DNA of 64,000 nt from Iphinoe sp. HA4291-MV1. GTDB taxonomy: Bacteria; Cyanobacteriota; Cyanobacteriia; Cyanobacteriales; Nostocaceae. The stretch lies in assembly GCA_019359415.1 (NCBI GenBank), contig JAHHHH010000021.1:22890-86889 (forward strand). The letters are read 5' to 3'. Positions 1 through 64,000 of this stretch are shown here, piece by piece (position 1 is the first letter of the stretch; every line of letters starts with the position of its first letter). The translations under genes were made by a program, and so were the position numbers. Under the pieces are notes generated by a model. That model made no database searches and was not told the origin of the DNA. It worked only from the letters and a program-made list of their open reading frames with translations.

Positions 1-948
1 TTCTCTTTGGAAGATAAAACTGTACCTGCTGCACTACCTATTAATGAAATTAAAGCTGCTACTGGCATAGACGTTGGTCTTGAAAAGTTTTTGACTACTG
101 CTGATGGACAAAGTGTTGAAGTACCACAGTATTATCGGAAAGCACAAGCAACTTTAGCCCGCCAACAACGCAAACTTGCACGTAAAACCAAAGGGTCTAA
201 GAACTACCAAAAACAAGCATCGAAGGTTGCTAGGCTTCATTTGCACGTAGCAAGGCAAAGGAAAGAGTTTCATTATCAAGTCGCACATTGGTTGGTTAAC
301 TCCTATGACTTAATTGTTTTTGAAAACCTGAACATCAAAGGGCTGGCTAGAACACGACTGGCTAAGTCAATACTAGATGTTGCTTGGGGTGCATTCCTCC
401 AAATCATGCAAGCAGTAGCGGTAAGACGCGGCAAGCGTACACGAGGAGTTGACCCTAGAGGGACTAGTATTAATTGTTCGAGATGTGGACAGAGGGTTGA
501 AAAAACTCTTGCCGTTCGTGTTCATAGTTGTTCTTGTGGGTTAGTTATTGACCGGGACTGGAACAGCGCACTTAATCTTTTAAATCTTGGGTCGGTTGGA
601 CTACCGATTCCTGCAAAGCTCGTCGGGGGAAGCTTCCCCCGACAGACTTTGCGGCTGCGGAGGCTTAGAGGTTACTCAGCCTGTGAGGCAGCAAGTCTCC
701 GAAGTGAATCTGAGATGCGCTCCTTAAACCGCTTGCGGTTAGCGGGAGAGTTGTCACTTATTCAAGGAGCATCCCAATGCATGCAAAAAAACGGTAGTGG
801 GAGCATCTTGCTCCCTAGTTTCAGTAGACCGAAAAGATTTCTAGAAGGCTTACCATTGGGGCATTCTGGCGGATTGTATACAATCCGCCAGAATGCCCGT
901 ATCATCTGCGTTTTGAGCAATAGGGTTGTAGATGAGTTCTCCTGCTAA
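1..948 (+). CDS. tnpB: TnpB-family RNA-guided nuclease, 3' part (5' end outside window)
   Basis: The frame is open from base 1, so the N-terminal part lies to the left of the window. The visible protein carries the RuvC-like core of TnpB (IS200/IS605 and IS607 elements): GIDVG supplies the first catalytic Asp, VFENLNIKG the catalytic Glu, and DRDWNSALN the last Asp. A four-Cys zinc finger (CSRCG, CSCG) lies before the last motif. All three acidic residues are present, so the core need not be dead. After the core (to about base 600) the frame runs on for about 115 residues of low-quality Ser/Arg/Leu-rich sequence, through a perfect palindrome at 622-643 and into a MITE-like element at 822-1033, so the true C-terminus is probably much earlier. 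TnpB is a guide-RNA-directed nuclease whose omega-RNA usually overlaps the gene's 3' end. No TnpA is visible. Family call is firm; exact end is not. Confidence 0.85.
   Translation, partial: FSLEDKTVPAALPINEIKAATGIDVGLEKFLTTADGQSVEVPQYYRKAQATLARQQRKLARKTKGSKNYQKQASKVARLHLHVARQRKEFHYQVAHWLVNSYDLIVFENLNIKGLARTRLAKSILDVAWGAFLQIMQAVAVRRGKRTRGVDPRGTSINCSRCGQRVEKTLAVRVHSCSCGLVIDRDWNSALNLLNLGSVGLPIPAKLVGGSFPRQTLRLRRLRGYSACEAASLRSESEMRSLNRLRLAGELSLIQGASQCMQKNGSGSILLPSFSRPKRFLEGLPLGHSGGLYTIRQNARIICVLSNRVVDEFSC
622..643. repeat. Perfect 22-bp palindrome at the 3' end of tnpB
   Basis: GTCGGGGGAAG is followed directly by its reverse complement. It sits just past the last recognisable TnpB motif, where the omega-RNA scaffold of such elements usually lies, so it could form a stem of the guide RNA. 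It could also be an unrelated dispersed palindrome. Confidence 0.6.
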
Positions 949-1033
949 GGTAAGCGATCGCTCGACCCTGTGCCCAAAACATCGCCCCAAACCCTCATTC
1001 TTGCGTTGACTGACAAAAGTTTTCGGTCTACTG
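822..1033. mobile_element. MITE-like element, 14-bp inverted ends and 5-bp target duplication
   Basis: The left end CAGTAGACCGAAAA (822-835) is the exact reverse complement of the right end (1020-1033). Immediately outside both ends is the same 5-mer AGTTT (817-821 and 1034-1038), as expected for a target-site duplication. The 212-bp interior has no transposase and includes the 40-bp palindrome at 859-898 and one HIP1 site. The terminal repeats, duplication and small size fit a non-autonomous MITE inserted in the tail of the TnpB gene. I do not recognise the parent family. Confidence 0.6.
859..898. repeat. 40-bp perfect palindrome inside the MITE-like element
   Basis: An 18-bp arm starting GGGCATTCTGGCGG (859-876) pairs with its exact reverse complement (881-898) across a TATA centre that is itself palindromic. 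There is no T-run after it, so a terminator role is not supported. Confidence 0.7.
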
Positions 1034-1137
1034 AGTTTATATACTGAAGCCGGCTGTCCGTCCCCGAAGTCGCTACAACGCGCTTAACCCGACGCCACGT
1101 CCTTCTCCTTGCCCAGACGCTCTTGCAACAACGGAGG

Positions 1138-1215
1138 GAACCTCCAAGGGCGGAGTGGCTCCCTTCGGGAACGCCCGTCGCCTACGGCGGGAAACCCGCC
1201 TGCAGCGCTGGATTC
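1138..1215. repeat. Dispersed cyanobacterial palindromic repeat cluster
   Basis: This stretch is made of short nested palindromes such as CCCTTCGGG and CGTCGCCTACGGCG, the kind scattered between genes in Nostoc relatives. The rest of 1034-1585 holds no convincing gene; a short open frame at 1155-1388 is just repeat sequence read through. Confidence 0.55.
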
Positions 1216-1585
1216 ACCGCAACGCGCAACTCTTGGCACTACAAAATAAATTTACACATTTGGGATGCTCCCTTTATTCATCGCTAGTCGCCAGAATTTC
1301 TACTGAATGCTGGCGACTGAGATTTCTATGGTTAACGATACACCAGCCTTTGGTAGACGTTGATGTCCCTTTTAAGCTAAAGTTGTAATGAGTTCATTTT
1401 ATAAGAGTGCAACAAAGCCAAAATCAACCAGCACGAAAACACTTCACCTTCACCTGTGATTTCTACAGCAGTTAAAAGCAAAAACACAGATATTGCTGAA
1501 CGTGCGGGGTGCAAAACGTTTGAATATATAAAATAACAAATCATTCAAAAGGTAAATTAGCCCATAAGTTAATAAACTTTAAAAT

Positions 1586-2035
1586 ATGCAAAAGCAAGCG
1601 ATATCAACAAAACCTATTCGTTCACTGGAAGATGCTCTTGAGCAGTGTCAGATATTGGGTATGCGCGTTAGTCGTCAGCGTCGTTTTATCCTGGAGCTAC
1701 TTTGGGAAGCAAGAGAGCATCTTTCTGCCAGAGAGATTTATGATCGCCTGAACCAGCAAGGCAAAGAGATCGGACATACCTCTGTCTATCAAAACTTAGA
1801 AGCGTTATCTAGCCAAGGCATCATTGAATGTATTGAACGCTGTGACGGACGTTTATACGGCAATATTAGTGATTCCCATAGTCATGTTAACTGTTTGGAT
1901 ACAAATCAAATCTTGGATATTCACATAGAACTACCAGAAGAATTTATCCGCCAAGTTGAAGAACAAACAGGAGTGCGGATTAGTGACTACAGTATTAACT
2001 TTTACGGTTACCGCAACTTGCAAGAAAGCAAATGA
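1586..2035 (+). CDS. Fur-family transcriptional regulator (FurC/PerR-like)
   Basis: This 149-residue protein has the Fur layout: an N-terminal winged helix (about residues 15-90, with RVSRQRRFILELL and the recognition segment GHTSVYQNLEAL) and a C-terminal dimerisation and metal-binding part with the HSHVNCLD motif. The paired CxxC structural zinc cysteines near the C-terminus of classical Fur are absent; the only cysteines I see are in QCQI, ECIERC and NCLD. Length and sequence resemble the FurC (PerR-type) paralogue of Anabaena more than FurA or Zur, which would point to peroxide-stress control, but that sub-assignment is from memory. It stands alone, with an AT-rich upstream region. Confidence 0.85.
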   Translation: MQKQAISTKPIRSLEDALEQCQILGMRVSRQRRFILELLWEAREHLSAREIYDRLNQQGKEIGHTSVYQNLEALSSQGIIECIERCDGRLYGNISDSHSHVNCLDTNQILDIHIELPEEFIRQVEEQTGVRISDYSINFYGYRNLQESK

Positions 2036-2356
2036 TGGTTGTATGAGTTGCGCCCAAGCGCAACCACTAAGCTGTTACCGATTACCATATTCACTCTAGT
2101 TATCGCTATCGCCTACAACCGTTTTATCATCTGCGCTTTCAATAATTCCCTCCTTCTAGGGTGCATTGTTAAACTGTTCGGTGGCAAGTGAACTAGTGCA
2201 ACGCGGCGGAAATAAAGCTACCATTCCAAGGCAGCCAAAAGCCCACATAATCAGCTTTTTGACTTTTGACTTTTGACTTCCGCGCAGCGGTGCTAGGCTC
2301 ATTTGTCAAGCTTATTTACGACCAAAATAAAAAAAGCCTGCGTTTTTAAGCGGATT
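2036..2356. other. Intergenic region with short TTTTGAC tandem repeats
   Basis: No gene is visible. At about 2259-2280 there are three tandem copies of TTTTGAC, a heptamer repeat typical of filamentous cyanobacteria. A GCGC-rich inverted repeat lies at about 2049-2061 just after the fur gene. Confidence 0.5.
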
Positions 2357-4165
2357 ATGAGCGATCGCTCTTTGAAACTATTATTAATAGACCAAGATCC
2401 CATCTTCCGGCTAGGGCTAAGAGTGGCTTTGGAAGAATTTTCCAATTTACAAGTAGTATCAGAGGCAGAAACAGACACTGCTGCATTGCAGATTTTAGCC
2501 AAACTCGCACAAGAAGACCCGAACCAAGTCAATTTAGTCGTTTTAGAATTGGGGAATACCCGCTCCTTCTCTAGCCAACAGCTAGGTTTACAACTTTGTC
2601 GGCATTTGAAAATTCAGTACCCCAACCTACCATTATTACTTCTAAGTTCTGTTCAAGAACAAGGACTGTTTCTAGCAGCAAGAGCCGCTGGAGTAGATGG
2701 TTACTGTTCTAAAGGGACTCCTATTACTGAATTAGTCACCGCCATGCAAAATGTGTTAGCAGGTGGCTCATACTGGGATGGGGAGATGGAAAACACGGGG
2801 ATGCAAAAACCTGAGAACAGGGAGTATACGCTTGAAAATCTCCCCACGACTTCTCAACTTCCTTTTGCTCGCTTGCGGAAGCATCTACGCTTATCAGCAA
2901 TTGGTTACATTAACGCCACCTTGGCAGAAGTTACAGCACAATTACAAGTCCCCGGATTACCATTATTAGATCGAGCAGTGTTGGCTGGGCAAAGACGAGA
3001 ACTGCTAGCAGCACGTTGGCTCCTTAATCGATTATTAGCTTCACCACTGGAAAGGCGACAGGATGTAGAGTCACATTTGCATAATGTTTCTGCAAGGAAT
3101 AATTTCGCATCTGCACAGTTGCAAGTTCCTACAAATTCTCTCCCAAGTATTTCTATTTCCAAATCTGACTCACTAAAAAAGCAAAATACTCCTTCTCTAC
3201 TGAGTCCTAGATCGTTACAAGCGGCATTATTTGCATTTTGTATTACCAAACTTCAGCTTCCTTTACAAAACTTGACAATAACCACCCTGGAAATTGATAT
3301 TTTACGTGAAGATAAAAAACGTGATTTACTTTACCTTATTTTACAGAGAATTGCTGATGCACTAGATGAAATGCGTTCTTCTTTAGTAGAAATAAACCAA
3401 TTATATGAATTAAAAAATACCATATTACTTGATATATGGCAAGCAGCAACGACAGACTTTTTTGGAAAGTTTTCTCGGGTACGAGTAGGTAATAATAATT
3501 TCGAAATTGTTACTTTTCTTCTGCAATATGCTGCAGTTGTGCAAGCAGAAATTCTCAATAAAATTCCTCTGGTTGAGGAGTTATTTTCTTATCTCCTCTT
3601 TCAAACAGATTTGCAAATTGATAATGCCTCATATCCAGCAGGTAGCTCTGAAGCTAAAGAGCATGCAGAAATAATTCTGGAGAATTTATTAATTCAGGTA
3701 GCGAATGGTGTTATGCAACCGTTGCTCAACTCTTTAGCGGATGTAGAAGAAATGAAGCAAGGTTTTTATGACCGCCAATTGATTTCTACACGGGAAATCG
3801 AACGATTTAGAAATAATTTGTCGTGGAGATATCGCATTAGGAATTATGTCAATGAGCCGAGAGCAATATTTGAAAGCCGCTATGAGCTATTTGTATTTGC
3901 ACCTCGCGGTATTGCTACAATTTCCATGTATGCACCGCGTAAACAAGAGTTAGCACAACTTTCTGGGATTCCGCTAGTTGTGACTTTGGCAATAGAATTT
4001 CGTGATGCGATCGCTCCTCGTATAAAATCGCTATTATCCTTTTTTGGAAGTGGTGTTGTCTTTGTTCTCACGCAAGTTATTGGTCGTGGTATAGGTTTGA
4101 TTGCTCGTGGTGTTCTTCAAGGAATTGGCAGTGTTTCTTTAACGGAAAGAAAGAATAAAAGGTAA
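2357..4165 (+). CDS. Response-regulator receiver protein with DUF3685 (Ycf55-like) domain
   Basis: A 602-residue protein in two parts. Residues 1-130 form a receiver-like domain (LKLLLIDQDPIFRLGLRVAL, then a putative phospho-acceptor region LVVLELGN where the usual Asp is replaced, then LLLLSS and YCSKG with the conserved Lys). The long C-terminal part, about residues 300-602, matches the cyanobacterial DUF3685 family related to plastid Ycf55 and ends in a hydrophobic segment. The ATG at 2357 is preferred over an in-frame TTG at 2303, because the receiver fold begins right after it. The phospho-acceptor site reads LELG rather than LDxx, so phosphorylation is doubtful. Function unknown; no partner kinase is adjacent. 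Confidence 0.8.
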   Translation: MSDRSLKLLLIDQDPIFRLGLRVALEEFSNLQVVSEAETDTAALQILAKLAQEDPNQVNLVVLELGNTRSFSSQQLGLQLCRHLKIQYPNLPLLLLSSVQEQGLFLAARAAGVDGYCSKGTPITELVTAMQNVLAGGSYWDGEMENTGMQKPENREYTLENLPTTSQLPFARLRKHLRLSAIGYINATLAEVTAQLQVPGLPLLDRAVLAGQRRELLAARWLLNRLLASPLERRQDVESHLHNVSARNNFASAQLQVPTNSLPSISISKSDSLKKQNTPSLLSPRSLQAALFAFCITKLQLPLQNLTITTLEIDILREDKKRDLLYLILQRIADALDEMRSSLVEINQLYELKNTILLDIWQAATTDFFGKFSRVRVGNNNFEIVTFLLQYAAVVQAEILNKIPLVEELFSYLLFQTDLQIDNASYPAGSSEAKEHAEIILENLLIQVANGVMQPLLNSLADVEEMKQGFYDRQLISTREIERFRNNLSWRYRIRNYVNEPRAIFESRYELFVFAPRGIATISMYAPRKQELAQLSGIPLVVTLAIEFRDAIAPRIKSLLSFFGSGVVFVLTQVIGRGIGLIARGVLQGIGSVSLTERKNKR

Positions 4166-4204
4166 AGGTGACCGAACAAGGCAAAAGTTAAAAGTTAATG
4201 GGCA

Positions 4205-4520
4205 ATGGGCATTGTCTCGACATATTTGCCTAGTGAGTCGGAGCAATATTATCAAGAATTACTAGAAGTTCATATTCAAGAGATAGCCAGAATTCTCTAT
4301 AAAAACACTCCACCAGATAAAATTGAGACTTTCGAGGGGATCGAATACTCTGTACGCGAGCAAGTTCTCGAACACGTCAGCCCAAAAATCGCATTTTTTT
4401 GTCAGAGAAAAGACGGGAACGGTTTGGGATGAGATACAGAAGATTATTCATTCTCTTGACGATTGCTTGCTGGATATTAGTTCTGGTGATGAGCAAGAGG
4501 AAGAAGAAGCTCAAGATTGA
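4205..4520 (+). pseudogene. ISKra4-type transposase remnant, N-terminal part, frameshifted
   Basis: The first frame (4205-4432) encodes EVHIQEIARILYKNTPP and SVREQVLEHVSPKIAFF, which resemble the N-terminus of cyanobacterial ISKra4 transposases. At about 4395-4410 the sequence moves to another frame that continues TGTVWDEIQKIIHSLDDCLL to a stop at 4520. The large catalytic part is missing. It could alternatively be a small stand-alone gene with a frameshift. It lies between the DUF3685 gene and a strong hairpin. Confidence 0.5.
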
Positions 4521-4526
4521 ATCCCC

Positions 4527-4578
4527 CTCATATTATTCGCGAGTGTTTCTCGCGAATAATATGGGTTCTTTTATTTTT
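4527..4578 (+). terminator. Strong hairpin with T-rich tail
   Basis: CATATTATTCGCGAG (4529-4543) pairs perfectly with 4549-4563 around a TGTTT loop, and a T-rich tail (TTCTTTTATTTTT) follows. This is a classic Rho-independent terminator shape for rightward transcription. Confidence 0.7.
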
Positions 4579-5087
4579 GCAAAATTGGGATGCTCCCATT
4601 TAAAAACTTTGTAGATTTAGCAGTAGTTGTTTAAAAAATCACATATATACTGAATAAAGACTTACATTCTGTTACATCATTGGTTAATTTTACGTCCCAC
4701 ATTATTATAGGTGCGACAGTGCTTTTCTCTCGTTCTGAAGCGATTGGGCAAGGAACAGCGCCTTAAAGAAGATGCTCCTGTTCGCGTAGCGTTCCGCAGG
4801 AAAGGAGCCGCTTCGTGATCGCATTCCTTTACATTTCTGAAGAGACAATTTATGAATAACTGATGGGTAGATGGCAATAATGCACAGAGCTACTTTAAAC
4901 TTGATATATAAATGTATTAATTAACTATGATGCCGAAGAAAGCAACAGCCAAAATATTTACTCGCAGTATCTGCTTGGTGCTAATTTGTGGCTGACTCGC
5001 TGCTTTTCGATATCGTTATGAAGTTCCGATATGGTGTAAGTAAAGCTTGACTCAAATTCTAACTAATTGCTTGTGGAGTTGTGCTGA
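4579..5087. other. Intergenic region with dispersed repeats
   Basis: No gene recognised. The segment starts with AAAATTGGGATGCTCCC (4581-4597), a short sequence that recurs in both orientations elsewhere in the window. At about 4755-4815 there is a GC-rich dispersed repeat with the CGCGTAGCGTTCCGC motif. Confidence 0.45.
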
Positions 5088-5276
5088 ATGGAATTACTCG
5101 TCTTTGGATTAGTGGTGGTTTATACAGGTGGTGCTTGGAAGTTCTTAAATGGATTTAACCGGACTAACTTCCAGCAAAGTCAGAGCAATCGCCTACGTTT
5201 AGCCTTATTGTGGCCAGCTTTGTTTGCGACAAGTAAATCCTATCGTCAAAACTTTAGAAAGGCTCTCAAAGGTTAG
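5088..5276 (+). CDS. Small conserved cyanobacterial hypothetical protein
   Basis: A 62-residue protein with an N-terminal hydrophobic segment (ELLVFGLVVVYTGGAWKF, probably one membrane helix) followed by a basic tail ending SYRQNFRKALKG. I recall near-identical short proteins in other Nostocales, but no function is known. A GGAG ribosome-binding site lies 9 bases before the ATG. It stands alone between repeat-rich gaps. Confidence 0.7.
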   Translation: MELLVFGLVVVYTGGAWKFLNGFNRTNFQQSQSNRLRLALLWPALFATSKSYRQNFRKALKG

Positions 5277-5981
5277 AGATAACTGTTGCTCAGATTTGGC
5301 GGTGGGACGACGTATCTTGGTAAATATAAAATTATAGCAGTCGCCAGGTAGATTAGGACACGAACTAATGAGAAAACACGGACACCAAGAGACTTTCAAG
5401 CCTGTTAAGAGTTCCCTGTTCCCTGCTATAGTACCTAGATACGTAGTGGTTTGTTGGCAAACATCGCTCTACCCATATCATTCAACGCTACGGGTTTGGG
5501 TAGGGCGTTTGGTTTTGCATTACTAATCGTGCATTCGTGAGTAGCTCAACTTCTCACCTGCAATCGTTGGTAATTGGATCAAAGACAATAATTGGACAGA
5601 ATCAAATCGTTCTGGCAAAATTATTCTCGCACAAATATTAAAACAATATAAAAGCATTCAACATTACCTGACTACTCAAATTTCCAGGACACAGAGCTTT
5701 ATCTAGGCAGTGTGCTTTCTGTTTGCCACGCCGTGACGTGATATTCTGTTAGTGGATATACTTATGCAAAAGCAAGGGGAACAAAGTTCGCTTTGCGAAT
5801 ATTGCTATTGCTAGTACTTTTACGGCTGTCAGCCGGGATCTTGTTTCTAACCATATTATAGATCTGTGGATTGAAAATGGTAGTTTTGCCAACACTTGCC
5901 ATGAGTGATTGTCATGGGCGATCGCCTACCGCAACTGATGGAAATCTATTTCTAAGTCAGAATCATCTGGAGAAGTAAACC
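5277..5981. other. Intergenic region with repeats and a hairpin
   Basis: No gene is convincing in these 700 bases. There is a dispersed repeat copy at 5368-5430 and a stem formed by GCTCTACCCA (5466-5475) and TGGGTAGGGC (5497-5506). Confidence 0.4.
5368..5430 (+). repeat. Dispersed repeat, copy 1 (second copy at 51315)
   Basis: ATGAGAAAACACGGACACCA and the following AGAGTTCCCTG...CTATA recur with small changes and a shifted TTCCCTG unit at 51315-51378. Neither copy is in a gene. Confidence 0.6.
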
Positions 5982-6125
5982 ATGAGTCGATTGTGGTTTT
6001 CCATCATTGCTATAACAAGCTTTGTTGCTGTTATTGGACTTTGGACAAAAAAAGAGTGGTTCGCGATTATCATGACTCTGTTGGCGAATTGCGATCGCTA
6101 TCCCAAAACCCTTGAAGTGTCGTAG
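5982..6125 (+). CDS. Possible small membrane protein
   Basis: A 47-codon frame starts at an ATG preceded by CTGGAGAAG. It begins MSRLWFSIIAITSFVAVIGLW, one hydrophobic helix, and continues KKEWFAIIMTLLANC. I do not recognise it. The last third runs through a HIP1 site and could be non-coding, so this is tentative. Confidence 0.3.
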   Translation: MSRLWFSIIAITSFVAVIGLWTKKEWFAIIMTLLANCDRYPKTLEVS

Positions 6126-6187
6126 CTACTCATACCGTTTCTTTATGAAGATGCGCCAAATTTCTCACCTAGTTTACATGTTAGAAC

Positions 6188-7105
6188 TCAGGACTGAAAG
6201 AGGCGTTGGTTGAGCCAAGATAAACCAGCACCAGCAGTTTCAGCAAGAATGCTCACCAGACGATACAGACCAGTTGCGCCGAGAACTACCGCAGTGGGAA
6301 AATGTTGCTGCAAAAGTGCGATCGCAGTGGCTTCAAACACACCCAAGCCACCAGGTGCTCCTGGAACCACTAACCCCACTAACCACGCGAAACTAAAAGC
6401 ACCAAGTAATAAAGGAATTTGACTAAAATTTATAGGACTCAAGGCAAGCAAAGTTAACATAAACCCTGCACTGCGTAGTCCCAAAAAGCCCAATTCTCCT
6501 ATCAAAGGGCGCAGGGGATATTGTTCAAGACTCCAGGGAACTGCTTGCAAGGTGTTAGAAGCAGACTTTTTTACCTTTATACGCTGCAATAGGTGAGTTG
6601 CTCTGTTCAAAAACTTGGGATGTAAAACACCGAGCACTCCCAGCAAACCCAGTAGTTGTACAATGAGCAGGGTGAGGGTGGTTTTTTCGGTCATAAATTG
6701 GCTACTGAATAGAACAACAATTAAAGCAGCAGCAGCCATCAATAAAGGTTCTAGCAATACACTGAGGGTTGCTGCGCCAGTAGAAATATTTGCACCCTTC
6801 GCAGCCACAATTCTTCCGTAGTAATGCCAGATATTACCTGGTATGTACTTGGCAAGATTTGTTTTTAGGTAAACTTGAATAAACTCCCAAGAGCAGACAG
6901 GTTGATTTAATTCTCGAAGAACCCAAGTCCATACCCAACCTGCCCAAGTATGTGCCAGTAATGTGACACCTGTAGCGATCGCCAGAATTGCCCATCCAAC
7001 TGCATCAATATGGATGGTAACGACTTCTTGCCAGTTATCCTTAAAGGCTTTTACCAAAAAAAACAACGTCCCACCTAAAATTAGCCAGCGTAAAATTTGC
7101 TTCAT
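6188..7105 (-). CDS. Flippase-like membrane protein (UPF0104 / LPG synthase TM domain family)
   Basis: A 305-residue protein with about eight hydrophobic helices and the family motifs FIQVYLKTNLAKYIPGNIWHYYGR in the first half and VVPGAPGGLGVFEATAIALL near the C-terminus. These mark the lysylphosphatidylglycerol synthase transmembrane domain (YbhN/UPF0104) superfamily, inner-membrane proteins proposed to move or modify lipids. The length fits a stand-alone membrane domain without a synthetase domain. It is monocistronic as far as can be seen. The lipid substrate cannot be inferred. Confidence 0.85.
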   Translation of the reverse strand: MKQILRWLILGGTLFFLVKAFKDNWQEVVTIHIDAVGWAILAIATGVTLLAHTWAGWVWTWVLRELNQPVCSWEFIQVYLKTNLAKYIPGNIWHYYGRIVAAKGANISTGAATLSVLLEPLLMAAAALIVVLFSSQFMTEKTTLTLLIVQLLGLLGVLGVLHPKFLNRATHLLQRIKVKKSASNTLQAVPWSLEQYPLRPLIGELGFLGLRSAGFMLTLLALSPINFSQIPLLLGAFSFAWLVGLVVPGAPGGLGVFEATAIALLQQHFPTAVVLGATGLYRLVSILAETAGAGLSWLNQRLFQS

Positions 7106-7484
7106 TATTCTGGTAATTTAACTTATAAATTTGCCTACTAACTGAATACATCAAATCATATGATATGTCAGCCATGTATCCCTAGATTTCCAGTAAAAAT
7201 TGTTAATAGTTATATATTTGATGTAACTATTTTTACTGGTTAATGATTTGAATAAATAAACAATTTATGTTTACTTATAGCAATTTTCAATGAGAGCATC
7301 CCAATTTTGTAGCAATACCCAAAGAAGGATATCGCTACGCCTCCAAAGCTTGTCTCCGTAGGCTACGTACGAGTGCAGTACAGTAGAGACGTTACATGTA
7401 AAGTCTCTACACGCGTTGCGTATTTGATTCAAACGAGAATCGCTATATAAGTTTCTCGCTTCTTTGTTAATTTATTTAACTCAT

Positions 7485-7530
7485 CCCCCGGCTATGAAAC
7501 TGAACGAAGTGACAGTTTCATAGCCGGGGG
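7485..7530. repeat. 18-bp stem hairpin
   Basis: CCCCCGGCTATGAAACTG (7485-7502) pairs perfectly with 7513-7530 across a 10-base loop. There is no T-run on the + side. Confidence 0.65.
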
Positions 7531-7623
7531 GAAATCGAAGTCATTAGTCCTTAGTCATTAGTAGTTTTTCATGATTTTTCGTGGCGTATCATACTAATGA
7601 CTATTGACCAATGACTTATGACT

Positions 7624-7682
7624 AAGACGGCGAGCGGCAATTCATTCCATCCCTAGAAGGAATGGGCTTTCTCGCCGTCTTT
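7624..7682. repeat. Nested hairpin ending in TCTTT, possible terminator
   Basis: AAGACGGCGAG (7624-7634) pairs with CTCGCCGTCTT (7671-7681), and inside it CATTCC pairs with GGAATG. A short T-run follows. It is far from any + strand gene end, so a dispersed repeat is as likely as a terminator. Confidence 0.5.
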
Positions 7683-8075
7683 CTGTAAATAAGTAAAATA
7701 CTACACGAGCATATGATTAGGCAGGTATTTTATATTCTGCAAATTAGCTTAAATAAATATATTGAAAACTATTAAAATGGTACCATTAAAAGTCTTTTAT
7801 TTATTAATGGAAATTCACATAAATTTGTAACTAAATATTCATTCACTAATGACACTAAAGTAAATCAAAGCAAGTAAATTAAAAGCTAATTATAGCCACT
7901 TGTATACCTCTAAAGTTAGAGATAAAGAGTAAAAAAACGCAAATAAAATGTGACTTTTGCTAGAGGGAACCTTTGTTCTTATGTTTGTAATCTTAGGAAG
8001 AAATTGTTGGTCAAACATTTAGAAGGTATTTATCTTGTTTGTTGTTGATGCTAGGAATTACAGGAGGATGAATTG

Positions 8076-8618
8076 GTGAACAGTTTAACTTCTTTTGTGA
8101 AGAAACTGCGGCTGCGCCAAATTTTAACAGTGTTTTTAGCTGGGCTGTTATTGATAGTAAGCACGGCTTGTGGTAACGCAGCAAATACTCAAGGTGCAAA
8201 TCCAAATAATCCTGCTGTGCAAGCTGGTGGTGAGAATAATCCCTATAAGAGAGGTGGGGATAAATATGTAAACCAGAAGATGTCTCAGCCTGGACAAAAC
8301 CAATCTAGCTTACAGCTTAATTCACAATTACTAATTGCCTCTGGTGTCAACACGGAAGGAAAACTTTATCCAGGTGCTGAAACGCCAGAAGGAAGAGCTT
8401 ACAAAGAAGCAGAATTGCCCATCAAAACTGAGAAAAACATAGAGCAGCGTGAACCAGGTAATTTAATTCCGCGTCAATCTGGTGTACGCGAACGAGCTCA
8501 AAATAGAATCGAAACTGTTGGGAAAGCATTTCAGGATGCTTCAGGATTTTTGAAAGACAAGGCAGGTGAAGCAAGTAATAGACCTGAATTGAAACCCAAT
8601 CCAGCAGTAAACAGATAG
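8076..8618 (+). CDS. Predicted lipoprotein, hydrophilic (DUF6658-like)
   Basis: A 180-residue protein with a basic N-terminus (FVKKLRLRQ), a hydrophobic signal (ILTVFLAGLLLIVSTAC) and a lipobox-like STAC; the Cys would be lipidated. The mature part is Asn/Gly/Gln-rich and ends in a charged helical segment. AGGAGG (8062-8067) is 8 bases before this GTG, against 5 before an in-frame TTG at 8073, so GTG is preferred. The next gene (8726) encodes a protein with the same kind of signal region (LLTAFVAGMILFFTQAC), so the two are probably paralogues. It resembles the Nostoc family labelled DUF6658, a label given from memory. Function unknown. Confidence 0.75.
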   Translation: MNSLTSFVKKLRLRQILTVFLAGLLLIVSTACGNAANTQGANPNNPAVQAGGENNPYKRGGDKYVNQKMSQPGQNQSSLQLNSQLLIASGVNTEGKLYPGAETPEGRAYKEAELPIKTEKNIEQREPGNLIPRQSGVRERAQNRIETVGKAFQDASGFLKDKAGEASNRPELKPNPAVNR

Positions 8619-8725
8619 AACTCATTTTTGGAATTCCAAATTTGAAGTAAATCCAAGACACAAAAGTACTAAGTTTGTTCTTGGTTAAAGTTTGACCTTG
8701 TCATATAAACAAAAGGAGTCACACT

Positions 8726-9418
8726 GTGAAAAAAGTCGTTGCTTTGTTAAAAAACCTTCGTCCGCTCAAACTTCTAACAGCTTTTGTCGCAGGAATGATC
8801 CTGTTTTTTACACAAGCTTGCAACTCTGTAGCTGCAACAACACCTCGTCAAACTGTAGGGGAGCAATCTGCATCTCCTAACTCTGAAACATACGTTCCAA
8901 AAGGAACCAATGCATTTTCTTCCCAAGAAGGTGGGATGAATAACTTTAGTGATATTGACCCCAGAACTAATGAAGCTAAGACACGAGCTGAAGCTGAGGC
9001 TCTCAAAGAAAATGCAGAACAAAACATCCAGAACAGCTCAAGTAACGTAGGAGAAAATGTTCGCCGTGTGTTTGAAGATAGAGGAGAAGTAGGCAGGAAT
9101 CTTCAGGGACGTGCTGGAGACATTCAAGAAAAAGCTCAAGGTAGTGCTGAAGATTTTGCTCAAAGGGCTAGGCGAGGAATTGAAAATATCAAAGGAAACA
9201 CCAGCGATGCTGCTCAGGGTGGAGTGAGAAATCTTCAACGTTCAGCTGAAGATACGAAGATCAGTGCTCAGCGCACTGCTGAAGATGCTGGCAATGCAGT
9301 AAACCGAACCTTGAGAGACGCTAACACCAGTGCTACTCAAAAAGGTCAAGAAGCAGCTGAAAACACTGGAAACTTGTTTGAAAAGGCTGGTAGTGCCATC
9401 AAAGATGCTTTTAATTAA
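8726..9418 (+). CDS. Predicted lipoprotein with LEA-like amphipathic repeats
   Basis: A 230-residue protein that starts at GTG, with AGGAG seven bases upstream. The signal LLTAFVAGMILFFTQAC is followed by a Ser/Thr-rich linker, and from about residue 100 by repeated charged helical units such as NLQGRAGDIQEKAQ, NLQRSAEDTKISAQ and AQRTAEDAGNAVN. The spacing of Ala and charged residues is like group 3 LEA or apolipoprotein 11-mers, which suggests a disordered or helical surface protein, perhaps desiccation-related. It lies 107 bases after its likely paralogue and is followed by a clear terminator. Function is inferred only. Confidence 0.75.
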   Translation: MKKVVALLKNLRPLKLLTAFVAGMILFFTQACNSVAATTPRQTVGEQSASPNSETYVPKGTNAFSSQEGGMNNFSDIDPRTNEAKTRAEAEALKENAEQNIQNSSSNVGENVRRVFEDRGEVGRNLQGRAGDIQEKAQGSAEDFAQRARRGIENIKGNTSDAAQGGVRNLQRSAEDTKISAQRTAEDAGNAVNRTLRDANTSATQKGQEAAENTGNLFEKAGSAIKDAFN

Positions 9419-9475
9419 TTAGTAATAGCTTGTTGTAAGTGCCCATAGACTTCCAGTTCTGTGGTTACACGAACT

Positions 9476-9498
9476 AAGCCCGCTTAGGCGGGCTTTTT
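9476..9498 (+). terminator. Rho-independent terminator after the lipoprotein pair
   Basis: AAGCCCGC pairs with GCGGGCTT around TTAG, followed by five T. It lies 58 bases after the stop of the 8726 gene. Confidence 0.85.
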
Positions 9499-9838
9499 GG
9501 CTGCTCCGCAGTCGCTACCTATCCATTACCCGGATCTTTCTCAACATTTGACCAGAGGGATCGCATTCTACTTTGAGCATCCCTGTTTTGTTCTCGATGA
9601 CACCTACTTAATACAGAGTAGTATACATTCTTGAAAAACTCCAGGTTTCAAGATGGATGAGGTCTAATTGCATACTTAAGCATTGAGCCAAGAAATTTAT
9701 TTCTTGGCAGACAAGAATTATGGCGCAAGATCTGAGATAAAGTACATCAAAAATTTACAAATAAATAGCATGATTACATGTATTTTTGATGCTAAACCCT
9801 TTACCCAAACTTTTTCTCAAGCAATTGGAGGAGCTATT
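9499..9838. other. Intergenic region
   Basis: No gene seen. It includes a GAGCATCCC fragment at 9575-9583, related to short repeats elsewhere in the window. A longer frame for the next gene, opening at a TTG at 9683, lacks a signal peptide and is not favoured. Confidence 0.4.
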
Positions 9839-10375
9839 ATGAAAAACCGCAAAGCCTTCGCATTGTTTGCGATTTGTACTCTGTCAGCACTTTGTATTCC
9901 AGATACCCTGAACTCGCAACGAGCACAGGCTGAACCTGTAAATTATAACTATGTTAATCGGACGAGTTGTCGTAAATTCGCCGGTACATACCTGATAACA
10001 GTCACTACAAATGGCAACTTTGCATCTCGCTCAATTGTAACACTGACCCAAGACGGCAACATCTTCGTCGTTGACTCAAGCCAAGGCGGTGTTTCGGGTC
10101 AGTTCAATCCTTTCGGTGATGCACAGGGCGCTTGGAAATGTACCAGCAATGAAGAGATTACTGCCACAACACTTAACTTCGGTTATCCAGGAACTGAAGG
10201 TTCCACTGGTAATCTTGCTCGACAAGATTTTCGCCTAACGTTCGAGCCTCAAGCTAAGACGGTGCAAGGGACAATCAAGCTTCGTTCCTTTGATTTACAA
10301 GCAAATCCACTAGAAGCTGATGGTTCGGATGGGGGGACGTTCACCTTCACAGGGCAACGCGTCACCGCCGAATAA
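9839..10375 (+). CDS. Secreted hypothetical protein, probably beta-rich
   Basis: A 178-residue protein starting at an ATG preceded by GGAGGAG. It has an export signal (MKNRKAFALFAICTLSALC, likely cut near AQA-EPV) and then a Thr/Gly/Phe-rich domain with alternating hydrophobic strands (TYLITVTTNG, SIVTLTQDGNIFVVDSSQGG, DFRLTFEP, GTFTFTGQ). The pattern suggests a small beta-barrel or lipocalin-like fold. Two Cys (SCRKF, WKCTS) could form a disulfide outside the cytoplasm. Function unknown. Confidence 0.75.
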   Translation: MKNRKAFALFAICTLSALCIPDTLNSQRAQAEPVNYNYVNRTSCRKFAGTYLITVTTNGNFASRSIVTLTQDGNIFVVDSSQGGVSGQFNPFGDAQGAWKCTSNEEITATTLNFGYPGTEGSTGNLARQDFRLTFEPQAKTVQGTIKLRSFDLQANPLEADGSDGGTFTFTGQRVTAE

Positions 10376-10503
10376 CTCTGTTTCATTAAATTAGCTGCGC
10401 TACATTTCTTCTTTGTAAGCAGGCATTGTAAGGTGCGTGATTTCATTAAGGCAAAGTTAAGCTATGAAATCACGCACCACGTCGTGGCAACTGTAAATCG
10501 TGG

Positions 10504-11871
10504 CTACTTGGAATATGCTTTACATTGGGATTTTATTTTTTGCATATGCCAATTCTGTAGCCCTAGTCGCTGAATTTCTCGCCAAGGAATATTGTGTTTT
10601 CGCGCCAGTTCTGCACAGTCTTCGTATTCTGGTTGCACGTTAGCTATCACTTTTTCATTTGTTGCTCCTGTCCATGCCACTTTGAGGCGCACAACACCAT
10701 ATTCAGTTTCTATTTGTTGAATTTCCCGTTGGAGAATAGCGCGTTCTTGAGTTGAACGACGAATTCCCAAAGTAGTGGTTTCACGAAATAAAACGGCTTC
10801 ACAGCTTTGTAGATTTTCTGGATGACAGATGACACTCAGCAAAGTTCCTGGACGAGATTTTTTCATACCCACAGATTGGGTGAAGACATCTAAAGCTCCA
10901 GCGGCAAATAATGCTTCAAACACATAACCTATTGCCTGTGGACTCAAGTCATCAATTTGGGTTTCTAAAACTGAGACAGTTTCCAAAGCTGGGCTAGTAA
11001 TATCACTGGCAACGAATTTTGTCGCAGATGAGTTATCTGTGAAACCTACAGTTAATTTATCTGTTACATTCGTTGCTCTATCCGTTGTTAAATTCGTTGT
11101 TTCACCCAGCCACAGGCGTAGAATATTGGAAATGGGTAAATGAATCGAACCGGCACCTAGTCCTACTTGTTTAATGGTTATTGGGGGTGGAGAACCAAAG
11201 TCTATAGCAAGGGTTGTTGCAATGGCAGCTCCAGTTGGTGTTACCATTTCCTTTTCTATACCGTTACTATAGACTGGACATCCGCGCATTTCCCATAATT
11301 TCAAAACTGCTGGTACTGGTACAGCCATCTGACCGTGCGCCGCCCGCACTGTTCCCCCACCAGTAGGTAGTGGTGAGCAATACAGTAAAGGTAATCCTTG
11401 ATGATTGCTCTCGATACCTAACCAATCTAAACCTAAGCAAGTGCCAACAATATCGACAATGGCATCAACAGCACCCACTTCATGGAAGTGAACTTTTTCT
11501 GGTGCAATACCGTGTACTGCCCCTTCTGCTACTGCTAGCTGTCGGAATACTGCCAAACTCCAAGCTTCTGCTCGTGATGGCAACCCAGCTTTTTGAATCA
11601 TCCGCTCAATCTCTGGCAAGTGGCGTCCGTGATGGTGACTGTGTTCATGGTCGTGGTGATGATGGTGGTCTACTAAATCCACATGAACTTTAGTAGCCTG
11701 TTGAGTATTACGGTGAACAAGTTCTGCTCTCAATTGATACTCATGCTCAATCCCTAACCCATTGAGTTTTTCAGTTAAATACTCTAGGGGAACACCCAGA
11801 CTAACCACAGAACCCAGACACATATCACCGGAAATACCCGTCGGACATTGAAGATAAGCGATTTTAGTCAT
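10504..11871 (-). CDS. larC: Nickel pincer cofactor biosynthesis protein LarC
   Basis: A 455-residue protein that begins IAYLQCPTGISGDMCLGSVV and contains HFHEVGAVDAIVDIVGT, PLPTGGGTVRAAHG and ETQIDDLSPQAIGYVFEALF, all typical of LarC (formerly DUF111), the nickel insertase that finishes the nickel pincer nucleotide cofactor. A His-rich stretch (about residues 67-85, DHHHHHDHEHSHHHGRH) is likely to store or bind metal. It is a single frame, unlike lactobacilli where larC is split by a programmed frameshift. No larB or larE is in the window. It diverges from the gene at 11970 across 98 bases that contain ACTAACT-type repeats. Confidence 0.92.
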   Translation of the reverse strand: MTKIAYLQCPTGISGDMCLGSVVSLGVPLEYLTEKLNGLGIEHEYQLRAELVHRNTQQATKVHVDLVDHHHHHDHEHSHHHGRHLPEIERMIQKAGLPSRAEAWSLAVFRQLAVAEGAVHGIAPEKVHFHEVGAVDAIVDIVGTCLGLDWLGIESNHQGLPLLYCSPLPTGGGTVRAAHGQMAVPVPAVLKLWEMRGCPVYSNGIEKEMVTPTGAAIATTLAIDFGSPPPITIKQVGLGAGSIHLPISNILRLWLGETTNLTTDRATNVTDKLTVGFTDNSSATKFVASDITSPALETVSVLETQIDDLSPQAIGYVFEALFAAGALDVFTQSVGMKKSRPGTLLSVICHPENLQSCEAVLFRETTTLGIRRSTQERAILQREIQQIETEYGVVRLKVAWTGATNEKVIANVQPEYEDCAELARKHNIPWREIQRLGLQNWHMQKIKSQCKAYSK

Positions 11872-11969
11872 ACTTAGTCATTAATTATTAATTGTTTGTT
11901 AGTTGCTAGTTGTTAGGTGTTAAAAATACCACTAACTACTAACTACTAACCTCTTTTCCCACTTTTTTT

Positions 11970-12632
11970 ATGGCAAAAATTTTTCCAGTCCATCCTGATA
12001 ATCCCCAAGTCCGGCGTATAGAGGATATACAAGCAGAACTGCAACGTGGTGCAGTAATGCTTTACCCTACGGATACAGTTTATGCGATCGGTTGTGATTT
12101 AAATGCTAAATCAGCAGTAGAACGGGTGCGGCAAATAAAACAGTTGGCAAATAATAAACCACTGACATTTTTATGTCCCTCACTTTCTAATGTGGCAACT
12201 TATGCTTATGTAAGCGACACTGCTTATCGGATTATGAAAAGCCTCATTCCAGGACCGTATACATTTTTGCTACCTGCTACTAAATTGGTACCACGACTGG
12301 TGCAAAGTCCGAAACGGAAAACAACTGGAATTAGAGTGCCAAATCATACTGTGTGCATAACATTATTGTCAGCGCTAGCAAACCCGATTATTTCGACTTC
12401 AGCACATTTACCACCGGATGATGAGATAGATGATGAGTCTAATGGGATAGAATCACAACCTTACCTATCGCGGATAGAGCTATTTGACCGTTTGGACAAA
12501 TTGGTAGATGTGATTGTGGACACTGGTGAGGAACCTAAGTATGAAGTCTCTACCATTTTGGATATGACAGAAGAAAAACCAATTATTGTGCGGCAGGGTT
12601 TAGACTGGGAAAAAGCAGCAGCATGGGTATAA
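11970..12632 (+). CDS. YrdC/Sua5/YciO-family protein (threonylcarbamoyl-AMP synthase-like)
   Basis: A 220-residue protein with a YrdC-type domain: GAVMLYPTDTVYAIGCD, RIRQIK-like and NKPLTFLCPSL segments, then PGPYTFLLPATKLVPRLV and KRKTTGIRVPNH. In this family such proteins bind ATP and threonine for the t6A modification at tRNA position 37. The late motif is NPIISTSAH rather than the SxxN of TsaC, which is closer to YciO-type members whose activity is weaker or unknown. I therefore assign the family, not TsaC itself. Confidence 0.82.
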   Translation: MAKIFPVHPDNPQVRRIEDIQAELQRGAVMLYPTDTVYAIGCDLNAKSAVERVRQIKQLANNKPLTFLCPSLSNVATYAYVSDTAYRIMKSLIPGPYTFLLPATKLVPRLVQSPKRKTTGIRVPNHTVCITLLSALANPIISTSAHLPPDDEIDDESNGIESQPYLSRIELFDRLDKLVDVIVDTGEEPKYEVSTILDMTEEKPIIVRQGLDWEKAAAWV

Positions 12633-13012
12633 GAATTTAACTTCACGCGCTCAGTTGTCAATTTCAAAAAACAGAGTGTAAATGACTCCAGTTTTCAGAT
12701 TGTCATACCTACAAAGTCGAGAGTAGGTATGACCGGAAGCATGATAAATCTTGGAGCAGCAAAGGTTTAGGATACTTTTGGGTAATGGCGGATATCCATG
12801 TACCTACCGCTTTTTAGTGGCTTGTGAAAAAACCGACACACCACAAATATTGTAACTTTTTCGGATATTTTACAGTCATATGTGTGAGCAGTGCTGACAG
12901 CGACTCTTTATGGATGAAAACCATGAAAGAGATGCCTACTGGGCGTCCTCGTGCCTTGATAGTGCTGTCTTGTGCATTGTCGTTACGGTGCAATACCACT
13001 TTTAAAAAAGTT
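12633..13012. other. Intergenic region before the HetZ-family gene
   Basis: No gene is supported here. A frame in phase with the next gene is open from 12824, but its translation (Cys-rich, no HetZ similarity that I recognise) looks like upstream non-coding sequence. Regulatory sites of a HetZ-type gene would lie here; I could not identify a clear one. Confidence 0.4.
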
Positions 13013-14239
13013 ATGAAAGCAAACCTCGCCAATCTACCCACGTCCACACCCTCTTTAAACCGCCACGTTTCAACTGAACAATTGCAAGCTTCTAATACTG
13101 ATGCTTTAGTGCAACAGCTGTACAACGAAATGCAAGCTCAGATAAAAGCAGCACCTACACCTACATGCATGCAAGCTGTAGCAAAGCGCATAGCCAAAGA
13201 AGTGGAACGCATTTGCAACAAAAGCTCCCGCATCCAAACATCAGGACAAATTAAGTCTTGGCTGGTAAATTTAGCAAGGCATCGTTTACAAAAATGCCTG
13301 CGTTACTATCAATTGGGTTCAAAAAAAGGTCGCGTAGAATTACATAGCCAACTGGGGGCAATGGTTTACCGTCACATTGTCACATCAAGTTCTGCGTTAG
13401 GGTTTGAGGCTCGTTACAACCTGATTGAAGATTTCCTACAAGCATTTTATCTGGAAGCTATCAAAGCTTTCCGGCGAGAAAACGAACTACCTGACGATTA
13501 CACCCCGCGTACTCAATTGGAACTTGCAGAATACATGGCGTTTACAGAGCAATATGCTAAGCGCCGCATCAATTTATCCGGAGGTGCTAATCAGCAATTG
13601 GTTATATTACGTGCCCAAAGTTTCGCTCGTCGTTTGCCTCAGGAAACAACTGTAGATATTGAACAAGCGGTCGAGTCTTCTAAGACAGGAGAAGCAGAAT
13701 CTTATCAACGCACGAGCGCGGTTCAACAAGTTCGCTCTCAGATGATAGCACAATCTAACTTTGATCCTGCTGAAGATTCCGAGCGCGATCGCGTCATTTC
13801 AGAATTAGTGAAATATTTAGAAGCTCATGGTCAATCTGACTGCATAGATTATCTATCATTAAAACTCCAAGACCTTCCAGCACCAGAAATAGACCAAATT
13901 CTAGGTTTAACGAGTCGCCAGCGCGACTATCTGCAACAGCGTTTTAAATATCATGTAGAAAAATTTGCGAAGCAACATCAATGGCAGTTAGTACATCAAT
14001 GGTTGGGCGCAGATTTAGAACATAAATTGGGTTTATCCTCTCAACAATGGGAAAAATTTTTGAGCCAACTTTCCGAACAGCAGCGGCAAATCTTGCAGCT
14101 AAAAACTACAGAACATAGTGACCACGCAATAGCCAAAATAATCAAATGTACCCCTAAACAACTCCAAAAACGCTGGACTCAAATGTTAGAACTTGCATGG
14201 GCTATCCGCAACGGTAATATTGAAATACAGGTAGGCTAA
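13013..14239 (+). CDS. HetZ-family heterocyst differentiation regulator
   Basis: From the ATG at 13013 the protein has 408 residues, close to the roughly 400 of Anabaena HetZ. Segments I recognise from HetZ are CLRYYQLGSKKGRVELHSQL, LIEDFLQAFYLEAIKAFRREN, TQLELAEYMAFTEQYAKRRI, and LGLTSRQRDYLQQRFKYHVEKFA. HetZ is a DNA-binding regulator acting with HetR and HetP early in heterocyst commitment. In Anabaena hetZ is followed by patU genes; here the downstream gene is a restriction enzyme, so this could be a HetZ-related paralogue. The C-terminal part (QQRQILQLKTTEHSDHAIAK) has a sigma-region-4-like helix-turn-helix look. Family firm, orthology open. Confidence 0.8.
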   Translation: MKANLANLPTSTPSLNRHVSTEQLQASNTDALVQQLYNEMQAQIKAAPTPTCMQAVAKRIAKEVERICNKSSRIQTSGQIKSWLVNLARHRLQKCLRYYQLGSKKGRVELHSQLGAMVYRHIVTSSSALGFEARYNLIEDFLQAFYLEAIKAFRRENELPDDYTPRTQLELAEYMAFTEQYAKRRINLSGGANQQLVILRAQSFARRLPQETTVDIEQAVESSKTGEAESYQRTSAVQQVRSQMIAQSNFDPAEDSERDRVISELVKYLEAHGQSDCIDYLSLKLQDLPAPEIDQILGLTSRQRDYLQQRFKYHVEKFAKQHQWQLVHQWLGADLEHKLGLSSQQWEKFLSQLSEQQRQILQLKTTEHSDHAIAKIIKCTPKQLQKRWTQMLELAWAIRNGNIEIQVG

Positions 14240-14334
14240 AGTCGTAGTAAATTGTATCAATCAGAAACCAATACTATTCAATTTTTCAGACTTATCCTAT
14301 TTGTTAAATGTTATTTGTTGAATATTAAACATAA

Positions 14335-14438
14335 TATAGCAATCCTAAATCATTCATGAGAAATCAGATCCTCGACAACTTTTACGAAGTCGGGGATCTG
14401 TGGCTTTCAATTCTCACAAATTAAATAGGATTGCTATA
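14335..14438. mobile_element. Nostoc-type MITE with TATAGCAATCCT ends
   Basis: TATAGCAATCCT at 14335-14346 is the inverse of AGGATTGCTATA at 14427-14438. Inside, CAGATCCTCGAC (14374-14385) pairs with GTCGGGGATCTG (14389 onward to 14400). The whole 104-bp unit matches a palindromic element I recognise as very common in filamentous cyanobacteria. A fragment of the same end (AGCAATCCTAAAT) recurs at 20371 and 20442. Confidence 0.65.
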
Positions 14439-14907
14439 GCGGGTTGCATCTGCATAGTGGAATTGAGTGTTTGTAACTATTTAACGTAAGTTGCTAGTTA
14501 GTCCCTAAAAAATGTATCATTATGACACAAGAGATCTATTTTAGGGTACTCTCAATTTTGTACTGAAGCTAGAAGCGTTTTTTGATAACTAGCAACTTGG
14601 GTTATTAGGCAGTCTCACAGGTATAGGTTTTAGAAAATGATATTCACAGTGTTGCAGAAAGAAGTCATGTAACAACAGAAGAGATTAATACAATTGTATT
14701 TAATACATCTATACTAATTTTTGATATTTTTGACATATCAAGCATTATGGCGGATTTGTCGCCACACCGATAAAAATTCCTCCCCTTGTCTCCTTATCCA
14801 TTTTGATATCAGTATCCTGAATCAAAAATTGATGTTAAGTAACTGACCATTTTCCACTACTTTCGTGAAATTCTAAAATCTAAGGACTATTGGTAGAAGG
14901 AGTCAAA
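14439..14907. other. AT-rich intergenic region before the restriction gene
   Basis: No gene seen. The sequence is AT-rich with scattered direct repeats of AACTAGCAAC/TTGCTAGTTA type (about 14489 and 14585). The start of the next gene is set by AAGGAG upstream of the ATG at 14908 rather than the earlier TTG at 14890. Confidence 0.4.
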
Positions 14908-15396
14908 ATGACTAAAACTCAAGGCGCAAGGGCAAATAAGTCAGGTGAAATTTTAGAAAGTCATGTAGAAACTACATTGAGGGCACATGGTTATTTCCAA
15001 GTATGTACCCATAAACCAAAGAAACTGCAAAGAGATTTTATTTTAAACTCTATTTTTTTACCAAAACGTTATGCAAAGCAAGTTTACATAGGAATTGGAA
15101 TTTATCAAACTGATGTTTATGTAGACTTTTATGTTGTTGGATTACCTGCTATGCCATCAGGCTTAATTATTGAGTGTAAATGGCAGGAAAGTGGTGGTTC
15201 AGTCGATGAAAAATTTCCTTATTTGAACTTAAATATTCAGCGCTCTTACCCTGCACCAACTATTGTCGTTCTGGGTGGTGAAGGGATGAGAGAAGGAGCA
15301 ATTGACTGGCTCAAAGAAAGAGTGACTGACAATCCTAATTTGTTAGCAGTTCATAGTTTAGACAGATTTATTGCTTGGGCAAATAAATATCTTTAA
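14908..15396 (+). CDS. Predicted PD-(D/E)XK restriction endonuclease
   Basis: A 162-residue protein. It has a core like restriction nucleases: DVYVDFYVVG followed by GLIIECKWQ, giving the D...(E)xK catalytic arrangement, and then IVVLGGEGMREGAIDWLKERV. It ends in tail-to-tail overlap with a DNA adenine methyltransferase gene, which is the main reason for calling it a restriction enzyme. The target site cannot be read from sequence; the partner enzyme suggests an adenine-containing site. Its AT-rich composition matches the methyltransferase and both differ somewhat from the neighbouring core genes, consistent with transfer as a unit. Confidence 0.72.
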   Translation: MTKTQGARANKSGEILESHVETTLRAHGYFQVCTHKPKKLQRDFILNSIFLPKRYAKQVYIGIGIYQTDVYVDFYVVGLPAMPSGLIIECKWQESGGSVDEKFPYLNLNIQRSYPAPTIVVLGGEGMREGAIDWLKERVTDNPNLLAVHSLDRFIAWANKYL

Positions 15397-16244
15397 TAAG
15401 AGGTCATTAATAGTTCATAAATCATACCTCGCTTCTTGACGTTAGAGTTGATAGAGCGTGCTGCTTCTATTAAATAGATATTAAAGTTTATCTCCGTATA
15501 AATCTCTCTAATAAATTCACAGTCCGAGTTGCATACCATGACTTTGACCCCACGACTTGCCAATTCTGCACAAGTATTTCTTAAACGTTCTTGGTCTTTT
15601 TTATTAAAAGAATGACGACTGTAAGCTGTGAAATAACTGGTGTTACTAATAGGATAGTAAGGTGGATCGAAGAAGACAAAATCATCACTACTCTTTGCAT
15701 TACTTATTATCTCAGCAAAATCTGCCTCCTGAATATCAGCCCACTGTAAAGCTTTCGACGCTGCACGGAGTAAATCTTCTTGGCAAATTTTAGGATTTTC
15801 ATACCTACCTAATGGGACATTGAATTTTCCTTGGGAGTTTACACGATAAAGTCCGTTAAAACAAGTTTTATTAAGATAAATAAGACGAGCAGCTTGTTGT
15901 GAATCAGTTCCTCCAGAGTTTTCTCGTACACCGTAGTAATACTCTCTTTTACTTTTATTATGTTTATATTCATGCTCTTTCAGAAGACTAATTAATTCAT
16001 CAAGCTGATTTCTGACGCATAAATAAGTATTAACTAAATCTGCATTAATATCAGTTAAAATAGCTTTTGTTTGTTGGTGATAATGCAGATAGAAAAAAAC
16101 AGCCCCACCACCAAGAAATGGCTCATAATAAGTTTTAATTTTTTTGGGAAAATAAGAAATATACTGCTGAATTAATCTATTTTTCCCACCCGCCCATTTT
16201 AAAAAAGGACGTGGTAAATTTTGCTTAGGGATTTCACTTAACAT
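15393..16244 (-). CDS. DNA adenine N6-methyltransferase, D12 class (Dam-like)
   Basis: A 283-residue protein with the alpha-class layout: PFLKWAGGKNRLI at the N-terminus, YYEPFLGGGAVFF (AdoMet binding), then the target-recognition region with LIYLNKTCFNGLYRVNSQGKFNVP, and DFVFFDPPYYP (the DPPY catalytic motif). This is the Dam/DpnIIA/EcoRV-methylase family, which methylates adenine in GATC or related sites. The gene converges on the predicted endonuclease with a 4-base overlap, so it most likely protects host DNA. Length is normal and all motifs are present. Confidence 0.9.
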   Translation of the reverse strand: MLSEIPKQNLPRPFLKWAGGKNRLIQQYISYFPKKIKTYYEPFLGGGAVFFYLHYHQQTKAILTDINADLVNTYLCVRNQLDELISLLKEHEYKHNKSKREYYYGVRENSGGTDSQQAARLIYLNKTCFNGLYRVNSQGKFNVPLGRYENPKICQEDLLRAASKALQWADIQEADFAEIISNAKSSDDFVFFDPPYYPISNTSYFTAYSRHSFNKKDQERLRNTCAELASRGVKVMVCNSDCEFIREIYTEINFNIYLIEAARSINSNVKKRGMIYELLMTSY

Positions 16245-16391
16245 TTAACTGAAAAACCATTGAAAAGTTATATCTATTCTAATTAACAAATTATATATTA
16301 TATTAGTATTTCTCCAATGTATAGATTACAATTAGAATAAATAAAGCCAGCAAAAAAACGTATAGTTTGTAACAAGGTAGTCTAAATCTAG

Positions 16392-16598
16392 ATGTTCGAC
16401 GGATTTTGGAATAATGTTTTTCGCTACTTCCGCTATTTCATTACGACACTCTTGGGTGTAGCGTTGAATGCTTTTGCACCCTTGATACCGCTTCTTAAAC
16501 GCCCAGTCACCTTGATAGCTATTTTGGGCTTATTCGGAGGTACTCTCGTCTTCGTTACTCTTACGCTGCGTGCAATGCTCGGCTTGAGTACAATTTAG
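16392..16598 (+). CDS. DUF751 (Ycf33-like) membrane protein
   Basis: A 68-residue protein with two hydrophobic helices (FITTLLGVALNAFAPLIPLL and TLIAILGLFGGTLVFVTLTL). It matches the DUF751/Ycf33 family found in cyanobacteria and algal plastids. It sits 86 bases before rbfA, a linkage I recall from other cyanobacteria. Function is unknown, possibly thylakoid or cytoplasmic membrane related. Confidence 0.82.
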   Translation: MFDGFWNNVFRYFRYFITTLLGVALNAFAPLIPLLKRPVTLIAILGLFGGTLVFVTLTLRAMLGLSTI

Positions 16599-16684
16599 AC
16601 TATGACTGTAGTGAGAGGTGTACTCCTCTGACAAAGTCGTATCTATGTAGTGTGTAGTACATCCTCTGTGAGGAGGCGAATTTT

Positions 16685-17089
16685 ATGGCTACAAATCGCC
16701 GTGTTTCCCGCGTTGCTGAATTAATAAAACGCGAAGTTAGCCAAATGTTACTCAACGGCATCAAGGATGATCGTGTGGGAACAGGTATGGTAAGTGTGAC
16801 TAACGTTGATGTGTCTGGAGATTTACAACACGCAAAAATCTACGTCAGCATCTATGGCACAGAGGAAGCCAAGGCAGAAACAATGGCTGGGTTAAAGTCA
16901 GCAACAGGTTATGTCCGTAGTGAACTCGGTGCACGGGTACGTCTGCGTCGCACACCAGAGGTGGTGTTTATCGAAGATCGATCTATAGAACGCGGTACAA
17001 AGGTGCTGTCGCTCTTGAACCAGCTTGAGCAAGAACGTCAGCTAGAGGAGCCAGCACAAGAAAATGCAAATTTTTTTTCGGAGGATTAA
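16685..17089 (+). CDS. rbfA: 30S ribosome-binding factor RbfA
   Basis: A 134-residue protein beginning with the RbfA signature ([19 protein letters not shown]) and continuing [21 protein letters not shown] and [17 protein letters not shown], a KH-like fold. RbfA helps 16S rRNA maturation and 30S assembly. A GAGGAGG ribosome-binding site lies just upstream. An acidic tail ([14 protein letters not shown]) is typical of cyanobacterial members. It is probably cotranscribed with the DUF751 gene. Confidence 0.95.
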
Positions 17090-17134
17090 GTAACGTAAAT
17101 AACAATTAATTAACGTACGTTAGCTAAGTGTTTT

Positions 17135-17165
17135 ACAGACATGACCATGTCATGTCTGTTTAAAT
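17135..17165 (+). terminator. Hairpin after rbfA
   Basis: ACAGACATGA (17135-17144) pairs perfectly with TCATGTCTGT (17150-17159). The T tail is weak (TTTAAAT), and a TTTT also precedes the stem on the other strand. Confidence 0.5.
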
Positions 17166-17480
17166 ATGCCTAATACATAGTTCACGGAGAGGGCAGTTAA
17201 AGTATAGTCTTTGTACTTACTTGTCCTTTGGTACCTACTCCAAAATGCTAAGTAGTTTACAAAACTAAATATTGACGACTTGACAAGACGTGGGGTGTGG
17301 GAGAGTGTTGTGAGGTGTAATGCAAATTCCTTTCCTTACACCTAAATATAGGCACAATACCTTCTGCCCCTACTGCCTGACCCTGACCGGTCAATTTTTG
17401 CTTAGCGAATGGATGCTGTCCATATTCTTGCTTGTTGTGCTGAGTTTTCTCTTTTTGAATGTGTGAATTTTGAACTGCTT

Positions 17481-19100
17481 ATGCTGCCCGATATAGATAA
17501 ACTTTGCCTAGCTGAACAGGTGGCTCAGATGGTGGTTGTTCGTGCTTCTGGTTTTTTATTTGACCACCAAATCCAGTATCCTGTCTGGGAACCACCAGCA
17601 GTCACACTCCAACACTGGGTGCAAGACTTGGGGGTTGGTGGAGTGATTTTATTGGGAGCTAGTGCTGGGGAGTTAGCTATCAGAACACAACAATTACAAA
17701 ATTGGGCGAAAATTCCTTTACTTATTGCCGCTGATATTGAAGAAGGTGTCGGACAGCGCTTTGCTGGGGCAACTTGGTTTCCACCACCAATGGCACTAGC
17801 TTCTATCTTCCGTAAAGACCAAAAGTTAGGTTTGTATTATGCAGAAAAAATGGGAGCTATCACTGCAAAAGAAGCCTTAGCTATTGGCATTAACTGGGTA
17901 CTAGCTCCTGTGGTAGATGTGAACAATAATCCTGATAACCCCGTGATCAACGTTCGCGCCTTTGGCGAAACGCCTGATGAGGTTAATCAGTTGTCTAGCG
18001 CCTTTATTCGTGGTGCAAAAACTTATCCTGTGCTCACAGCAGCAAAGCATTTTCCTGGACATGGCGATACCGCTGTTGATTCTCATTTGGATTTGCCAGT
18101 CATTCCACACTCTCCAAGCCGATTGGCAGAAGTGGAATTGTCACCTTTTGCTGCTGCGATCGCTAAAGGTGACGGCTTTCGCATCGCATCAAGTGTGGAT
18201 GCAGTCATGAGTGCTCACCTACTGATCCCCAGTTGGGATACAGAACTACCAGCAACCTTGTCACACAAGATATTAACAGGGCAGTTGCGCCAAAAATTAG
18301 GATTTGAAGGCTTAATTACCACAGATGCCTTGGTTATGGGTGCTATCGCTAACCGCTACGGGGCAAATGAAGCTTCTGTGATGGCAGTAGAAGCAGGTGC
18401 TGATATTTTGCTGATGCCTATTGATCCCGAAGGAACTATCAACGCTGTGTGTACAGCAACTGAAAGTGGTCGTATTTCGCGATCGCGCATTCGCCAATCT
18501 GTTGAGCGTATATGGCAAGCAAAGAGTAAAATCTCCTTTGAACCAGTAAGTCCCATAGGTTTTATCGAGCGCACAGCAGGCAATGATGCTCTCAACACCG
18601 TTGTTGAGATTTTGCAGCAAAGTCAGAGCATTCATGGCTCTCCATTAGCATTAGAGCAACTCATACATACAATAAAACTTAATAATGCTTCTGGAGTAGA
18701 TTTGTACAATATGGTAGTAGTGGATGACTTATTGCTATGTGAATTTTTAAACAAAACTGCACCAGCAATTACACTGCCAACCAAAATGGGGTATAAGACT
18801 CAAATTATTGATTGCCAAACTCAAGCTATTAGCAACATAGAGGCAAATCATCCTACTTTGCTACAGATGTTTATTCGAGGAAATCCATTTCGCACAAGTG
18901 CAGGACTGACCAAGACAGCAGAAGGCTTATTTAAGAAATTGTTAATAACCAACAACTTGCAAGCTTTTGTATTGTACGGTAGCCCTTATGTATTACAGCA
19001 GTTTATACCCCTGCTTCCGGCAGAGATTCCTGGTGTATTTTCCTATGGGCAAATGCCAGCAGCACAAGACAGCGCTTTATGTGCCTTATTCGGTATGTAG
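17481..19100 (+). CDS. Glycoside hydrolase family 3, beta-N-acetylhexosaminidase-like
   Basis: From the ATG at 17481 (MLPDIDKLCLAEQVAQM) the protein has 539 residues. The GH3 N-terminal barrel is clear: GVGGVILLGAS, PLLIAADIEEGVGQRF, LAPVVDVNNNPDNPVINVRAFG, and the NagZ-type motif AAKHFPGHGDT that supplies the catalytic His-Asp pair. GLITTDALVMGAIANRYG carries the conserved Asp nucleophile region. A C-terminal domain of about 190 residues follows. The enzyme probably removes N-acetylglucosamine from cell-wall fragments. An in-frame ATG at 17409 would add an unconserved 24-residue Cys/Phe-rich leader. Confidence 0.9.
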   Translation: MLPDIDKLCLAEQVAQMVVVRASGFLFDHQIQYPVWEPPAVTLQHWVQDLGVGGVILLGASAGELAIRTQQLQNWAKIPLLIAADIEEGVGQRFAGATWFPPPMALASIFRKDQKLGLYYAEKMGAITAKEALAIGINWVLAPVVDVNNNPDNPVINVRAFGETPDEVNQLSSAFIRGAKTYPVLTAAKHFPGHGDTAVDSHLDLPVIPHSPSRLAEVELSPFAAAIAKGDGFRIASSVDAVMSAHLLIPSWDTELPATLSHKILTGQLRQKLGFEGLITTDALVMGAIANRYGANEASVMAVEAGADILLMPIDPEGTINAVCTATESGRISRSRIRQSVERIWQAKSKISFEPVSPIGFIERTAGNDALNTVVEILQQSQSIHGSPLALEQLIHTIKLNNASGVDLYNMVVVDDLLLCEFLNKTAPAITLPTKMGYKTQIIDCQTQAISNIEANHPTLLQMFIRGNPFRTSAGLTKTAEGLFKKLLITNNLQAFVLYGSPYVLQQFIPLLPAEIPGVFSYGQMPAAQDSALCALFGM

Positions 19101-19432
19101 TCATCTGTCTAAAGAAGACATTTTGCCTTGCATAACAGCTCTTAGGGTAGTAACTGCCCATCAGAGACTGATATCAAACTAGTCTCTCAACAACATAAGC
19201 AGGATAGATCAACTACCCTGATTAGTTTATGTGCAATACAATCTGAGCAAATGTCAGAGTTCTTTGACTTTCTTAACACTTCTTCATATAATTTGAGGAT
19301 ATGTAGCGTCAAAATGAAAATAGTTCCGTATATAAAACTACAAAACTCTAGCGGCTAGGTCTTTATTTCCATCAATGTTTGTTCCTAGTGAATTTGGGAA
19401 ACCAATTACGTCTTAAATTGTGAGCAAAAACC
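19101..19432. other. Intergenic region
   Basis: No gene is seen. The stretch GTAACTGCCCATCAGAGACT...AGTCTCTC near 19150-19187 has a small inverted repeat (AGAGACT / AGTCTCT) that could end transcription of the glycosidase. Confidence 0.35.
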
Positions 19433-19669
19433 ATGAGTGTGAATACGGTGCCTTCTATCAGTTACTACTCTCTAGACGTGATACAAGATGAAGCACGTCG
19501 CCTGGTGCAAAAGGGCTTGCTAAGCAGACAGCAGCCAATCTACACCTTGTGTCAATACATTCCGGCTAGAGAGTGGGTATGCATTGAGTGTGAACTGGAA
19601 AAGTGTGATTTCTTACTGCGCGATCGCATTGCCGATCTGATTGGTCGGGAAGAGTGGGAAAACGACTAA
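19433..19669 (+). CDS. DUF4327 family protein
   Basis: A 78-residue protein starting MSVNTVPSISYYSLDVIQDEARRLVQKG and containing QPIYTLCQYIPAREWVCIECELEK. It matches DUF4327, a short family found in cyanobacteria. Three Cys (TLC, VCIEC) are close together, but I do not know of metal binding being shown. Function unknown. Confidence 0.85.
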   Translation: MSVNTVPSISYYSLDVIQDEARRLVQKGLLSRQQPIYTLCQYIPAREWVCIECELEKCDFLLRDRIADLIGREEWEND

Positions 19670-19930
19670 CCAACTTTTAATTTTTGATTTTGGAGTGGGA
19701 TATACAAATTGACAAAAAGAAATTTAATGCTCAATTTGAAAGGTAGTCTCTGCTTTTTATGAACTTTTTCTAGTCCGAAATCTCAAATATCCTATCTCCT
19801 ATCGATACAAAAGTGTTTTCTGGAGATTTTTAAGCTACTGTGCAACCACTTGTCAAGTCAGTGTTAGAAGTGTGGTTGTACATTGGGTGTAAAGACTCCA
19901 GGAGGTCGATACCATATTTAGATATGTTAA

Positions 19931-19966
19931 TTCCGAAGCAGTTTATCAAATAGAACTGCTCCGGAA
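19931..19966. terminator. Bidirectional hairpin between convergent genes
   Basis: TTCCGAAGCAGTT (19931-19943) pairs with AACTGCTCCGGAA (19954-19966) with one mismatch. It lies between the stop codons of the + gene ending at 19669 and the - gene ending at 19997, so it may terminate both. The rest of 19670-19930 shows no gene. Confidence 0.5.
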
Positions 19967-19996
19967 ATTTTGTATATCTCACAATGTGTAGGTGAG

Positions 19997-20347
19997 TTAC
20001 CCTACTTGTTCCAGATACTGGTTGATGTCTTCAATGACGCGGGTTAGTTCAGCTTCTGTTGTCAAGCGAATGCTAGCATCGCGGACGGTTAGCAGAACTT
20101 TAGCAGCAAAGGGAGTGGGCCAGATATTGGGATTACAAAAAATTTCCAAAAACACCTCTCCCGTGTAACGATATTCCATTGGACGCTGGGGACTAAGTTT
20201 ACCGCCAGGAGTGGTTTTAGCAGCGACAGTTTTGAGGCTTTGCATCAATTCATCCAGCGCTGCTTTGAATTCCCGTGCGGCTTCAGGTGAAAAACTAAAA
20301 GAGACAGAACCTTCTACTAGGTTCAGTGTCAGACGATTTTCGGACAT
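19997..20347 (-). CDS. Conserved cyanobacterial hypothetical protein
   Basis: A 116-residue soluble protein ([26 protein letters not shown], then [32 protein letters not shown] and [16 protein letters not shown]). The alternating strands and two helices suggest a small alpha/beta domain. I believe homologues occur in other Nostocales, but no function is known. It points away from the CRISPR leader and has no operon partner. Confidence 0.7.
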
Positions 20348-20370
20348 GAGATACTGATAAAAACTTCTAT

Positions 20371-20479
20371 AGCAATCCTAAATGATTCGTGTTGACTTTC
20401 TGTGCGCCGTCTCTTATGAGCGGATCGGATTTTCCCAGAACAGCAATCCTAAATGATTCGTGTTGACTTTCTGTGCGCC
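20371..20479 (+). repeat. Two direct copies of a 38-bp repeat next to the CRISPR leader
   Basis: The 38-bp sequence beginning AGCAATCCTAAATGATTCG occurs at 20371-20408 and again at 20442-20479, apparently identical. The period is 71 bp. The first 13 bases equal the end of the MITE at 14335, so these are probably MITE-derived fragments. Confidence 0.65.
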
Positions 20480-20489
20480 TGCTATTTTG

Positions 20490-20775
20490 GTAAAGTCGAA
20501 TGTATGGGTGGTGAACAACCTCATAACGACACGATTTTTTTTGGCGAATGTGCGGATGGGTAGGTGTTGGAAAAAAGGTTGTGAAAAAAATGGCTGGATT
20601 TCTCACAGCACAAGGTTTTACGGCGATGTTCGCTCATTACCCATCCGCGCTTCTTGTCCAGACAGGGTTTCAGCCATTTGCTCGTCAATCAACTCATGTT
20701 TTTTATGCTATGATTAGGGCATCCGCGCTAAAGAACCTTGAAAATTTTATATAGAGCCGCTCTCAGACTCCCGCA
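20490..20775 (+). promoter_or_regulatory. CRISPR leader
   Basis: The 286 bases before the first repeat have features I recognise from cyanobacterial leaders: GCGGATGGGTA (20553-20563 area) inverted as TACCCATCCGC (20638-20648 area), a repeated ATCCGCGCT (again near 20720), and a T-run followed by TATGCTATGAT that can serve as a -10 region. No cas or other gene is supported within it; short frames crossing it are chance. Confidence 0.65.
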
Positions 20776-22630
20776 GTTGAAATTTCTCTTACTCCCTATT
20801 AGGGATTGAAACGAGGGTGCCCTCATCTAAGCATGAGCAATATCAAGTTGAAATTTCTCTTACTCCCTATTAGGGATTGAAACATTCGCCGCAGCTTGCT
20901 TTTCAATACACTGGACCACTTGGTTGAAATTTCTCTTACTCCCTATTAGGGATTGAAACCTAAATCTGTCGTGCTAGCTACCAAAGCCTCAATAGTTGAA
21001 ATTTCTCTTACTCCCTATTAGGGATTGAAACCTAAACACACTGGTTTTCCCCACTCCCTGAGGCTTGTTGAAATTTCTCTTACTCCCTATTAGGGATTGA
21101 AACGTTTTTATTCGCATCTGTCCGGCTGAGGGGATAAGTTGAAATTTCTCTTACTCCCTATTAGGGATTGAAACCTGCCTTCATTGGAGAACCGCTCAAA
21201 GGGAGAATCAGCCTTGTTGAAATTTCTCTTACTCCCTATTAGGGATTGAAACTTTGAAGAAGCCAGGGCAGCCCCCCCTAGATAAGGTTGAAATTTCTCT
21301 TACTCCCTATTAGGGATTGAAACCTTATTTCCCAGCATGAAGAGAAGAGCGAGGAAGGTTGAAATTTCTCTTACTCCCTATTAGGGATTGAAACTCAAAG
21401 TCTAGAGCAACCAGCGAATATGCAAGCATTGGTTGAAATTTCTCTTACTCCCTATTAGGGATTGAAACCGAGTATTAGAATTTAAGGCAGCTTTTACGTT
21501 TGAGCAAGTTGAAATTTCTCTTACTCCCTATTAGGGATTGAAACACCCACAATCAAAACTTCACTTCCAAGGGAAGCAATGGTTGAAATTTCTCTTACTC
21601 CCTATTAGGGATTGAAACAATTGCTCGCTCAATTAACGGAATCAAAATTTGCGGTTGAAATTTCTCTTACTCCCTATTAGGGATTGAAACTGATGTTGGT
21701 CCCCCTGGCATCTTGCTAGGGGGGTTGAAATTTCTCTTACTCCCTATTAGGGATTGAAACAGGTCGGATACAGGCGAATGTATCAATATGTCATTTGTTG
21801 AAATTTCTCTTACTCCCTATTAGGGATTGAAACAGGCTATCAATTATTTTCCACAGCCACCCATCTTCGTTGAAATTTCTCTTACTCCCTATTAGGGATT
21901 GAAACCCCCAGCACATTAGCCTGTGCAAAGCCACTTAATTGTTGAAATTTCTCTTACTCCCTATTAGGGATTGAAACTTGAGTTGTCCCTGCGCCAAACA
22001 CCTGTTGTAATGTTGAAATTTCTCTTACTCCCTATTAGGGATTGAAACAAGACTGTGTTGTGGACAGAAACAAACGAAGAAGATGTGGTTGAAATTTCTC
22101 TTACTCCCTATTAGGGATTGAAACGCGGGAAAACCTACAGTGCAGCAGCGATAGCGCTCATTAGGTTGAAATTTCTCTTACTCCCTATTAGGGATTGAAA
22201 CGATAGCTCATGCCTCAATGCTTCTTTGCCCTTGGAAGTTGAAATTTCTCTTACTCCCTATTAGGGATTGAAACTTCGAGGAAACATTCTCCTCGAAAAA
22301 TCTACAGTTGAAATTTCTCTTACTCCCTATTAGGGATTGAAACCAGATATTACCCTTTATCCAAAGGGAGGTACGCCGTTGAAATTTCTCTTACTCCCTA
22401 TTAGGGATTGAAACTCAATTTTCGCTCCTCTCATCTTTCTTACCTGTTGGTTGAAATTTCTCTTACTCCCTATTAGGGATTGAAACAAAGAACATCTAAA
22501 CCGAAACTGGGACATTTTATAGTTGAAATTTCTCTTACTCCCTATTAGGGATTGAAACCCGCACTAATTAGTTTGTCAAGACTTCCGAATAAAGTTGAAA
22601 TTTCTCTTACTCCCTATTAGGGATTGAAAC
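20776..22630 (+). CRISPR. CRISPR array, 26 repeats of 37 bp, 25 spacers
   Basis: Repeats begin GTTGAAATTTCTC and end AGGGATTGAAAC; all 26 copies read as identical. Starts: 20776, 20847, 20923, 20995, 21067, 21138, 21216, 21287, 21358, 21432, 21508, 21582, 21654, 21724, 21797, 21869, 21941, 22012, 22088, 22165, 22238, 22307, 22378, 22450, 22522, 22594. Spacers are 32-41 bp. The ATTGAAAC 3' end is the usual 8-base crRNA handle, so transcription runs rightward from the leader at 20490. The repeat type is common with subtype I-D and III systems in cyanobacteria, but no cas gene is in the window, so subtype is open. The lack of a degenerate last repeat is notable. Confidence 0.98.
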
Positions 22631-22815
22631 TCATAAAAAAGCTATAGCTAATTTTCAGAGGAATAGATTCAAGATTAGCTAAAAAGATTCTCAATAAAAC
22701 GATATTATTCATTCATTTAATAATAAAGTAAATCCTTTTCATGTAAGGATTTGAGAAATTTTTTACATTTTCAGTTCTAAACTTGAATTTATCTAACTTG
22801 ATAAAAAAATACTTT

Positions 22816-23709
22816 ATGACTCAAGATAACCGTGCTACGGTGCGAAAGGTTTTAATTATTACCTTACTGCTGAACATCTTTGTCATGGCATTAAAAGCTG
22901 TCGTAGGAAACTTGACAGGTTCTCTCAGCTTGCTAGCTGATGCTTTGCACAGTGTGACTGATAGCGCCAATAACATATTAGGATTAATTGCCAGTCGCTT
23001 TTCTTCTCCAAGACCAGATCGTGAACACCCATACGGACACTTAAAATTTGAAGCAGTAGGAGCTTTGGGCATTTCTGCTTTTTTAGGTATAGCCTGCTTT
23101 GAAATTCTCCAGGGAGCTGTTGAACAAATCATTAACGGTGGGAAAGAAGTTAAAATATCACCACCTGAGTTGTGGTTATTACTGTTTGTCTTGGGCGTGA
23201 ATATTTTCGTTGCATTTTATGAACGTGGTGTAGGACAACGGGTAGGAAGCCCAATTTTGATTGCTGACGCCAAACATACTATGAGCGACATCTGGGTAAC
23301 AATCTCTGTAATTGCTGGTTTGATTGGTGTGTGGCTGGGTTTTCAGTGGCTAGATTTGGTTTTGGCTTTTCCTGTGGCTTTGTTAGTCTTTTGGAGTGGC
23401 TGGACAGTTTTAAAAGAAAATTTACCTTGGCTTGTTGATCAGATAGCGATCGCACCAGAAGTCATTCATGCGATCGCTCTTTGTGTTCCTGGTGTCGTTA
23501 ACTGCCATGATATTGCCTCTCGCGGTGTTCTTGGGCGCCAAGTCTTCATCGAAATGCATTTAATAGTGGATGCATCTGACGTAGAAACTGCTCACCGCAT
23601 CACTGAGGAGGTAGAAAAGCGTTTAGAAGAACGTTTCAGCCCAGTCCGAATTTTAATTCATGTTGAACCACCTGCCTACCAGTCCAACCATATTTCCTTT
23701 GAGTCTTGA
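22816..23709 (+). CDS. Cation diffusion facilitator (CDF) transporter
   Basis: A 297-residue protein from the ATG at 22816. It has the CDF fold: six hydrophobic helices, with LLADALHSVTDSANN in helix 2 and ADAKHTMSDIW in helix 5, giving the HxxxD pairs that bind a divalent metal, and a cytoplasmic C-terminal domain (VIHAIALCVPGVVNCHDIASR...VFIEMHLIVD). HxxxD in both helices is most often seen in zinc-type members, so export of Zn(II) is likely. It lies just beyond the distal end of the CRISPR array and is unrelated to it. Confidence 0.9.
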   Translation: MTQDNRATVRKVLIITLLLNIFVMALKAVVGNLTGSLSLLADALHSVTDSANNILGLIASRFSSPRPDREHPYGHLKFEAVGALGISAFLGIACFEILQGAVEQIINGGKEVKISPPELWLLLFVLGVNIFVAFYERGVGQRVGSPILIADAKHTMSDIWVTISVIAGLIGVWLGFQWLDLVLAFPVALLVFWSGWTVLKENLPWLVDQIAIAPEVIHAIALCVPGVVNCHDIASRGVLGRQVFIEMHLIVDASDVETAHRITEEVEKRLEERFSPVRILIHVEPPAYQSNHISFES

Positions 23710-23718
23710 CTCGAAAAT

Positions 23719-23763
23719 GGGCAAGGGGCAAGGGGAGCAGAGGAGCAGAGGAGCAGAGGAGAT
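23719..23763 (+). repeat. Short tandem repeats (GGCAAGG and GCAGAGGAG units)
   Basis: Two GGGCAAG-type units are followed by three copies of GCAGAGGA(G). Such STRRs are typical between genes in heterocystous cyanobacteria. Confidence 0.7.
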
Positions 23764-23861
23764 GTTGGCGCAGCCTCCCCGACAGGGGAAGAGTCAACGT
23801 CCACTAGCTCTTTCCCCTATCCCCCCATCTCCCAAGGAAAAAGGGGGATGAGCGGGTTAAA

Positions 23862-25484
23862 TTACTCCCATTCAATGGTTCCAGGGGGCTTGGAGGTGAT
23901 ATCGTAAACCACTCGGTTAACGCCTTTCACCTCATTCACTATCCGATTGGAAATCACTTCTAGGACATCATAAGGCACACGCGCCCAGTCAGCGGTCATG
24001 CCATCTTCACTAGTGACAATCCGCAAGACAATGGGGTAAGCATAAGTACGTTTGTCGCCCATGACACCAACGCTACGAATTGGCAGTAATACGGCAAATG
24101 CTTGCCAGTATTCGTGGTACAAGTTGCGTCGGTTAATTTCTTGACGCACAACTAAGTCGGCATCACGTAAGATATTTAACCTTTCGGCAGTAATTTCGCC
24201 GATGATGCGAATCGCTAAACCGGGTCCGGGGAAAGGATGCCGTTGTACAATTTCTTCTGGTAAGCCAATGGAACGCCCTACTTTGCGGACTTCATCTTTG
24301 AACAGTTTCCGCAACGGTTCCACTAGTTTGAATCTCAGGTCTTTGGGCAATCCACCAACATTGTGATGGCTTTTGATTTTCACTGCTACCCGTTCCCCAG
24401 TTTGTGGGTCAACGTTGGTATCAGCGGATTCAATAACGTCTGGATAAAGCGTGCCCTGAGCTAGATAATCAAAGGGTCCAAGCCGTTTGGATGTTTCCTC
24501 AAAAACATTGATAAACTCGTGTCCAATAATACGACGCTTGTCTTCTGGATCAGTGATGCCAGAAAGCGCAGCAAGGAAACGTTCCCTAGCATTGACATAC
24601 TCTACAGGAATATGAAACTGTTCCAAGAACAGTTTAAGCAATCGCTCTGGCTCATACTTTCGCATAAAGCCTTGGTCGATAAACACACAAGTCAACTGAT
24701 CCCCAATTGCTTTATACAGTAAGAACGCCAAGGTTGAAGAATCCACTCCTCCTGAAAGCGCCAACAGCACCCGTTTTTCGCCGACTCTAGCACGAATTTC
24801 TCGAATAGCTTCTTCGACAAAAGCAGCAGTTGTCCAGGTAGGTTCACACTCGCAGATATGGTATACAAAGTTACGGATTAAAGGGATACCACCAAGAGAA
24901 TGCACCACCTCTGGATGAAATTGGACGCCGTAGAGTTTCTTGTTGTGATGAGCGATCGCTGCACAGGGGGTATTTTCTGTATGTGCCAGCAATTCACACC
25001 CTTCTGGCATATGAGTGACAGAATCTCCGTGACTCATCCACATCGTCGTGCCATCTTCAACATTGGTGAGTAAATCTGTGGGATCATCTATGTAGAGTGA
25101 CGCTTTACCATACTCACCTCGGTCAGCTTTTGACACTTCCCCGCCTAGCTGTTGCACCATCAGTTGCATACCGTAGCACACACCTAAAATCGGAAGTCCC
25201 ATATTCCAGATTTCTGGATCACAGCGGGGAGCACCATTGTCATAAACCGAATTGGGACCTCCAGAAAGGATAATCCCTTTGGGATTGAGTTGACGTAATT
25301 GCTGAACTGTGGTGCGATAGGAAAGGACTTCAGAATAGACTTGAGTTTCACGAATTCGGCGGGCAATCAGTTCAGAATACTGAGAACCGAAATCGAGAAT
25401 CACAATCATTTGGCAATTGAGCTGCCCCAAAAATTCAACTTTTTGAGGCGCTTGTTCTGTTGGTAGAGTCACCGCAGTATTCAT
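23862..25484 (-). CDS. guaA: GMP synthase (glutamine-hydrolysing)
   Basis: A 540-residue bifunctional enzyme that converts XMP to GMP. Residues about 25-215 are the class I glutamine amidotransferase ([30 protein letters not shown] with the nucleophilic Cys, and the HPE of FHPEVVHS). Then follows the ATP pyrophosphatase with the P-loop [12 protein letters not shown] and the C-terminal dimerisation domain ([12 protein letters not shown] ... PPGTIEWE). Length and all motifs are normal. It is apparently monocistronic. Confidence 0.97.
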
Positions 25485-25879
25485 GACAGGGAAGATGTGA
25501 GTGTAATCAAAAATTTTTGCTCGTCAGGTTCGGAACAATACCATTTCTGGTGCGTTATTGGGCTGTGATGATAATATAAGCCCTTTTCAGACGCATTCCA
25601 AGATTACGTCTGTTTAGCCGATAGTATTTGTAAATGGTATTAAGAAGAAAAACTTACCCTAGATTGGTAAGAGATGATAGCTTAATTGCTGGCTCTTAAT
25701 ATTATTCATAATAACTTAACATAATTTTGTCATTAATATACAAGTTGTTTTGCTTTTTACAATAACTTCGTGCCATTAAAGAAGGTAGGGTCCAAGAGGA
25801 AGTATGTTTTCTGCTCTACTTGTATAATTTTTGGTAGACTCGCTCTCAGCAAGAATGATATTTTTGAATTTTGAATGAG
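25485..25879. other. Intergenic region upstream of guaA
   Basis: No gene is seen. The first 100 bases are AT-rich and should hold the guaA promoter. No riboswitch-like fold was recognised. Confidence 0.4.
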
Positions 25880-26013
25880 ACCGCCACGCTCCGCTTGCGG
25901 CGCTACGCGTTCGCCCTTGTCTGCGACACGCTGCGCGTAAGTCCTGCGGACAGGCTTGCGCCAACGCCCTTGGCGTCGCCCCTTGGGCGAAGGCGTCTCC
26001 CCTTGGGAGATGC
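25880..26013. repeat. GC-rich dispersed repeat cluster
   Basis: A run of short palindromes (CGCTACGCG, CTTGGGCGAAGGC, CCTTGGGAG). The segment CGCGTAAGTCCTGCGGACAG (about 25934-25953) recurs nearly unchanged at about 31069-31088. Confidence 0.65.
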
Positions 26014-26021
26014 GTGAATTG

Positions 26022-26321
26022 TTAAGCTCCCACTTCCGACAATAAGACTTGCATACTGTCCCAAGAAAGTCCTTGTTGAATGTAGCGAGGTGCTTCAGGA
26101 TTGTAAGGACTGGCTACGCGGTCAATGTTAATAATTTTTGCCTCATCTGGTAGTACAGGCACATCGGGATCAAATGCGGTTGGGCGTGTTAAAGAACTAG
26201 AAAAGCCCTTAAAGATGGCAATTAGGTCTTGCTCATCCGCCATTTCCACCGTGACAAGCAGGACTTCTTGAGGGCATTTAGCAGTATATTGTTCCAAGCG
26301 CTTACTAATAGAAGTATTCAT
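26022..26321 (-). CDS. Conserved cyanobacterial hypothetical protein (DUF7734-like)
   Basis: A 99-residue soluble protein: ISKRLEQYTAKCPQEVLLVTVEM, IAIFKGFSSSLTRPTAFDPDVPVLPDEAKII, NIDRVASPYNPEAPRYIQQGL. I recognise it as widespread in cyanobacteria with plant chloroplast relatives (DUF7734, given from memory). No function is known. The gene ends at the border of a dispersed repeat cluster. Confidence 0.75.
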   Translation of the reverse strand: MNTSISKRLEQYTAKCPQEVLLVTVEMADEQDLIAIFKGFSSSLTRPTAFDPDVPVLPDEAKIINIDRVASPYNPEAPRYIQQGLSWDSMQVLLSEVGA

Positions 26322-26658
26322 TTAAAAGCAATGTGGACTAGTATTGGCGGGTACTTTGTAGTATGTTTGCCTGAAACTACTCAGCATTTCATGACCAAGA
26401 AAGTACGAAGGCGTCAGTCGCCAGGAGCGGAGCTGGAGACGCTCCGCCAAGGAGTCAGAATGATTCGGAGTGAGACTACTGGCAGATGAGGCAGATGAGT
26501 TGAGGTCGCAAGAAAGTGCCTTCAGGCATGGAGAAATAAAAGAGCGAAGCAGAGCATGGGTGTTGCCCCCGGATTTATCCGTGGGGATATCAGGAATTGC
26601 TGAATTCTGACTTGGTGAGTCCTACTCACTCAGAACTGTTGTTGCTAATGGCTTTTAG
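26322..26658. other. Intergenic region with repeat fragments
   Basis: No gene is supported. Part of it (about 26400-26465) is a GC-rich palindromic repeat of the GGAGCGGAGCTGGAGACGCTCC type. Confidence 0.4.
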
Positions 26659-27255
26659 CTACTGTGATATTGCTGAACGTCCCTGCTTACCTAGTTTGAC
26701 AAGGACGAAGTAGCTTAAGGAAAGCACATAAATGATTAAACCAACGATCCCCAAAAAGCCAAGAAATTCAGGTTTGCTGTTGGGATGGAAATACTCTTTG
26801 AACAGTAACGGTGCCTCAAACCAAACACGACAATAAGGAGTAGCGATCGCGGTTTTGGAAAAAGCACAAACCACAAAGGGTATAGAGGCAATTGCGCCCA
26901 AAATACAATAGACAGTCGTAGCCCAACGCCACGAAGTGAAAAGCAACTTTAGAGGTCCATTTGGCTGATACTCAATTTCATCGTTCAGATCCACCCAGAA
27001 CCACAGAGAAATGGGAATTAGGATACGAGCCATCAGCCCTGAGATAAAACTAACTCCAAAGCCCCCAATCATTAAGTAGATGGTGATTGCTAACAAGCTC
27101 GCTACTCGCCAGTAAATCATGAGCAAGCGTTGTATTGCTTCGGCTTTTTGTACAAATGCCCAAACTAGTAAAATTATGGGGATAATCACCGTAAATAACA
27201 CTGCTAATCGGTAGTCCATCCAGACAAAAGGACGAAACCAAACTTCATTATTCAT
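26659..27255 (-). CDS. DUF3177 family membrane protein
   Basis: A 198-residue protein with about five hydrophobic helices and the family segments WFRPFVWMDYRLAVLFTVIIPI, LLMIYWRVASLLAITIYLMI and LWFWVDLNDEIEYQP. It matches DUF3177, a family of integral membrane proteins confined mainly to cyanobacteria. Function unknown. It stands alone. Confidence 0.85.
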   Translation of the reverse strand: MNNEVWFRPFVWMDYRLAVLFTVIIPIILLVWAFVQKAEAIQRLLMIYWRVASLLAITIYLMIGGFGVSFISGLMARILIPISLWFWVDLNDEIEYQPNGPLKLLFTSWRWATTVYCILGAIASIPFVVCAFSKTAIATPYCRVWFEAPLLFKEYFHPNSKPEFLGFLGIVGLIIYVLSLSYFVLVKLGKQGRSAISQ

Positions 27256-27751
27256 AGTTTTTTAGATGATAAATCAAGAACTATACTGAATAGTCAACAG
27301 GTATATGGTATTTACCATTAACCTTAAACTATCTTCTCATCTCTCTATTAACAAGGTTTTAGAGAAAGAAATAACCTTTCATATAAATGGAGGATGACAA
27401 GAAAATCTCACCCTTACCTGTATTCCTCATCTCCTATAGAGAATGGAATCAGGTTGGAGTGAGATTTTGCCCGAAGGGCTTGTTAAAATGCAAGATACTC
27501 ATTGACACTCCTAGGCTTGTAAAAATATCGCTACGCTCATTTTTACAAAAAGCCGTGGGATTCTTGGGCTGAACCTGCCTTTTTTAGATTGCTCCTACTC
27601 AAGGTCTTACGGTTCATATCTCAGCCGAGCTTACTAGAATACCAGTTGCTATTTAAAGCTGACTTCTCAAGTGTTTAGAGACTTGCGTCTCAAGTTCGGT
27701 GTGTGCCCCACAGTACCAAATTAGATATAAAAAAATACAGTTGAGCAATTT
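27256..27751. other. Intergenic region, possible mobile-element debris
   Basis: No gene is convincing. A 61-codon frame at 27387-27572 has no recognisable similarity. The segment has short inverted repeats (GTAAAAATATCGCTACGCTCATTTTTAC, about 27510-27547) suggesting a decayed element. Confidence 0.35.
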
Positions 27752-27997
27752 CTAGTCTTCGTAAACTCTGCACTCGTCTGCTTCTGGGTTGGCATCGCAG
27801 TATTGCTCAAGAGAGTTTTTGGGCTTAGCTTGCTTCTGGTGGGAAGCTTCGGCTTGTAGTTCTTCTACTGCATCCCAAGCCGCAGCACATTCAGGAGAGT
27901 TGCTACCTGAGGTATCACAGGTAGTACGAGCCTGCTCAAGTTCTTGTTCGATTCTGTCTTGTATGTCTTGTTTGATTGTGTCTTGTATGTTGCTCAT
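27752..27997 (-). CDS. cp12: CP12 Calvin-cycle regulator
   Basis: An 81-residue protein with the CP12 hallmarks: an N-terminal Cys pair (TTCDTSGSNSPEC), the AWDAVEELQAE core and a C-terminal Cys pair (YCDANPEADECRVYED). CP12 is intrinsically disordered when reduced; in the dark the disulfides form and it clamps GAPDH and phosphoribulokinase in an inactive complex. The ATG at 27997 is chosen; a TTG at 28024 would add nine residues with no conservation. Both redox pairs are intact, so it should be a functional member. Confidence 0.92.
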   Translation of the reverse strand: MSNIQDTIKQDIQDRIEQELEQARTTCDTSGSNSPECAAAWDAVEELQAEASHQKQAKPKNSLEQYCDANPEADECRVYED

Positions 27998-28635
27998 ATC
28001 TTTAGTCTTGTTGTGTGTTTTCAATACAAGTATAGAAAAATTTCAAAAATGATAGCTTTTTGCACTATCACCCCCATTTTACTGGGTGTTCCCTTAAAGT
28101 TAGTCTCACTAGTAGGAGGGATGTACTCCATAACTATTACCGTAAACCGTACTGGTAATACTCTATTCGTCTTTATGTTTTAACGTCTTTATGTTTTGTC
28201 TTTATGTTTTAACATTTTATAGAAAATAGCTTTAAAGATAAATTATACAATATTTGTAGATACAAGTTGTAGGGTATGAAAGTAGTATCTTCTTGAGATA
28301 GACTGTTCACTAACTAAACAGTGCTGCTTTGTTAGCGCAAGCCTCAGCAGGACTTACGCAAATGCGAGTGCATGTTCGAAGGAGATACGCTAACAGCGGA
28401 AGCCACCGCAAGAGACTTCTGGCGTTGCAACACACTGGCTCCTCTGTAGGCAATTGGCTTGCCTCTTTGACAAGATCTGAGTGCCAAAGGCATAGGAGAT
28501 ACCCAAAGAGGGCAAACCTCTGCCCTTGCAGACTGGCTTTGCCAAGTGAATTGCATCAACTCCGTGTAGGATGCAGATAGTATTCTATAGGATAAAAATA
28601 AAAACCGATTAGCCTTAAAAAAGAGTGTAAAACTC
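27998..28635. other. Intergenic region with TTTATGTTTT repeats and a dispersed repeat
   Basis: No gene is supported. GTCTTTATGTTTT occurs three times in about 28170-28212. About 28340-28560 is a GC-rich dispersed repeat with GGAGATACGCTAACAGCGGA and related palindromes; open frames across it on both strands are an effect of the repeat. Confidence 0.45.
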
Positions 28636-29850
28636 ATGGCAGACCAAATGCAGTGGGCAAATGCCTTATCAACCCGTCCTTCTTTAGAAGCAGCGGTTAC
28701 AGATGTCATACAACAAGCTGTCTCATCGCTAACAGCACCTGCTGATTTAGGGCTGGTATTCATTTCGTCTGCTTTTACAAGTGAATATTCCCGGCTTTTA
28801 CCCTTACTTGCTGAACGACTTTCAGTACCAGTGCTCATTGGCTGTAGCGGTGGTGGTGTTATTGGCACAACTGGACACGGACAAACTCAAGAGTTGGAAG
28901 CAGAACCTGCCCTCAGTTTGACTTTGGCGCATCTACCTCAAGTGAGTGTTCAAGCCTTTCATATTGTTCCTGAAGAATTACCAGACTTAGATAGTCCGCC
29001 CGATGATTGGATTGATTTGATAGGTATGCCATCAACACCTGCGCCCCAGTTCATCTTGCTGTCTGGCTCGTTCTCTTCCGGAATTAACGATTTATTACAA
29101 GGGATAGACTTTGCTTATCCTGGATCAGTCACTGTAGGAGGACAAGCAATTAGCGGCGGTTTGGGAGGTCGTATCGCCTTATTTTTCAATGACAAACTTT
29201 ATACAGAGGGAACGGTTGGTGTTGCTTTGAGTGGCAATATTGTCTTGGAAACAATTGTGGCACAAGGATGCCGACCGATTGGTAAACCATACCAAGTGAC
29301 AAAAGGCGATCGCAACATCATCATGGAACTGAATGAGCAAATACCGCTGATTGTGTTGCGAGATTTGATTACCAGTCTTAGTGAAGAAGACAGGATACTG
29401 GCGCAACACTCCTTGTTTGTTGGGTTGGCGATGAATGAATTCAAGCAAGATTTGCTTCAGGGAGACTTTTTGATTCGTAGCATCTTGGGAGTAGATCCAA
29501 CAGCTGGAGCAATTGCCATTGCAGACTATGTTCGATCTGGACAACGCCTGCAATTTCACCTGCGTGATGCTCGAGCCTCTGCTGAAGACTTAGAATTTCT
29601 TTTAGAGAGTTATCAAAAAAAACAAGCCGCAGATCCCTTGGCTGTTAGTGCGCTGATGTTTTCCTGTGTAGGACGTGGTGAAGGACTCTACGGAAAACCT
29701 AACTTTGATTCTGGGCTCTTTAGGCGCTACCTCAAAGATATCCCAATAGCCGGCTTCTTTTGTGGCGGTGAAATTGGTCCTGTAGGTGGCAATACTTTAC
29801 TACACAATTATACCTCTGTCTTTTGTATTTGCCACCAACCACAATTTTAG
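28636..29850 (+). CDS. FIST domain sensor protein
   Basis: A 404-residue protein with FIST N and FIST C domains. The N part has PADLGLVFISSAF and VPVLIGCSGGGVIG, and the C part has DPTAGAIAIADYVRSGQRLQFHLRDA and ALMFSCVGRGEGLYGKPNFDSGLF...IAGFFCGGEIGP. FIST domains bind small ligands, perhaps amino acids, and are usually linked to signalling. No kinase or GGDEF domain is attached or adjacent here. It converges on the phosphoesterase gene with a 32-base gap. Confidence 0.9.
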   Translation: MADQMQWANALSTRPSLEAAVTDVIQQAVSSLTAPADLGLVFISSAFTSEYSRLLPLLAERLSVPVLIGCSGGGVIGTTGHGQTQELEAEPALSLTLAHLPQVSVQAFHIVPEELPDLDSPPDDWIDLIGMPSTPAPQFILLSGSFSSGINDLLQGIDFAYPGSVTVGGQAISGGLGGRIALFFNDKLYTEGTVGVALSGNIVLETIVAQGCRPIGKPYQVTKGDRNIIMELNEQIPLIVLRDLITSLSEEDRILAQHSLFVGLAMNEFKQDLLQGDFLIRSILGVDPTAGAIAIADYVRSGQRLQFHLRDARASAEDLEFLLESYQKKQAADPLAVSALMFSCVGRGEGLYGKPNFDSGLFRRYLKDIPIAGFFCGGEIGPVGGNTLLHNYTSVFCICHQPQF

Positions 29851-29882
29851 CTCCTCATTGCTGCTCAGAACTGGTGGACTCT

Positions 29883-30983
29883 TCAAAGCAACAACGTAGT
29901 ATTGTTATCAATGAAGGATGGAGTCCCGCTAGGAGCGATCGCACCATATTTCTCAAAGTAGCGACACAATTCTGGTGGAAAGTTGGGATAATCAAACAAA
30001 GCATCTCCATCAGCAATATTTGCCCAAAACTCCCGCAAGCTAGGAGCTAGTTCTTTTGCCTGTGATATTGGTAAGTTTAAGGGAGGCAGAGTGAGCAACT
30101 TGACAAGAAATGGAAAACTGCGATCGCCCATCCACTTCCTAGATGTGTGTTGTAAGTTAGGGAAATCAGGGACTGATTTGACGCGATAGGATAAAATTTG
30201 CAACCATTGCTGACCGCAATTATCCTGATGAAACTCCAAAACTCGGTAAGGGTGAGGATAGCTGACCAAAGAACCTGTTGTTATATCGTATACGCCTTCG
30301 GCATAGGCAACGTCTTGAATGTGTAAGTGTCCTGTGAACACTAGCCGAACACCGTAGCGTCTTAGCACCTGCAATAGTTCTGGTGCATTTTCTAACATAT
30401 AGCGATTTACCATTGGGTGGCGTAATTGATTGGGCACGTGTTCAACAACATTGTGATGTACCATGACTAATACAAATTCATCACCAGCCTCTGCCAGGAT
30501 GTCTTCTAACCACTGTAGCTGTTGGGTATCTAAACGTCCTATCTGCTGTCCTTGGTCGTTAAAAAAGTTAGAATTGAGACCGATGAGCTTAACACCTGGC
30601 AGTAACTGACAAGTGTAGTAAAGTTGGTCAGTATTGCTGTAGCCAAACTTATGGTAATAGTGCGGGAAATCCAAAACCGCAATGGATTGCTCATCTGCCG
30701 TCACAACAGGAATATCATGATTGCCAGGAACAACATAGGTAGGAAAGGGAAGCTGTGCCAAGCGTTCTTGCAGCCAAGCATGATTATCTGGTTCACCGTG
30801 CTGAGTTAAATCTCCTGGAAGCAAAAGAAAATCTATATTAAGTTGTGTTAAATGTTCTAGTACACTTTCAAAAGCAGGGATACTAACTTCTACCAAATGA
30901 AAACGACTGGGGTGATTCCAGATTGTATGGGGAAGTGCAAGGTGCAAATCGCTGACTACAGCAAAGCGAAAATTTGAAGTCAT
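29883..30983 (-). CDS. Calcineurin-like metallophosphoesterase
   Basis: A 366-residue protein with the complete dinuclear metal site: VVSDLHLALP, LLLPGDLTQHG, VVPGNHDIP, VMVHHNVVEH and FTGHLHIQD. It resembles the Icc/CpdA phosphodiesterase branch, although a substrate cannot be named. A C-terminal extension of about 100 residues (HTSRKWMGDRSFPFLVKLL...) is specific to cyanobacterial forms as I recall. No partner gene is obvious. Confidence 0.88.
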   Translation of the reverse strand: MTSNFRFAVVSDLHLALPHTIWNHPSRFHLVEVSIPAFESVLEHLTQLNIDFLLLPGDLTQHGEPDNHAWLQERLAQLPFPTYVVPGNHDIPVVTADEQSIAVLDFPHYYHKFGYSNTDQLYYTCQLLPGVKLIGLNSNFFNDQGQQIGRLDTQQLQWLEDILAEAGDEFVLVMVHHNVVEHVPNQLRHPMVNRYMLENAPELLQVLRRYGVRLVFTGHLHIQDVAYAEGVYDITTGSLVSYPHPYRVLEFHQDNCGQQWLQILSYRVKSVPDFPNLQHTSRKWMGDRSFPFLVKLLTLPPLNLPISQAKELAPSLREFWANIADGDALFDYPNFPPELCRYFEKYGAIAPSGTPSFIDNNTTLLL

Positions 30984-31059
30984 TGATTTAATAACAATCT
31001 TAAAAGTAGGGTGTAAAAAACTCTTTTGAGAAAGAGTATAACCTTTGCTTCTCCTATCG

Positions 31060-31133
31060 GAGACGCTGCGCGTAAGTCCTGCGGACAGGCTGCGCCAACA
31101 CGAAGTGTGCGCTCTGCGCTTACGCTACGCTGC
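31060..31133. repeat. GC-rich dispersed repeat (related to 25929)
   Basis: GACGCTGCGCGTAAGTCCTG and the following GCGGACAGGCTGCGCCAA match the repeat cluster at about 25929-25965 with a one-base change. The rest of 30984-31252 has no gene. Confidence 0.65.
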
Positions 31134-31252
31134 TCACCAGTGATATTGCTTAACATTTATACATAAAATTTGCCGGTTTTTCTCGTTCATCAAGAACAAA
31201 GCAGAATTTGGTCGTTTTCTGGTGTGTTGCTAGTATCTAAGGACGAAGATAT

Positions 31253-31282
31253 TTGACACATCACGATATATCGCGATACAAT
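31253..31282 (+). promoter_or_regulatory. Sigma-70-type promoter overlapped by a palindromic operator
   Basis: TTGACA (31253-31258) and TACAAT (31277-31282) are separated by 18 bases. The perfect palindrome TATCGCGATA (31269-31278) and the related CACGATATA just before it fill the spacer and touch the -10 box. A repressor bound here would block polymerase. The PadR gene directly downstream is the obvious candidate, giving autoregulation. Confidence 0.7.
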
Positions 31283-31315
31283 AAAAACATGTTGAACAAA
31301 AAAGAAAATTATTCT

Positions 31316-31909
31316 ATGCATGACCGAACAAGACGACATCATCAAGAGCGCGAACACCATGCCCACAGACACGGACACTATTTTCATAAAGGTAGACGCA
31401 GAGGAGGAGAGAGCAGAGTCCGGCGAGGCGAGGCGCGTTACGTACTGCTTGACGCGCTCCGCGACGAACCCAAGCACGGCTATGAGATTATTAAGGTGCT
31501 GGAGGAGCGATCATCAGGGCAGTACGCCCCCAGCCCTGGCACAGTCTATCCAACCCTGCAATATCTGGAGGACATGGGACTGGTGCGTGCCGATCACCAA
31601 GCAGCGCGGCGCGTCTATCATCTGACTGAGACGGGACAGGTCGAGTTGAATGCTCACGCGGAGGAAGTGGATGCCTTTTGGGCGCAATTCAAAGAACCTA
31701 ATACATCTGCCGCCAGCCAAGCCGAAATCGGTTTTCTACAGGACGAATTAGACCATCTGGTGCGGACAGTGTGGGGCGGATTACGAAATGCCCTGAACCG
31801 AGATGAGCGCGAGACGATCCGTCGTGTCCGGCAAATCATTGAACAGTGCCAGAATGAGGTGCGGCGCATCCTTACTGAACCCGACAGCTTGACAGAGAAC
31901 AAGGAATAA
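31316..31909 (+). CDS. PadR-family transcriptional regulator
   Basis: From the ATG at 31316 the protein has 197 residues. The first 40 are extremely His/Arg-rich (RTRRHHQEREHHAHRHGHYF), followed by the PadR winged helix: ARYVLLDALRDEPKHGYEIIKVLEE, YAPSPGTVYPTLQYLEDMGLVR, RVYHLTETGQVEL. The C-terminal helix should dimerise. A TTG at 31253 cannot be the start because it forms the -35 box; ATG 31289 is possible but would be almost leaderless. The gene is visibly more GC-rich than its neighbours, which suggests acquisition. It lies 12 bases before trmB, so trmB may be read from its promoter. No effector gene is adjacent. The His-rich tail may bind metal. Confidence 0.88.
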   Translation: MHDRTRRHHQEREHHAHRHGHYFHKGRRRGGESRVRRGEARYVLLDALRDEPKHGYEIIKVLEERSSGQYAPSPGTVYPTLQYLEDMGLVRADHQAARRVYHLTETGQVELNAHAEEVDAFWAQFKEPNTSAASQAEIGFLQDELDHLVRTVWGGLRNALNRDERETIRRVRQIIEQCQNEVRRILTEPDSLTENKE

Positions 31910-31921
31910 GGAGAGTCAATT

Positions 31922-32563
31922 TTGGCAATTGTCAGAGTCCGTCAACACGTTAATCCACTTTCGCAAAAGTATCAAACACTTCTCAATCCCCTTGACTGGG
32001 AAAAAGTTTACGCCAAGCTAAATCAGCCGCTACATTTGGATATTGGAGCCGCGCGAGGGCGGTTTTTGTTGAGCATGGCAAAAACTGAACCTAACTGGAA
32101 TTTTCTTGGTATAGAAATTCGAGAACCGTTGGTGGTAGAGGCGAACAAGTGGCGGGATGAGTTTGGACTGACAAATCTCCACTATGTGTTTTGCAATGTG
32201 AATAACTCATTGCGCTCACTTTTATCTTCTCTACCTGAAGGAAGCCTACAACACGTCACAATTCAATTTCCTGATCCCTGGTTTAAAAACCGCCATGCAA
32301 AACGACGGATCGTGCAACCAGAATTAGTTGCAGAACTGGCAGAATTTTTCATACCTGGAGGTGTTGTATTTTTGCAATCGGATATTGAGTTTGTGGCAGT
32401 TCAAATGTGCGATCGCTTTGCTGAACATCCTGCTTTTCAAAGACTTGGTACAGGAGAATGGCTAGCCCAAAACCCGCTAAGCGTCCCCACAGAACGAGAG
32501 ATAGGGACAATGAAGAAGGGTGAACCTGTATATCGTGCTTTATTTGAAAGAGTAAGTTCTTAA
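31922..32563 (+). CDS. trmB: tRNA (guanosine(46)-N7)-methyltransferase TrmB
   Basis: A 213-residue AdoMet-dependent methyltransferase with LHLDIGAARGRFLLSMA, NFLGIEIREPLV, VTIQFPDPWFKNRHAKRRIVQ and the C-terminal GTMKKGEPVYRALFER, all characteristic of TrmB, which forms m7G46 in tRNA. The start is a TTG preceded by AAGGAGAG; there is no better start upstream. Twelve bases separate it from the PadR gene. It converges on the glycosyltransferase gene. Confidence 0.93.
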   Translation: MAIVRVRQHVNPLSQKYQTLLNPLDWEKVYAKLNQPLHLDIGAARGRFLLSMAKTEPNWNFLGIEIREPLVVEANKWRDEFGLTNLHYVFCNVNNSLRSLLSSLPEGSLQHVTIQFPDPWFKNRHAKRRIVQPELVAELAEFFIPGGVVFLQSDIEFVAVQMCDRFAEHPAFQRLGTGEWLAQNPLSVPTEREIGTMKKGEPVYRALFERVSS

Positions 32564-32598
32564 TTGAGAAACGCGCTCTACAAATAACATTTCCAATC

Positions 32599-34227
32599 CT
32601 AAATCCAAGAATTAAACCACATCCGCATTGGTCTATATTCAAAAGGTGAAAGGGGTAAACCTAAATAAATAGGCATCCAAAAAACAAAAGCTATTACAAT
32701 AATAAAGGTAATGGTCACACCAACAGCACGAAGTTCAAGACGATAACTGCGTAAACATTGATCCACAAGCCAAGCAATTGCTAAAAATGCAAACACGACA
32801 GCTGTCATGTAGTGGTAGATGAAAATGCAACGGTTTACTCCCACCCAAGGCAGTAAATTAGCAATATAATTTATGACTATGTACAAGGCAATCCAAGTAT
32901 CAACACCAAGCATATTAGGAGGAGAAAAACGTCTCTGCCTCACCCAAGGAATGACGAATTGCCACACCAGCATTCCTATTAAAAACAAAAGTGCCGCAAC
33001 GCCAAACCACCACAAAAAGGGATTGCCCATTGCATGAACATCATAAATAATTTTCCCGGCATTGGAAGGCAAAGGAGGTCCCATGATAGGTGGCGTTTCA
33101 TTAAGAGTCTGTCCTGTTTGGTAAAGATACGCCATTGGTCTAGTCATCAAAGGCCACTTATACCAAGCAGCACAGTAAGGATGCACTTTAGGACTATTAC
33201 CACCAAGACGTTCATGAAATAGCAAAATTTGCCTGTGTACTTCTATAAATCCATACTTTGTATCTAATAGTAAGTGTGGAATCCAAACCAAACTGTAAAC
33301 TATTAAAGGAATCAAACTGAAATAGATAATAAAGTGAACAAGATGAAGTTGAGTTAAATTTTGTAATGGCGTTATGTTGACCTGTTCACTCTTACTGGAA
33401 GTCTCGAATTTTAAGCTGTAAGGAAAAATTTTATATGTTCTTTTCCCTGATAAGCCAGAGGTAGACAGGGTTAAGGAAGATAAGGAAATTTTTTTTTTAT
33501 TACCTTTTTTTCCACGGTTGGTATGGAGAGGATAAGAAGGAAATTCCTGTTGAAATTGAGGATAGGTTTCTTTGCCAACAAAGTTAAAAGACTGCCACCA
33601 ACGAATTCCCCAAACCAATATCCAGATTAGATAAGTACCTAGCAAAAACAATAAACCATTCCACTTGGTCGAGACTGATGCACCAAAAGCTATACCAGAA
33701 AGTATTAACCAGAAATTGCGTTGTTGTCTTTGTTTTGCTAATGCCAATAATAAAAACCATTGTCCCAGCAGCCCAAAGATGACAATATATTGATTGATGA
33801 GTGCATAGCGAGATTCTACCAGAAATATGCCATCACAAGCTGTGAACAAACCAGCAAGTAAAGCAAAACCGCGACGATAACTTATATGATAGGCAATAGC
33901 GGCGACAATTATAGGGATAAACGAACCAGAAAAGGCATTCATCCAACGATAATTGATGGGTGACATGACCGAACCTGTCAACCCATTCACCTCATCTTGC
34001 CAAAAGGGAATATGGTTAGCAATCCAAATCCCCAGTGCAATCATATATTTACCTAGTGGTGGATGACCATCAAAAAATGGTGTGTGGGTGAGGTAGTTAT
34101 TGCCAAATTTAGCGTAATAAACCTCATCAAAGACAAAAGTATTAAATCGCCCTAATCCCCAAAATCGTAAGGTGAGTGACAGCAAAAATACACCCACCAT
34201 GCCAATCCGAAACCATTTTTGATTCAT
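32599..34227 (-). CDS. PMT-family (GT39) glycosyltransferase, membrane
   Basis: A 542-residue multi-pass protein. The N-terminus LRFWGLGRFNTFVFDEVYYAKF holds the DE motif of protein O-mannosyltransferases, followed by FFDGHPPLGKYMIALGIWIA and ACDGIFLVESRYALINQY. These enzymes move a sugar from a polyprenyl phosphate donor to an extracytoplasmic acceptor. A loop of about 80 residues in the middle (from FVGKETYPQFQ to ITPLQNLTQ) is Ser/Lys-rich and unlike the family, and is encoded partly by runs of ten and seven A. The C-terminal membrane part is normal. The acceptor is unknown. Confidence 0.88.
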   Translation of the reverse strand: MNQKWFRIGMVGVFLLSLTLRFWGLGRFNTFVFDEVYYAKFGNNYLTHTPFFDGHPPLGKYMIALGIWIANHIPFWQDEVNGLTGSVMSPINYRWMNAFSGSFIPIIVAAIAYHISYRRGFALLAGLFTACDGIFLVESRYALINQYIVIFGLLGQWFLLLALAKQRQQRNFWLILSGIAFGASVSTKWNGLLFLLGTYLIWILVWGIRWWQSFNFVGKETYPQFQQEFPSYPLHTNRGKKGNKKKISLSSLTLSTSGLSGKRTYKIFPYSLKFETSSKSEQVNITPLQNLTQLHLVHFIIYFSLIPLIVYSLVWIPHLLLDTKYGFIEVHRQILLFHERLGGNSPKVHPYCAAWYKWPLMTRPMAYLYQTGQTLNETPPIMGPPLPSNAGKIIYDVHAMGNPFLWWFGVAALLFLIGMLVWQFVIPWVRQRRFSPPNMLGVDTWIALYIVINYIANLLPWVGVNRCIFIYHYMTAVVFAFLAIAWLVDQCLRSYRLELRAVGVTITFIIVIAFVFWMPIYLGLPLSPFEYRPMRMWFNSWI

Positions 34228-34397
34228 TGATCACTAGTCATTAATCAATAGTCAATAGTCCTTTTGCAAGAGTGATATTCCAATATTTGGAACCACAGAT
34301 GCACACAGATTAACACAGATAAATCATCTGTGTGCATCTGTCCCTCCCCTGAAAGGTATATGCTAGTACAGCGGACGCGAAAATGTTGTAGCTGTCA

Positions 34398-34757
34398 TTA
34401 TGCAACGGCAAATTCTGAATCTTGCCTCAGTTCCTCAGAACGGAAGCCCAATACAATTTGATTCTTTGGTACACCCGCCTTGACTAGTTCTGTTGCTACA
34501 CCTTCTTCGGTGCCATCCCGTTGAATCCAGATTTTACTATCAATGATATCGACATGAATCAGACAACCATGCACACGGCGAGTGACAGTTGAAGAGAATT
34601 TGGGTACGGATTCCCTGCCCAAAATCATAACTAAATAGCGATCCTGCTCTCGGTCAAAGACCGTCTCGAATTGAATGTTACCGTTAGAGTAAGGAATTTT
34701 TGTATGCTCGACGAGAATGTCGCGAATCAATTGCCGATAGTGCTCTAAAGTATCCAT
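34398..34757 (-). CDS. xisI: XisI-family protein
   Basis: A 119-residue protein beginning DTLEHYRQLIRDILVEHTKIPYSNG and containing FETVFDREQDRYLVMILGRE and VHGCLIHVDIIDSKIWIQRDGTEEGVATELVKAGVPK. This is the XisI family, named for its role in excision of the fdxN element of Anabaena during heterocyst development. Stand-alone XisH-XisI pairs are common in cyanobacteria far from any fdxN element. Its start overlaps the end of xisH by 13 bases, implying coupled translation. Confidence 0.93.
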   Translation of the reverse strand: MDTLEHYRQLIRDILVEHTKIPYSNGNIQFETVFDREQDRYLVMILGRESVPKFSSTVTRRVHGCLIHVDIIDSKIWIQRDGTEEGVATELVKAGVPKNQIVLGFRSEELRQDSEFAVA

Positions 34758-35164
34758 CGGACAATAACCTCCTGTTTGGGATTGAAGACGATAAAAGGAA
34801 TCTTATAATCCTCTAGCAACAGCTTACCCAGTGGGTCTTCTTCAAAGAGATCAAAAAACACATCTTCGTGAGTTGCAATATACAATGTTCTATCAGGGTG
34901 ATCCTGACTCATTACTGCAAGATACACGAAGTACTGACCCACTGCCTGTTCGATGTCGGTCACCTCAGAAGCGCTACCGAAGGTTTTCACTTCAACCGCT
35001 ATCTTCTGAGTGCCTTTCTCAGCCGCAATCAGCCGCTCTGCTCCCAGATCAACATACATATCTTTCTTCCCATACTTCAGATGCAACGGATCGTCGGTAA
35101 TCGTCCATTCATCTTTGATAAGAGCGTTTTTGACGCTCTGGTGATAGCGGTCTCTAACAGGCAT
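34745..35164 (-). CDS. xisH: XisH-family protein, endonuclease-like fold
   Basis: A 139-residue protein beginning RDRYHQSVKNALIKDEWTITDDP and carrying MYVDLGAERLIAAEKG followed by IAVEVKTF, then VGQYFVYLAVM. The D...EVK pattern is the core of PD-(D/E)XK nucleases, to which the XisH family is related. It is upstream of xisI in a two-gene unit. No recombinase (xisF-type) or fdxN element border is seen in the window, so the pair probably serves another, unknown role, perhaps toxin-antitoxin like. That last idea is inference. Confidence 0.93.
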   Translation of the reverse strand: MPVRDRYHQSVKNALIKDEWTITDDPLHLKYGKKDMYVDLGAERLIAAEKGTQKIAVEVKTFGSASEVTDIEQAVGQYFVYLAVMSQDHPDRTLYIATHEDVFFDLFEEDPLGKLLLEDYKIPFIVFNPKQEVIVRWIL

Positions 35165-35263
35165 TCAACATTTGAACTAGTTTCACCAACGATTGTAGAT
35201 CACTGTTTTATAAGAAGCATCCACCATGAACTCTCAATCACAAAACCTGGCGGTAAGAAAATG

Positions 35264-37807
35264 TCATGATCGCTGTTCGACTTTAGCTACCTCCAGCATA
35301 GTCTTCAAAACCGAATCCGGATTTAAACTCATCGAATCAATTCCTTGTTCAACTAAGAACTGGGCAAATTCCGGGTAATCGCTGGGTGCTTGTCCACAAA
35401 TTCCGATTTTGCGATTGTGCTTCTTCGCAGCAGCGATCGCGAACTTCACCATCCGCTTGACACCCTCACTACGTTCATCAAACAACCGCGCTACCAACCC
35501 CGAATCTCTATCTATGCCAAGTGTTAGCTGAGTTAAGTCATTAGAACCAATCGAGAACCCGTCGAAAACTTCGGCAAACTCCTCAGCCAGGATGACATTA
35601 TTGGGTAGCTCGCACATCACATAGACTTGCAAGTCATTCACACCCTGCTTCAAACCATTTTTTGCCATTTCTGCCAACACTAGACGCCCTTCATCAGGAG
35701 TACGACAAAATGGAATCATTGCGATGACATTTGTCAATCCCATTTCATTTCTGACTCGCTTTAGGGCTTGGCACTCCAGAGCAAAAGCTTCTTTGTAGCC
35801 TTCATCATAGTAACGCGCTGCTCCTCGCCAGCCAAGCATGGGATTTTCTTCTTCAGGTTCAAACTGTCTGCCACCCAACAAGTTAGCGTACTCGTTACTC
35901 TTGAAATCGGACATCCTCACGACAACTGGTTTGGGATAAAACGCAGCAGCAATTCTACCAATGCCTTGAGCTAATTTATCGACAAAATACTGGGGTTTGT
36001 CATCATAAAGTGCGGTGATTTCAGAAATTTTAGCTTTCACAAACTCATCATTTATTTGATCATGATGAATCAACGCCATTGGATGGGTTTGGATGTGGTT
36101 GGCAATGATAAACTCTGTCCGGGCTAAACCAACCCCATCATTAGGAATGGCAGACAAACTGAATGCTTCTTGGGGATTGCCCACATTCATTAAAATCTGG
36201 GTACGGGTGCGGGGTAAGTCTTCTAGCGGAACTTCTTGAACTTCAAAGGGCAATAACCCTGCATAAACCCGTCCTTCTTCCCCTTCCGCGCAAGAAATCG
36301 TTATTTCTTGACCATTTTTCAAAATGTTCGTAGCGTTACCACATCCCACAATTGCAGGTACACCCAATTCTCGCGCAATAATCGCCGCATGACAGGTGCG
36401 TCCACCTTGGTTGGTAATAATCGCGCTTGCTCTTTTCATTATCGGTTCCCAGTCGGGGTCAGTTCTATCTGTGACCAAAACTTCCCCTGCTTGGAACTGT
36501 TCGATTTTATGCACATCTAAAATGAGGTGTGCTTTGCCTTGGCTGATAGCTTCTCCAATAGCACGTCCCGTTAGAAGAGGATGGGGGGATGGGGGGATGG
36601 GGGGAGAGGGGGATGAGAGAGGTTCCAAATTTTGAATTTTGAATTTTGAATTTTGAATTGATTTGTCCCCTTGTCCCCTTGTCCCCTTGTCCCCATTGCC
36701 CAAAAAGCGGTATGTCCGTAACACGTTCTGCGTCTTTTGAGATTGCACCGTTTCGGGGCGGGCTTGTACGACAAACAATTCGTTAGTAATGCCGTCTTTC
36801 GCCCATTCGATGTCCATTGGGGTGTAAGTGCCGTTTACTTTGGAGTAATGTTCTTCAATCAAGCACGCCCAGCGCCCTAGTTGCAAAATTTCATCATCAC
36901 TCAGAGCGAATTTGCTTCTTTCACTCTCAGGAACTAGCACATTTTTCGTGAATTTGGAACCGTCGTCATAGACCATTTTTAATTCTTTACTACCCAATCT
37001 TTTATCGACAATTGGGCGGAAACTTTCTTTGAGAGTTGGTTTAAAAACATAGTATTCGTCTGGATTAACGGATCCCTGGACAACGTTTTCTCCTAAACCG
37101 TATGCTGCGCTAATCAGTGCAGCATTTTTAAAGCCTGTTTCTGTTTCTATGGAGAACATAACTCCAGAAGTTGCTAAATCAGAGCGCACCATTTTTTGCA
37201 CGCCAACAGCAAGGGCAATACTGAAGTGGTCAAATCCCTTAGTATGGCGGTAGGAAATAGCGCGATCTGTAAATAGGGAAGCAAAGCATTTGTGACAAGC
37301 GGCTAAAACTCCTTCTGTACCAGTCACGTTGAGGTAACTTTCCTGCTGTCCGGCAAAACTGGCATCGGGGAGGTCTTCTGCAGTAGCACTGGAGCGCACT
37401 GCGACATCTGTATCCAGATTGTATCGCTCACATAAAGTCTGGTATGCTTTAACAATCGCCTCTCTTAATTCTTTTGGAAATGGTGTGTGTAGCAGAAGCG
37501 ATCGCGCCTTTTTCCCTCGTTCTCGTAAATTTTTTACATCTTCGACATCTAAGTCAGAAAAGAGTTTACGTAAGCGTTCTTCTAACCCAGCGCCTTGAAT
37601 GAAATAGCGATAAGCGTAAGCTGTGGTGGCAAACCCGATGGGAACATTGATACCTTTGGGTGTCAGTTGTTGAATCATCTCGCCTAAAGATGCATTCTTG
37701 CCACCAACTATGGGTATGTCGGTAATGCCAACCTCATCAAACCACAGGATGAGCGATCGCTCTTTGGAGGATGACTGTGATAAAGTATTTTTTGCTACTG
37801 TAACCAT
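35264..37807 (-). CDS. ppsA: Phosphoenolpyruvate synthase
   Basis: An 847-residue enzyme that makes PEP from pyruvate and ATP. The ATP-binding domain (VGGKNASLGEMI, DVAVRSSATAEDLPDASFAGQQESYLNV), the phospho-His domain (GGRTCHAAIIARELGVPAIVGCG) and the C-terminal PEP/pyruvate barrel (MCELPNNVILAEEFAEVFDGFSIGSNDLTQL, GICGQAPSDYP) are all present. Between RTYRFLG and TGRAIGEAIS about 42 residues of foreign sequence are inserted in frame, encoded by tandem repeats at 36572-36697. GGGAGG precedes the ATG. The insertion lies in the linker before the phospho-His domain and may be tolerated. Confidence 0.95.
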   Translation of the reverse strand: MVTVAKNTLSQSSSKERSLILWFDEVGITDIPIVGGKNASLGEMIQQLTPKGINVPIGFATTAYAYRYFIQGAGLEERLRKLFSDLDVEDVKNLRERGKKARSLLLHTPFPKELREAIVKAYQTLCERYNLDTDVAVRSSATAEDLPDASFAGQQESYLNVTGTEGVLAACHKCFASLFTDRAISYRHTKGFDHFSIALAVGVQKMVRSDLATSGVMFSIETETGFKNAALISAAYGLGENVVQGSVNPDEYYVFKPTLKESFRPIVDKRLGSKELKMVYDDGSKFTKNVLVPESERSKFALSDDEILQLGRWACLIEEHYSKVNGTYTPMDIEWAKDGITNELFVVQARPETVQSQKTQNVLRTYRFLGNGDKGTRGQGDKSIQNSKFKIQNLEPLSSPSPPIPPSPHPLLTGRAIGEAISQGKAHLILDVHKIEQFQAGEVLVTDRTDPDWEPIMKRASAIITNQGGRTCHAAIIARELGVPAIVGCGNATNILKNGQEITISCAEGEEGRVYAGLLPFEVQEVPLEDLPRTRTQILMNVGNPQEAFSLSAIPNDGVGLARTEFIIANHIQTHPMALIHHDQINDEFVKAKISEITALYDDKPQYFVDKLAQGIGRIAAAFYPKPVVVRMSDFKSNEYANLLGGRQFEPEEENPMLGWRGAARYYDEGYKEAFALECQALKRVRNEMGLTNVIAMIPFCRTPDEGRLVLAEMAKNGLKQGVNDLQVYVMCELPNNVILAEEFAEVFDGFSIGSNDLTQLTLGIDRDSGLVARLFDERSEGVKRMVKFAIAAAKKHNRKIGICGQAPSDYPEFAQFLVEQGIDSMSLNPDSVLKTMLEVAKVEQRS
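36572..36697 (-). repeat. Tandem-repeat insertion inside ppsA
   Basis: About 126 bp made of three kinds of short repeats: ATGGGGGG units, TTTTGAA units (four), and TGTCCCCT units (four). These are normally intergenic STRRs in heterocystous cyanobacteria. The length is a multiple of three and no stop occurs, so the ppsA frame is kept. Confidence 0.8.
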
Positions 37808-38400
37808 CTGTATTTACCTCCCAATTTGATGCCCTGATTGTTTGACGATTGCGTGCCTTTACGTCAGGTATATCACATTCAATCGTAAACGATTTTATAA
37901 TTTCTTTAGATTTTGCAGAAGAAGTTTTAGATTTTGGATTGACAAATCATCCAATATGTGAGTTTTCTTATCGTAAGATTGCGTTTTCTCATCCAAAAGA
38001 TAGAAAGTGTAGATTTAGCTTGGTACAATCCACGATAGTAATTGGTATATACCTACTTGTTTTTATTTGTCAGCATGGCACATAGAGATGACTTTGTGCA
38101 TGACGGCAAATGGCAATAGGATAATACATATATAACTACTCTTTGAGATTCAACTATTCCGAAATTTTGTGTGTTAAGGCTGGAGTGATTTCTGTCCGTT
38201 TGAGTCTTTACTATAGAGTGTACGCTATGTTAAACAGGTTAAAAAAAGCCATGAAGAAGATGATGCGGCTTCAGAAGGAGCACGTTGCTTGGATGATGAT
38301 TTTCTTAAGCTAGCTGCTAGATTTCTGTGGAATGATGATGGGTATACTACCCGAGTTTGTTTTAGAAGGCAAAGTATTTTTAAGAAAAGCGGTGACTCAC
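37808..38400. other. Intergenic region between divergent ppsA and a hydrolase gene
   Basis: No gene is supported. Promoters for both neighbours must lie here. I see no clear operator. A frame in phase with the downstream gene is open from 38332 and would add 23 residues. Confidence 0.4.
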
Positions 38401-39699
38401 ATGACTCAACAGCATATTAGTCCTAGATATCCTCAAGGTCGCACTGCATTTTTTCTCATCCACGGGGTCGGAGAACAAAACCCTTTTGAAACTGTGGATT
38501 ATTTTGTCCAAAACTTTATCAAATATGTTTTTGAAAAGCAGAAATTATCAATAGTAGCAGAACACTTAGTTGCAAAGCGAAGACGAGCAAATGGTTGTAT
38601 TTGGACGGAAAGTTTTGTTCGCCTCAGTTCAAAAGATCCTGAACAAGACTGGTTAATTGATATTCATGAATATTACTGGGGAAATCAGACGTCACACCAA
38701 ATCGGCGTGTCTGAGGTTTTGCAGTGGACAGAGCAGACGCTTGAAGGAACAATTAAGTTTTACAGCCTTGAGGAAAATAAGTCTCAATTAAATCAGCTTT
38801 TGCAAGCCAGTGATGAAAAACGTGTATTTAAATTCCGTTTACGCTGGCTTACCATATTTCTGCGCCTATTCAACTTTGTGTACCCATTGTTACGACTGGG
38901 ACTTTGGCTCATTCTGTCTTTACTAAATCCGTTTCTGAGCGGTCGTTTTCTGCAATCTGCTTGGAAACTAAGTCAAGCACTGGTGACTCCGTCGCTTGTC
39001 AATTTCGTTGGCGATGTCGCTATCTATACAACAACCGATGTCAAATCGCCTCATGAAAGGGTTCGAGAGCAGATGCTTTCAGAATCCTTAATACTGTTGA
39101 AAACAATTCTTAGGGATAAGGAAGCAAATTACAACCAAGTTATACTCATTGGGCACTCTCTCGGTAGCTGTATTGCTTACGACACACTTAACCGTCTCTG
39201 TATTGAAGCAAGTCTGTTGAAAAATAATGGTAAAAGTCTGTGCTTAGATAAGATTACGGGGCTAGTAAGCTTTGGTTCACCACTGGACAAAATTGCCTTT
39301 TTTTGCAGGGAACAGGTACAGAAGCACCAGTACATTCGTGCTTCAATTTTAGACCACCTTAACTCCTTCCGCGTAAAACCGCAAGCTGCAAAAACGACTC
39401 CATACTTCACCATAAATCCAGTTGATTGTAAGCTCGATCAACTGCAATGGGTTAATTACTTCCACTTAAAAGATCCAATTAGTGGTCATCTTGATTACTA
39501 CGAGGATGTAGATAACATTCCCATGAAATATGATGCGACTTGGGGACTAGACGCGCATATGGGATACTGGGAATACCAAAATTTTTACGAGGGCATTGCT
39601 CGGCGCTTCCTGTATACTTCAAGTGAGGATGGTGTCAATCAGGACTTGGTTAATAAATTTGATCGCAGCGAAGGTGATCAACAGTTAATTGACGTTTGA
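38401..39699 (+). CDS. Alpha/beta hydrolase (lipase-like), function unknown
   Basis: A 432-residue protein. It starts near an oxyanion-type motif (RTAFFLIHGVGEQNPFETV) and carries the nucleophile elbow VILIGHSLGSCIAYDTL, then GLVSFGSPLDKIAFF and a late Asp/His region (LKDPISGHLDYYEDVD). Between them is a hydrophobic stretch (LRWLTIFLRLFNFVYPLLRLGLWLILSLL) that may contact or cross a membrane. This fits an esterase or phospholipase-like enzyme acting at membranes. It is the first gene of an accessory stretch that includes a TerB-like protein and two unknown genes. The start at 38401 is uncertain (38332 is possible). Confidence 0.75.
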   Translation: MTQQHISPRYPQGRTAFFLIHGVGEQNPFETVDYFVQNFIKYVFEKQKLSIVAEHLVAKRRRANGCIWTESFVRLSSKDPEQDWLIDIHEYYWGNQTSHQIGVSEVLQWTEQTLEGTIKFYSLEENKSQLNQLLQASDEKRVFKFRLRWLTIFLRLFNFVYPLLRLGLWLILSLLNPFLSGRFLQSAWKLSQALVTPSLVNFVGDVAIYTTTDVKSPHERVREQMLSESLILLKTILRDKEANYNQVILIGHSLGSCIAYDTLNRLCIEASLLKNNGKSLCLDKITGLVSFGSPLDKIAFFCREQVQKHQYIRASILDHLNSFRVKPQAAKTTPYFTINPVDCKLDQLQWVNYFHLKDPISGHLDYYEDVDNIPMKYDATWGLDAHMGYWEYQNFYEGIARRFLYTSSEDGVNQDLVNKFDRSEGDQQLIDV

Positions 39700-39910
39700 G
39701 AGACACTTTCTACAAGGGTTTTCAAACTTCAGATACTGTAAATCAGTCATGTTTGAGCATTGCTTTTCAAAGGTTCCAACAGCGTGTTAATACACATCTG
39801 GCAAAAGGCTTTTTGTGAAGATAGAACAACAAGAGACTCGCTCATTGCTAAACTACCCATTGACACTAGATTTGTGTTATCACTAGCAAGCCTGTTAGGA
39901 GGGAGCAGTC

Positions 39911-40963
39911 ATGAGCAAGTACGACAAGTTTTTTAACTCAGATAAGACATTAGAAGAATCAATCAGTCCAGAAGAAGCAGTAGCGGCGATCGCAGTCGTC
40001 ACAGCTGCTGCTGATTCTTCGTTAGAGGAAGTAGATGCAGATTTGTTAACCGATATCCTCTGGGGACTTGAGGTCTATGAAGAATACTCAGACGACGAGT
40101 TGTTAGAAATACTTGACAATGTCATAGCCATTGCAGAGGAAGATGGAATAGGAGCGCTATTTAACACTGCAAAAGATTCTCTGACAGACGACTTACTACT
40201 GGATGCTTATGCTGCAGGAGTCAGTGTACTTGTAGACGAAGATGAACTGCGTATTCCCAGAGGAAAAACGACTTTGCTCAAAAAGCTTCAAGAAGCCTTG
40301 GGAATTGATGATGAAGAAGCAAAAGAAGTGATAGACGAAGTCATCGCCGCTTTTGAAGAGGTAGAAGACGAAGACTTTGTAGAAGACGAAGATGAGACAG
40401 GACTTGAGGAAGACTCAAACCCAAACTTATATGAGTCACCCTCAGGTAATTTTATAGTTCCGATTCCTGTGGATGCTCAGCAAGGTGGTAGAATTCAAGC
40501 TCAAGAAGGGTTAGTCAACTTTTCTGATGACTTTGGCACATTGTTGAGAATCGATTATTTTCCTATTTCCTCCAAACAAACAGAGGAAATAGATTCTGTG
40601 GGACAGGAAGAATATCTGCGTTCACTTCTTCTCAACAAGTATGTACCTCAAACAATTGTCGCTAATTTACCAGATGCTCAGATAAAATATACCGAATATC
40701 TGGAAGATATATTAGAAGGGGCTTACTTTGTGTTCGTTGATATGCCCGAAGGTTCAACAATTACCAAAACAGGAAACAATGGTAATGCGACTAAGTTAAA
40801 TGCATACAGAGGACTTTTAGCATTTGTTTATGGCAATTTTTTGTATGTTGTCAGCGGTCAGCGCAGCTTTTTTAATGGGGAAAAACCAGATTCTCTTGAA
40901 GAAGAAGCCGAGGGTATCAAGCTGAATCTTTTAAATTTTGTTCATACCATTGAGTTCACTTAG
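39911..40963 (+). CDS. Acidic protein with TerB-like N-terminal domain
   Basis: A 350-residue protein preceded by AGGAGGG. Residues 1-125 look like a TerB-type helical domain (SPEEAVAAIAVVTAAADSSLEEVDADLLTDIL, then LLLDAYAAGVSVLVDEDELRIPRGKTTLLKKLQEALGI with the acidic metal-binding pattern). A very acidic linker follows (about residues 140-165), then a C-terminal domain of about 180 residues (SGNFIVPIPVDAQQGGR...EGAYFVFVDMPEG...GLLAFVYGNFLYVVSGQR). TerB-like proteins occur in membrane-linked stress and phage-defence complexes. Domain call is by eye. Confidence 0.7.
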   Translation: MSKYDKFFNSDKTLEESISPEEAVAAIAVVTAAADSSLEEVDADLLTDILWGLEVYEEYSDDELLEILDNVIAIAEEDGIGALFNTAKDSLTDDLLLDAYAAGVSVLVDEDELRIPRGKTTLLKKLQEALGIDDEEAKEVIDEVIAAFEEVEDEDFVEDEDETGLEEDSNPNLYESPSGNFIVPIPVDAQQGGRIQAQEGLVNFSDDFGTLLRIDYFPISSKQTEEIDSVGQEEYLRSLLLNKYVPQTIVANLPDAQIKYTEYLEDILEGAYFVFVDMPEGSTITKTGNNGNATKLNAYRGLLAFVYGNFLYVVSGQRSFFNGEKPDSLEEEAEGIKLNLLNFVHTIEFT

Positions 40964-41560
40964 AGTTTAGAACTTTTAAGTGTTTTTACTCAAGGGGTAG
41001 ATGGATGACGATTTGTTACAAGATATTATGCTTGCTCTACCCCTGTCGTTGATTTAGCAGCCAACTTAATTCAATCTTTCAGCCAAGGCTTATACATAGC
41101 CCTCTTCTGTCACTTTCGGCAGAGAATAATCTAAAACCCTTATTTTTACGTTCTTTTGCAAGAATGGCATTTCAATGACAAACAAGAGAGTGCGATCAAT
41201 CGCCTAATCTATGATTGTGCTTAAGGTTCAGGACAGGCACAATATTTTTTTTCGCCAGAGTGACAGAAGAGCGATAAGTACTTCTTTATGATTTTTTAAT
41301 TAAAATTTTCCGGAATAGCCGCAACAAATTTGTAGTATCTCTATACAGTTAATATTTTTAGTATTTCAAATACTAATAACTTATATCAGGTTCGGTTGAT
41401 TACTTATTATTCCTGAAGAACCCCACCCCGGTTTTGTCTGTGCCAAAACCGCCCCTCCCCGAAAGCGGGGAGGGGATTAAGGGGTGGGGTGCAGTCAACG
41501 AGGAATCATAACTAATTAGTCGAACATGATATTAAATATAAATACTTAGGTAAAGACCTG
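40964..41560. other. Intergenic region with a structured repeat
   Basis: No gene is supported in 597 bases. It contains the three-stem repeat at 41420-41490 and is otherwise AT-rich. Confidence 0.45.
41420..41490. repeat. Three-stem palindromic repeat
   Basis: An outer stem ACCCCACCCC (41420-41429) / GGGGTGGGGT (41481-41490) encloses two inner hairpins: CGGTTTTG/CAAAACCG (41429-41451) and CCCCTCCCCG/CGGGGAGGGG (41452-41475). The cloverleaf-like fold is not a tRNA. Confidence 0.7.
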
Positions 41561-42964
41561 ATGGATTTCAGTAAAACAGACACAACGCGATATCTCTGCG
41601 CTGCTGCTTATCTGGACAAGAAGTTTCGTGATAAAGTAATAGAGCAAATTGTTACAGAGAAGTACAAAGCTATTGCTCCATCCTATGGGGTTGATCTATT
41701 AACAGTAATTCAACACTGCTTTGTAGCAGCAAAACGAGAATTTTTTAGAGATATACTTCTTTCTGTCTTATCTTTACTTTGTTTAGCTAGTTTATTTACA
41801 TTATTCTTACCTTGTTACTTAATTACTTATTTGATTGTTTTTCGCTATGAGTGGATTACCCGTTATGGAATTATCGCTAAAGGCTTAGCAAGAAGAAACT
41901 TTGCTTCAATTGTTTTAAACTCTAACTCAAAAGAAAGAATCAATAAAAAAATAGAGAAAATAGCTATAGAACAAAATAGTAACTTGATCATTTACGGAGG
42001 ATTTTCTCCATTTGTAGGTGCCGGATTTGACATTGGTGGATGGTCTTTTGCTTTGAATCTCAAAAATGTAAGAGAGGAGATTGGAAAAACTTTACAACCT
42101 ATTGATTTTGAAGTAAATGAGTTATACAACTACATAGTACATGCACTAGCCAAATTAAATTTATATGGGCTAAGTATTGAAGATAAGCTATGCGTAAATG
42201 GAGAAGAGATTAGAGATAACACAACATTTCTGCCCAATCCATTGAGCCGTCCGTCTTCTCAAGTAGCACCTGATTTTATCAAGAAATTTGTCAATACAAG
42301 TGCCTATTTTATTCGCTACTACAAGCATATTAAAGTCGTTAGTTGGCGTGGAGACTTAGTTTTTTCTGTTTTCATCAGATTTTTTAAAATTCATGAAAAA
42401 CTATTTGTTGAAAACAGTTATTTTCTACTTACTCCAGTAAAAAATTCCTATCGATTAGCTGATGCTATTGAACCAGAGATAAGTTTTAAGAAAATACGAG
42501 AGTTACTACTACAGACTTTACTGACTAGTTTGCTGTTCTTGGTATTGTCTCCATTTAGTCTAATTGGCAAAATTCTTGAGATCTTGCTAGAGAAAAGACG
42601 CCAGAAACAACAGAGACATATAGTCAAAGAAACTCCGAATTTCAATTATGGTGCAGTTTACAGTATACGTGAACTTGCAAGTTCTTCAGAATATAATCAG
42701 TATTTTCAAAAGCTCGACAAAGAGATGTACATGAAAATTATTGAGCGACAAATTATAGACAGCCTTGTTGAGTTTTTAGAAAGTAAAAATATCGACACTT
42801 CAGATTTAAAAGAAAGAAAAACAGCAATATTCAATAATGGAATGATTATTTCTGGTGGTTCGATTAAGGCTACAAACCTTTCTGTAGGAGAGAAAGCAAC
42901 ATCAGTATTAGGTGACTTTGTTCAATCAGTAACACCTAAACCATCAGCAAATCAGCCTGATTAA
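41561..42964 (+). CDS. Unknown membrane protein with a C-terminal glycine-rich motif
   Basis: A 467-residue protein I do not recognise. Two hydrophobic regions are visible: residues about 65-94 and about 310-345, so both ends probably face the cytoplasm. Between them is a soluble part with a Gly-rich stretch (YGGFSPFVGAGFDIGGWSFALNL). The C-terminus carries GMIISGGSIKATNLSVGEKA (residues 427-446), which lines up with GIQMNGGEISSENMAVGNEA near the start of the next gene product. The gene is AT-rich and 73 bases upstream of that gene, in the same direction. The shared motif suggests the two products belong to one complex or regulate each other. No enzyme motif is visible. Confidence 0.65.
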   Translation: MDFSKTDTTRYLCAAAYLDKKFRDKVIEQIVTEKYKAIAPSYGVDLLTVIQHCFVAAKREFFRDILLSVLSLLCLASLFTLFLPCYLITYLIVFRYEWITRYGIIAKGLARRNFASIVLNSNSKERINKKIEKIAIEQNSNLIIYGGFSPFVGAGFDIGGWSFALNLKNVREEIGKTLQPIDFEVNELYNYIVHALAKLNLYGLSIEDKLCVNGEEIRDNTTFLPNPLSRPSSQVAPDFIKKFVNTSAYFIRYYKHIKVVSWRGDLVFSVFIRFFKIHEKLFVENSYFLLTPVKNSYRLADAIEPEISFKKIRELLLQTLLTSLLFLVLSPFSLIGKILEILLEKRRQKQQRHIVKETPNFNYGAVYSIRELASSSEYNQYFQKLDKEMYMKIIERQIIDSLVEFLESKNIDTSDLKERKTAIFNNGMIISGGSIKATNLSVGEKATSVLGDFVQSVTPKPSANQPD

Positions 42965-43036
42965 TAAGGTAAAATACAGTCTTTTGAGACAATGAATTAA
43001 AGCAAGTTGACAGAGCAAAAATTTAAGGAGGTCATC

Positions 43037-43579
43037 ATGAGTAGTAGTACCGGAAATCAAGGAATTCAGATGAACGGTGGTGAGATCTCATCTGAAAATA
43101 TGGCGGTAGGAAATGAGGCAAAGGCAATTAAAAATATGACTAATCGAAATGTAGACAAGAGCAATACCATTAACATAAACGGTACAACTGGCAACATCGG
43201 AGGTATTGCAGCAGGGCAAGATATGATAGGAGTTACAGTCGGCGATATTAGTGGTGTGGTCACCAATAATATTGGCAAACTGCAAGATTCAGATGTACCA
43301 GAAGCGCCAAAACTGGCAGAGTTGCTCAAGCAACTGCAAGCAGCGATTGAAGCAGAGCCTAACTTGACTTTAGAGGATAAAGCAGAGGCATTGGAGCAGG
43401 TAAAAGCAATAGCGGAAGCAGGGCAAAATCCCAAAGAAGGCGTGATGCAAAAGACTGCAAAAACAGCAATGAGGATATTGAAAGGAATATTCTCTGAGCT
43501 ACCAAATGTGTCTAAACTCGTTGAAGAGTCTGCCAAATTATTGCCCATCATAGCCAAAATATTTACTTTGAGCATCTGA
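43037..43579 (+). CDS. Unknown soluble protein sharing the glycine-rich motif
   Basis: A 180-residue protein; the ATG at 43037 follows AAGGAGG, and an in-frame earlier start at 43007 is not needed. Residues 9-28 (GIQMNGGEISSENMAVGNEA) match the C-terminal motif of the preceding membrane protein. Next is a Gly/Asn-rich part (INGTTGNIGGIAAGQDMIGVTVGDISG), then a helical segment (LAELLKQLQAAIEAEPNLTLEDKAEALEQVKAIAEAG) like those seen beside NTPase or effector modules in cyanobacteria, and a hydrophobic C-terminal helix (KLLPIIAKIFTLSI). Function unknown. Confidence 0.65.
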   Translation: MSSSTGNQGIQMNGGEISSENMAVGNEAKAIKNMTNRNVDKSNTININGTTGNIGGIAAGQDMIGVTVGDISGVVTNNIGKLQDSDVPEAPKLAELLKQLQAAIEAEPNLTLEDKAEALEQVKAIAEAGQNPKEGVMQKTAKTAMRILKGIFSELPNVSKLVEESAKLLPIIAKIFTLSI

Positions 43580-43869
43580 AGCTCACTACGTTATTATTTC
43601 ATAATGGCGCAATTGCATAGGAGCGCAGCACTAAAGGTGATAGTCCATGTGCTCAGCGCCCTAAAATGGGTTGGCGTAATCAAGGTTCACCATAATAAGC
43701 TGTTGCGTATTTAATTTGTATATCGGACGCGGGCTGTCCGGTCCGCACTACAATGATTTTACGTTTTAGTCTTATACAATCTAGCTGCACATCAGCTTAG
43801 ACATCTCCAAAAACTCATCTCAAACCCTTACTTTGTCTGGGTTTATGTTTGATTGCCAGAGATGTCTAA

Positions 43870-45561
43870 TCAACTCGCCATCAGTTGCGGCGGTGCAGTG
43901 CGCCACAACTGATATAAACGCGTCGCTGGCATTGTTAAATACAACACATCTCCATCACTCAAACTTGTTCCTAATAAATCCCAGCTGTGAATAGTTTGGC
44001 AATCAGTTTCTAAGTACAAAGGCACAAAGTCAGCAGACATGGCTACATTTTTCACCAACTGACCGCAAAAGGGATGTGCGGGTGTAATTAAGGTTGCAAA
44101 AGCGACCCAAAGACTATCTGCTGTAATGCCATTACCAAGTATTTTTCCACCCAGTGCAGCAGCTGCAAACGCTGGGGCTGCGAGTTCAGCAGGACTCAGG
44201 ACTGCCTCGAAGTCAAATACCTCTTGTGCCATACGGGCAAAATCTGGGTCTGCGTAATGGACTATCACTGGTACCTTGGGTGTCATACATTTTGCCTTGA
44301 GGGCAATCTCTAGGTTAGTCGCATCGTTACCTGTCACAGCAAGCACTGCTGCGGCAGAATCTAAATTGGCGACTTTGAGGGTGGCTGAAAAGCTAGCATC
44401 AGCGTAAATGACGGGAATACCGCCTCCACGGGCAGTGTTGACATATTTGTTGTTAGAGTCGCGCTCAATGACAACTACCTCATATCCGCTAGCAGAGAGT
44501 TGCTGAACAATTTTTATACCAATTCCACTCAAGCCACAGACGATGTAGTGATGACGGTGGGGAACTCGCGCGGCATCCCAAAATTGCTTGAAGCGGCTTC
44601 CCAAAATAAAATCGTTGAGTAGCGCGTACAATAGACCAATAACGGCAGCCCCAACCAGCATCATGAGGACGGTAAATAGTTTAATGCTGTTCGGAGCGTT
44701 TTCTACCACTTTGTCATTACCACCGGCTCCCGTAATCATCCCTACTGCAAAATAGAGGGCATCGATAATAGAAATATTTGTATTGGTAGAAGTGTAGGTG
44801 AGGGTGGCAATCACAATAATGACAAAGAGCACAACAGTCATTACCACCACTGATTCCGCATGTTTCTTAAACTGCTGTAAATTGGTCAGGACTTTGAGTA
44901 GTTTGGCAAAGATTGGTTTGCGGGTGGAACGGTAACGGGGTTGAGTACCAACGATTAGGCGATCGCCTACCTTTAACTCTTTTCCTGACAACACCGCAGC
45001 TACCAAATCTATCTCACCCTTGACTGGCATATAGTAAATCAGCATTCGTGAGCGATCGCTCCACAAATCACTCAACTTGCGACCTAACCACGGATGATTT
45101 TCATCTATATATTCTTCGTGGATAGGCCAAGTTTGTTTGAAGAGCTTGATTTGTCCAATAGCCTGGTTTCCTAAAGCCGCAAAGGTGAAGACGGGTGCTG
45201 CCAAACCTGCAACACTCATCGTCAAGTGATTGGGGACAGTTTGATCCAGGCGATCGCCCAAATTTGTGTTAAAAAAGCGGTTGACAATCCGAATTCGCGG
45301 ATTCAACATCCGCGCTTGCATCATAATTGACAGATTAAGTTCATCATCAGGTCCAGCAATCACCAAAGTTTGCGCTTGCTGAATTCCTGCTGCTGTTAGG
45401 GTACTAGCTGCGTGTAAATCGCCGACAATCACATCTGGTGCTGATTCACCTGGAATTGGTTGATGATGAATGCCAATGACCAACGCCCCCTGTTGTCGCA
45501 GCAAACGAAAGACTTTATATCCGGTGCGACTTAAGCCACAGACAATAATTCGAGGTTTCAT
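43870..45561 (-). CDS. RCK-type ion channel / potassium channel family protein
   Basis: A 563-residue protein with two NAD-binding (TrkA-N, RCK) domains flanking a two-helix pore. The first Rossmann fold starts IIVCGLSRTGYKVFRLL; two membrane helices (about residues 238-258 and 296-318) enclose a pore loop; the second Rossmann fold starts HYIVCGLSGIGIKIVQQL (about 337). TrkA-C-like regions follow each. The pore reads FAVGMITGAGGND where potassium channels usually have TVGYGD, so selectivity may differ. Likely in the cytoplasmic membrane and gated by nucleotide or ions. Confidence 0.85.
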   Translation of the reverse strand: MKPRIIVCGLSRTGYKVFRLLRQQGALVIGIHHQPIPGESAPDVIVGDLHAASTLTAAGIQQAQTLVIAGPDDELNLSIMMQARMLNPRIRIVNRFFNTNLGDRLDQTVPNHLTMSVAGLAAPVFTFAALGNQAIGQIKLFKQTWPIHEEYIDENHPWLGRKLSDLWSDRSRMLIYYMPVKGEIDLVAAVLSGKELKVGDRLIVGTQPRYRSTRKPIFAKLLKVLTNLQQFKKHAESVVVMTVVLFVIIVIATLTYTSTNTNISIIDALYFAVGMITGAGGNDKVVENAPNSIKLFTVLMMLVGAAVIGLLYALLNDFILGSRFKQFWDAARVPHRHHYIVCGLSGIGIKIVQQLSASGYEVVVIERDSNNKYVNTARGGGIPVIYADASFSATLKVANLDSAAAVLAVTGNDATNLEIALKAKCMTPKVPVIVHYADPDFARMAQEVFDFEAVLSPAELAAPAFAAAALGGKILGNGITADSLWVAFATLITPAHPFCGQLVKNVAMSADFVPLYLETDCQTIHSWDLLGTSLSDGDVLYLTMPATRLYQLWRTAPPQLMAS

Positions 45562-45736
45562 GTAATGGCAGCATGACTTACTCCGAAAAGCTGCATCTCT
45601 CTAATATTTATTTCCATTTTTGCTCACTTATCTCTGGTAGAACTGTAGCTGACAACACGATAAGTTCAAATTTGAGGAGACTTTTACAAATGGCAATTTC
45701 GTAAAAAAATTCACGATCACAAGGACCTTTCTGTCC

Positions 45737-46708
45737 TCAAGAATGATTTGCAACACAATCGATGAGCTCGAGTAAAGTTTCTGACGTTGAGCGGGGGTGC
45801 CAGTTGAATTCATTACGAGCTTTGGTGGCGTCTACTCGAACACAACGGTCATAAATGTAGTGAACGCGCTCCCGGCTAATGGGTGGTTGCCATTTCAAAA
45901 GGCGTCCTATTGGATTGAGTAAGTTTCCCGCGAGTCTAACCAAAGGTTTTGGGACTTCGCGAGGGACTGAAATGCCTGTTTCTTTGGAGATAATCTTAAA
46001 CATTTCGCGGGTTGTTAGGTCACCAGCAGAAATGATGTAGTAATCTCCCGGTTTACCTTTTTCTACTGCTAGGATCATGGCGGCGGCAAGGTCATCTACA
46101 TGCACAATGCCAGTAATGCGATCGCCACCTGCCCACAGCTTCAGTCGTCCCTTAAGAAATTGCTGTATGACTGGACCAAAATGGGGATCATCCGGACCAA
46201 ATATTCCAGAAGGGAGAATACTGACTACAGAAAGACCATCTTTGGCAAATTGATCTACTAATTGTTGAGCTTGATATTTGGTGCGGTCATAGGCAGAGGA
46301 AAAGTTTTTCTGTGTTCTAGTAAAGGTTTCATTGACAACTTGACCTTTTGTATCACCAAATATACCAATAGTGCTACAGTACACTAATTTGGATATACCA
46401 ACTGCTTGGGCTACTTCCAGCACCGCTCGTGTACCTTCGACATTTACCCGCTCCATTTCTGCCTCATTGACGAGTCCTAACTCTACATAGGCTGCGGTGT
46501 GAAAAACTATGTTTACGCCATTCATTGCCGTTCTTAGTGCATCTCGGTCAGTGATATCACCGTAAACCAATTGGATGTTGCAATTAGACAGAGGTGCTAA
46601 ATTGCTAGATTTACGTACCAATCCAATAACAGTATTGCCTTGCTTTTGTAGAGCTTGCACCAAGTGAGAACCTGTAAATCCATTTGCTCCAGTAACTAGT
46701 GCCTTCAT
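45737..46708 (-). CDS. NAD-dependent epimerase/dehydratase (extended SDR)
   Basis: A 323-residue extended SDR. The Rossmann start is ALVTGANGFTGSHLVQAL, the catalytic pair is SAYDRTKYQAQQL (YxxxK), and SILPSGIFGPDDPHFGP follows. It resembles HpnA-type and other lipid- or sugar-modifying epimerases, and the general class to which bacterial ceramide reductase CerR belongs. Its ATG overlaps the stop of the GNAT gene by 4 bases, so the two are translationally coupled and probably act in the same pathway. I infer a ketone reduction on a lipid intermediate; a sugar epimerase remains possible. Confidence 0.85.
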   Translation of the reverse strand: MKALVTGANGFTGSHLVQALQKQGNTVIGLVRKSSNLAPLSNCNIQLVYGDITDRDALRTAMNGVNIVFHTAAYVELGLVNEAEMERVNVEGTRAVLEVAQAVGISKLVYCSTIGIFGDTKGQVVNETFTRTQKNFSSAYDRTKYQAQQLVDQFAKDGLSVVSILPSGIFGPDDPHFGPVIQQFLKGRLKLWAGGDRITGIVHVDDLAAAMILAVEKGKPGDYYIISAGDLTTREMFKIISKETGISVPREVPKPLVRLAGNLLNPIGRLLKWQPPISRERVHYIYDRCVRVDATKARNEFNWHPRSTSETLLELIDCVANHS

Positions 46709-47856
46709 AAGACTTTTTCATAAATTCGGTAGGTTTTATAAATTTTGCCACCGGCGGCTTCAATTAATTTGCGCGAAGGGAAATTATCTTCAAAAACCCA
46801 AGAAAGTTCTGCTCTTCTATAAGGTTTGCCTTTTTGTTTTCCACCTTGCATTCCCAAATAAATCAAGGCTAGAGGCACCATTTTCCGGCGATACTCTGGT
46901 AAAGAACAAATAGCAATCACGCGTCCTCTATCAATTTGGCGGCGATACCAAAGAAACTTAAGAATTCCCAACCAATTTAATTTCCCGTTGACTTGTTTCA
47001 GTGGAATGTTGTAATCAGGTAAACCCATCCAAAAGCCGATCATTTCCCCGTTATATTCTGCAACTGGGAATACATCAGGGTCTATCAAGTCCCGCAAATC
47101 TTTAGCTTCTTCTAAAAATTCTGCTTCGCTGCGCGGAGTAGAACTCCAGTTAGGGGCAAAAGCACGATTAAAAAGGTGATAAATACTTTTGGCATCTTGC
47201 TCAAATGCTTCACCCTTCGTCGCAATTGGACGAAAGTTAACACCTGATTTGCAAGCAATTCGATAAGCTTTCTCAAATTCTGGTGGTAGAGGTTTATCTA
47301 AAGGGAAATCATAAGCATAAGCATCCTTGGCTTTATGCCAACCATCCCGTTCCATAAACTCAGGATAGTAGGATGGATTGTAAGGCATCATCATCATTGG
47401 CGGTGAGTCAAATCCATCGACTAAAAACAGACAACTGTTGTGGGTAGACAGATCAATTGGACCCCTAGCTACAGTCATACCTTGCTCTCGCAGCCACTTG
47501 CAAGCAGCATCTAGCAGGGCTTGGACGACAGTAAAATCTTGAACGCATTCAAAAAAGCCAAACAGACCGACATTTTGGTTTTCACGGTTTATCAAGCGTT
47601 GATTAATTGCGGCAACAATGCGTCCTACTGCTTGAGAACCGTTGGCTTCTGGTGATATAGCAATAAACTGTTGTAAATTCCCGTACTCAAAGAAAGGATT
47701 ACTGGGTAAAAACTGCTTCGCAACACTGCTGCGAAGAGGTGGTACCCAGTAAGAGTCATTGGCATACACCCTAGCTGGAACATCGAGGAACATTTCGTTA
47801 TCTGCTGTGGTTGTGACTGCCCGGATGTCAAATGTTGCTGTTTGAGTTATTACCAT
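46705..47856 (-). CDS. GNAT-fold acyltransferase (possible ceramide-synthase-like)
   Basis: A 383-residue protein from the ATG at 47856. Family segments: FLDVPARVYANDSYWVPPLRSSV, GRIVAAINQRLI, VGLFGFFECVQDFTVVQALLDAACKWLREQGM, ARGPIDLSTHN and PPMMMMPYNPSYYPEFMERDGWHKAKDAYAY. This is a large bacterial GNAT-like family; the bacterial ceramide synthase described in Caulobacter is also a GNAT-type protein. Because it is coupled to an epimerase-type reductase and shares the locus with an alpha-oxoamine synthase, I infer N-acylation of a long-chain amino compound. The substrate is not proven by sequence. Confidence 0.75.
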   Translation of the reverse strand: MVITQTATFDIRAVTTTADNEMFLDVPARVYANDSYWVPPLRSSVAKQFLPSNPFFEYGNLQQFIAISPEANGSQAVGRIVAAINQRLINRENQNVGLFGFFECVQDFTVVQALLDAACKWLREQGMTVARGPIDLSTHNSCLFLVDGFDSPPMMMMPYNPSYYPEFMERDGWHKAKDAYAYDFPLDKPLPPEFEKAYRIACKSGVNFRPIATKGEAFEQDAKSIYHLFNRAFAPNWSSTPRSEAEFLEEAKDLRDLIDPDVFPVAEYNGEMIGFWMGLPDYNIPLKQVNGKLNWLGILKFLWYRRQIDRGRVIAICSLPEYRRKMVPLALIYLGMQGGKQKGKPYRRAELSWVFEDNFPSRKLIEAAGGKIYKTYRIYEKVL

Positions 47857-47952
47857 TGTTTTAATTTGAATTAATTTATTCAATGTAATATTATTAACTT
47901 TAACTTGGTTTATCTCTTGCCAATTTAACTAAGAAGATACAATAACGTGTGG

Positions 47953-48123
47953 TTAGCACTTAGTCAGCACAACTTTCATGCCGTTTTTTGGTCTTAAAGT
48001 AAGTGAAAATTGAGGTAAAATAGAAAAGTTTGGCATCAGCGTTAACTGAAACTTTTGGGCTATTGTTGCCAGCAACAAAACTGCTTCCATCATTGCAAAG
48101 CCCTTGCCAATAAGCTGTTCCAC
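47953..48123 (-). pseudogene. Cytochrome P450 C-terminal remnant
   Basis: The - strand frame ending at 47953 encodes 56 residues including LIGKGFAMMEAVLLLATIAQ and LTLRPKNGMKVVLTK. These match the helix after the haem loop and the C-terminal strand of bacterial P450s (CIGxxFAMMEA... LRPKNG). The haem-ligand Cys is replaced by Leu two residues before the conserved Gly, and everything upstream is lost. It is a decayed oxygenase gene between the radical SAM and GNAT genes of the lipid-like cluster. No ORF of useful length exposes it. Confidence 0.75.
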
Positions 48124-48217
48124 ATTTAAATTGCATAATTAGGGGGGACCAGATGCCCACCCCACAAGAGTTTTACTTTTAGCTAACATGCAACTTTTAT
48201 GTCCACCAATAGCTTAA

Positions 48218-49807
48218 CTATAGAACAGAGACTTTTCTCGCTTCAGGAATCTGAGTTTTAAGATTTGCTTCTGTTGCCAATAACTTAGTTAGTTCCACTT
48301 CGATTTCATCACGGACAATTTGGCGGTACTCAATGAAGTGTTCGATTAAGGCGCAATTGCTTAGGTAAGGCACAAATGCAGTGGGATTTTGCCGAATAAT
48401 CGAGAACAACTGACGCCAGAACTGGAAGCGTGTATTGCGTTTGATTCCTTGTCGCCAGCAGATGATCAGTACTGCTTGGATCTCGATGAGTTCCAGCATC
48501 CGGAACGGCGCTTTGTGAGCAGTTGGTCTCTTGCCAATAAAGTGCCGATAGACTCGTGAAAGGTAGCGTCTCGGCTCATACAGTTCCCAGAAGCATTTTA
48601 CATACTCACGGGCTAGTTCTTCTGGAGGTCGGGTAGGAATAAAGTTACTCAGCGTCATTTGATGACCATATGTCTCTTGGCTCTCCAACCGTAGACGACC
48701 TTCCTTTTGGAGTCGCTGCCATAGTGCCGTATTGGGCAGAGCCTGTAGCATACCGAACATTGCTTTGGGGATAGCCGTAGCTTCCACAAATTCAATGATG
48801 CGATCGCCTACCCCTGCCTTCTCACCATCAAAGCCAAGGATAAAACCGGCCATCACACTCAAACCTGCCTCATTAATTTTCTGAACCGATTCTATGAGAG
48901 AGTGACGCGTATTTTGGAACTTTTGAGTTAAGGCTAAACTATCTGTGTCCGGTGTCTCAATGCCTAAAAATACAGCGGTAAAGTTGGCAGCAATCATCAG
49001 ATCCAATAGTTCTTGATCTTGTGCCAGATCCACTGAGGCTTCAGTTGCTAAGCGGAAGGGATAGCCGTGGGCTGCTATCCAGGGACCAAGTTCACGCAGC
49101 AAGAGTTTGACATTGCGCTTATTGCCGATGAAATTATCATCTACTATAAAAATTGAGCGCCGCCAACCCAAGTCATAGAGAACCTGTAACTCAGCCAAAA
49201 GCTGGGTAGGTGTTTTTGTACGTGGCTTTCGCCCATAAAGCACAATAATGTCGCAGAACTCGCACTGAAACGGGCAGCCCCGCGAAAACTGCACTGACAT
49301 CTCGTTGTAGACTCTCAGATCCAGCAGGTCAAATCTGGGAATGGGTGTGCTGGTGACATCGGGCTTTTCTCCTTTGGCGCTGAATACTCCACTTGTTTCG
49401 CCCCGTTCTAAAGCTTCTACTAGCATTGGCAAAGTAATCTCGCCCTCATCCAAAACCAGAAAGTCAACCCCTGCTTCCTGCGCTGCTTGAGGAACAGAAG
49501 TGACATAAGGACCACCCGCTGCAACGATTTTGTTTCGTCGCTTTGCCTCGCCAATCAGGTGCAGCATATCTGATTTCTGGACAATCATACCCGAAACAAT
49601 TACCAAATCTGCCCAGTTCCAATCAGATCCAGTTTCCAACCGAACATTGCGGTCTACCAAGCGGAACTCCCAAGTCTGAGGAAGGATAGCCGCAACTGTA
49701 ATCATCCCTAGAGGTGGCAATGAAACTTTGCGCCCGATCAGTTCTAGTGCTTTGTCAAAAGACCAGAAGGACTTAGGAAACAGGGGATATAAAAGTAAAA
49801 CTCGCAT
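48218..49807 (-). CDS. B12-binding domain radical SAM protein (HpnP-like superfamily)
   Basis: A 529-residue protein from the ATG at 49807. It has an N-terminal cobalamin-binding domain (SLPPLGMITVAAILPQTW, WADLVIVSGMIVQKSDMLHLI, AAGGPYVTS), the radical SAM cluster motif CPFQCEFC within FSRGCPFQCEFCDIIVLYGRKPRTKTP, and a C-terminal DUF4070-like part. Relatives include the hopanoid 2-methylase HpnP, but many others have unknown substrates. It follows the amidohydrolase gene by only 16 bases. A role in methylating or rearranging a lipid is plausible from context. Confidence 0.88.
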   Translation of the reverse strand: MRVLLLYPLFPKSFWSFDKALELIGRKVSLPPLGMITVAAILPQTWEFRLVDRNVRLETGSDWNWADLVIVSGMIVQKSDMLHLIGEAKRRNKIVAAGGPYVTSVPQAAQEAGVDFLVLDEGEITLPMLVEALERGETSGVFSAKGEKPDVTSTPIPRFDLLDLRVYNEMSVQFSRGCPFQCEFCDIIVLYGRKPRTKTPTQLLAELQVLYDLGWRRSIFIVDDNFIGNKRNVKLLLRELGPWIAAHGYPFRLATEASVDLAQDQELLDLMIAANFTAVFLGIETPDTDSLALTQKFQNTRHSLIESVQKINEAGLSVMAGFILGFDGEKAGVGDRIIEFVEATAIPKAMFGMLQALPNTALWQRLQKEGRLRLESQETYGHQMTLSNFIPTRPPEELAREYVKCFWELYEPRRYLSRVYRHFIGKRPTAHKAPFRMLELIEIQAVLIICWRQGIKRNTRFQFWRQLFSIIRQNPTAFVPYLSNCALIEHFIEYRQIVRDEIEVELTKLLATEANLKTQIPEARKVSVL

Positions 49808-49823
49808 TGTTTTTGTCAATCGC

Positions 49824-51233
49824 TTAATACGTACCTGCTGGTTTAGTGATTGTTTGGGCTAATAGGTTAGTGGGTAAAGATTGGCGCAGGCGATCACCAT
49901 ATAATGCTAAAGCATTACCACCCAACAACAGTTCTAAATGCTCAAGCGAGTAATCAGCAACTGTTGCGGCATCTTTAACACAGTTATGGAGTACGCCATC
50001 CCAGTGACCATAATCGCCAGAGAAACAAGCCAAGCGCTTACCAACTTCGCCCATAGCAACGTGGAGATAAGCAGGACCTGGGTCATCTGATTCAAAGGAG
50101 GTAAATATTTGACCGCGTTCAAAATATTCTAGAGGATCTCGGTGACGCAGGTCGTAGTGTTCGTACAAACTAGCATCTTCTATTTTTGTGGGGTCATGTT
50201 GGACATTCCACAATAAATCGAAGAGGTTTTTAGCTTGGCTAATCAAGTTAATATTATTGTGGCTACCTCTTTCTTGAATCATCAGCTTGGTGAATTCCAT
50301 CAAGGAAGGGCGATAGGAATTTTTGGGGTCGAAGTCACGGATGCGTTTTTCCCAATGCTCGTGAAAAGCGTGAGCTAGATCCGGTACCCAACCGCAACCG
50401 CCTTCTAAAAAGCCTACCCGCAGTGTGGGAAAGCGCTCGAAGGCTCCATCAAAAACCATACGTGCTAAAGCCAGTTGTTGCTGGTTCCGCTGCACGAAAA
50501 TGTGGGTCAACACAAATGTTTCGGTGTGGTCGGAAATACCACCTACCATATAAGAACCAGGACCACCGTGAATGCCAAGTGCAATGTTGAGGTCTACGGC
50601 TGCTTGTAATATTGGTTCAAAGTCAGGATGGCTAATTGTTTTGCAGGTGCGAATTTCTGGAAAAGCTTCCGGTGCTTTGGGATGGGGAATTGGCAAATTG
50701 GGAGCAACGGCTACGCCAATCATGCCTAGTTCGTTGACACAACGGTGCATTTCAGCAACCGCAGCGTCTACATCTTGTAGAGGTAATACACCAATGGGTT
50801 TGAGTCTATTATTATACCCCTGACAATCCTCGGCAATGTAGGTATTATAAGCACGACAAAAAGCGATCGCTAAATCTTTATCTAAAAGGCTGGAGAAGAC
50901 TAAATTCAATGTGCCGTAGATTACCTGGACATCAATACCTTCGGCATCCATGTGTTCTATTCGCACCTTATTGAACATTGCCCCCAAAGTTGTATCTGGA
51001 TGCAAGTTGCGAAAGCCACCTTTCCCCATACCCTGCGGTTGAGGAAACATCCGCATAAAGTCATTTTTACCCGTTGCTGGATTGAAGTCGATGATGCGCG
51101 CCCGTTGATCTCCCAGGCTATCAATTACTAGACCGATGCGATCGCGATACTCCGGTTCCAGATAATCCCGCATTACCAAGGGATTTTCTAACTTATGGGC
51201 ATCAGCATCAATTACTAGTATGCCTTGATACAT
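49824..51233 (-). CDS. Amidohydrolase-2 family metal-dependent hydrolase
   Basis: A 469-residue TIM-barrel protein. It begins ILVIDADAHKLENP (the metal-binding xDxH variant) and has IALGIHGGPGSYMVGG, GFLEGGCGWVPDLAHAFHEHW and CFSGDYGHWDGV, giving His and Asp ligands at the expected places. The family contains decarboxylases (ACMSD-like) and hydrolases. It is upstream of and probably cotranscribed with the radical SAM gene. The substrate is unknown; decarboxylation or hydrolysis of an acyl intermediate is a guess. Confidence 0.85.
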   Translation of the reverse strand: MYQGILVIDADAHKLENPLVMRDYLEPEYRDRIGLVIDSLGDQRARIIDFNPATGKNDFMRMFPQPQGMGKGGFRNLHPDTTLGAMFNKVRIEHMDAEGIDVQVIYGTLNLVFSSLLDKDLAIAFCRAYNTYIAEDCQGYNNRLKPIGVLPLQDVDAAVAEMHRCVNELGMIGVAVAPNLPIPHPKAPEAFPEIRTCKTISHPDFEPILQAAVDLNIALGIHGGPGSYMVGGISDHTETFVLTHIFVQRNQQQLALARMVFDGAFERFPTLRVGFLEGGCGWVPDLAHAFHEHWEKRIRDFDPKNSYRPSLMEFTKLMIQERGSHNNINLISQAKNLFDLLWNVQHDPTKIEDASLYEHYDLRHRDPLEYFERGQIFTSFESDDPGPAYLHVAMGEVGKRLACFSGDYGHWDGVLHNCVKDAATVADYSLEHLELLLGGNALALYGDRLRQSLPTNLLAQTITKPAGTY

Positions 51234-51314
51234 AAATTCTGCTCCTCAAAATTTTTCTAGCGTTTCAGTTACCGCTTAGATTTCTCTAATACTTAGCAAT
51301 TTTTGAGATATAGC

Positions 51315-51378
51315 ATGAGAAAATACGGACACCACGAGACTATCAAGCCTATTCCCTGTTAAGAGTTCCCTGCTATAA
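51315..51378 (+). repeat. Dispersed repeat, copy 2 (first copy at 5368)
   Basis: ATGAGAAAATACGGACACCA and the following TTCCCTG/GAGTTCCCTGCTATA elements match the copy at 5368-5430 with a few changes and a moved TTCCCTG unit. It is intergenic. Confidence 0.6.
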
Positions 51379-51386
51379 CTGATTCC

Positions 51387-51746
51387 TTAAGCTGTTTTTT
51401 GCTTGAAGTGTTCCCAAACTCGGCGCAGACCAAACCAGTTCTCAAAAGACCACAACATTGAGACTAAGATGGTGATTCCCGGATACTTAACAAAGGCGGG
51501 TTCATTTTTCTCGAAGACTGCATGTCCGCCTAGGGCAAAAACTTGGGTCAGTACCAAGCAAACGAGTGTCATTCGCCAATCATAGAACAAAAAAACAGCA
51601 GCCGCGATCGTCAGCACGTTGGTTAAGTGATGCAAAACCTGATTGATTGGATGCTGATGACTGGCAACAAAATGGGCTTTTGCCTCTTGAAAGTAATTCA
51701 AATTGGTTTTTCTCCAACCGCACCTAATGAGGAATATTAGCAACAT
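51387..51746 (-). CDS. Mpo1/DUF962-like membrane protein
   Basis: A 119-residue protein. FVASHQHPINQVLHHLTNVLTIA and FALGGHAVFEKNEPAFVKYPG resemble DUF962, whose yeast member Mpo1 is an Fe(II) dioxygenase that shortens 2-hydroxy fatty acids from phytosphingosine. The His residues in the first motif and GHAVFEKN in the second are the expected metal ligands. The start may instead be a TTG at 51701, which has GGAG at good spacing; the longer form is kept because no evidence excludes it. It lies between hydroxylase and hydrolase genes on the same strand. Confidence 0.68.
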   Translation of the reverse strand: MLLIFLIRCGWRKTNLNYFQEAKAHFVASHQHPINQVLHHLTNVLTIAAAVFLFYDWRMTLVCLVLTQVFALGGHAVFEKNEPAFVKYPGITILVSMLWSFENWFGLRRVWEHFKQKTA

Positions 51747-51819
51747 TTTAGGAATAGTATCACTGAGTTTTTAGCGATACTGTTCTTAGAAACAAAAGTT
51801 TTTATGTTGTGGCAATAGT

Positions 51820-52344
51820 TTACCACCACCGGAGTTGTAAATAACCCCGCTCAGGTTGTTGAAGTTCTTCTTGTGTTAACCATTCCACAGGCTTGTATGT
51901 ACCAAAGACCCGATCCCACCAGTCTACGGCTAAACCAAAGTTGTGATGCCACATACCGTACTTGTGATGTACGTAGTGAACGGGCATTTTCATCCAGAAG
52001 CATTTGGTTGGGTTTTCGTGCTGTAGCTGATGAGCATAAGCTGAAAATGCAGCGTAAACTAGTCCACCCAGGAACCAACCAATTCCCGCCTCCCAAGAGA
52101 GGAAGAACATAACAGCCATCACCACAAAGCTACCTATAACATAGTCTCGAAATTCCCATACCACCCCCTGTCCTTCATTGCGACGGTGATGGTCGCGGTG
52201 ACGTTTTCCGATACGAGGTGAGACGTGCATCAAGCGATGTAGCCAGTATTCAACCAAACTCGCAAAGACAAACGCCAAAGCAAAACAGGCGATTCCTATA
52301 GAAAGCTTCTCTACGAGACGCTCCGCGAACGCTAACAGAAGCAC
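51820..52344 (-). CDS. Sterol desaturase / fatty acid hydroxylase family protein
   Basis: A 174-residue membrane protein with the di-iron His clusters of the family: HRLMH (36-40), HRDHH (49-53), HYVHH (123-127) and WHH (132-134). Such enzymes hydroxylate or desaturate lipids, including sphingolipid acyl chains and carotenoids. The start is a GTG, and the first codons (LAFAERLVEKL) come from a dispersed cyanobacterial repeat (CTACGAGACGCTCCGCGAAC on the + strand). It is the first gene of the leftward run towards 45737 and is divergent from the GH3 gene. Confidence 0.88.
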   Translation of the reverse strand: MLLLAFAERLVEKLSIGIACFALAFVFASLVEYWLHRLMHVSPRIGKRHRDHHRRNEGQGVVWEFRDYVIGSFVVMAVMFFLSWEAGIGWFLGGLVYAAFSAYAHQLQHENPTKCFWMKMPVHYVHHKYGMWHHNFGLAVDWWDRVFGTYKPVEWLTQEELQQPERGYLQLRWW

Positions 52345-52513
52345 GAATCTTTTTCCCTACAGTTTTCCAAACTTAACTTATCACTAATTTACAACTGTTG
52401 CGACAAACTTGTTCTCAATTCATGTAAATTTACTACAGAAGTAGCATCAGCTTTTGAAAAAATGATTGTGTTTTGGTCTTTTTAGTTGCAAGTTTTGATT
52501 TCGCAAAACCTCA

Positions 52514-54205
52514 ATGACAAATTTTGTAGTTCCACTTTTGACTACTGTAGCAAGACAAGTCAAGGCAAATTTCGTGAGGAAAACTCGTCAAACTGATGCA
52601 GTGCAGGAGCAGTTTTTACGCAGTCTCCTGCTGGCTCATCAAGAAACCGAACTTGGTCAAAAGTATGGATTAAGAAATATTAAAACAATCGAGCAATTTC
52701 AAGAGCGGGTTCCGATTCTACCTTACAGCAGCTATGAACCGTATACTGAGCGCATTGCCCAAGGGGAAACAAACATTCTGACAGCCGAGCCGGTTGTCTA
52801 CCTGACGCTAACGAGTGGTTCGACAGGGAAAAAGAAAATGATCCCAACAACAAGGCGATCGCAGAATGCTTTCCGAAGAGCTACTCTCACCAGCATTGGT
52901 TTTTTAACTGAAGCGCTGAAGAGACGAAAACTAGAGTTTGGTAAACTACTTTTAACTAACTCAGTACAAACTTGGGGACGTACTAGTGGTGGAATAGATT
53001 ATGGTCCATCTAGTGCGGGCGTTTTGCGCATGGACAAGTTTCTTTACAAACAACTGTTTGCCAATCCTTACGAAACTCTACAGCCAGCAGATAGCGTAGC
53101 CCGCCACTACGTTTGTTTGCTATTTGCACTGCGTGAGGAGTCAACGCGAGGAATGATAGCCAACTTTCCCATGCTCAACCTGCGAAGTGCCAACTATTTG
53201 GAACGCTATGCAGAAGATTTGCTCTTAGATTTAGAGAAAGGAACAATTGCAGCTTGGTTAGAACTCGAACCAGAAGTTCGTATTCAACTAGAGCAGCAAC
53301 ATTCAGCAACTCCAAGGCGAGCCGCTCAATTACGAGAAATTTTGAAGTCAGAGGGGCGGCTTACACCTAAACTCGCATGGCAGAATCTTTCTTTTATCGC
53401 CAATGCACGGGGAGGAACGTCGGATTTTTATTTTGAGCGATTTCCGGCATACTTCGGAGATACTCCCATATTTGGTGCTGCTTATTCATCTGCAGAAGGG
53501 ATGTTTAGCATTTACACTGATGTCAATGATGATGCTAGCGTTCTGGCGATTGAAAGTAGTTTTTTTGAGTTTATCCCAGAAGATCAGTGGGAAGCAGAGC
53601 ATCCCAAAACTTTACTTGCTACTGAAGTTAAAGCAGGAGAACGCTACCGTATTCTGATTACCAACTATGGTGGCTTCTACCGTTACGACATTGGTGATGT
53701 TGTCGAGGTAGTGGGTTTTTACGAAACTGCTCCTTTGATAGTATTTCGTTATCGTCGCGGAGGGTTCGTTTCTTCTACAACAGAAAAGACAACAGAATTT
53801 CATGCAACTCAGGTGATGCAAGCTTTACAGCAGGAATTTAATTTACTTTTAGAAGATTTCTGTATTACCTTGTCAGATAATGAATTCCCCGCTCGCTATT
53901 TAGCTAACATTGAGCTAGCGTCTGGTTATATCCTTGACAATCCCCAAGTTTTCTTAGCTAGTTTTGATCGCAAGCTTCAGGAAGTTAATACTCACTATGA
54001 AATCAGTCGTCGAGATACAATTCCTTCTCCCCGATTACGGATTTTATCCTCAGGGAGCTTTGCGATTATCCGCCAGCGTCAGCTGCAAAAAGGTATTCCA
54101 GATTCTCAGTTGAAGTTTCCCCATGTTAGTGAGGACCGAAATTTTCTTGCTGAATTGTCTGTGGAACAGGAGATTAGGCTTCCAGGAGATCTGAAACGTG
54201 CTTGA
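52514..54205 (+). CDS. GH3-family acyl-adenylate enzyme
   Basis: A 563-residue protein with the GH3 (auxin-responsive) fold: an adenylation P-loop TLTSGSTGKKKMIP, PIFGAAYSSAEGMFSIY, and YRILITNYGGFYRYDIGDVVEVVGF. In plants GH3 enzymes join amino acids to acyl acids through an acyl-AMP; bacterial members are poorly known and may activate fatty acids. It is divergent from the leftward cluster with a 169-base shared promoter region. In the proposed pathway it could activate an acyl chain or conjugate an amino acid; this is inference. Confidence 0.85.
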   Translation: MTNFVVPLLTTVARQVKANFVRKTRQTDAVQEQFLRSLLLAHQETELGQKYGLRNIKTIEQFQERVPILPYSSYEPYTERIAQGETNILTAEPVVYLTLTSGSTGKKKMIPTTRRSQNAFRRATLTSIGFLTEALKRRKLEFGKLLLTNSVQTWGRTSGGIDYGPSSAGVLRMDKFLYKQLFANPYETLQPADSVARHYVCLLFALREESTRGMIANFPMLNLRSANYLERYAEDLLLDLEKGTIAAWLELEPEVRIQLEQQHSATPRRAAQLREILKSEGRLTPKLAWQNLSFIANARGGTSDFYFERFPAYFGDTPIFGAAYSSAEGMFSIYTDVNDDASVLAIESSFFEFIPEDQWEAEHPKTLLATEVKAGERYRILITNYGGFYRYDIGDVVEVVGFYETAPLIVFRYRRGGFVSSTTEKTTEFHATQVMQALQQEFNLLLEDFCITLSDNEFPARYLANIELASGYILDNPQVFLASFDRKLQEVNTHYEISRRDTIPSPRLRILSSGSFAIIRQRQLQKGIPDSQLKFPHVSEDRNFLAELSVEQEIRLPGDLKRA

Positions 54206-54240
54206 TCAGAATTAAGAATAAAAAAGCAAACAAGCGAATT

Positions 54241-54445
54241 GAGAAAGCAATATGCCTAAATACTTGCGGAAAACACCAAAATGAGAAAGTAAAAAGGCAT
54301 TTTGAGAAAGCAATATGCCTAAATACTTGCGGAAAACACCAAAATGAGAAAGTAAAAAGGCATTTTGAGAAAGCAATATGCCTAAATACTTGCGGAAAAC
54401 ACCAAAATGAGAAAGTAAAAAGGCATTTTGAGAAAGCAATATGCC
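54241..54445 (+). repeat. 63-bp tandem repeat, three copies plus a partial fourth
   Basis: Copies start at 54241, 54304 and 54367, each beginning GAGAAAGCAATATGCC; a 16-base partial copy starts at 54430. The unit is a multiple of three, so long chance frames open on both strands; these are not genes. AGGCAT/ATGCCT in each junction can form a small stem. Confidence 0.9.
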
Positions 54446-54475
54446 TTTTTGCTGACTTGAAAATAGACAAGGGGA

Positions 54476-54505
54476 CAATTCCCAATTCCCAATTCCCAAT
54501 TCCCA
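54476..54505 (+). repeat. AATTCCC heptamer tandem repeat
   Basis: Four consecutive AATTCCC units, an STRR of the kind common in heterocystous cyanobacteria, next to the 63-bp repeat. Confidence 0.8.
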
Positions 54506-54549
54506 TTTTCATGCGTTATTGGTGTACTCCGTTCATGATGGCTACTTAC

Positions 54550-55698
54550 TTATTGCTTGGGCGCAAACAGAAACAGTCCTGTGATAGCTGCAACACCCGC
54601 AGCCGCATAAAACACTCCTTGCAAGCCAAAGTATTGGAGTATAGGTCCTAGTAAAATCGGTGACAGAAATTGTCCCAAAAACCCCACACCTGTTCCAGCT
54701 GCTAGCACACTGGATTTTATTTGCGACGGAGCAAGATTGGCGAGGGCGCTATAGAGACTAGGCAAAACAATGCCGAAGCCAGCACCAAATAAAATTGCAC
54801 TCAGCAAAATCCAGTTGAGTTCGTGTAATAACGGTATCGTAGCTAAAGTTACAGCCATGACTACAAATCCCAAGCCTACTGATTTTACTTCTCCCAAGCG
54901 TCGGGCTAACCTACTGGCTCCAAAGGCTGATATAAAAGCTGCACCAATTGCCCTTGATGCTAAGACAATTCCATTTAAAACAGGTCCGGCTCCAATCGTT
55001 ACTTTCAGGTAGAGGGGAGCATAAATCACAACGGCGTACATCGCTACTGATGTTAGACCGACACCAAGTAGCAACTTTAAGGCATGAGGAGAAGTCAAAA
55101 CTTTAAACAATTGCTCGCCCAGTTGATTTTCGCTGAGTTTTGCTGGTTCTGGTTGCTTTTCCTGAATAATTAAGCCAACCAAAAGGGCAATCGGTATCCC
55201 CAGCCCGTAAAGGTAGAAGGTGTTTTGCCACCTGTCAGCACCAACCCAACCCCCTAAGATTGGATCACTAATGCCAGTGATGGTCAGAGTTGTGGTTGCT
55301 AAGGCTAATGCCTGCGATCGCTCCTTACCTTCATACATACTCCCTAACAACCCCAGACTAGCCGCAGCAATTCCACCACTGGCTGCGCCCAGCAACCCTC
55401 GCGTTACTAATAAGGGCCAAAAACTTTGTATCCAGGCTCCTGCTGTACCAACCAATGCGTAGACAAGCAGCGAGGGGAGCAGCACGCGTAACCTACCAAC
55501 CTTGTCAGCCAATATACCCAGCGGGGGACTGAATAAGGCAATGGTTAAGCAATGCATACTCACTAAAATACCTGCTAACTCTGGAGCGAGGTGGAGTTCT
55601 TGCACGATCTCTGGTAAAATTGGCGCAACGATTCCGCCCGCCATCGTGGTCAGACAGCCCGCTAAAAGCAGCACTAACAGCTTGAAATCGCGTAACAT
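54550..55698 (-). CDS. MFS transporter
   Basis: A 382-residue protein with 12 hydrophobic helices. The signature between helices 2 and 3 is SPPLGILADKVGRLRVLLPS, and the mid-loop motif is present at LARRLGEVKSV. It is of the multidrug-efflux (DHA) size and style. It lies between the GH3 gene and the Rieske gene, so it may export the product of the surrounding cluster. Substrate unknown. The ATG at 55698 follows a TTG in the same frame. Confidence 0.88.
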   Translation of the reverse strand: MLRDFKLLVLLLAGCLTTMAGGIVAPILPEIVQELHLAPELAGILVSMHCLTIALFSPPLGILADKVGRLRVLLPSLLVYALVGTAGAWIQSFWPLLVTRGLLGAASGGIAAASLGLLGSMYEGKERSQALALATTTLTITGISDPILGGWVGADRWQNTFYLYGLGIPIALLVGLIIQEKQPEPAKLSENQLGEQLFKVLTSPHALKLLLGVGLTSVAMYAVVIYAPLYLKVTIGAGPVLNGIVLASRAIGAAFISAFGASRLARRLGEVKSVGLGFVVMAVTLATIPLLHELNWILLSAILFGAGFGIVLPSLYSALANLAPSQIKSSVLAAGTGVGFLGQFLSPILLGPILQYFGLQGVFYAAAGVAAITGLFLFAPKQ

Positions 55699-55859
55699 CA
55701 ATGAAACCCTGAAAACTTGGCAGCTAAAACCTAGGCAGGCAAATCACCATAAGTGAAAAGCCGTCGTGCTACCTGCATTTATGCTGATAAGATGATTGAT
55801 TTCAAAAATACTATAATTTTGAGTATTATAACAGAGACAGGCAACAGAAGTCGGAGCAA

Positions 55860-56942
55860 ATGGAACTAGCCACGACCCTAAAAAGCCAGAAAGTTCAAAA
55901 CCGTATCCGCGAGGTGGGAATTAACCCAAATTACTGGTATGCGGTTGGGTGGGCAAGCCAACTTAAGGTTGGAGAAATTATGCCCGTGACTATCTGGCTT
56001 CGTGCGATCGCAGTTTACCGCGATGTCAACGGTCAGCTTCATGCCTTAGAGGATGTTTGTCCTCATAAGGGAGTCGCACTACACAAGGGTAAAGTACACG
56101 GGTGCAACTTAGCTTGTGCTTATCACGGCTGGGAATTTAACGATGAAGGTAATTGCGTTAGCATTCCTTACCTTCCCAAAGAACAAAAACTTCCCCGCGC
56201 CCAAGCCCGCAGTTATGCGATTCAGGAAAAATACAATCTGATTTGGATTTTCCCAGGCGATCGCAAAGAAGCTGCAACTGGTGAGCTACCTGATATAAGA
56301 GAATTTGACGATCCTGACTGGTTTCTGGTTCCTGTCCCAGCGCGAATAAAGGCACACTTTACAATTTGCAACGAAAATTCTATGGACGTATTCCATGGTT
56401 TTCTGCACCAAAAGTTGCAGGGCTGGTTTGATCCAGTGCTGATTAATTTAAGAGAAACAGAAGCATCAGTCCGCACAGAATACATGGTTTCCTATAAAGG
56501 TCGCATGGCAAAGTTTTTGGGATTGAGCGAACGAGCCGACCAGGTGACAACTCTACCTGTTGCAACCGAATACCGCTATCCTAACTTTTACAGTTCCCTC
56601 CAAGGAATTTCTACTCTGTACCTGATGCGGCTGCCGATAGGATTTACTGAAACCCGGTCTATTGCTTTCTTCTTTTTCAAAATTCGCCTTCCCAAATGGT
56701 TGCTGGTGTTAATAGCACCAATACTGCGAACACTGCTACAACGTTTCATATTACTAAGATTTTTAGCCCAAGATATTGAAATGATGGAGAGTGAACAGCA
56801 GACCTATCTAGCTAATCCCCAGCAGTGTTATGTAGAAATAAATCCAGCAATTATTGCCGTTCAGCGACTAGTTATCCGGCAATATGAACAATTCACGCAA
56901 AAATCTAGTCACCAAAATCCAATGGGAAGTGGTACAAGGTAA
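55860..56942 (+). CDS. Rieske non-haem iron oxygenase
   Basis: A 360-residue protein. The Rieske cluster is CPHKG (Cys67, His69) and CAYHGW (Cys86, His89). The catalytic iron site is ENSMDVFHGFLH, with Asp176, His179 and His183. A hydrophobic stretch near residues 280-300 (LPKWLLVLIAPILRTLL) suggests membrane contact, as in lipid or pigment oxygenases. It is 12 bases ahead of the alpha-oxoamine synthase gene and clearly cotranscribed with it. Substrate is unknown; oxidation of a lipid or amine in this cluster is inferred. Confidence 0.9.
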   Translation: MELATTLKSQKVQNRIREVGINPNYWYAVGWASQLKVGEIMPVTIWLRAIAVYRDVNGQLHALEDVCPHKGVALHKGKVHGCNLACAYHGWEFNDEGNCVSIPYLPKEQKLPRAQARSYAIQEKYNLIWIFPGDRKEAATGELPDIREFDDPDWFLVPVPARIKAHFTICNENSMDVFHGFLHQKLQGWFDPVLINLRETEASVRTEYMVSYKGRMAKFLGLSERADQVTTLPVATEYRYPNFYSSLQGISTLYLMRLPIGFTETRSIAFFFFKIRLPKWLLVLIAPILRTLLQRFILLRFLAQDIEMMESEQQTYLANPQQCYVEINPAIIAVQRLVIRQYEQFTQKSSHQNPMGSGTR

Positions 56943-56954
56943 GAGGACTTTACT

Positions 56955-58235
56955 GTGCAAATTGTCAAAGAGTATGTCCAGCGCTGGTACGAGAGTGGAC
57001 TAGATCCTGATGAGTATATTTGCTATCAAAAGCAGGGTAATTTAGTTGAGATCGAAGAAGCAACAACTGGTGAGCGTCGAACAATTCTTAGCTTCTGCAC
57101 GAATGATGTTTTGGGGCTAGTTCAAGAAGAAGCTGTTAAACAAGCTGCTATTAATGCTATTCTCAAGTATGGAACGTCTAACAGTTCCTGCTCAGTCTTG
57201 AGCGGTCGTATTGACCTGCACCAACAATTAGAAGACGAGATTTCAGCTTTTAAGCATTTGCCCCACACACAGCTATTTATGAATGCCTGGATGGCAATGC
57301 AAGCCTTGATGGATGCCTTCTGCCATTTAGCAATTCCAGTGCCAGGATTTCAGAATACCCAAGAGACTTTGATTCTCACTGATGTCCTCAATCATGGCTG
57401 TATTGTCTCAGCAATTGTCAATGCTGGGAACCGTTCCGGCAAAGTGTTTGGTCATAGCCCTCGCGTCCGAGTCAAAGCGTACCGTCATTGTGACGTAGAA
57501 GATTTAGCTCGCAAACTGCATCGGTATGCGCGAGCCAATGATCGGATTATGGTGATCTCTGATGCCGTCTTCTCAATGGACGGGGATATTGCACCACTGC
57601 CAGATATGATCAACGTACTGCACAATTACGAAGGCAGCGTACTTGTTATGGATGAGGCACATGCCAGCGGGGCAATTGGCGCAACTGGAAGAGGGATTTA
57701 TGAACACTTTAATATCATACCGTCTCATGCGATTGAGCGGGGCGTAGTGCCGCTAATTATGACAACTTTCTCTAAGTTTGCCGCTTCAGCCGGAGCAGCG
57801 ATCAGTACCCATGTTGCAGAGTTGAAACCACTCTTAAATGTTTCTCCTACTTCAATTGGCACAATTTCTTTGCCGCCACCAATGACTGCTGCTGCATTGG
57901 AGAGTATTCGTCAGGTTCGCAAATTTCCAGAACAGGTAAAAAGACTTCAGGATAATACTTGGTACTTGCGATCGCGCTTAGCTGAGCATGGTTTTGTTGC
58001 TCTTGGCGAAACCAATGTTGTGCCAGTTATTTTACCAACAGAAATTAATCCTAAGATGTTTGGTAGACAAATCATGGAAGACCACGGTATTTGGGTATCT
58101 CCGATTTGGTTTGTTGCTAAACCTCGGATTCGGATTACTGTTAATGCCCTCCATACACGAGAGGATATGGAGCGTTTGATTGCAGGGATGGTAGCAACTC
58201 GAGACTTGTTGTACAAACCAACAATTAGTGCATAG
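56955..58235 (+). CDS. Alpha-oxoamine synthase (serine palmitoyltransferase-like PLP enzyme)
   Basis: A 426-residue fold-type I PLP enzyme starting at GTG. Motifs of the family: SCSVLSGRIDLHQQLEDEIS, LNHGC (His147), ISDAVFSMDGDIAPLPDMI, VMDEAHASGAIGATGRG (Asp233, His236) and TTFSKFAASAG (PLP Lys274). Family members (SPT, KBL, BioF, ALAS, CqsA) condense an amino acid with an acyl thioester. The exact branch is not certain: SPT-type motifs usually read GT(F/L)SK and here the first residue is Thr. Context with acyl-modifying genes favours a lipid amino-ketone product. Confidence 0.88.
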   Translation: MQIVKEYVQRWYESGLDPDEYICYQKQGNLVEIEEATTGERRTILSFCTNDVLGLVQEEAVKQAAINAILKYGTSNSSCSVLSGRIDLHQQLEDEISAFKHLPHTQLFMNAWMAMQALMDAFCHLAIPVPGFQNTQETLILTDVLNHGCIVSAIVNAGNRSGKVFGHSPRVRVKAYRHCDVEDLARKLHRYARANDRIMVISDAVFSMDGDIAPLPDMINVLHNYEGSVLVMDEAHASGAIGATGRGIYEHFNIIPSHAIERGVVPLIMTTFSKFAASAGAAISTHVAELKPLLNVSPTSIGTISLPPPMTAAALESIRQVRKFPEQVKRLQDNTWYLRSRLAEHGFVALGETNVVPVILPTEINPKMFGRQIMEDHGIWVSPIWFVAKPRIRITVNALHTREDMERLIAGMVATRDLLYKPTISA

Positions 58236-58360
58236 CTGATTTGAAAATTTTTGCTCGTAGTGCAATTTGCTGTGGCGTATTGTGCCGGTTTATCAACTAT
58301 TGCAGTTCATTCCGTTCACAATCGCTCATCAGATTTAATCCTTTTTGAGGATACTTCTCT

Positions 58361-58963
58361 TCAATCTGTTAATCTTTTGATCATCTGTGCATAAAGCAAA
58401 ACTTGTTTTGGAGACCAAAAAAGCAATCTACCGAAATTTAATGCAGCTGTCGTGAAGCTTAAAGCTTCAAAATCCTGCTCTTGATATTCTGCTACGTTTT
58501 CAAAATCTCCAAAATTTTTATTTACTGTTTTTTTGGCAGCACAAGTATAAGCTTTCCAACCTTCATTTATAGCTTCTGCAACTACTGAAGAGCAGTTCCT
58601 TTTTATCAAATGGTAGGAAAGTTGTTGAGTTTGAAAGTTTCTCCAAAACGTTTTAATTGGCTCTTTAGGAAGGTTCAATAACTCAACTTTGGAGTCTGCC
58701 TCTCTCTTAGAGTCAGCTTGACCCAAAACCAAGCAATCTTCCTCATAACTATCACTTCTAATGTCAATGAAATGCTGAAATAACAATTGATTAATGTTTT
58801 GGTTTTTATTATTAATTATATTTTTACTAGTCTCGCTTAATGAGCAATTTATAACTTCTTTGTTAGGCCAAAAGCTTATATAAGTATCTACGCCTACCTG
58901 CATTGAAGCGTGGCCTAAGAACTCCTTGGGAAACCAAATGTACACAGTGATAATATCTCTCAT
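58361..58963 (-). CDS. Predicted papain-fold-like protein (His ... NCSxVVA)
   Basis: A 200-residue protein. VYIWFPKEFLGHASMQVGVDTYISFWPNKE gives a conserved-looking GHAS and a YISFWP strand, and SYHLIKRNCSSVVAEAINEGW gives a Cys-containing helix. His before Cys in this order is the permuted papain (NlpC/P60, LRAT-like) arrangement used by peptidases, acyltransferases and effector toxins. I do not recognise a named family. The gene is AT-rich and sits next to the lipid-like cluster, so an LRAT-type acyltransferase is as possible as a toxin. Confidence 0.6.
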   Translation of the reverse strand: MRDIITVYIWFPKEFLGHASMQVGVDTYISFWPNKEVINCSLSETSKNIINNKNQNINQLLFQHFIDIRSDSYEEDCLVLGQADSKREADSKVELLNLPKEPIKTFWRNFQTQQLSYHLIKRNCSSVVAEAINEGWKAYTCAAKKTVNKNFGDFENVAEYQEQDFEALSFTTAALNFGRLLFWSPKQVLLYAQMIKRLTD

Positions 58964-59097
58964 GGAAGCACTTATACTTAATTGCTAGTCCAACGCCGCT
59001 TATTCTCGAGTATTACTACTCATTTTAAGCATACAAGCCACACCCATGCCAAAATAGGGGGCTTGTGCTGTGACTCATTTTCATCAAGTATTTGAAA

Positions 59098-60279
59098 CTA
59101 AATTTCTGGGTCAACTAAGCGAGTCGTGGGACGACTTTGAAATAAATCTTGCACAGTCTGGACAGCACAGACGAAGGCGATAAGCCCAATGACTGCGACG
59201 GGGAACAAACCTTTGCCAAAAATCGCTATTGCTAAGATAATAGGCGCTGCTCCAATGCGAAACTTGGCACGGATTTTACAGTAGCGGATGACTCCAATGC
59301 GGTGGAGAATACCTAAACCTAGATAGCACAACGCTACAGAGCCACAAAGTAGCCATCGCACTGCATCGGATAATGCTAGCATTGGTTTACTCAACAATAC
59401 GAGTTCCACAGCGACTCCAGTAGCGGCAATACCCATAACGAGGGGTAGATGGGTGTAGAGCCAGATATTGAAAATGGTTATTCGTCCTTCTGTTCGCGCC
59501 CTCTGAATAGGTGTGCCACCGAGGTTATCGAAATAGAGCCACCATAAGCTAAAAGCGATACATAGACCAAAAACTGCGGCGATTACGGTTAAAACATCCC
59601 AGTTCTGCTCGGAAACTCCATCGACCACAGCGACAATTGCTTCGCCCAAGACAATCATAGTAAATAGCCCGAAACGCTCTGGCAAGTGCGAGGAGTGCGG
59701 AGGTAGTTCTAGTTGTAGCTTGCGTGCTGAAAGGGGTGTGGCGAAGTCAATGATGAGTCCTAATGTCCAGAATACAAATCGCCAAGGACTCGGTACAAAT
59801 GCTGATATAGTCCAAAGGATCGCAGCAATGGTAAAACCTGTGACGTAACGAGTTGTCAACGGACGTGCTGTGGGAATGTGCCATCCAGCACGGAAGTATT
59901 CAACAACAAGCACAACACGACCGAGAGCATAAGAAAGGGCGAAGCCAGTGCAACTTTCACCTAAACCGTCATGGACGTTGACAGCTAGTGCAGCAATAGC
60001 AAGCATTTGCACAGCAATCAGTAGCCGATGTGTTACGTCGTCGCTATCAAAGCGGTTAGCGTAGAATGTGGTACCAATCCATGACCACCAAACGGGTATA
60101 AAAAGAGCGACAAAACCTAACACTCCTGATAGCGAAACATGATCGTGAAGATAATGGGCGACTTGAGAGACAGCAACTACAAACACCAAATCATAGAAAA
60201 GTTCCAACCAAGTGGCGCGTCTTTCTTCTTCGCCGTCTTCATCGATACGTAACCGTGGTGGTTCTATAAAACTTGCCAT
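59098..60279 (-). CDS. ltrA: Low temperature requirement protein A (LtrA) family
   Basis: A 393-residue multi-pass protein. The family signature RRATWLELFYDLVFVVAVSQVAHYL is at the N-terminus, with FGLFTMIVLGEAIVAVVDGV in the middle. LtrA was named for low-temperature growth of Listeria; its molecular activity is unknown. The ATG at 60279 is chosen; a TTG at 60297 adds six residues from a TTTTGAA repeat. It is monocistronic. Confidence 0.9.
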   Translation of the reverse strand: MASFIEPPRLRIDEDGEEERRATWLELFYDLVFVVAVSQVAHYLHDHVSLSGVLGFVALFIPVWWSWIGTTFYANRFDSDDVTHRLLIAVQMLAIAALAVNVHDGLGESCTGFALSYALGRVVLVVEYFRAGWHIPTARPLTTRYVTGFTIAAILWTISAFVPSPWRFVFWTLGLIIDFATPLSARKLQLELPPHSSHLPERFGLFTMIVLGEAIVAVVDGVSEQNWDVLTVIAAVFGLCIAFSLWWLYFDNLGGTPIQRARTEGRITIFNIWLYTHLPLVMGIAATGVAVELVLLSKPMLALSDAVRWLLCGSVALCYLGLGILHRIGVIRYCKIRAKFRIGAAPIILAIAIFGKGLFPVAVIGLIAFVCAVQTVQDLFQSRPTTRLVDPEI

Positions 60280-60830
60280 AAATAATTCAAAATTCAAAAT
60301 GCTGTAACAATGGCACTTAATAGTATCGCGGAAGTCAACACCCTTTGGTTTTCATAGCAACCATGTCTACACAAAGTCTAAACGTATGTATGCCATCATA
60401 AACTTATCAGCTAACCACTGACCAGATTGACACAAACGAACTGCAATGCAGGTGAACAGTGCAAACTTTGGGAACGGTACAGAACCATGACAATTGGTAG
60501 GGGGTTGCACCGAGAAGGAAGGAATGATTGCCTGAAACCATTGGTGCGTAAAACCAGTTTGGTTGGTTGTACAGAACTTTTTGTTCCTTGTACAAAGTTC
60601 CGGTGGGGCGTCACGGAACTCTAAACTGCCTGTGGAGGTGAGGAAGTTCGAGTCTTGGCGGTTCCCGGCGAGTCGAAACTTCCGAACCCTTTAGGGTATC
60701 GTTATCGGGGATAGCAAGACGCAAGTCTACTGGATCTAGATGCAACCAATGTTCGCGCAGCGTCTCCGGCAGGAGAAGCAGGAAAACGTTTAACCGCGTT
60801 AGCGCAGCGGTGCGTAGCACGGTTGGAAGC
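60280..60830. other. Intergenic region, repeat-rich
   Basis: No gene is supported; frames on both strands at 60411-60624 are unrecognisable and probably chance. The part from about 60740 is GC-rich with dispersed palindromes (AGCGTCTCCGGCAGGAGAAG). Confidence 0.4.
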
Positions 60831-60884
60831 CCCACCCTGCCTTCGGCACGTCTTCGACGAACAGTCGTCGTTAGACAGGGTGGG
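60831..60884. repeat. Hairpin repeat at the end of the 60892 gene
   Basis: CCCACCCTG (60831-60839) pairs with CAGGGTGGG (60876-60884), and the interior has CGACGA/TCGTCG. It lies 8 bases beyond the stop of the leftward gene and may help end its transcript, although no T-run follows. Confidence 0.5.
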
Positions 60885-60891
60885 AGAAACG

Positions 60892-63450
60892 TCACCTAGA
60901 TACAATAATTGCCCACATACTAACTGCTAGCCCAATAGCTGCTAGATGTTGCCAAAAAAGTAAACGCATGGGCTGACGGGCAATTTTTTGTGTTAACACC
61001 ACCGTCAACAGAACTGAAACAATCAGGGTAGTACCTTGCAAAAAGGCAATTACTGCTGGATGAGCTACCAGTATAGGTAATTGTTCACCATTCAAACCGA
61101 AAGTCGCAAAAGTTACAGGGATAATACGCCCTCCTTCGCCCAAGCCCAAACGCAAATAATGAGCTAAGTTTCCTCCTAGTACCAGTGGTAAGTAGCCATA
61201 GGCAAGCTCTACAAATGATCGCGGCTTCGGATTTTGCTGAGTCGATTTTAAGCTTTTGTAACTTATGTATAATAATTGCATGACCCCATATGCTAGAAAA
61301 GGAATAGCAACTGGGATAAGCAAAGCTAGCAAAGATAATCCTAAGTGGGGTAAAAACTGAGTTAAATCCAGATGTAACCCCAGCCAAGATTGCAATTCTG
61401 GTAACCGATGAAGATATACTCCCCCCAATAGTAAAAACAACAGTGCGACTTCGTAGCTATGGGGTGTGTGCGTTGTCCACAGTTCAATCCCAGGAGGACG
61501 TAAATTGAACTCAACAGAACGATGGGGACAGGCTTTGAGACAAGTCATGCACAGTACACAGTCTCTGTTATCTTCCAACTGTGCTGGGTGAGAATATAAT
61601 GGACACCCTCCAGTTTCCATTCCCTCTCCCTTTTGGGGTCCACCCTTGTAGCATTGATATGTGGTACAAGTAGCAGAACAGATACCCTGTTGCGCCCGTA
61701 ATTCAGTCATGGAGAGTTTGGCAAATAAACCATTCATTCCACCAATGGGGCAAAGATACCGACACCAAAACCGCCGCTCAAAAATGGCAGAGAATATCAT
61801 TGCTCCAAATGTGATCAGCAGCAACAAACAACCAGAAAGATATGCTGTATTTTCTAAATTCCAGAGTTCTTCCCATAGGAAAATGAGAGTAAACAAACCA
61901 AAAAGAAACCATCCGCCCCATTTTTCAGCCTGTTCTCTGGGCCAGCGTTTGAGTTTTCGAGGAAAGAACTTTTGGGATAGCTTTTGCGTGACTTCTCCAT
62001 AAATCATAAAGGGACAGACAGCACACCAAAAGCGACCTAAAAAGGGAAATGCCAGTAGGAAGAAGGCCCACCACCAAGCCCAAAATAGATTTAAAGCAAA
62101 ATTGCGATCGCGTGTTTGTGGTCCAACAAATAACACTCCTACAATGATGGCAAACGCTGTTAAAGTAAAGCCGTAGTTGATGCGATCGGGCCACCAAGGA
62201 CTGCGGAGAAACTTTCGCAAACTAGGATAAGCATCCAAAAGATTCACCCGAAATCGCTTTTTCTTGGTATCGGCTGACCAGAAGATTTCTTCTGTGAGTT
62301 CTTTTGCCTCTCCAGCTTGGACAATCGCCCGTTCTACTAGATTTTGTAACTCTTTCAAGTTACCAGGGAAATCGTAAGACTGCAAGCGGCGTAAAGCTTC
62401 TGGCGTAATTTTCTGTCGCGGAATACCTCTTGCGCGAGTGTAAAGACTGATATAATATTCTATCTGTGCTTTAATATCAGCTTTGCGCACCCGCAGCGGC
62501 GGTACTTTGATAACACGACCAACACAGCGTTCAATTGCTGGCTGAGTTTTTTCTGAAACTATTAAAATGCGAGCATTACTGACGCGAGGTTCAGGGGTTG
62601 GTTCTCCCGAACGGCTTAAGGGAGTGTATTTGCCCGTTTTGAGCAAGTCTGCTAACGCCGGTAACAACTCTGGAGGTGTTTCTTGAATATTGTTGAGAAC
62701 TAAACTACCTTCTCCAAGCCATTCCAGCAGTCCTGGTTTTCCCCCAGCGCGACCAAACAAATCAGCACCGCTAGTTTGGAGAATACCACAGTTCACTTTA
62801 ATAATCGGTTCTCGCCGCTGTTTGGAACCAAAGTGAATCAGAGCAGCTATAACATCTTTTCCTAAACCTGGTTCCCCGAAAATTAACACCGACTTGCGAT
62901 CAACAGCAGCTTCTCGAATTTCTTGTCTCAAACGCACAGCATAGCGACTTGTCCCCACAATTCCACGTTCCGCCTTAGTGACTAAATATGGTCGCAACGC
63001 TGTAGAACGTTCTTGTTCGTAAGTCAGAGCAGATGTCAGTTGAGCCAATTCCTGTGCCATTTGGCGAGAAACAGCCTGAGAAATTTCAGGGTATTGGCTA
63101 AGTAGTTCCTGAAACTTAGCTACAGGCACAACCCACAAATGGCATTCTGTGACTGTTGTGATTGTACGCTGAGCCAATTCATCCAACAAGAGTTCTTGCA
63201 GGTGAATAACTGAGCCGGCGAGGAAACCAATAGCTAAGGCTGGGTTCGTTTTATTGCTGCTATCACTTTCTAGTTGACCTTGTTGGAGAATGTACAATGC
63301 TTCTGGAGGAGTTCCCTCGGTAACTAGAGGCTGGTTTGCGCTTACAACTTGTTCTTCAATAACTTGGGCGATCGCATTCAAGGGTTCAGGAGACAGAATT
63401 CCTAAAGCCGTGCGTTCTTGTAGCCATATCACGATTTCTTGTGGTGTCAT
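60892..63450 (-). CDS. Fusion: cNMP-binding + degenerate sigma-54-type AAA+ + membrane polyferredoxin
   Basis: An 852-residue protein in three parts. Residues 1-150: Crp-like cyclic-nucleotide-binding domain. Residues 160-390: AAA+ domain of the sigma-54 activator type, with Walker A FGEPGLGKDV (191-200) and PGNLKELQNLVERAIV (362-377), but the GAFTGA loop is missing (GRAGGKPG instead) and Walker B reads LVLNNI where LFLDEI is usual. No HTH follows. Residues 420-852: NapH/NosR-like membrane region with FWCAVCP, FWCRYLCP, Cys-rich CSATCTTYQC and CVLCMTCLKACPH iron-sulfur motifs and several helices. Likely a membrane redox sensor or electron carrier. Cyanobacteria are not known to have sigma-54, so activation of transcription is unlikely. 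Confidence 0.85.
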   Translation of the reverse strand: MTPQEIVIWLQERTALGILSPEPLNAIAQVIEEQVVSANQPLVTEGTPPEALYILQQGQLESDSSNKTNPALAIGFLAGSVIHLQELLLDELAQRTITTVTECHLWVVPVAKFQELLSQYPEISQAVSRQMAQELAQLTSALTYEQERSTALRPYLVTKAERGIVGTSRYAVRLRQEIREAAVDRKSVLIFGEPGLGKDVIAALIHFGSKQRREPIIKVNCGILQTSGADLFGRAGGKPGLLEWLGEGSLVLNNIQETPPELLPALADLLKTGKYTPLSRSGEPTPEPRVSNARILIVSEKTQPAIERCVGRVIKVPPLRVRKADIKAQIEYYISLYTRARGIPRQKITPEALRRLQSYDFPGNLKELQNLVERAIVQAGEAKELTEEIFWSADTKKKRFRVNLLDAYPSLRKFLRSPWWPDRINYGFTLTAFAIIVGVLFVGPQTRDRNFALNLFWAWWWAFFLLAFPFLGRFWCAVCPFMIYGEVTQKLSQKFFPRKLKRWPREQAEKWGGWFLFGLFTLIFLWEELWNLENTAYLSGCLLLLITFGAMIFSAIFERRFWCRYLCPIGGMNGLFAKLSMTELRAQQGICSATCTTYQCYKGGPQKGEGMETGGCPLYSHPAQLEDNRDCVLCMTCLKACPHRSVEFNLRPPGIELWTTHTPHSYEVALLFLLLGGVYLHRLPELQSWLGLHLDLTQFLPHLGLSLLALLIPVAIPFLAYGVMQLLYISYKSLKSTQQNPKPRSFVELAYGYLPLVLGGNLAHYLRLGLGEGGRIIPVTFATFGLNGEQLPILVAHPAVIAFLQGTTLIVSVLLTVVLTQKIARQPMRLLFWQHLAAIGLAVSMWAIIVSR

Positions 63451-63870
63451 GGTGGCACATCCCCTCTCTGCACTGCTGCTGTATATAAGGAATTATCTCT
63501 TTGACAGGACACAAATGGAACTAAGTTTGAGGACTTTCATTAAGTTTATAATTGCGTTTGTAGGGGCACGGCATGCCGTATGCCGTGCACCTACCGGGGC
63601 GTATAGACTACTATATTGGAGTTTGAACAAGGGCAATAATAATGCGATCGCTCGGAAGCCGCCGCTTCCGCATCGCTATGCACAGCATTGAGCCGAGACA
63701 TGTGTAAAAACCGGGAAGATAGTCTGAAAAAGCTTATCTGGACTAAATTACAGCGATTTTATATTCTGCCAACCGCAGAGTAAAGCATATACCCTGCACA
63801 AGCTCATAAAACTTGGACGTAACAGTCCATGTTGTAGTAGTTCGGCTAACCATTAGGAGTCTTTAACGTC
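63451..63870. other. Intergenic region with one hairpin
   Basis: No gene is supported. GCACGGCAT (63566-63574) pairs with ATGCCGTGC (63580-63588), extended by GTAGG/CCTAC. A short HIP1-containing repeat lies near 63640-63675. Confidence 0.4.
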
Positions 63871-63950
63871 AGTTTTACGAGTCGTGAAGCGTAAAGCCCC
63901 CGTACTTCAGTCGGGGGATATAAGCGAACGGGATGAATTTATTCATCCGT
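63871..63950 (+). mobile_element. Possible 3' end (omega-RNA-like) of a TnpB-type element
   Basis: GTCGTGAAGCGTAAAGCCCC followed by a CCCCCG (63897-63902) / CGGGGG (63912-63917) hairpin resembles the transcript end of IS200/IS605 TnpB elements in cyanobacteria. A second small stem GGATGAAT/ATTCATCC follows (63931-63948). No tnpB precedes it on this strand, so it would be a solo end or remnant; the sequence stops at the window edge. From memory only. Confidence 0.35.
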
Positions 63951-64000
63951 GATGCGGATCATTAATATACTCCAAGACTTTCTGTGTGCTGACCTTCCCA

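Follow-up and report, generated by a model that had tools for sequence, protein, structure and literature searches.

The genes between positions 45737 and 58235 of the window (the whole stretch of 64,000 nucleotides from Iphinoe sp. HA4291-MV1 that was analysed) raise the question of whether cyanobacteria possess a counterpart of bacterial ceramide synthesis. A first-pass annotation had described them as a candidate sphingolipid-like or amino-lipid cluster that makes, hydroxylates and exports a ceramide-like or other long-chain amino-ketone lipid, and had compared its alpha-oxoamine synthase, GNAT acyltransferase and epimerase/reductase with the SPT, the GNAT-type ceramide synthase and the CerR of Caulobacter. 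The positions and strands given for the ten ORFs all proved correct in an ORF check of the window, and the families named for them were borne out by a Pfam search. The minus strand carries EPIM (45737..46708; Epimerase, 141.9 bits), an extended SDR and proposed ketone reductase with a CerR-like role, GNAT (46705..47883; GNAT), a putative N-acyltransferase of the YghO/bCerS family, a B12-binding radical SAM protein (48218..49819; B12-binding, Radical_SAM and DUF4070), an amidohydrolase-fold protein (49824..51233; Amidohydro_2), an Mpo1-like small membrane protein (51387..51746; Mpo1-like, 51.3 bits against a gathering cut-off of 24), FAH (51820..52344; FA_hydroxylase, 58.2 bits against a gathering cut-off of 31) and a putative MFS transporter (54550..55701; MFS_1, 195.4 bits). 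On the plus strand lie a GH3-family adenylating enzyme (52514..54205; GH3, 288.4 bits), the Rieske oxygenase RIES (55860..56942; Rieske, 77.9 bits), which is mostly found immediately upstream of AOS, and AOS itself (56955..58235; Aminotran_1_2), a divergent alpha-oxoamine synthase. GNAT and EPIM overlap by exactly 4 bp (46705-46708) and RIES and AOS are separated by exactly 12 bp (56943-56954), as annotated. The P450 remnant was also recovered, as a 56-residue frame on the minus strand (47953..48123) that aligns to the end of Pfam p450 (profile positions 412-457 of 462; E 2.2e-4; 20.5 bits, slightly below the cut-off of 22.8). Since the same neighbourhood was found again in other cyanobacteria, the arrangement is more than chance.

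The predicted co-conservation was observed at several levels. AOS orthologues were detected in 43 of 120 genomes of the order, and all 43 also carried orthologues of GNAT, EPIM and FAH. Among the 77 AOS-negative genomes, these three genes were present in one, G101, at the same identity level; AOS was not found in this assembly of 440 contigs. GNAT orthologues occurred in 44 of the 120 genomes (43 of them with AOS), EPIM likewise in 44, namely the AOS set and G101, and FAH, at an identity of at least 68%, in all AOS-positive genomes and G101. RIES orthologues were confined to 28 of the 120 genomes, each AOS-positive, and amidohydrolase orthologues to 30 (29 AOS-positive genomes and G101). Across the phylum, AOS, GNAT and EPIM were present in an identical set of 20 out of 244 genomes. 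The four core genes are retained over many families, and the set of AOS, GNAT and EPIM also occurs in other orders. The distribution is patchy (30 of 193 genomes of the family, none of 7 congeners). Exactly two AOS-family matches were obtained in 38 of the 43 AOS-positive genomes and three in the remaining 5; in the former 38, the AOS of the type found in the window is therefore the sole candidate beside the BioF-like protein.

Many cyanobacterial loci have AOS, GNAT and EPIM in this order on a single strand. In 33 of the 40 loci that were fetched, GNAT lay downstream of AOS on the same strand, at most 4 kb away, and 16 of 23 pairs of GNAT and EPIM showed the 4-bp overlap. Both co-occurrence and gene order mark AOS, GNAT and EPIM as a unit, and co-occurrence makes FAH a member of the core as well. 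Neighbouring genes were counted in 80 named loci, kept from 160 relatives. The radical SAM gene was found in 6, the Mpo1-like gene in 20, the GH3 gene in 22 and the MFS gene in 36 of them; because they are present in only some loci, these genes and that for the amidohydrolase look optional. Among ORFs of at least 70 aa, no head-group or ACP-sized gene family recurred in 5 or more of the 80 loci.

The acyltransferase provides a tie to ceramide synthesis. Its match to Pfam Acetyltransf_1 is weak (28.9 bits against a cut-off of 20.7), and searches of NCBIfam and PDB returned chance-level matches and no relative of GNAT, so that the family was established through plasmid records. In tblastn, GNAT matched E. 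coli YghO with E 4e-33 and a Sphingomonas sequence with E 7e-39; the matches spanned 95-96% of the query at 28-29% identity. The alignment revealed nearly full-length homology to the YghO/CC_1154 ceramide synthase family, in line with the comparison drawn in the annotation. This link was drawn through the E. coli and Sphingomonas sequences, and the tie to CC_1154 through the available text of PMC9386255, which lists YghO as the counterpart of this Caulobacter protein needed for dihydroceramide. GNAT is thus placed among the putative bacterial ceramide synthases of the YghO/CC_1154 family. Family members in other phyla had an AOS gene nearby in 6 of 11 neighbourhoods and none nearby in the other 5; the GNAT tree contained 12 cyanobacterial sequences. 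Translation of GNAT probably starts at the ATG at 47856 rather than at the TTG at 47883, because most relatives begin about 10 residues further in.

The synthase, by comparison with HMM cut-offs and by its position in the tree, is not an SPT. Against the curated SPT models it scored 170.6 of 640, 162.7 of 500 and 119.2 of 670 bits and missed every cut-off; four reference SPTs passed, and three GNAT-linked AOS proteins from other phyla likewise passed none. AOS proteins of the window type formed a separate deep clade with a support of 100/100, and the clade of SPT and GNAT-linked AOS (99/93 and 96/95 in two trees) left out the window AOS. The first of these trees included 14 cyanobacterial sequences (the window and 13 of 120 loci) and the second 5; an AOS fragment from Nonomuraea was omitted. 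Neither a position as sister to SPT (AU p 0.281) nor one beside BioF (AU p 0.259) was rejected, and the AOS profile was equally near to both. The firm placement with KBL or BioF that the annotation had named as counter-evidence did not occur: in addition to the separate clade, AOS remained below the cut-offs of bioF, its highest-scoring NCBIfam model (235.5 of 426.45 bits), and of the KBL models PRK06939 (185.9 of 460 bits) and TIGR01822 (155.8 of 493 bits). Residues K274, H147, D233, H236, N50 and R393 align with those of SPT and other AOS proteins, so that the PLP lysine and the active-site His, Asp and Arg are kept, and the amino-acid pocket motif is unlike that of SPT, with Cys79 and Ser80 where SPT has Ser-Arg; Trp112 also belongs to this pocket. 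AOS is accordingly classified as a putative alpha-oxoamine synthase lineage apart from the SPT clade.

The reductase, too, lies outside the group with which it had been compared. The clade of CerR and AOS-linked SDR proteins (96/96) left out EPIM, and forcing EPIM into one joint clade with CerR was mildly rejected (AU p 0.0285, with long branches). The extended-SDR fold signature is there, with both GxxGxxG and YxxxK, and the profiles of EPIM and CerR, which is periplasmic in Caulobacter, are alike along their full length (hhalign E 2.8e-39 across 303 columns). The tree comprised 8 cyanobacterial sequences; 3 of 13 loci with SDR paralogues (L191-L193) were omitted. The other outcomes named as adverse, unrelated families for GNAT and EPIM and a lack of co-conservation, were not encountered. 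FAH has 174 aa and consists of the hydroxylase domain only; its only solved relatives by sequence are entries of the sphingolipid hydroxylase SCS7, to which it is weakly similar (E 0.0055 and 0.0086), and its activity is predicted, as is that of the Mpo1-like protein, which passes the Pfam cut-off of the family of yeast Mpo1.

The tools established the families, the joint presence of the four core genes, the gene order and the separate clades of AOS and SDR; from these we infer the reactions, their substrates and order, and the class of the product. The best reading is a cyanobacterial route to an N-acylated, reduced and oxygenated long-chain amino lipid as the candidate product. AOS would act first, the YghO/bCerS-type GNAT would add a second acyl chain to the amine and EPIM would reduce the ketone, a sequence of steps that matches both the gene order and the Spt-bCerS-CerR scheme put forward for Caulobacter. 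FAH would introduce oxygen into the chains, with the Rieske oxygenase doing likewise in many genomes. The genes for the Mpo1-like protein, the amidohydrolase, the GH3 enzyme, the radical SAM protein and the MFS protein may be lineage-dependent additions, and a role of the last in export is a guess. We consider it probable that the locus is the cyanobacterial counterpart of bacterial ceramide synthesis. The three-gene unit, the GNAT family and the presence of FAH in the core sustain this part of the annotation, and its comparison with SPT and CerR was not borne out; as two of the three enzymes lie outside these groups, the likeness is to be read as ceramide-synthesis-like and not as identity of enzyme types. 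Against this reading stand the exclusion of AOS from SPT by cut-off and tree, its different pocket motif, the position of EPIM outside the CerR clade, the members of the YghO family with no AOS nearby and the lack of a recurrent head-group or ACP-sized gene among the loci.

An alternative product would be a small N-acyl amino-ketone or amino-alcohol that serves as a signal or defence compound, made by AOS, GNAT and SDR, released through the MFS protein and varied by the oxygenases, instead of a membrane lipid. Some AOS enzymes, such as CqsA, make diffusible signals, and a weak match of AOS to CqsA, the patchy distribution and the oxygenases and transporters near AOS, which vary between loci, agree with this idea. 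It is nevertheless unlikely, given that the four core genes are held over many families and other orders, unlike most specialised clusters, that the MFS gene is present in just 36 of the 80 loci, and that the YghO/bCerS family, according to the accessible parts of PMC9386255 and PMC11087976, adds long chains to sphingoid ketones.

The top scores of RIES with SdmA (222.1 bits) and of EPIM with HpnA (208.9 bits) and SdmB (145.3 bits), all below the cut-offs, could also indicate a pair for sterol or hopanoid tailoring that merely neighbours AOS and GNAT. However, HpnA is the highest-scoring model of the CerR references as well, again below the cut-off, and EPIM (44 of 120 genomes) follows AOS and GNAT rather than RIES (28 of 120), so that tailoring was set aside as the main role and is regarded as very unlikely. 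The least probable alternative, a second BioF or KBL within an ordinary cofactor or amino-acid locus, could draw on the bioF score of AOS, its unrejected position beside BioF and a profile equally close to BioF and SPT. It was set aside, since AOS misses the bioF cut-off (426), which another protein of the genome, its own BioF, passes with 454.9 bits; moreover, identity is at least 67% inside the AOS clade and at most 38% to the BioF-like proteins among the matches listed, and AOS co-occurs with an acyltransferase of a ceramide synthase family.

The ceramide-type reading can be compared with known systems. Ceramide synthesis in Caulobacter and rhodobacteria (Spt, bCerS = CC_1154/YghO, CerR = CC_1164) employs the same three enzyme types, with a GNAT of the same family, and its reaction order, as proposed in the available text of PMC11087976, equals the commonest gene order of the cyanobacterial loci. 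Unlike in that system, the cyanobacterial AOS and SDR fall outside the clades of SPT and CerR, FAH belongs to the invariant core, and no AcpR or AasR genes were seen in the cluster in the ORF and Pfam survey. Plasmid-borne triads of Rubrobacter and Streptomyces share the order AOS, GNAT, SDR on a single strand; their AOS passes no SPT cut-off either but groups with SPT (99/93), and their SDR groups with CerR (96/96), in contrast to the cyanobacterial proteins. Cyanobacterial BioF of the Npun_R3567 type has the AOS fold and catalytic residues in common with AOS, with separate clades at 100/100 each. It is conceivable, although we place it somewhat short of an even chance, that a ceramide-type pathway was assembled independently in cyanobacteria from separate AOS and SDR lineages, a shared bCerS-type acyltransferase and an obligatory chain hydroxylase, yielding an unreported class of N-acylated amino lipids, perhaps built on an amino acid different from serine, in roughly one third of the sampled genomes of the order. 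Searches starting from SPT would miss such a pathway. Should the product prove to be a ceramide analogue, the pathway would have been put together a second time, from other synthase and reductase lineages, which would be of interest for membrane evolution.

The accessible sections of PMC8895605 mention reports of ceramides from two cyanobacteria, with the genetic basis and enzyme not known, and propose other cyanobacterial AOS proteins for testing. According to the same sections, N. punctiforme has a BioF-type AOS only and no sphingolipids, its protein Npun_R3567, of 394 aa, did not produce ketosphinganine in E. coli, and the second AOS of Moorea has 571 aa. No connection with the cerebroside of Moorea emerged, as this name is absent among the 80 named loci kept from 160 relatives. 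Ceramides described for N. flagelliforme in the consulted part of PMC9222375 were not counted in favour of the reading, since that list also includes GM3 gangliosides, judged implausible for a bacterium. Searches of open-licence papers brought up no description of this set of genes in cyanobacteria. The locus provides a defined set of four candidate genes that makes the genetic basis of cyanobacterial ceramides testable, with named AOS-positive strains, among them Nostoc sp. FACHB-152, Calothrix sp. NIES-4105, Aliterella atlantica CENA595, Phormidesmis priestleyi ULC007 and Spirulina subsalsa FACHB-351, and N. punctiforme PCC 73102 as contrast. The large survey PMC11334938, as far as its available text indicates, accepted only SPT matches at E 1e-70 or better; a screen of this type would probably pass over the window AOS, whose match to the best solved SPT, determined with another program and database, has E 3.5e-38.

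The open reading frames and gene families that the first-pass annotation had placed at 45737–58235 were recovered by an ORF check of the window and by Pfam, respectively. The same was true of the 4-bp overlap between the genes for a YghO/bCerS-family N-acyltransferase (GNAT; 46705–47883, minus strand) and an extended SDR (EPIM; 45737–46708, minus strand), and of the 12-bp spacing from the Rieske oxygenase stop to the start of the alpha-oxoamine synthase gene (AOS; 56955–58235, plus strand). The start codon of GNAT is probably the ATG at 47856, the position at which most relatives begin. The reported P450 remnant was found, flanked by GNAT and the radical SAM gene, as a C-terminal fragment slightly below the Pfam cut-off (47953–48123, minus strand), perhaps left over from a lost tailoring gene. 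The GH3–MFS intergenic region carries 3.3 copies of a 63-bp unit (54239–54446; 100% identity), and two adjoining proteins encoded at 41561–43579 have in common, toward their ends, a motif around 'GEKA/GNEAKA' that looks repeated.

Together with the gene for an FA_hydroxylase-family protein (FAH; 51820–52344, minus strand), AOS, GNAT and EPIM form a genuine, conserved core of four genes, to which tailoring genes are optional additions. Among 120 genomes of the order, AOS orthologues were present in 43 (67–100% identity among the matches listed), BioF-like proteins forming a second match group with at most 38% identity to the window AOS (again among the matches listed). GNAT, EPIM and, at ≥68% identity, FAH were each detected in 44 genomes, comprising the 43 AOS-positive ones and G101, an assembly in 440 contigs from which AOS may therefore be absent; weaker FAH relatives occurred in 13 further genomes (two at 62%, eleven at 49–60%). 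Fisher p values for co-occurrence of these three genes with AOS (~6e-32) overstate its strength, since the genomes share ancestry. A Rieske orthologue (≥56% identity) was encoded in 28 of the 120 genomes, all within the 43 AOS-positive ones, and the amidohydrolase in 30, made up of G101 and 29 AOS-positive genomes; in 26 of the 30 it lay within 5 kb of FAH. At the phylum level (244 genomes), AOS, GNAT and EPIM were found in an identical set of 20, 12 of which also belong to the 120-genome sample and 8 of which come from other orders. Core genes are co-retained even when dispersed, as in G065 (AOS at 2.31, GNAT at 2.84 and EPIM at 1.11 Mb of a single contig). Within the window's family, AOS was present in 30 of 193 genomes, and in its genus in none of the seven other genomes. 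The nearest AOS among the best 80 of 160 relatives belonged to Nostoc sp. WHI (L103; 92% identity), followed in the named list by an Aphanothece MAG (L104; 89%). Inter-family transfer and repeated loss would both explain this distribution.

Gene order was compared in 40 of 42 AOS loci, excluding the window's own. In 33 loci GNAT was co-directional with AOS and lay at most 4 kb downstream of it; in 24 a co-directional Rieske gene lay upstream of AOS. Of 23 GNAT/EPIM pairs, 16 overlapped by 4 bp at their junction. The window's GNAT-EPIM pair is located on the opposite strand and the other side of AOS, an arrangement shared with Nostoc sp. WHI and with Calothrix sp. NIES-4105 (L130); the window thus shows a rearranged form. 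In 80 named loci (L103–L182; 80 of 160 relatives), counts at >45% identity, which cover the retrieved and in some cases short DNA stretches, were 67 for Rieske, 38 for GNAT, 36 for MFS, 28 each for EPIM and FAH, 22 for GH3, 20 for Mpo1, 19 for the amidohydrolase and 6 for radical SAM. All ten genes were present in L110 and L133. In 29 of these 80 loci GNAT came directly after AOS in the same orientation, and 15 of 28 GNAT/EPIM pairs showed the 4-bp overlap; the two sets overlap and are hence not independent (L031 and L104 are apparently one contig). The sole non-cyanobacterial title, a MAG named Tatlockia (L116), carried nine of the set of ten, all but radical SAM, and this cyanobacterial-type cluster is probably a mis-binned contig. 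Within 9 kb of AOS, with one representative annotated per family, an ABC ATPase occurred in 21 of the 80 loci, a MacB/FtsX-type permease in 17, and aspartyl/asparaginyl beta-hydroxylase and Cupin_8 families in 10 each. The P. veronii SPT locus also holds an aspartyl beta-hydroxylase.

The proposal that AOS is an SPT was not upheld, as the protein scored below the SPT cut-offs and fell outside the SPT clade. It passed no cut-off of a curated model, reaching 235.5 of 426 for bioF and 170.6 of 640, 162.7 of 500 and 119.2 of 670 for three SPT models, while four SPTs used as references, and two cyanobacterial BioFs, exceeded their own cut-offs; three GNAT-linked AOS from other phyla likewise passed none. 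In a 37-row tree, 14 cyanobacterial AOS formed a clade (100/100) on a long stem, outside the clade of SPTs and other-phyla GNAT-linked AOS (99/93). A 22-row tree rejected neither a sister relationship to the SPT/GNAT-linked group (AU p 0.281) nor one to BioF (p 0.259), both trees being limited by long branches, and profile scores toward SPT and BioF were near-equal. The window genome encodes a separate bioF. Alignment with references showed conserved catalytic residues, replacement of Ser-Arg of the GSR motif by Cys79-Ser80, N-A-W where most references have S/T-G-Y/F, and, relative to most references, four residues missing ahead of the conserved Arg.

EPIM had been proposed as a CerR-type reductase; it was placed outside a clade of CerR and AOS-linked SDRs from other phyla (96/96), and a joint clade was mildly rejected (p 0.0285). 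HpnA was the top-scoring model, below its cut-off, for EPIM and the CerR references, and profile similarity to CerR was full-length (E 2.8e-39). For GNAT, no relatives were found in NCBIfam or PDB, and tblastn against plasmids returned 44 records, all at <60% identity. Among 11 of the 44 neighbourhoods examined, six contained an annotated AOS (Rubrobacter, Streptomyces, Sphingomonas, E. coli, P. veronii, Aureispira), and none was annotated in the stretches from Diaphorobacter, Roseomonas, Nonomuraea, Tunicatimonas and a Chloroflexota bacterium. LptF/G and other lipid genes lay near the Diaphorobacter and Roseomonas relatives, the former stretch with an acyl-AMP ligase and ACP at its edge; the Nonomuraea relative had an adjoining SDR and only an AOS fragment. 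By homology, the window GNAT belongs to the bacterial ceramide synthase family, because its E. coli homologue yghO (ECD_02850) is given in PMC9386255 as the counterpart of Caulobacter CC_1154, which is needed for dihydroceramide. The wider family also includes members of undefined role.

The first-pass reading of a ceramide-like lipid locus stood as regards a conserved four-gene core resembling bacterial ceramide synthesis, but two of the three pathway enzymes, AOS and EPIM, fail membership tests. By analogy, the locus would work like bacterial ceramide synthesis and is a candidate form of that pathway. FAH, often also with the Rieske protein, would introduce oxygen; the only solved sequence relative of FAH was yeast ceramide hydroxylase SCS7, a weak match (E 0.0055). 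The amidohydrolase was closest to DitZ (5.3e-21), PtmU3 (1.7e-15), an oxygenase, and ACMSD-type decarboxylases. No ACP-sized gene family (ORFs of at least 70 aa) recurred in at least five of the 80 loci. Cyanobacteria work with acyl-ACP. For this reason, and because rhodobacterial SPTs are described as using ACP (PMC9386255), the acyl donor would be acyl-ACP. Based on this analysis and the Caulobacter model (Spt, bCerS, then CerR, as outlined in PMC11087976), AOS would generate a 2-amino-ketone, GNAT would acylate it and EPIM would reduce the acylated ketone; the step order is disputed even for Caulobacter (PMC11324152).

In N. punctiforme, the sole AOS is BioF-type and yielded no ketosphinganine in E. 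coli, and sphingolipids were not found, according to PMC8895605. The same paper mentions ceramides from two cyanobacteria, for which it gives neither genes nor an enzyme as known. With regard to mooreaside A (PMC6272925), no locus titled Moorea was among the 80 named loci (80 of 160 relatives). A MAG titled Scytonema (L114) contained AOS, Rieske and MFS genes, with GNAT and EPIM not found within its 14-kb stretch. In a Black Sea survey with an entry filter of E 1e-70, MAGs from 38 phyla encoded Spt-like proteins, for a total of 40 phyla (PMC11334938). In G051 (C212:52696-53736) and G089 (C1:2522440-2523468), both without a window-type AOS, AOS domains lie in open frames of 2465 and 1116 aa, respectively, which are perhaps multidomain synthases. 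On a small conjugative plasmid of Bacteroides ovatus (L086), an AOS gene adjoins a TetR regulator, and similar genes are carried by several Bacteroides plasmids.
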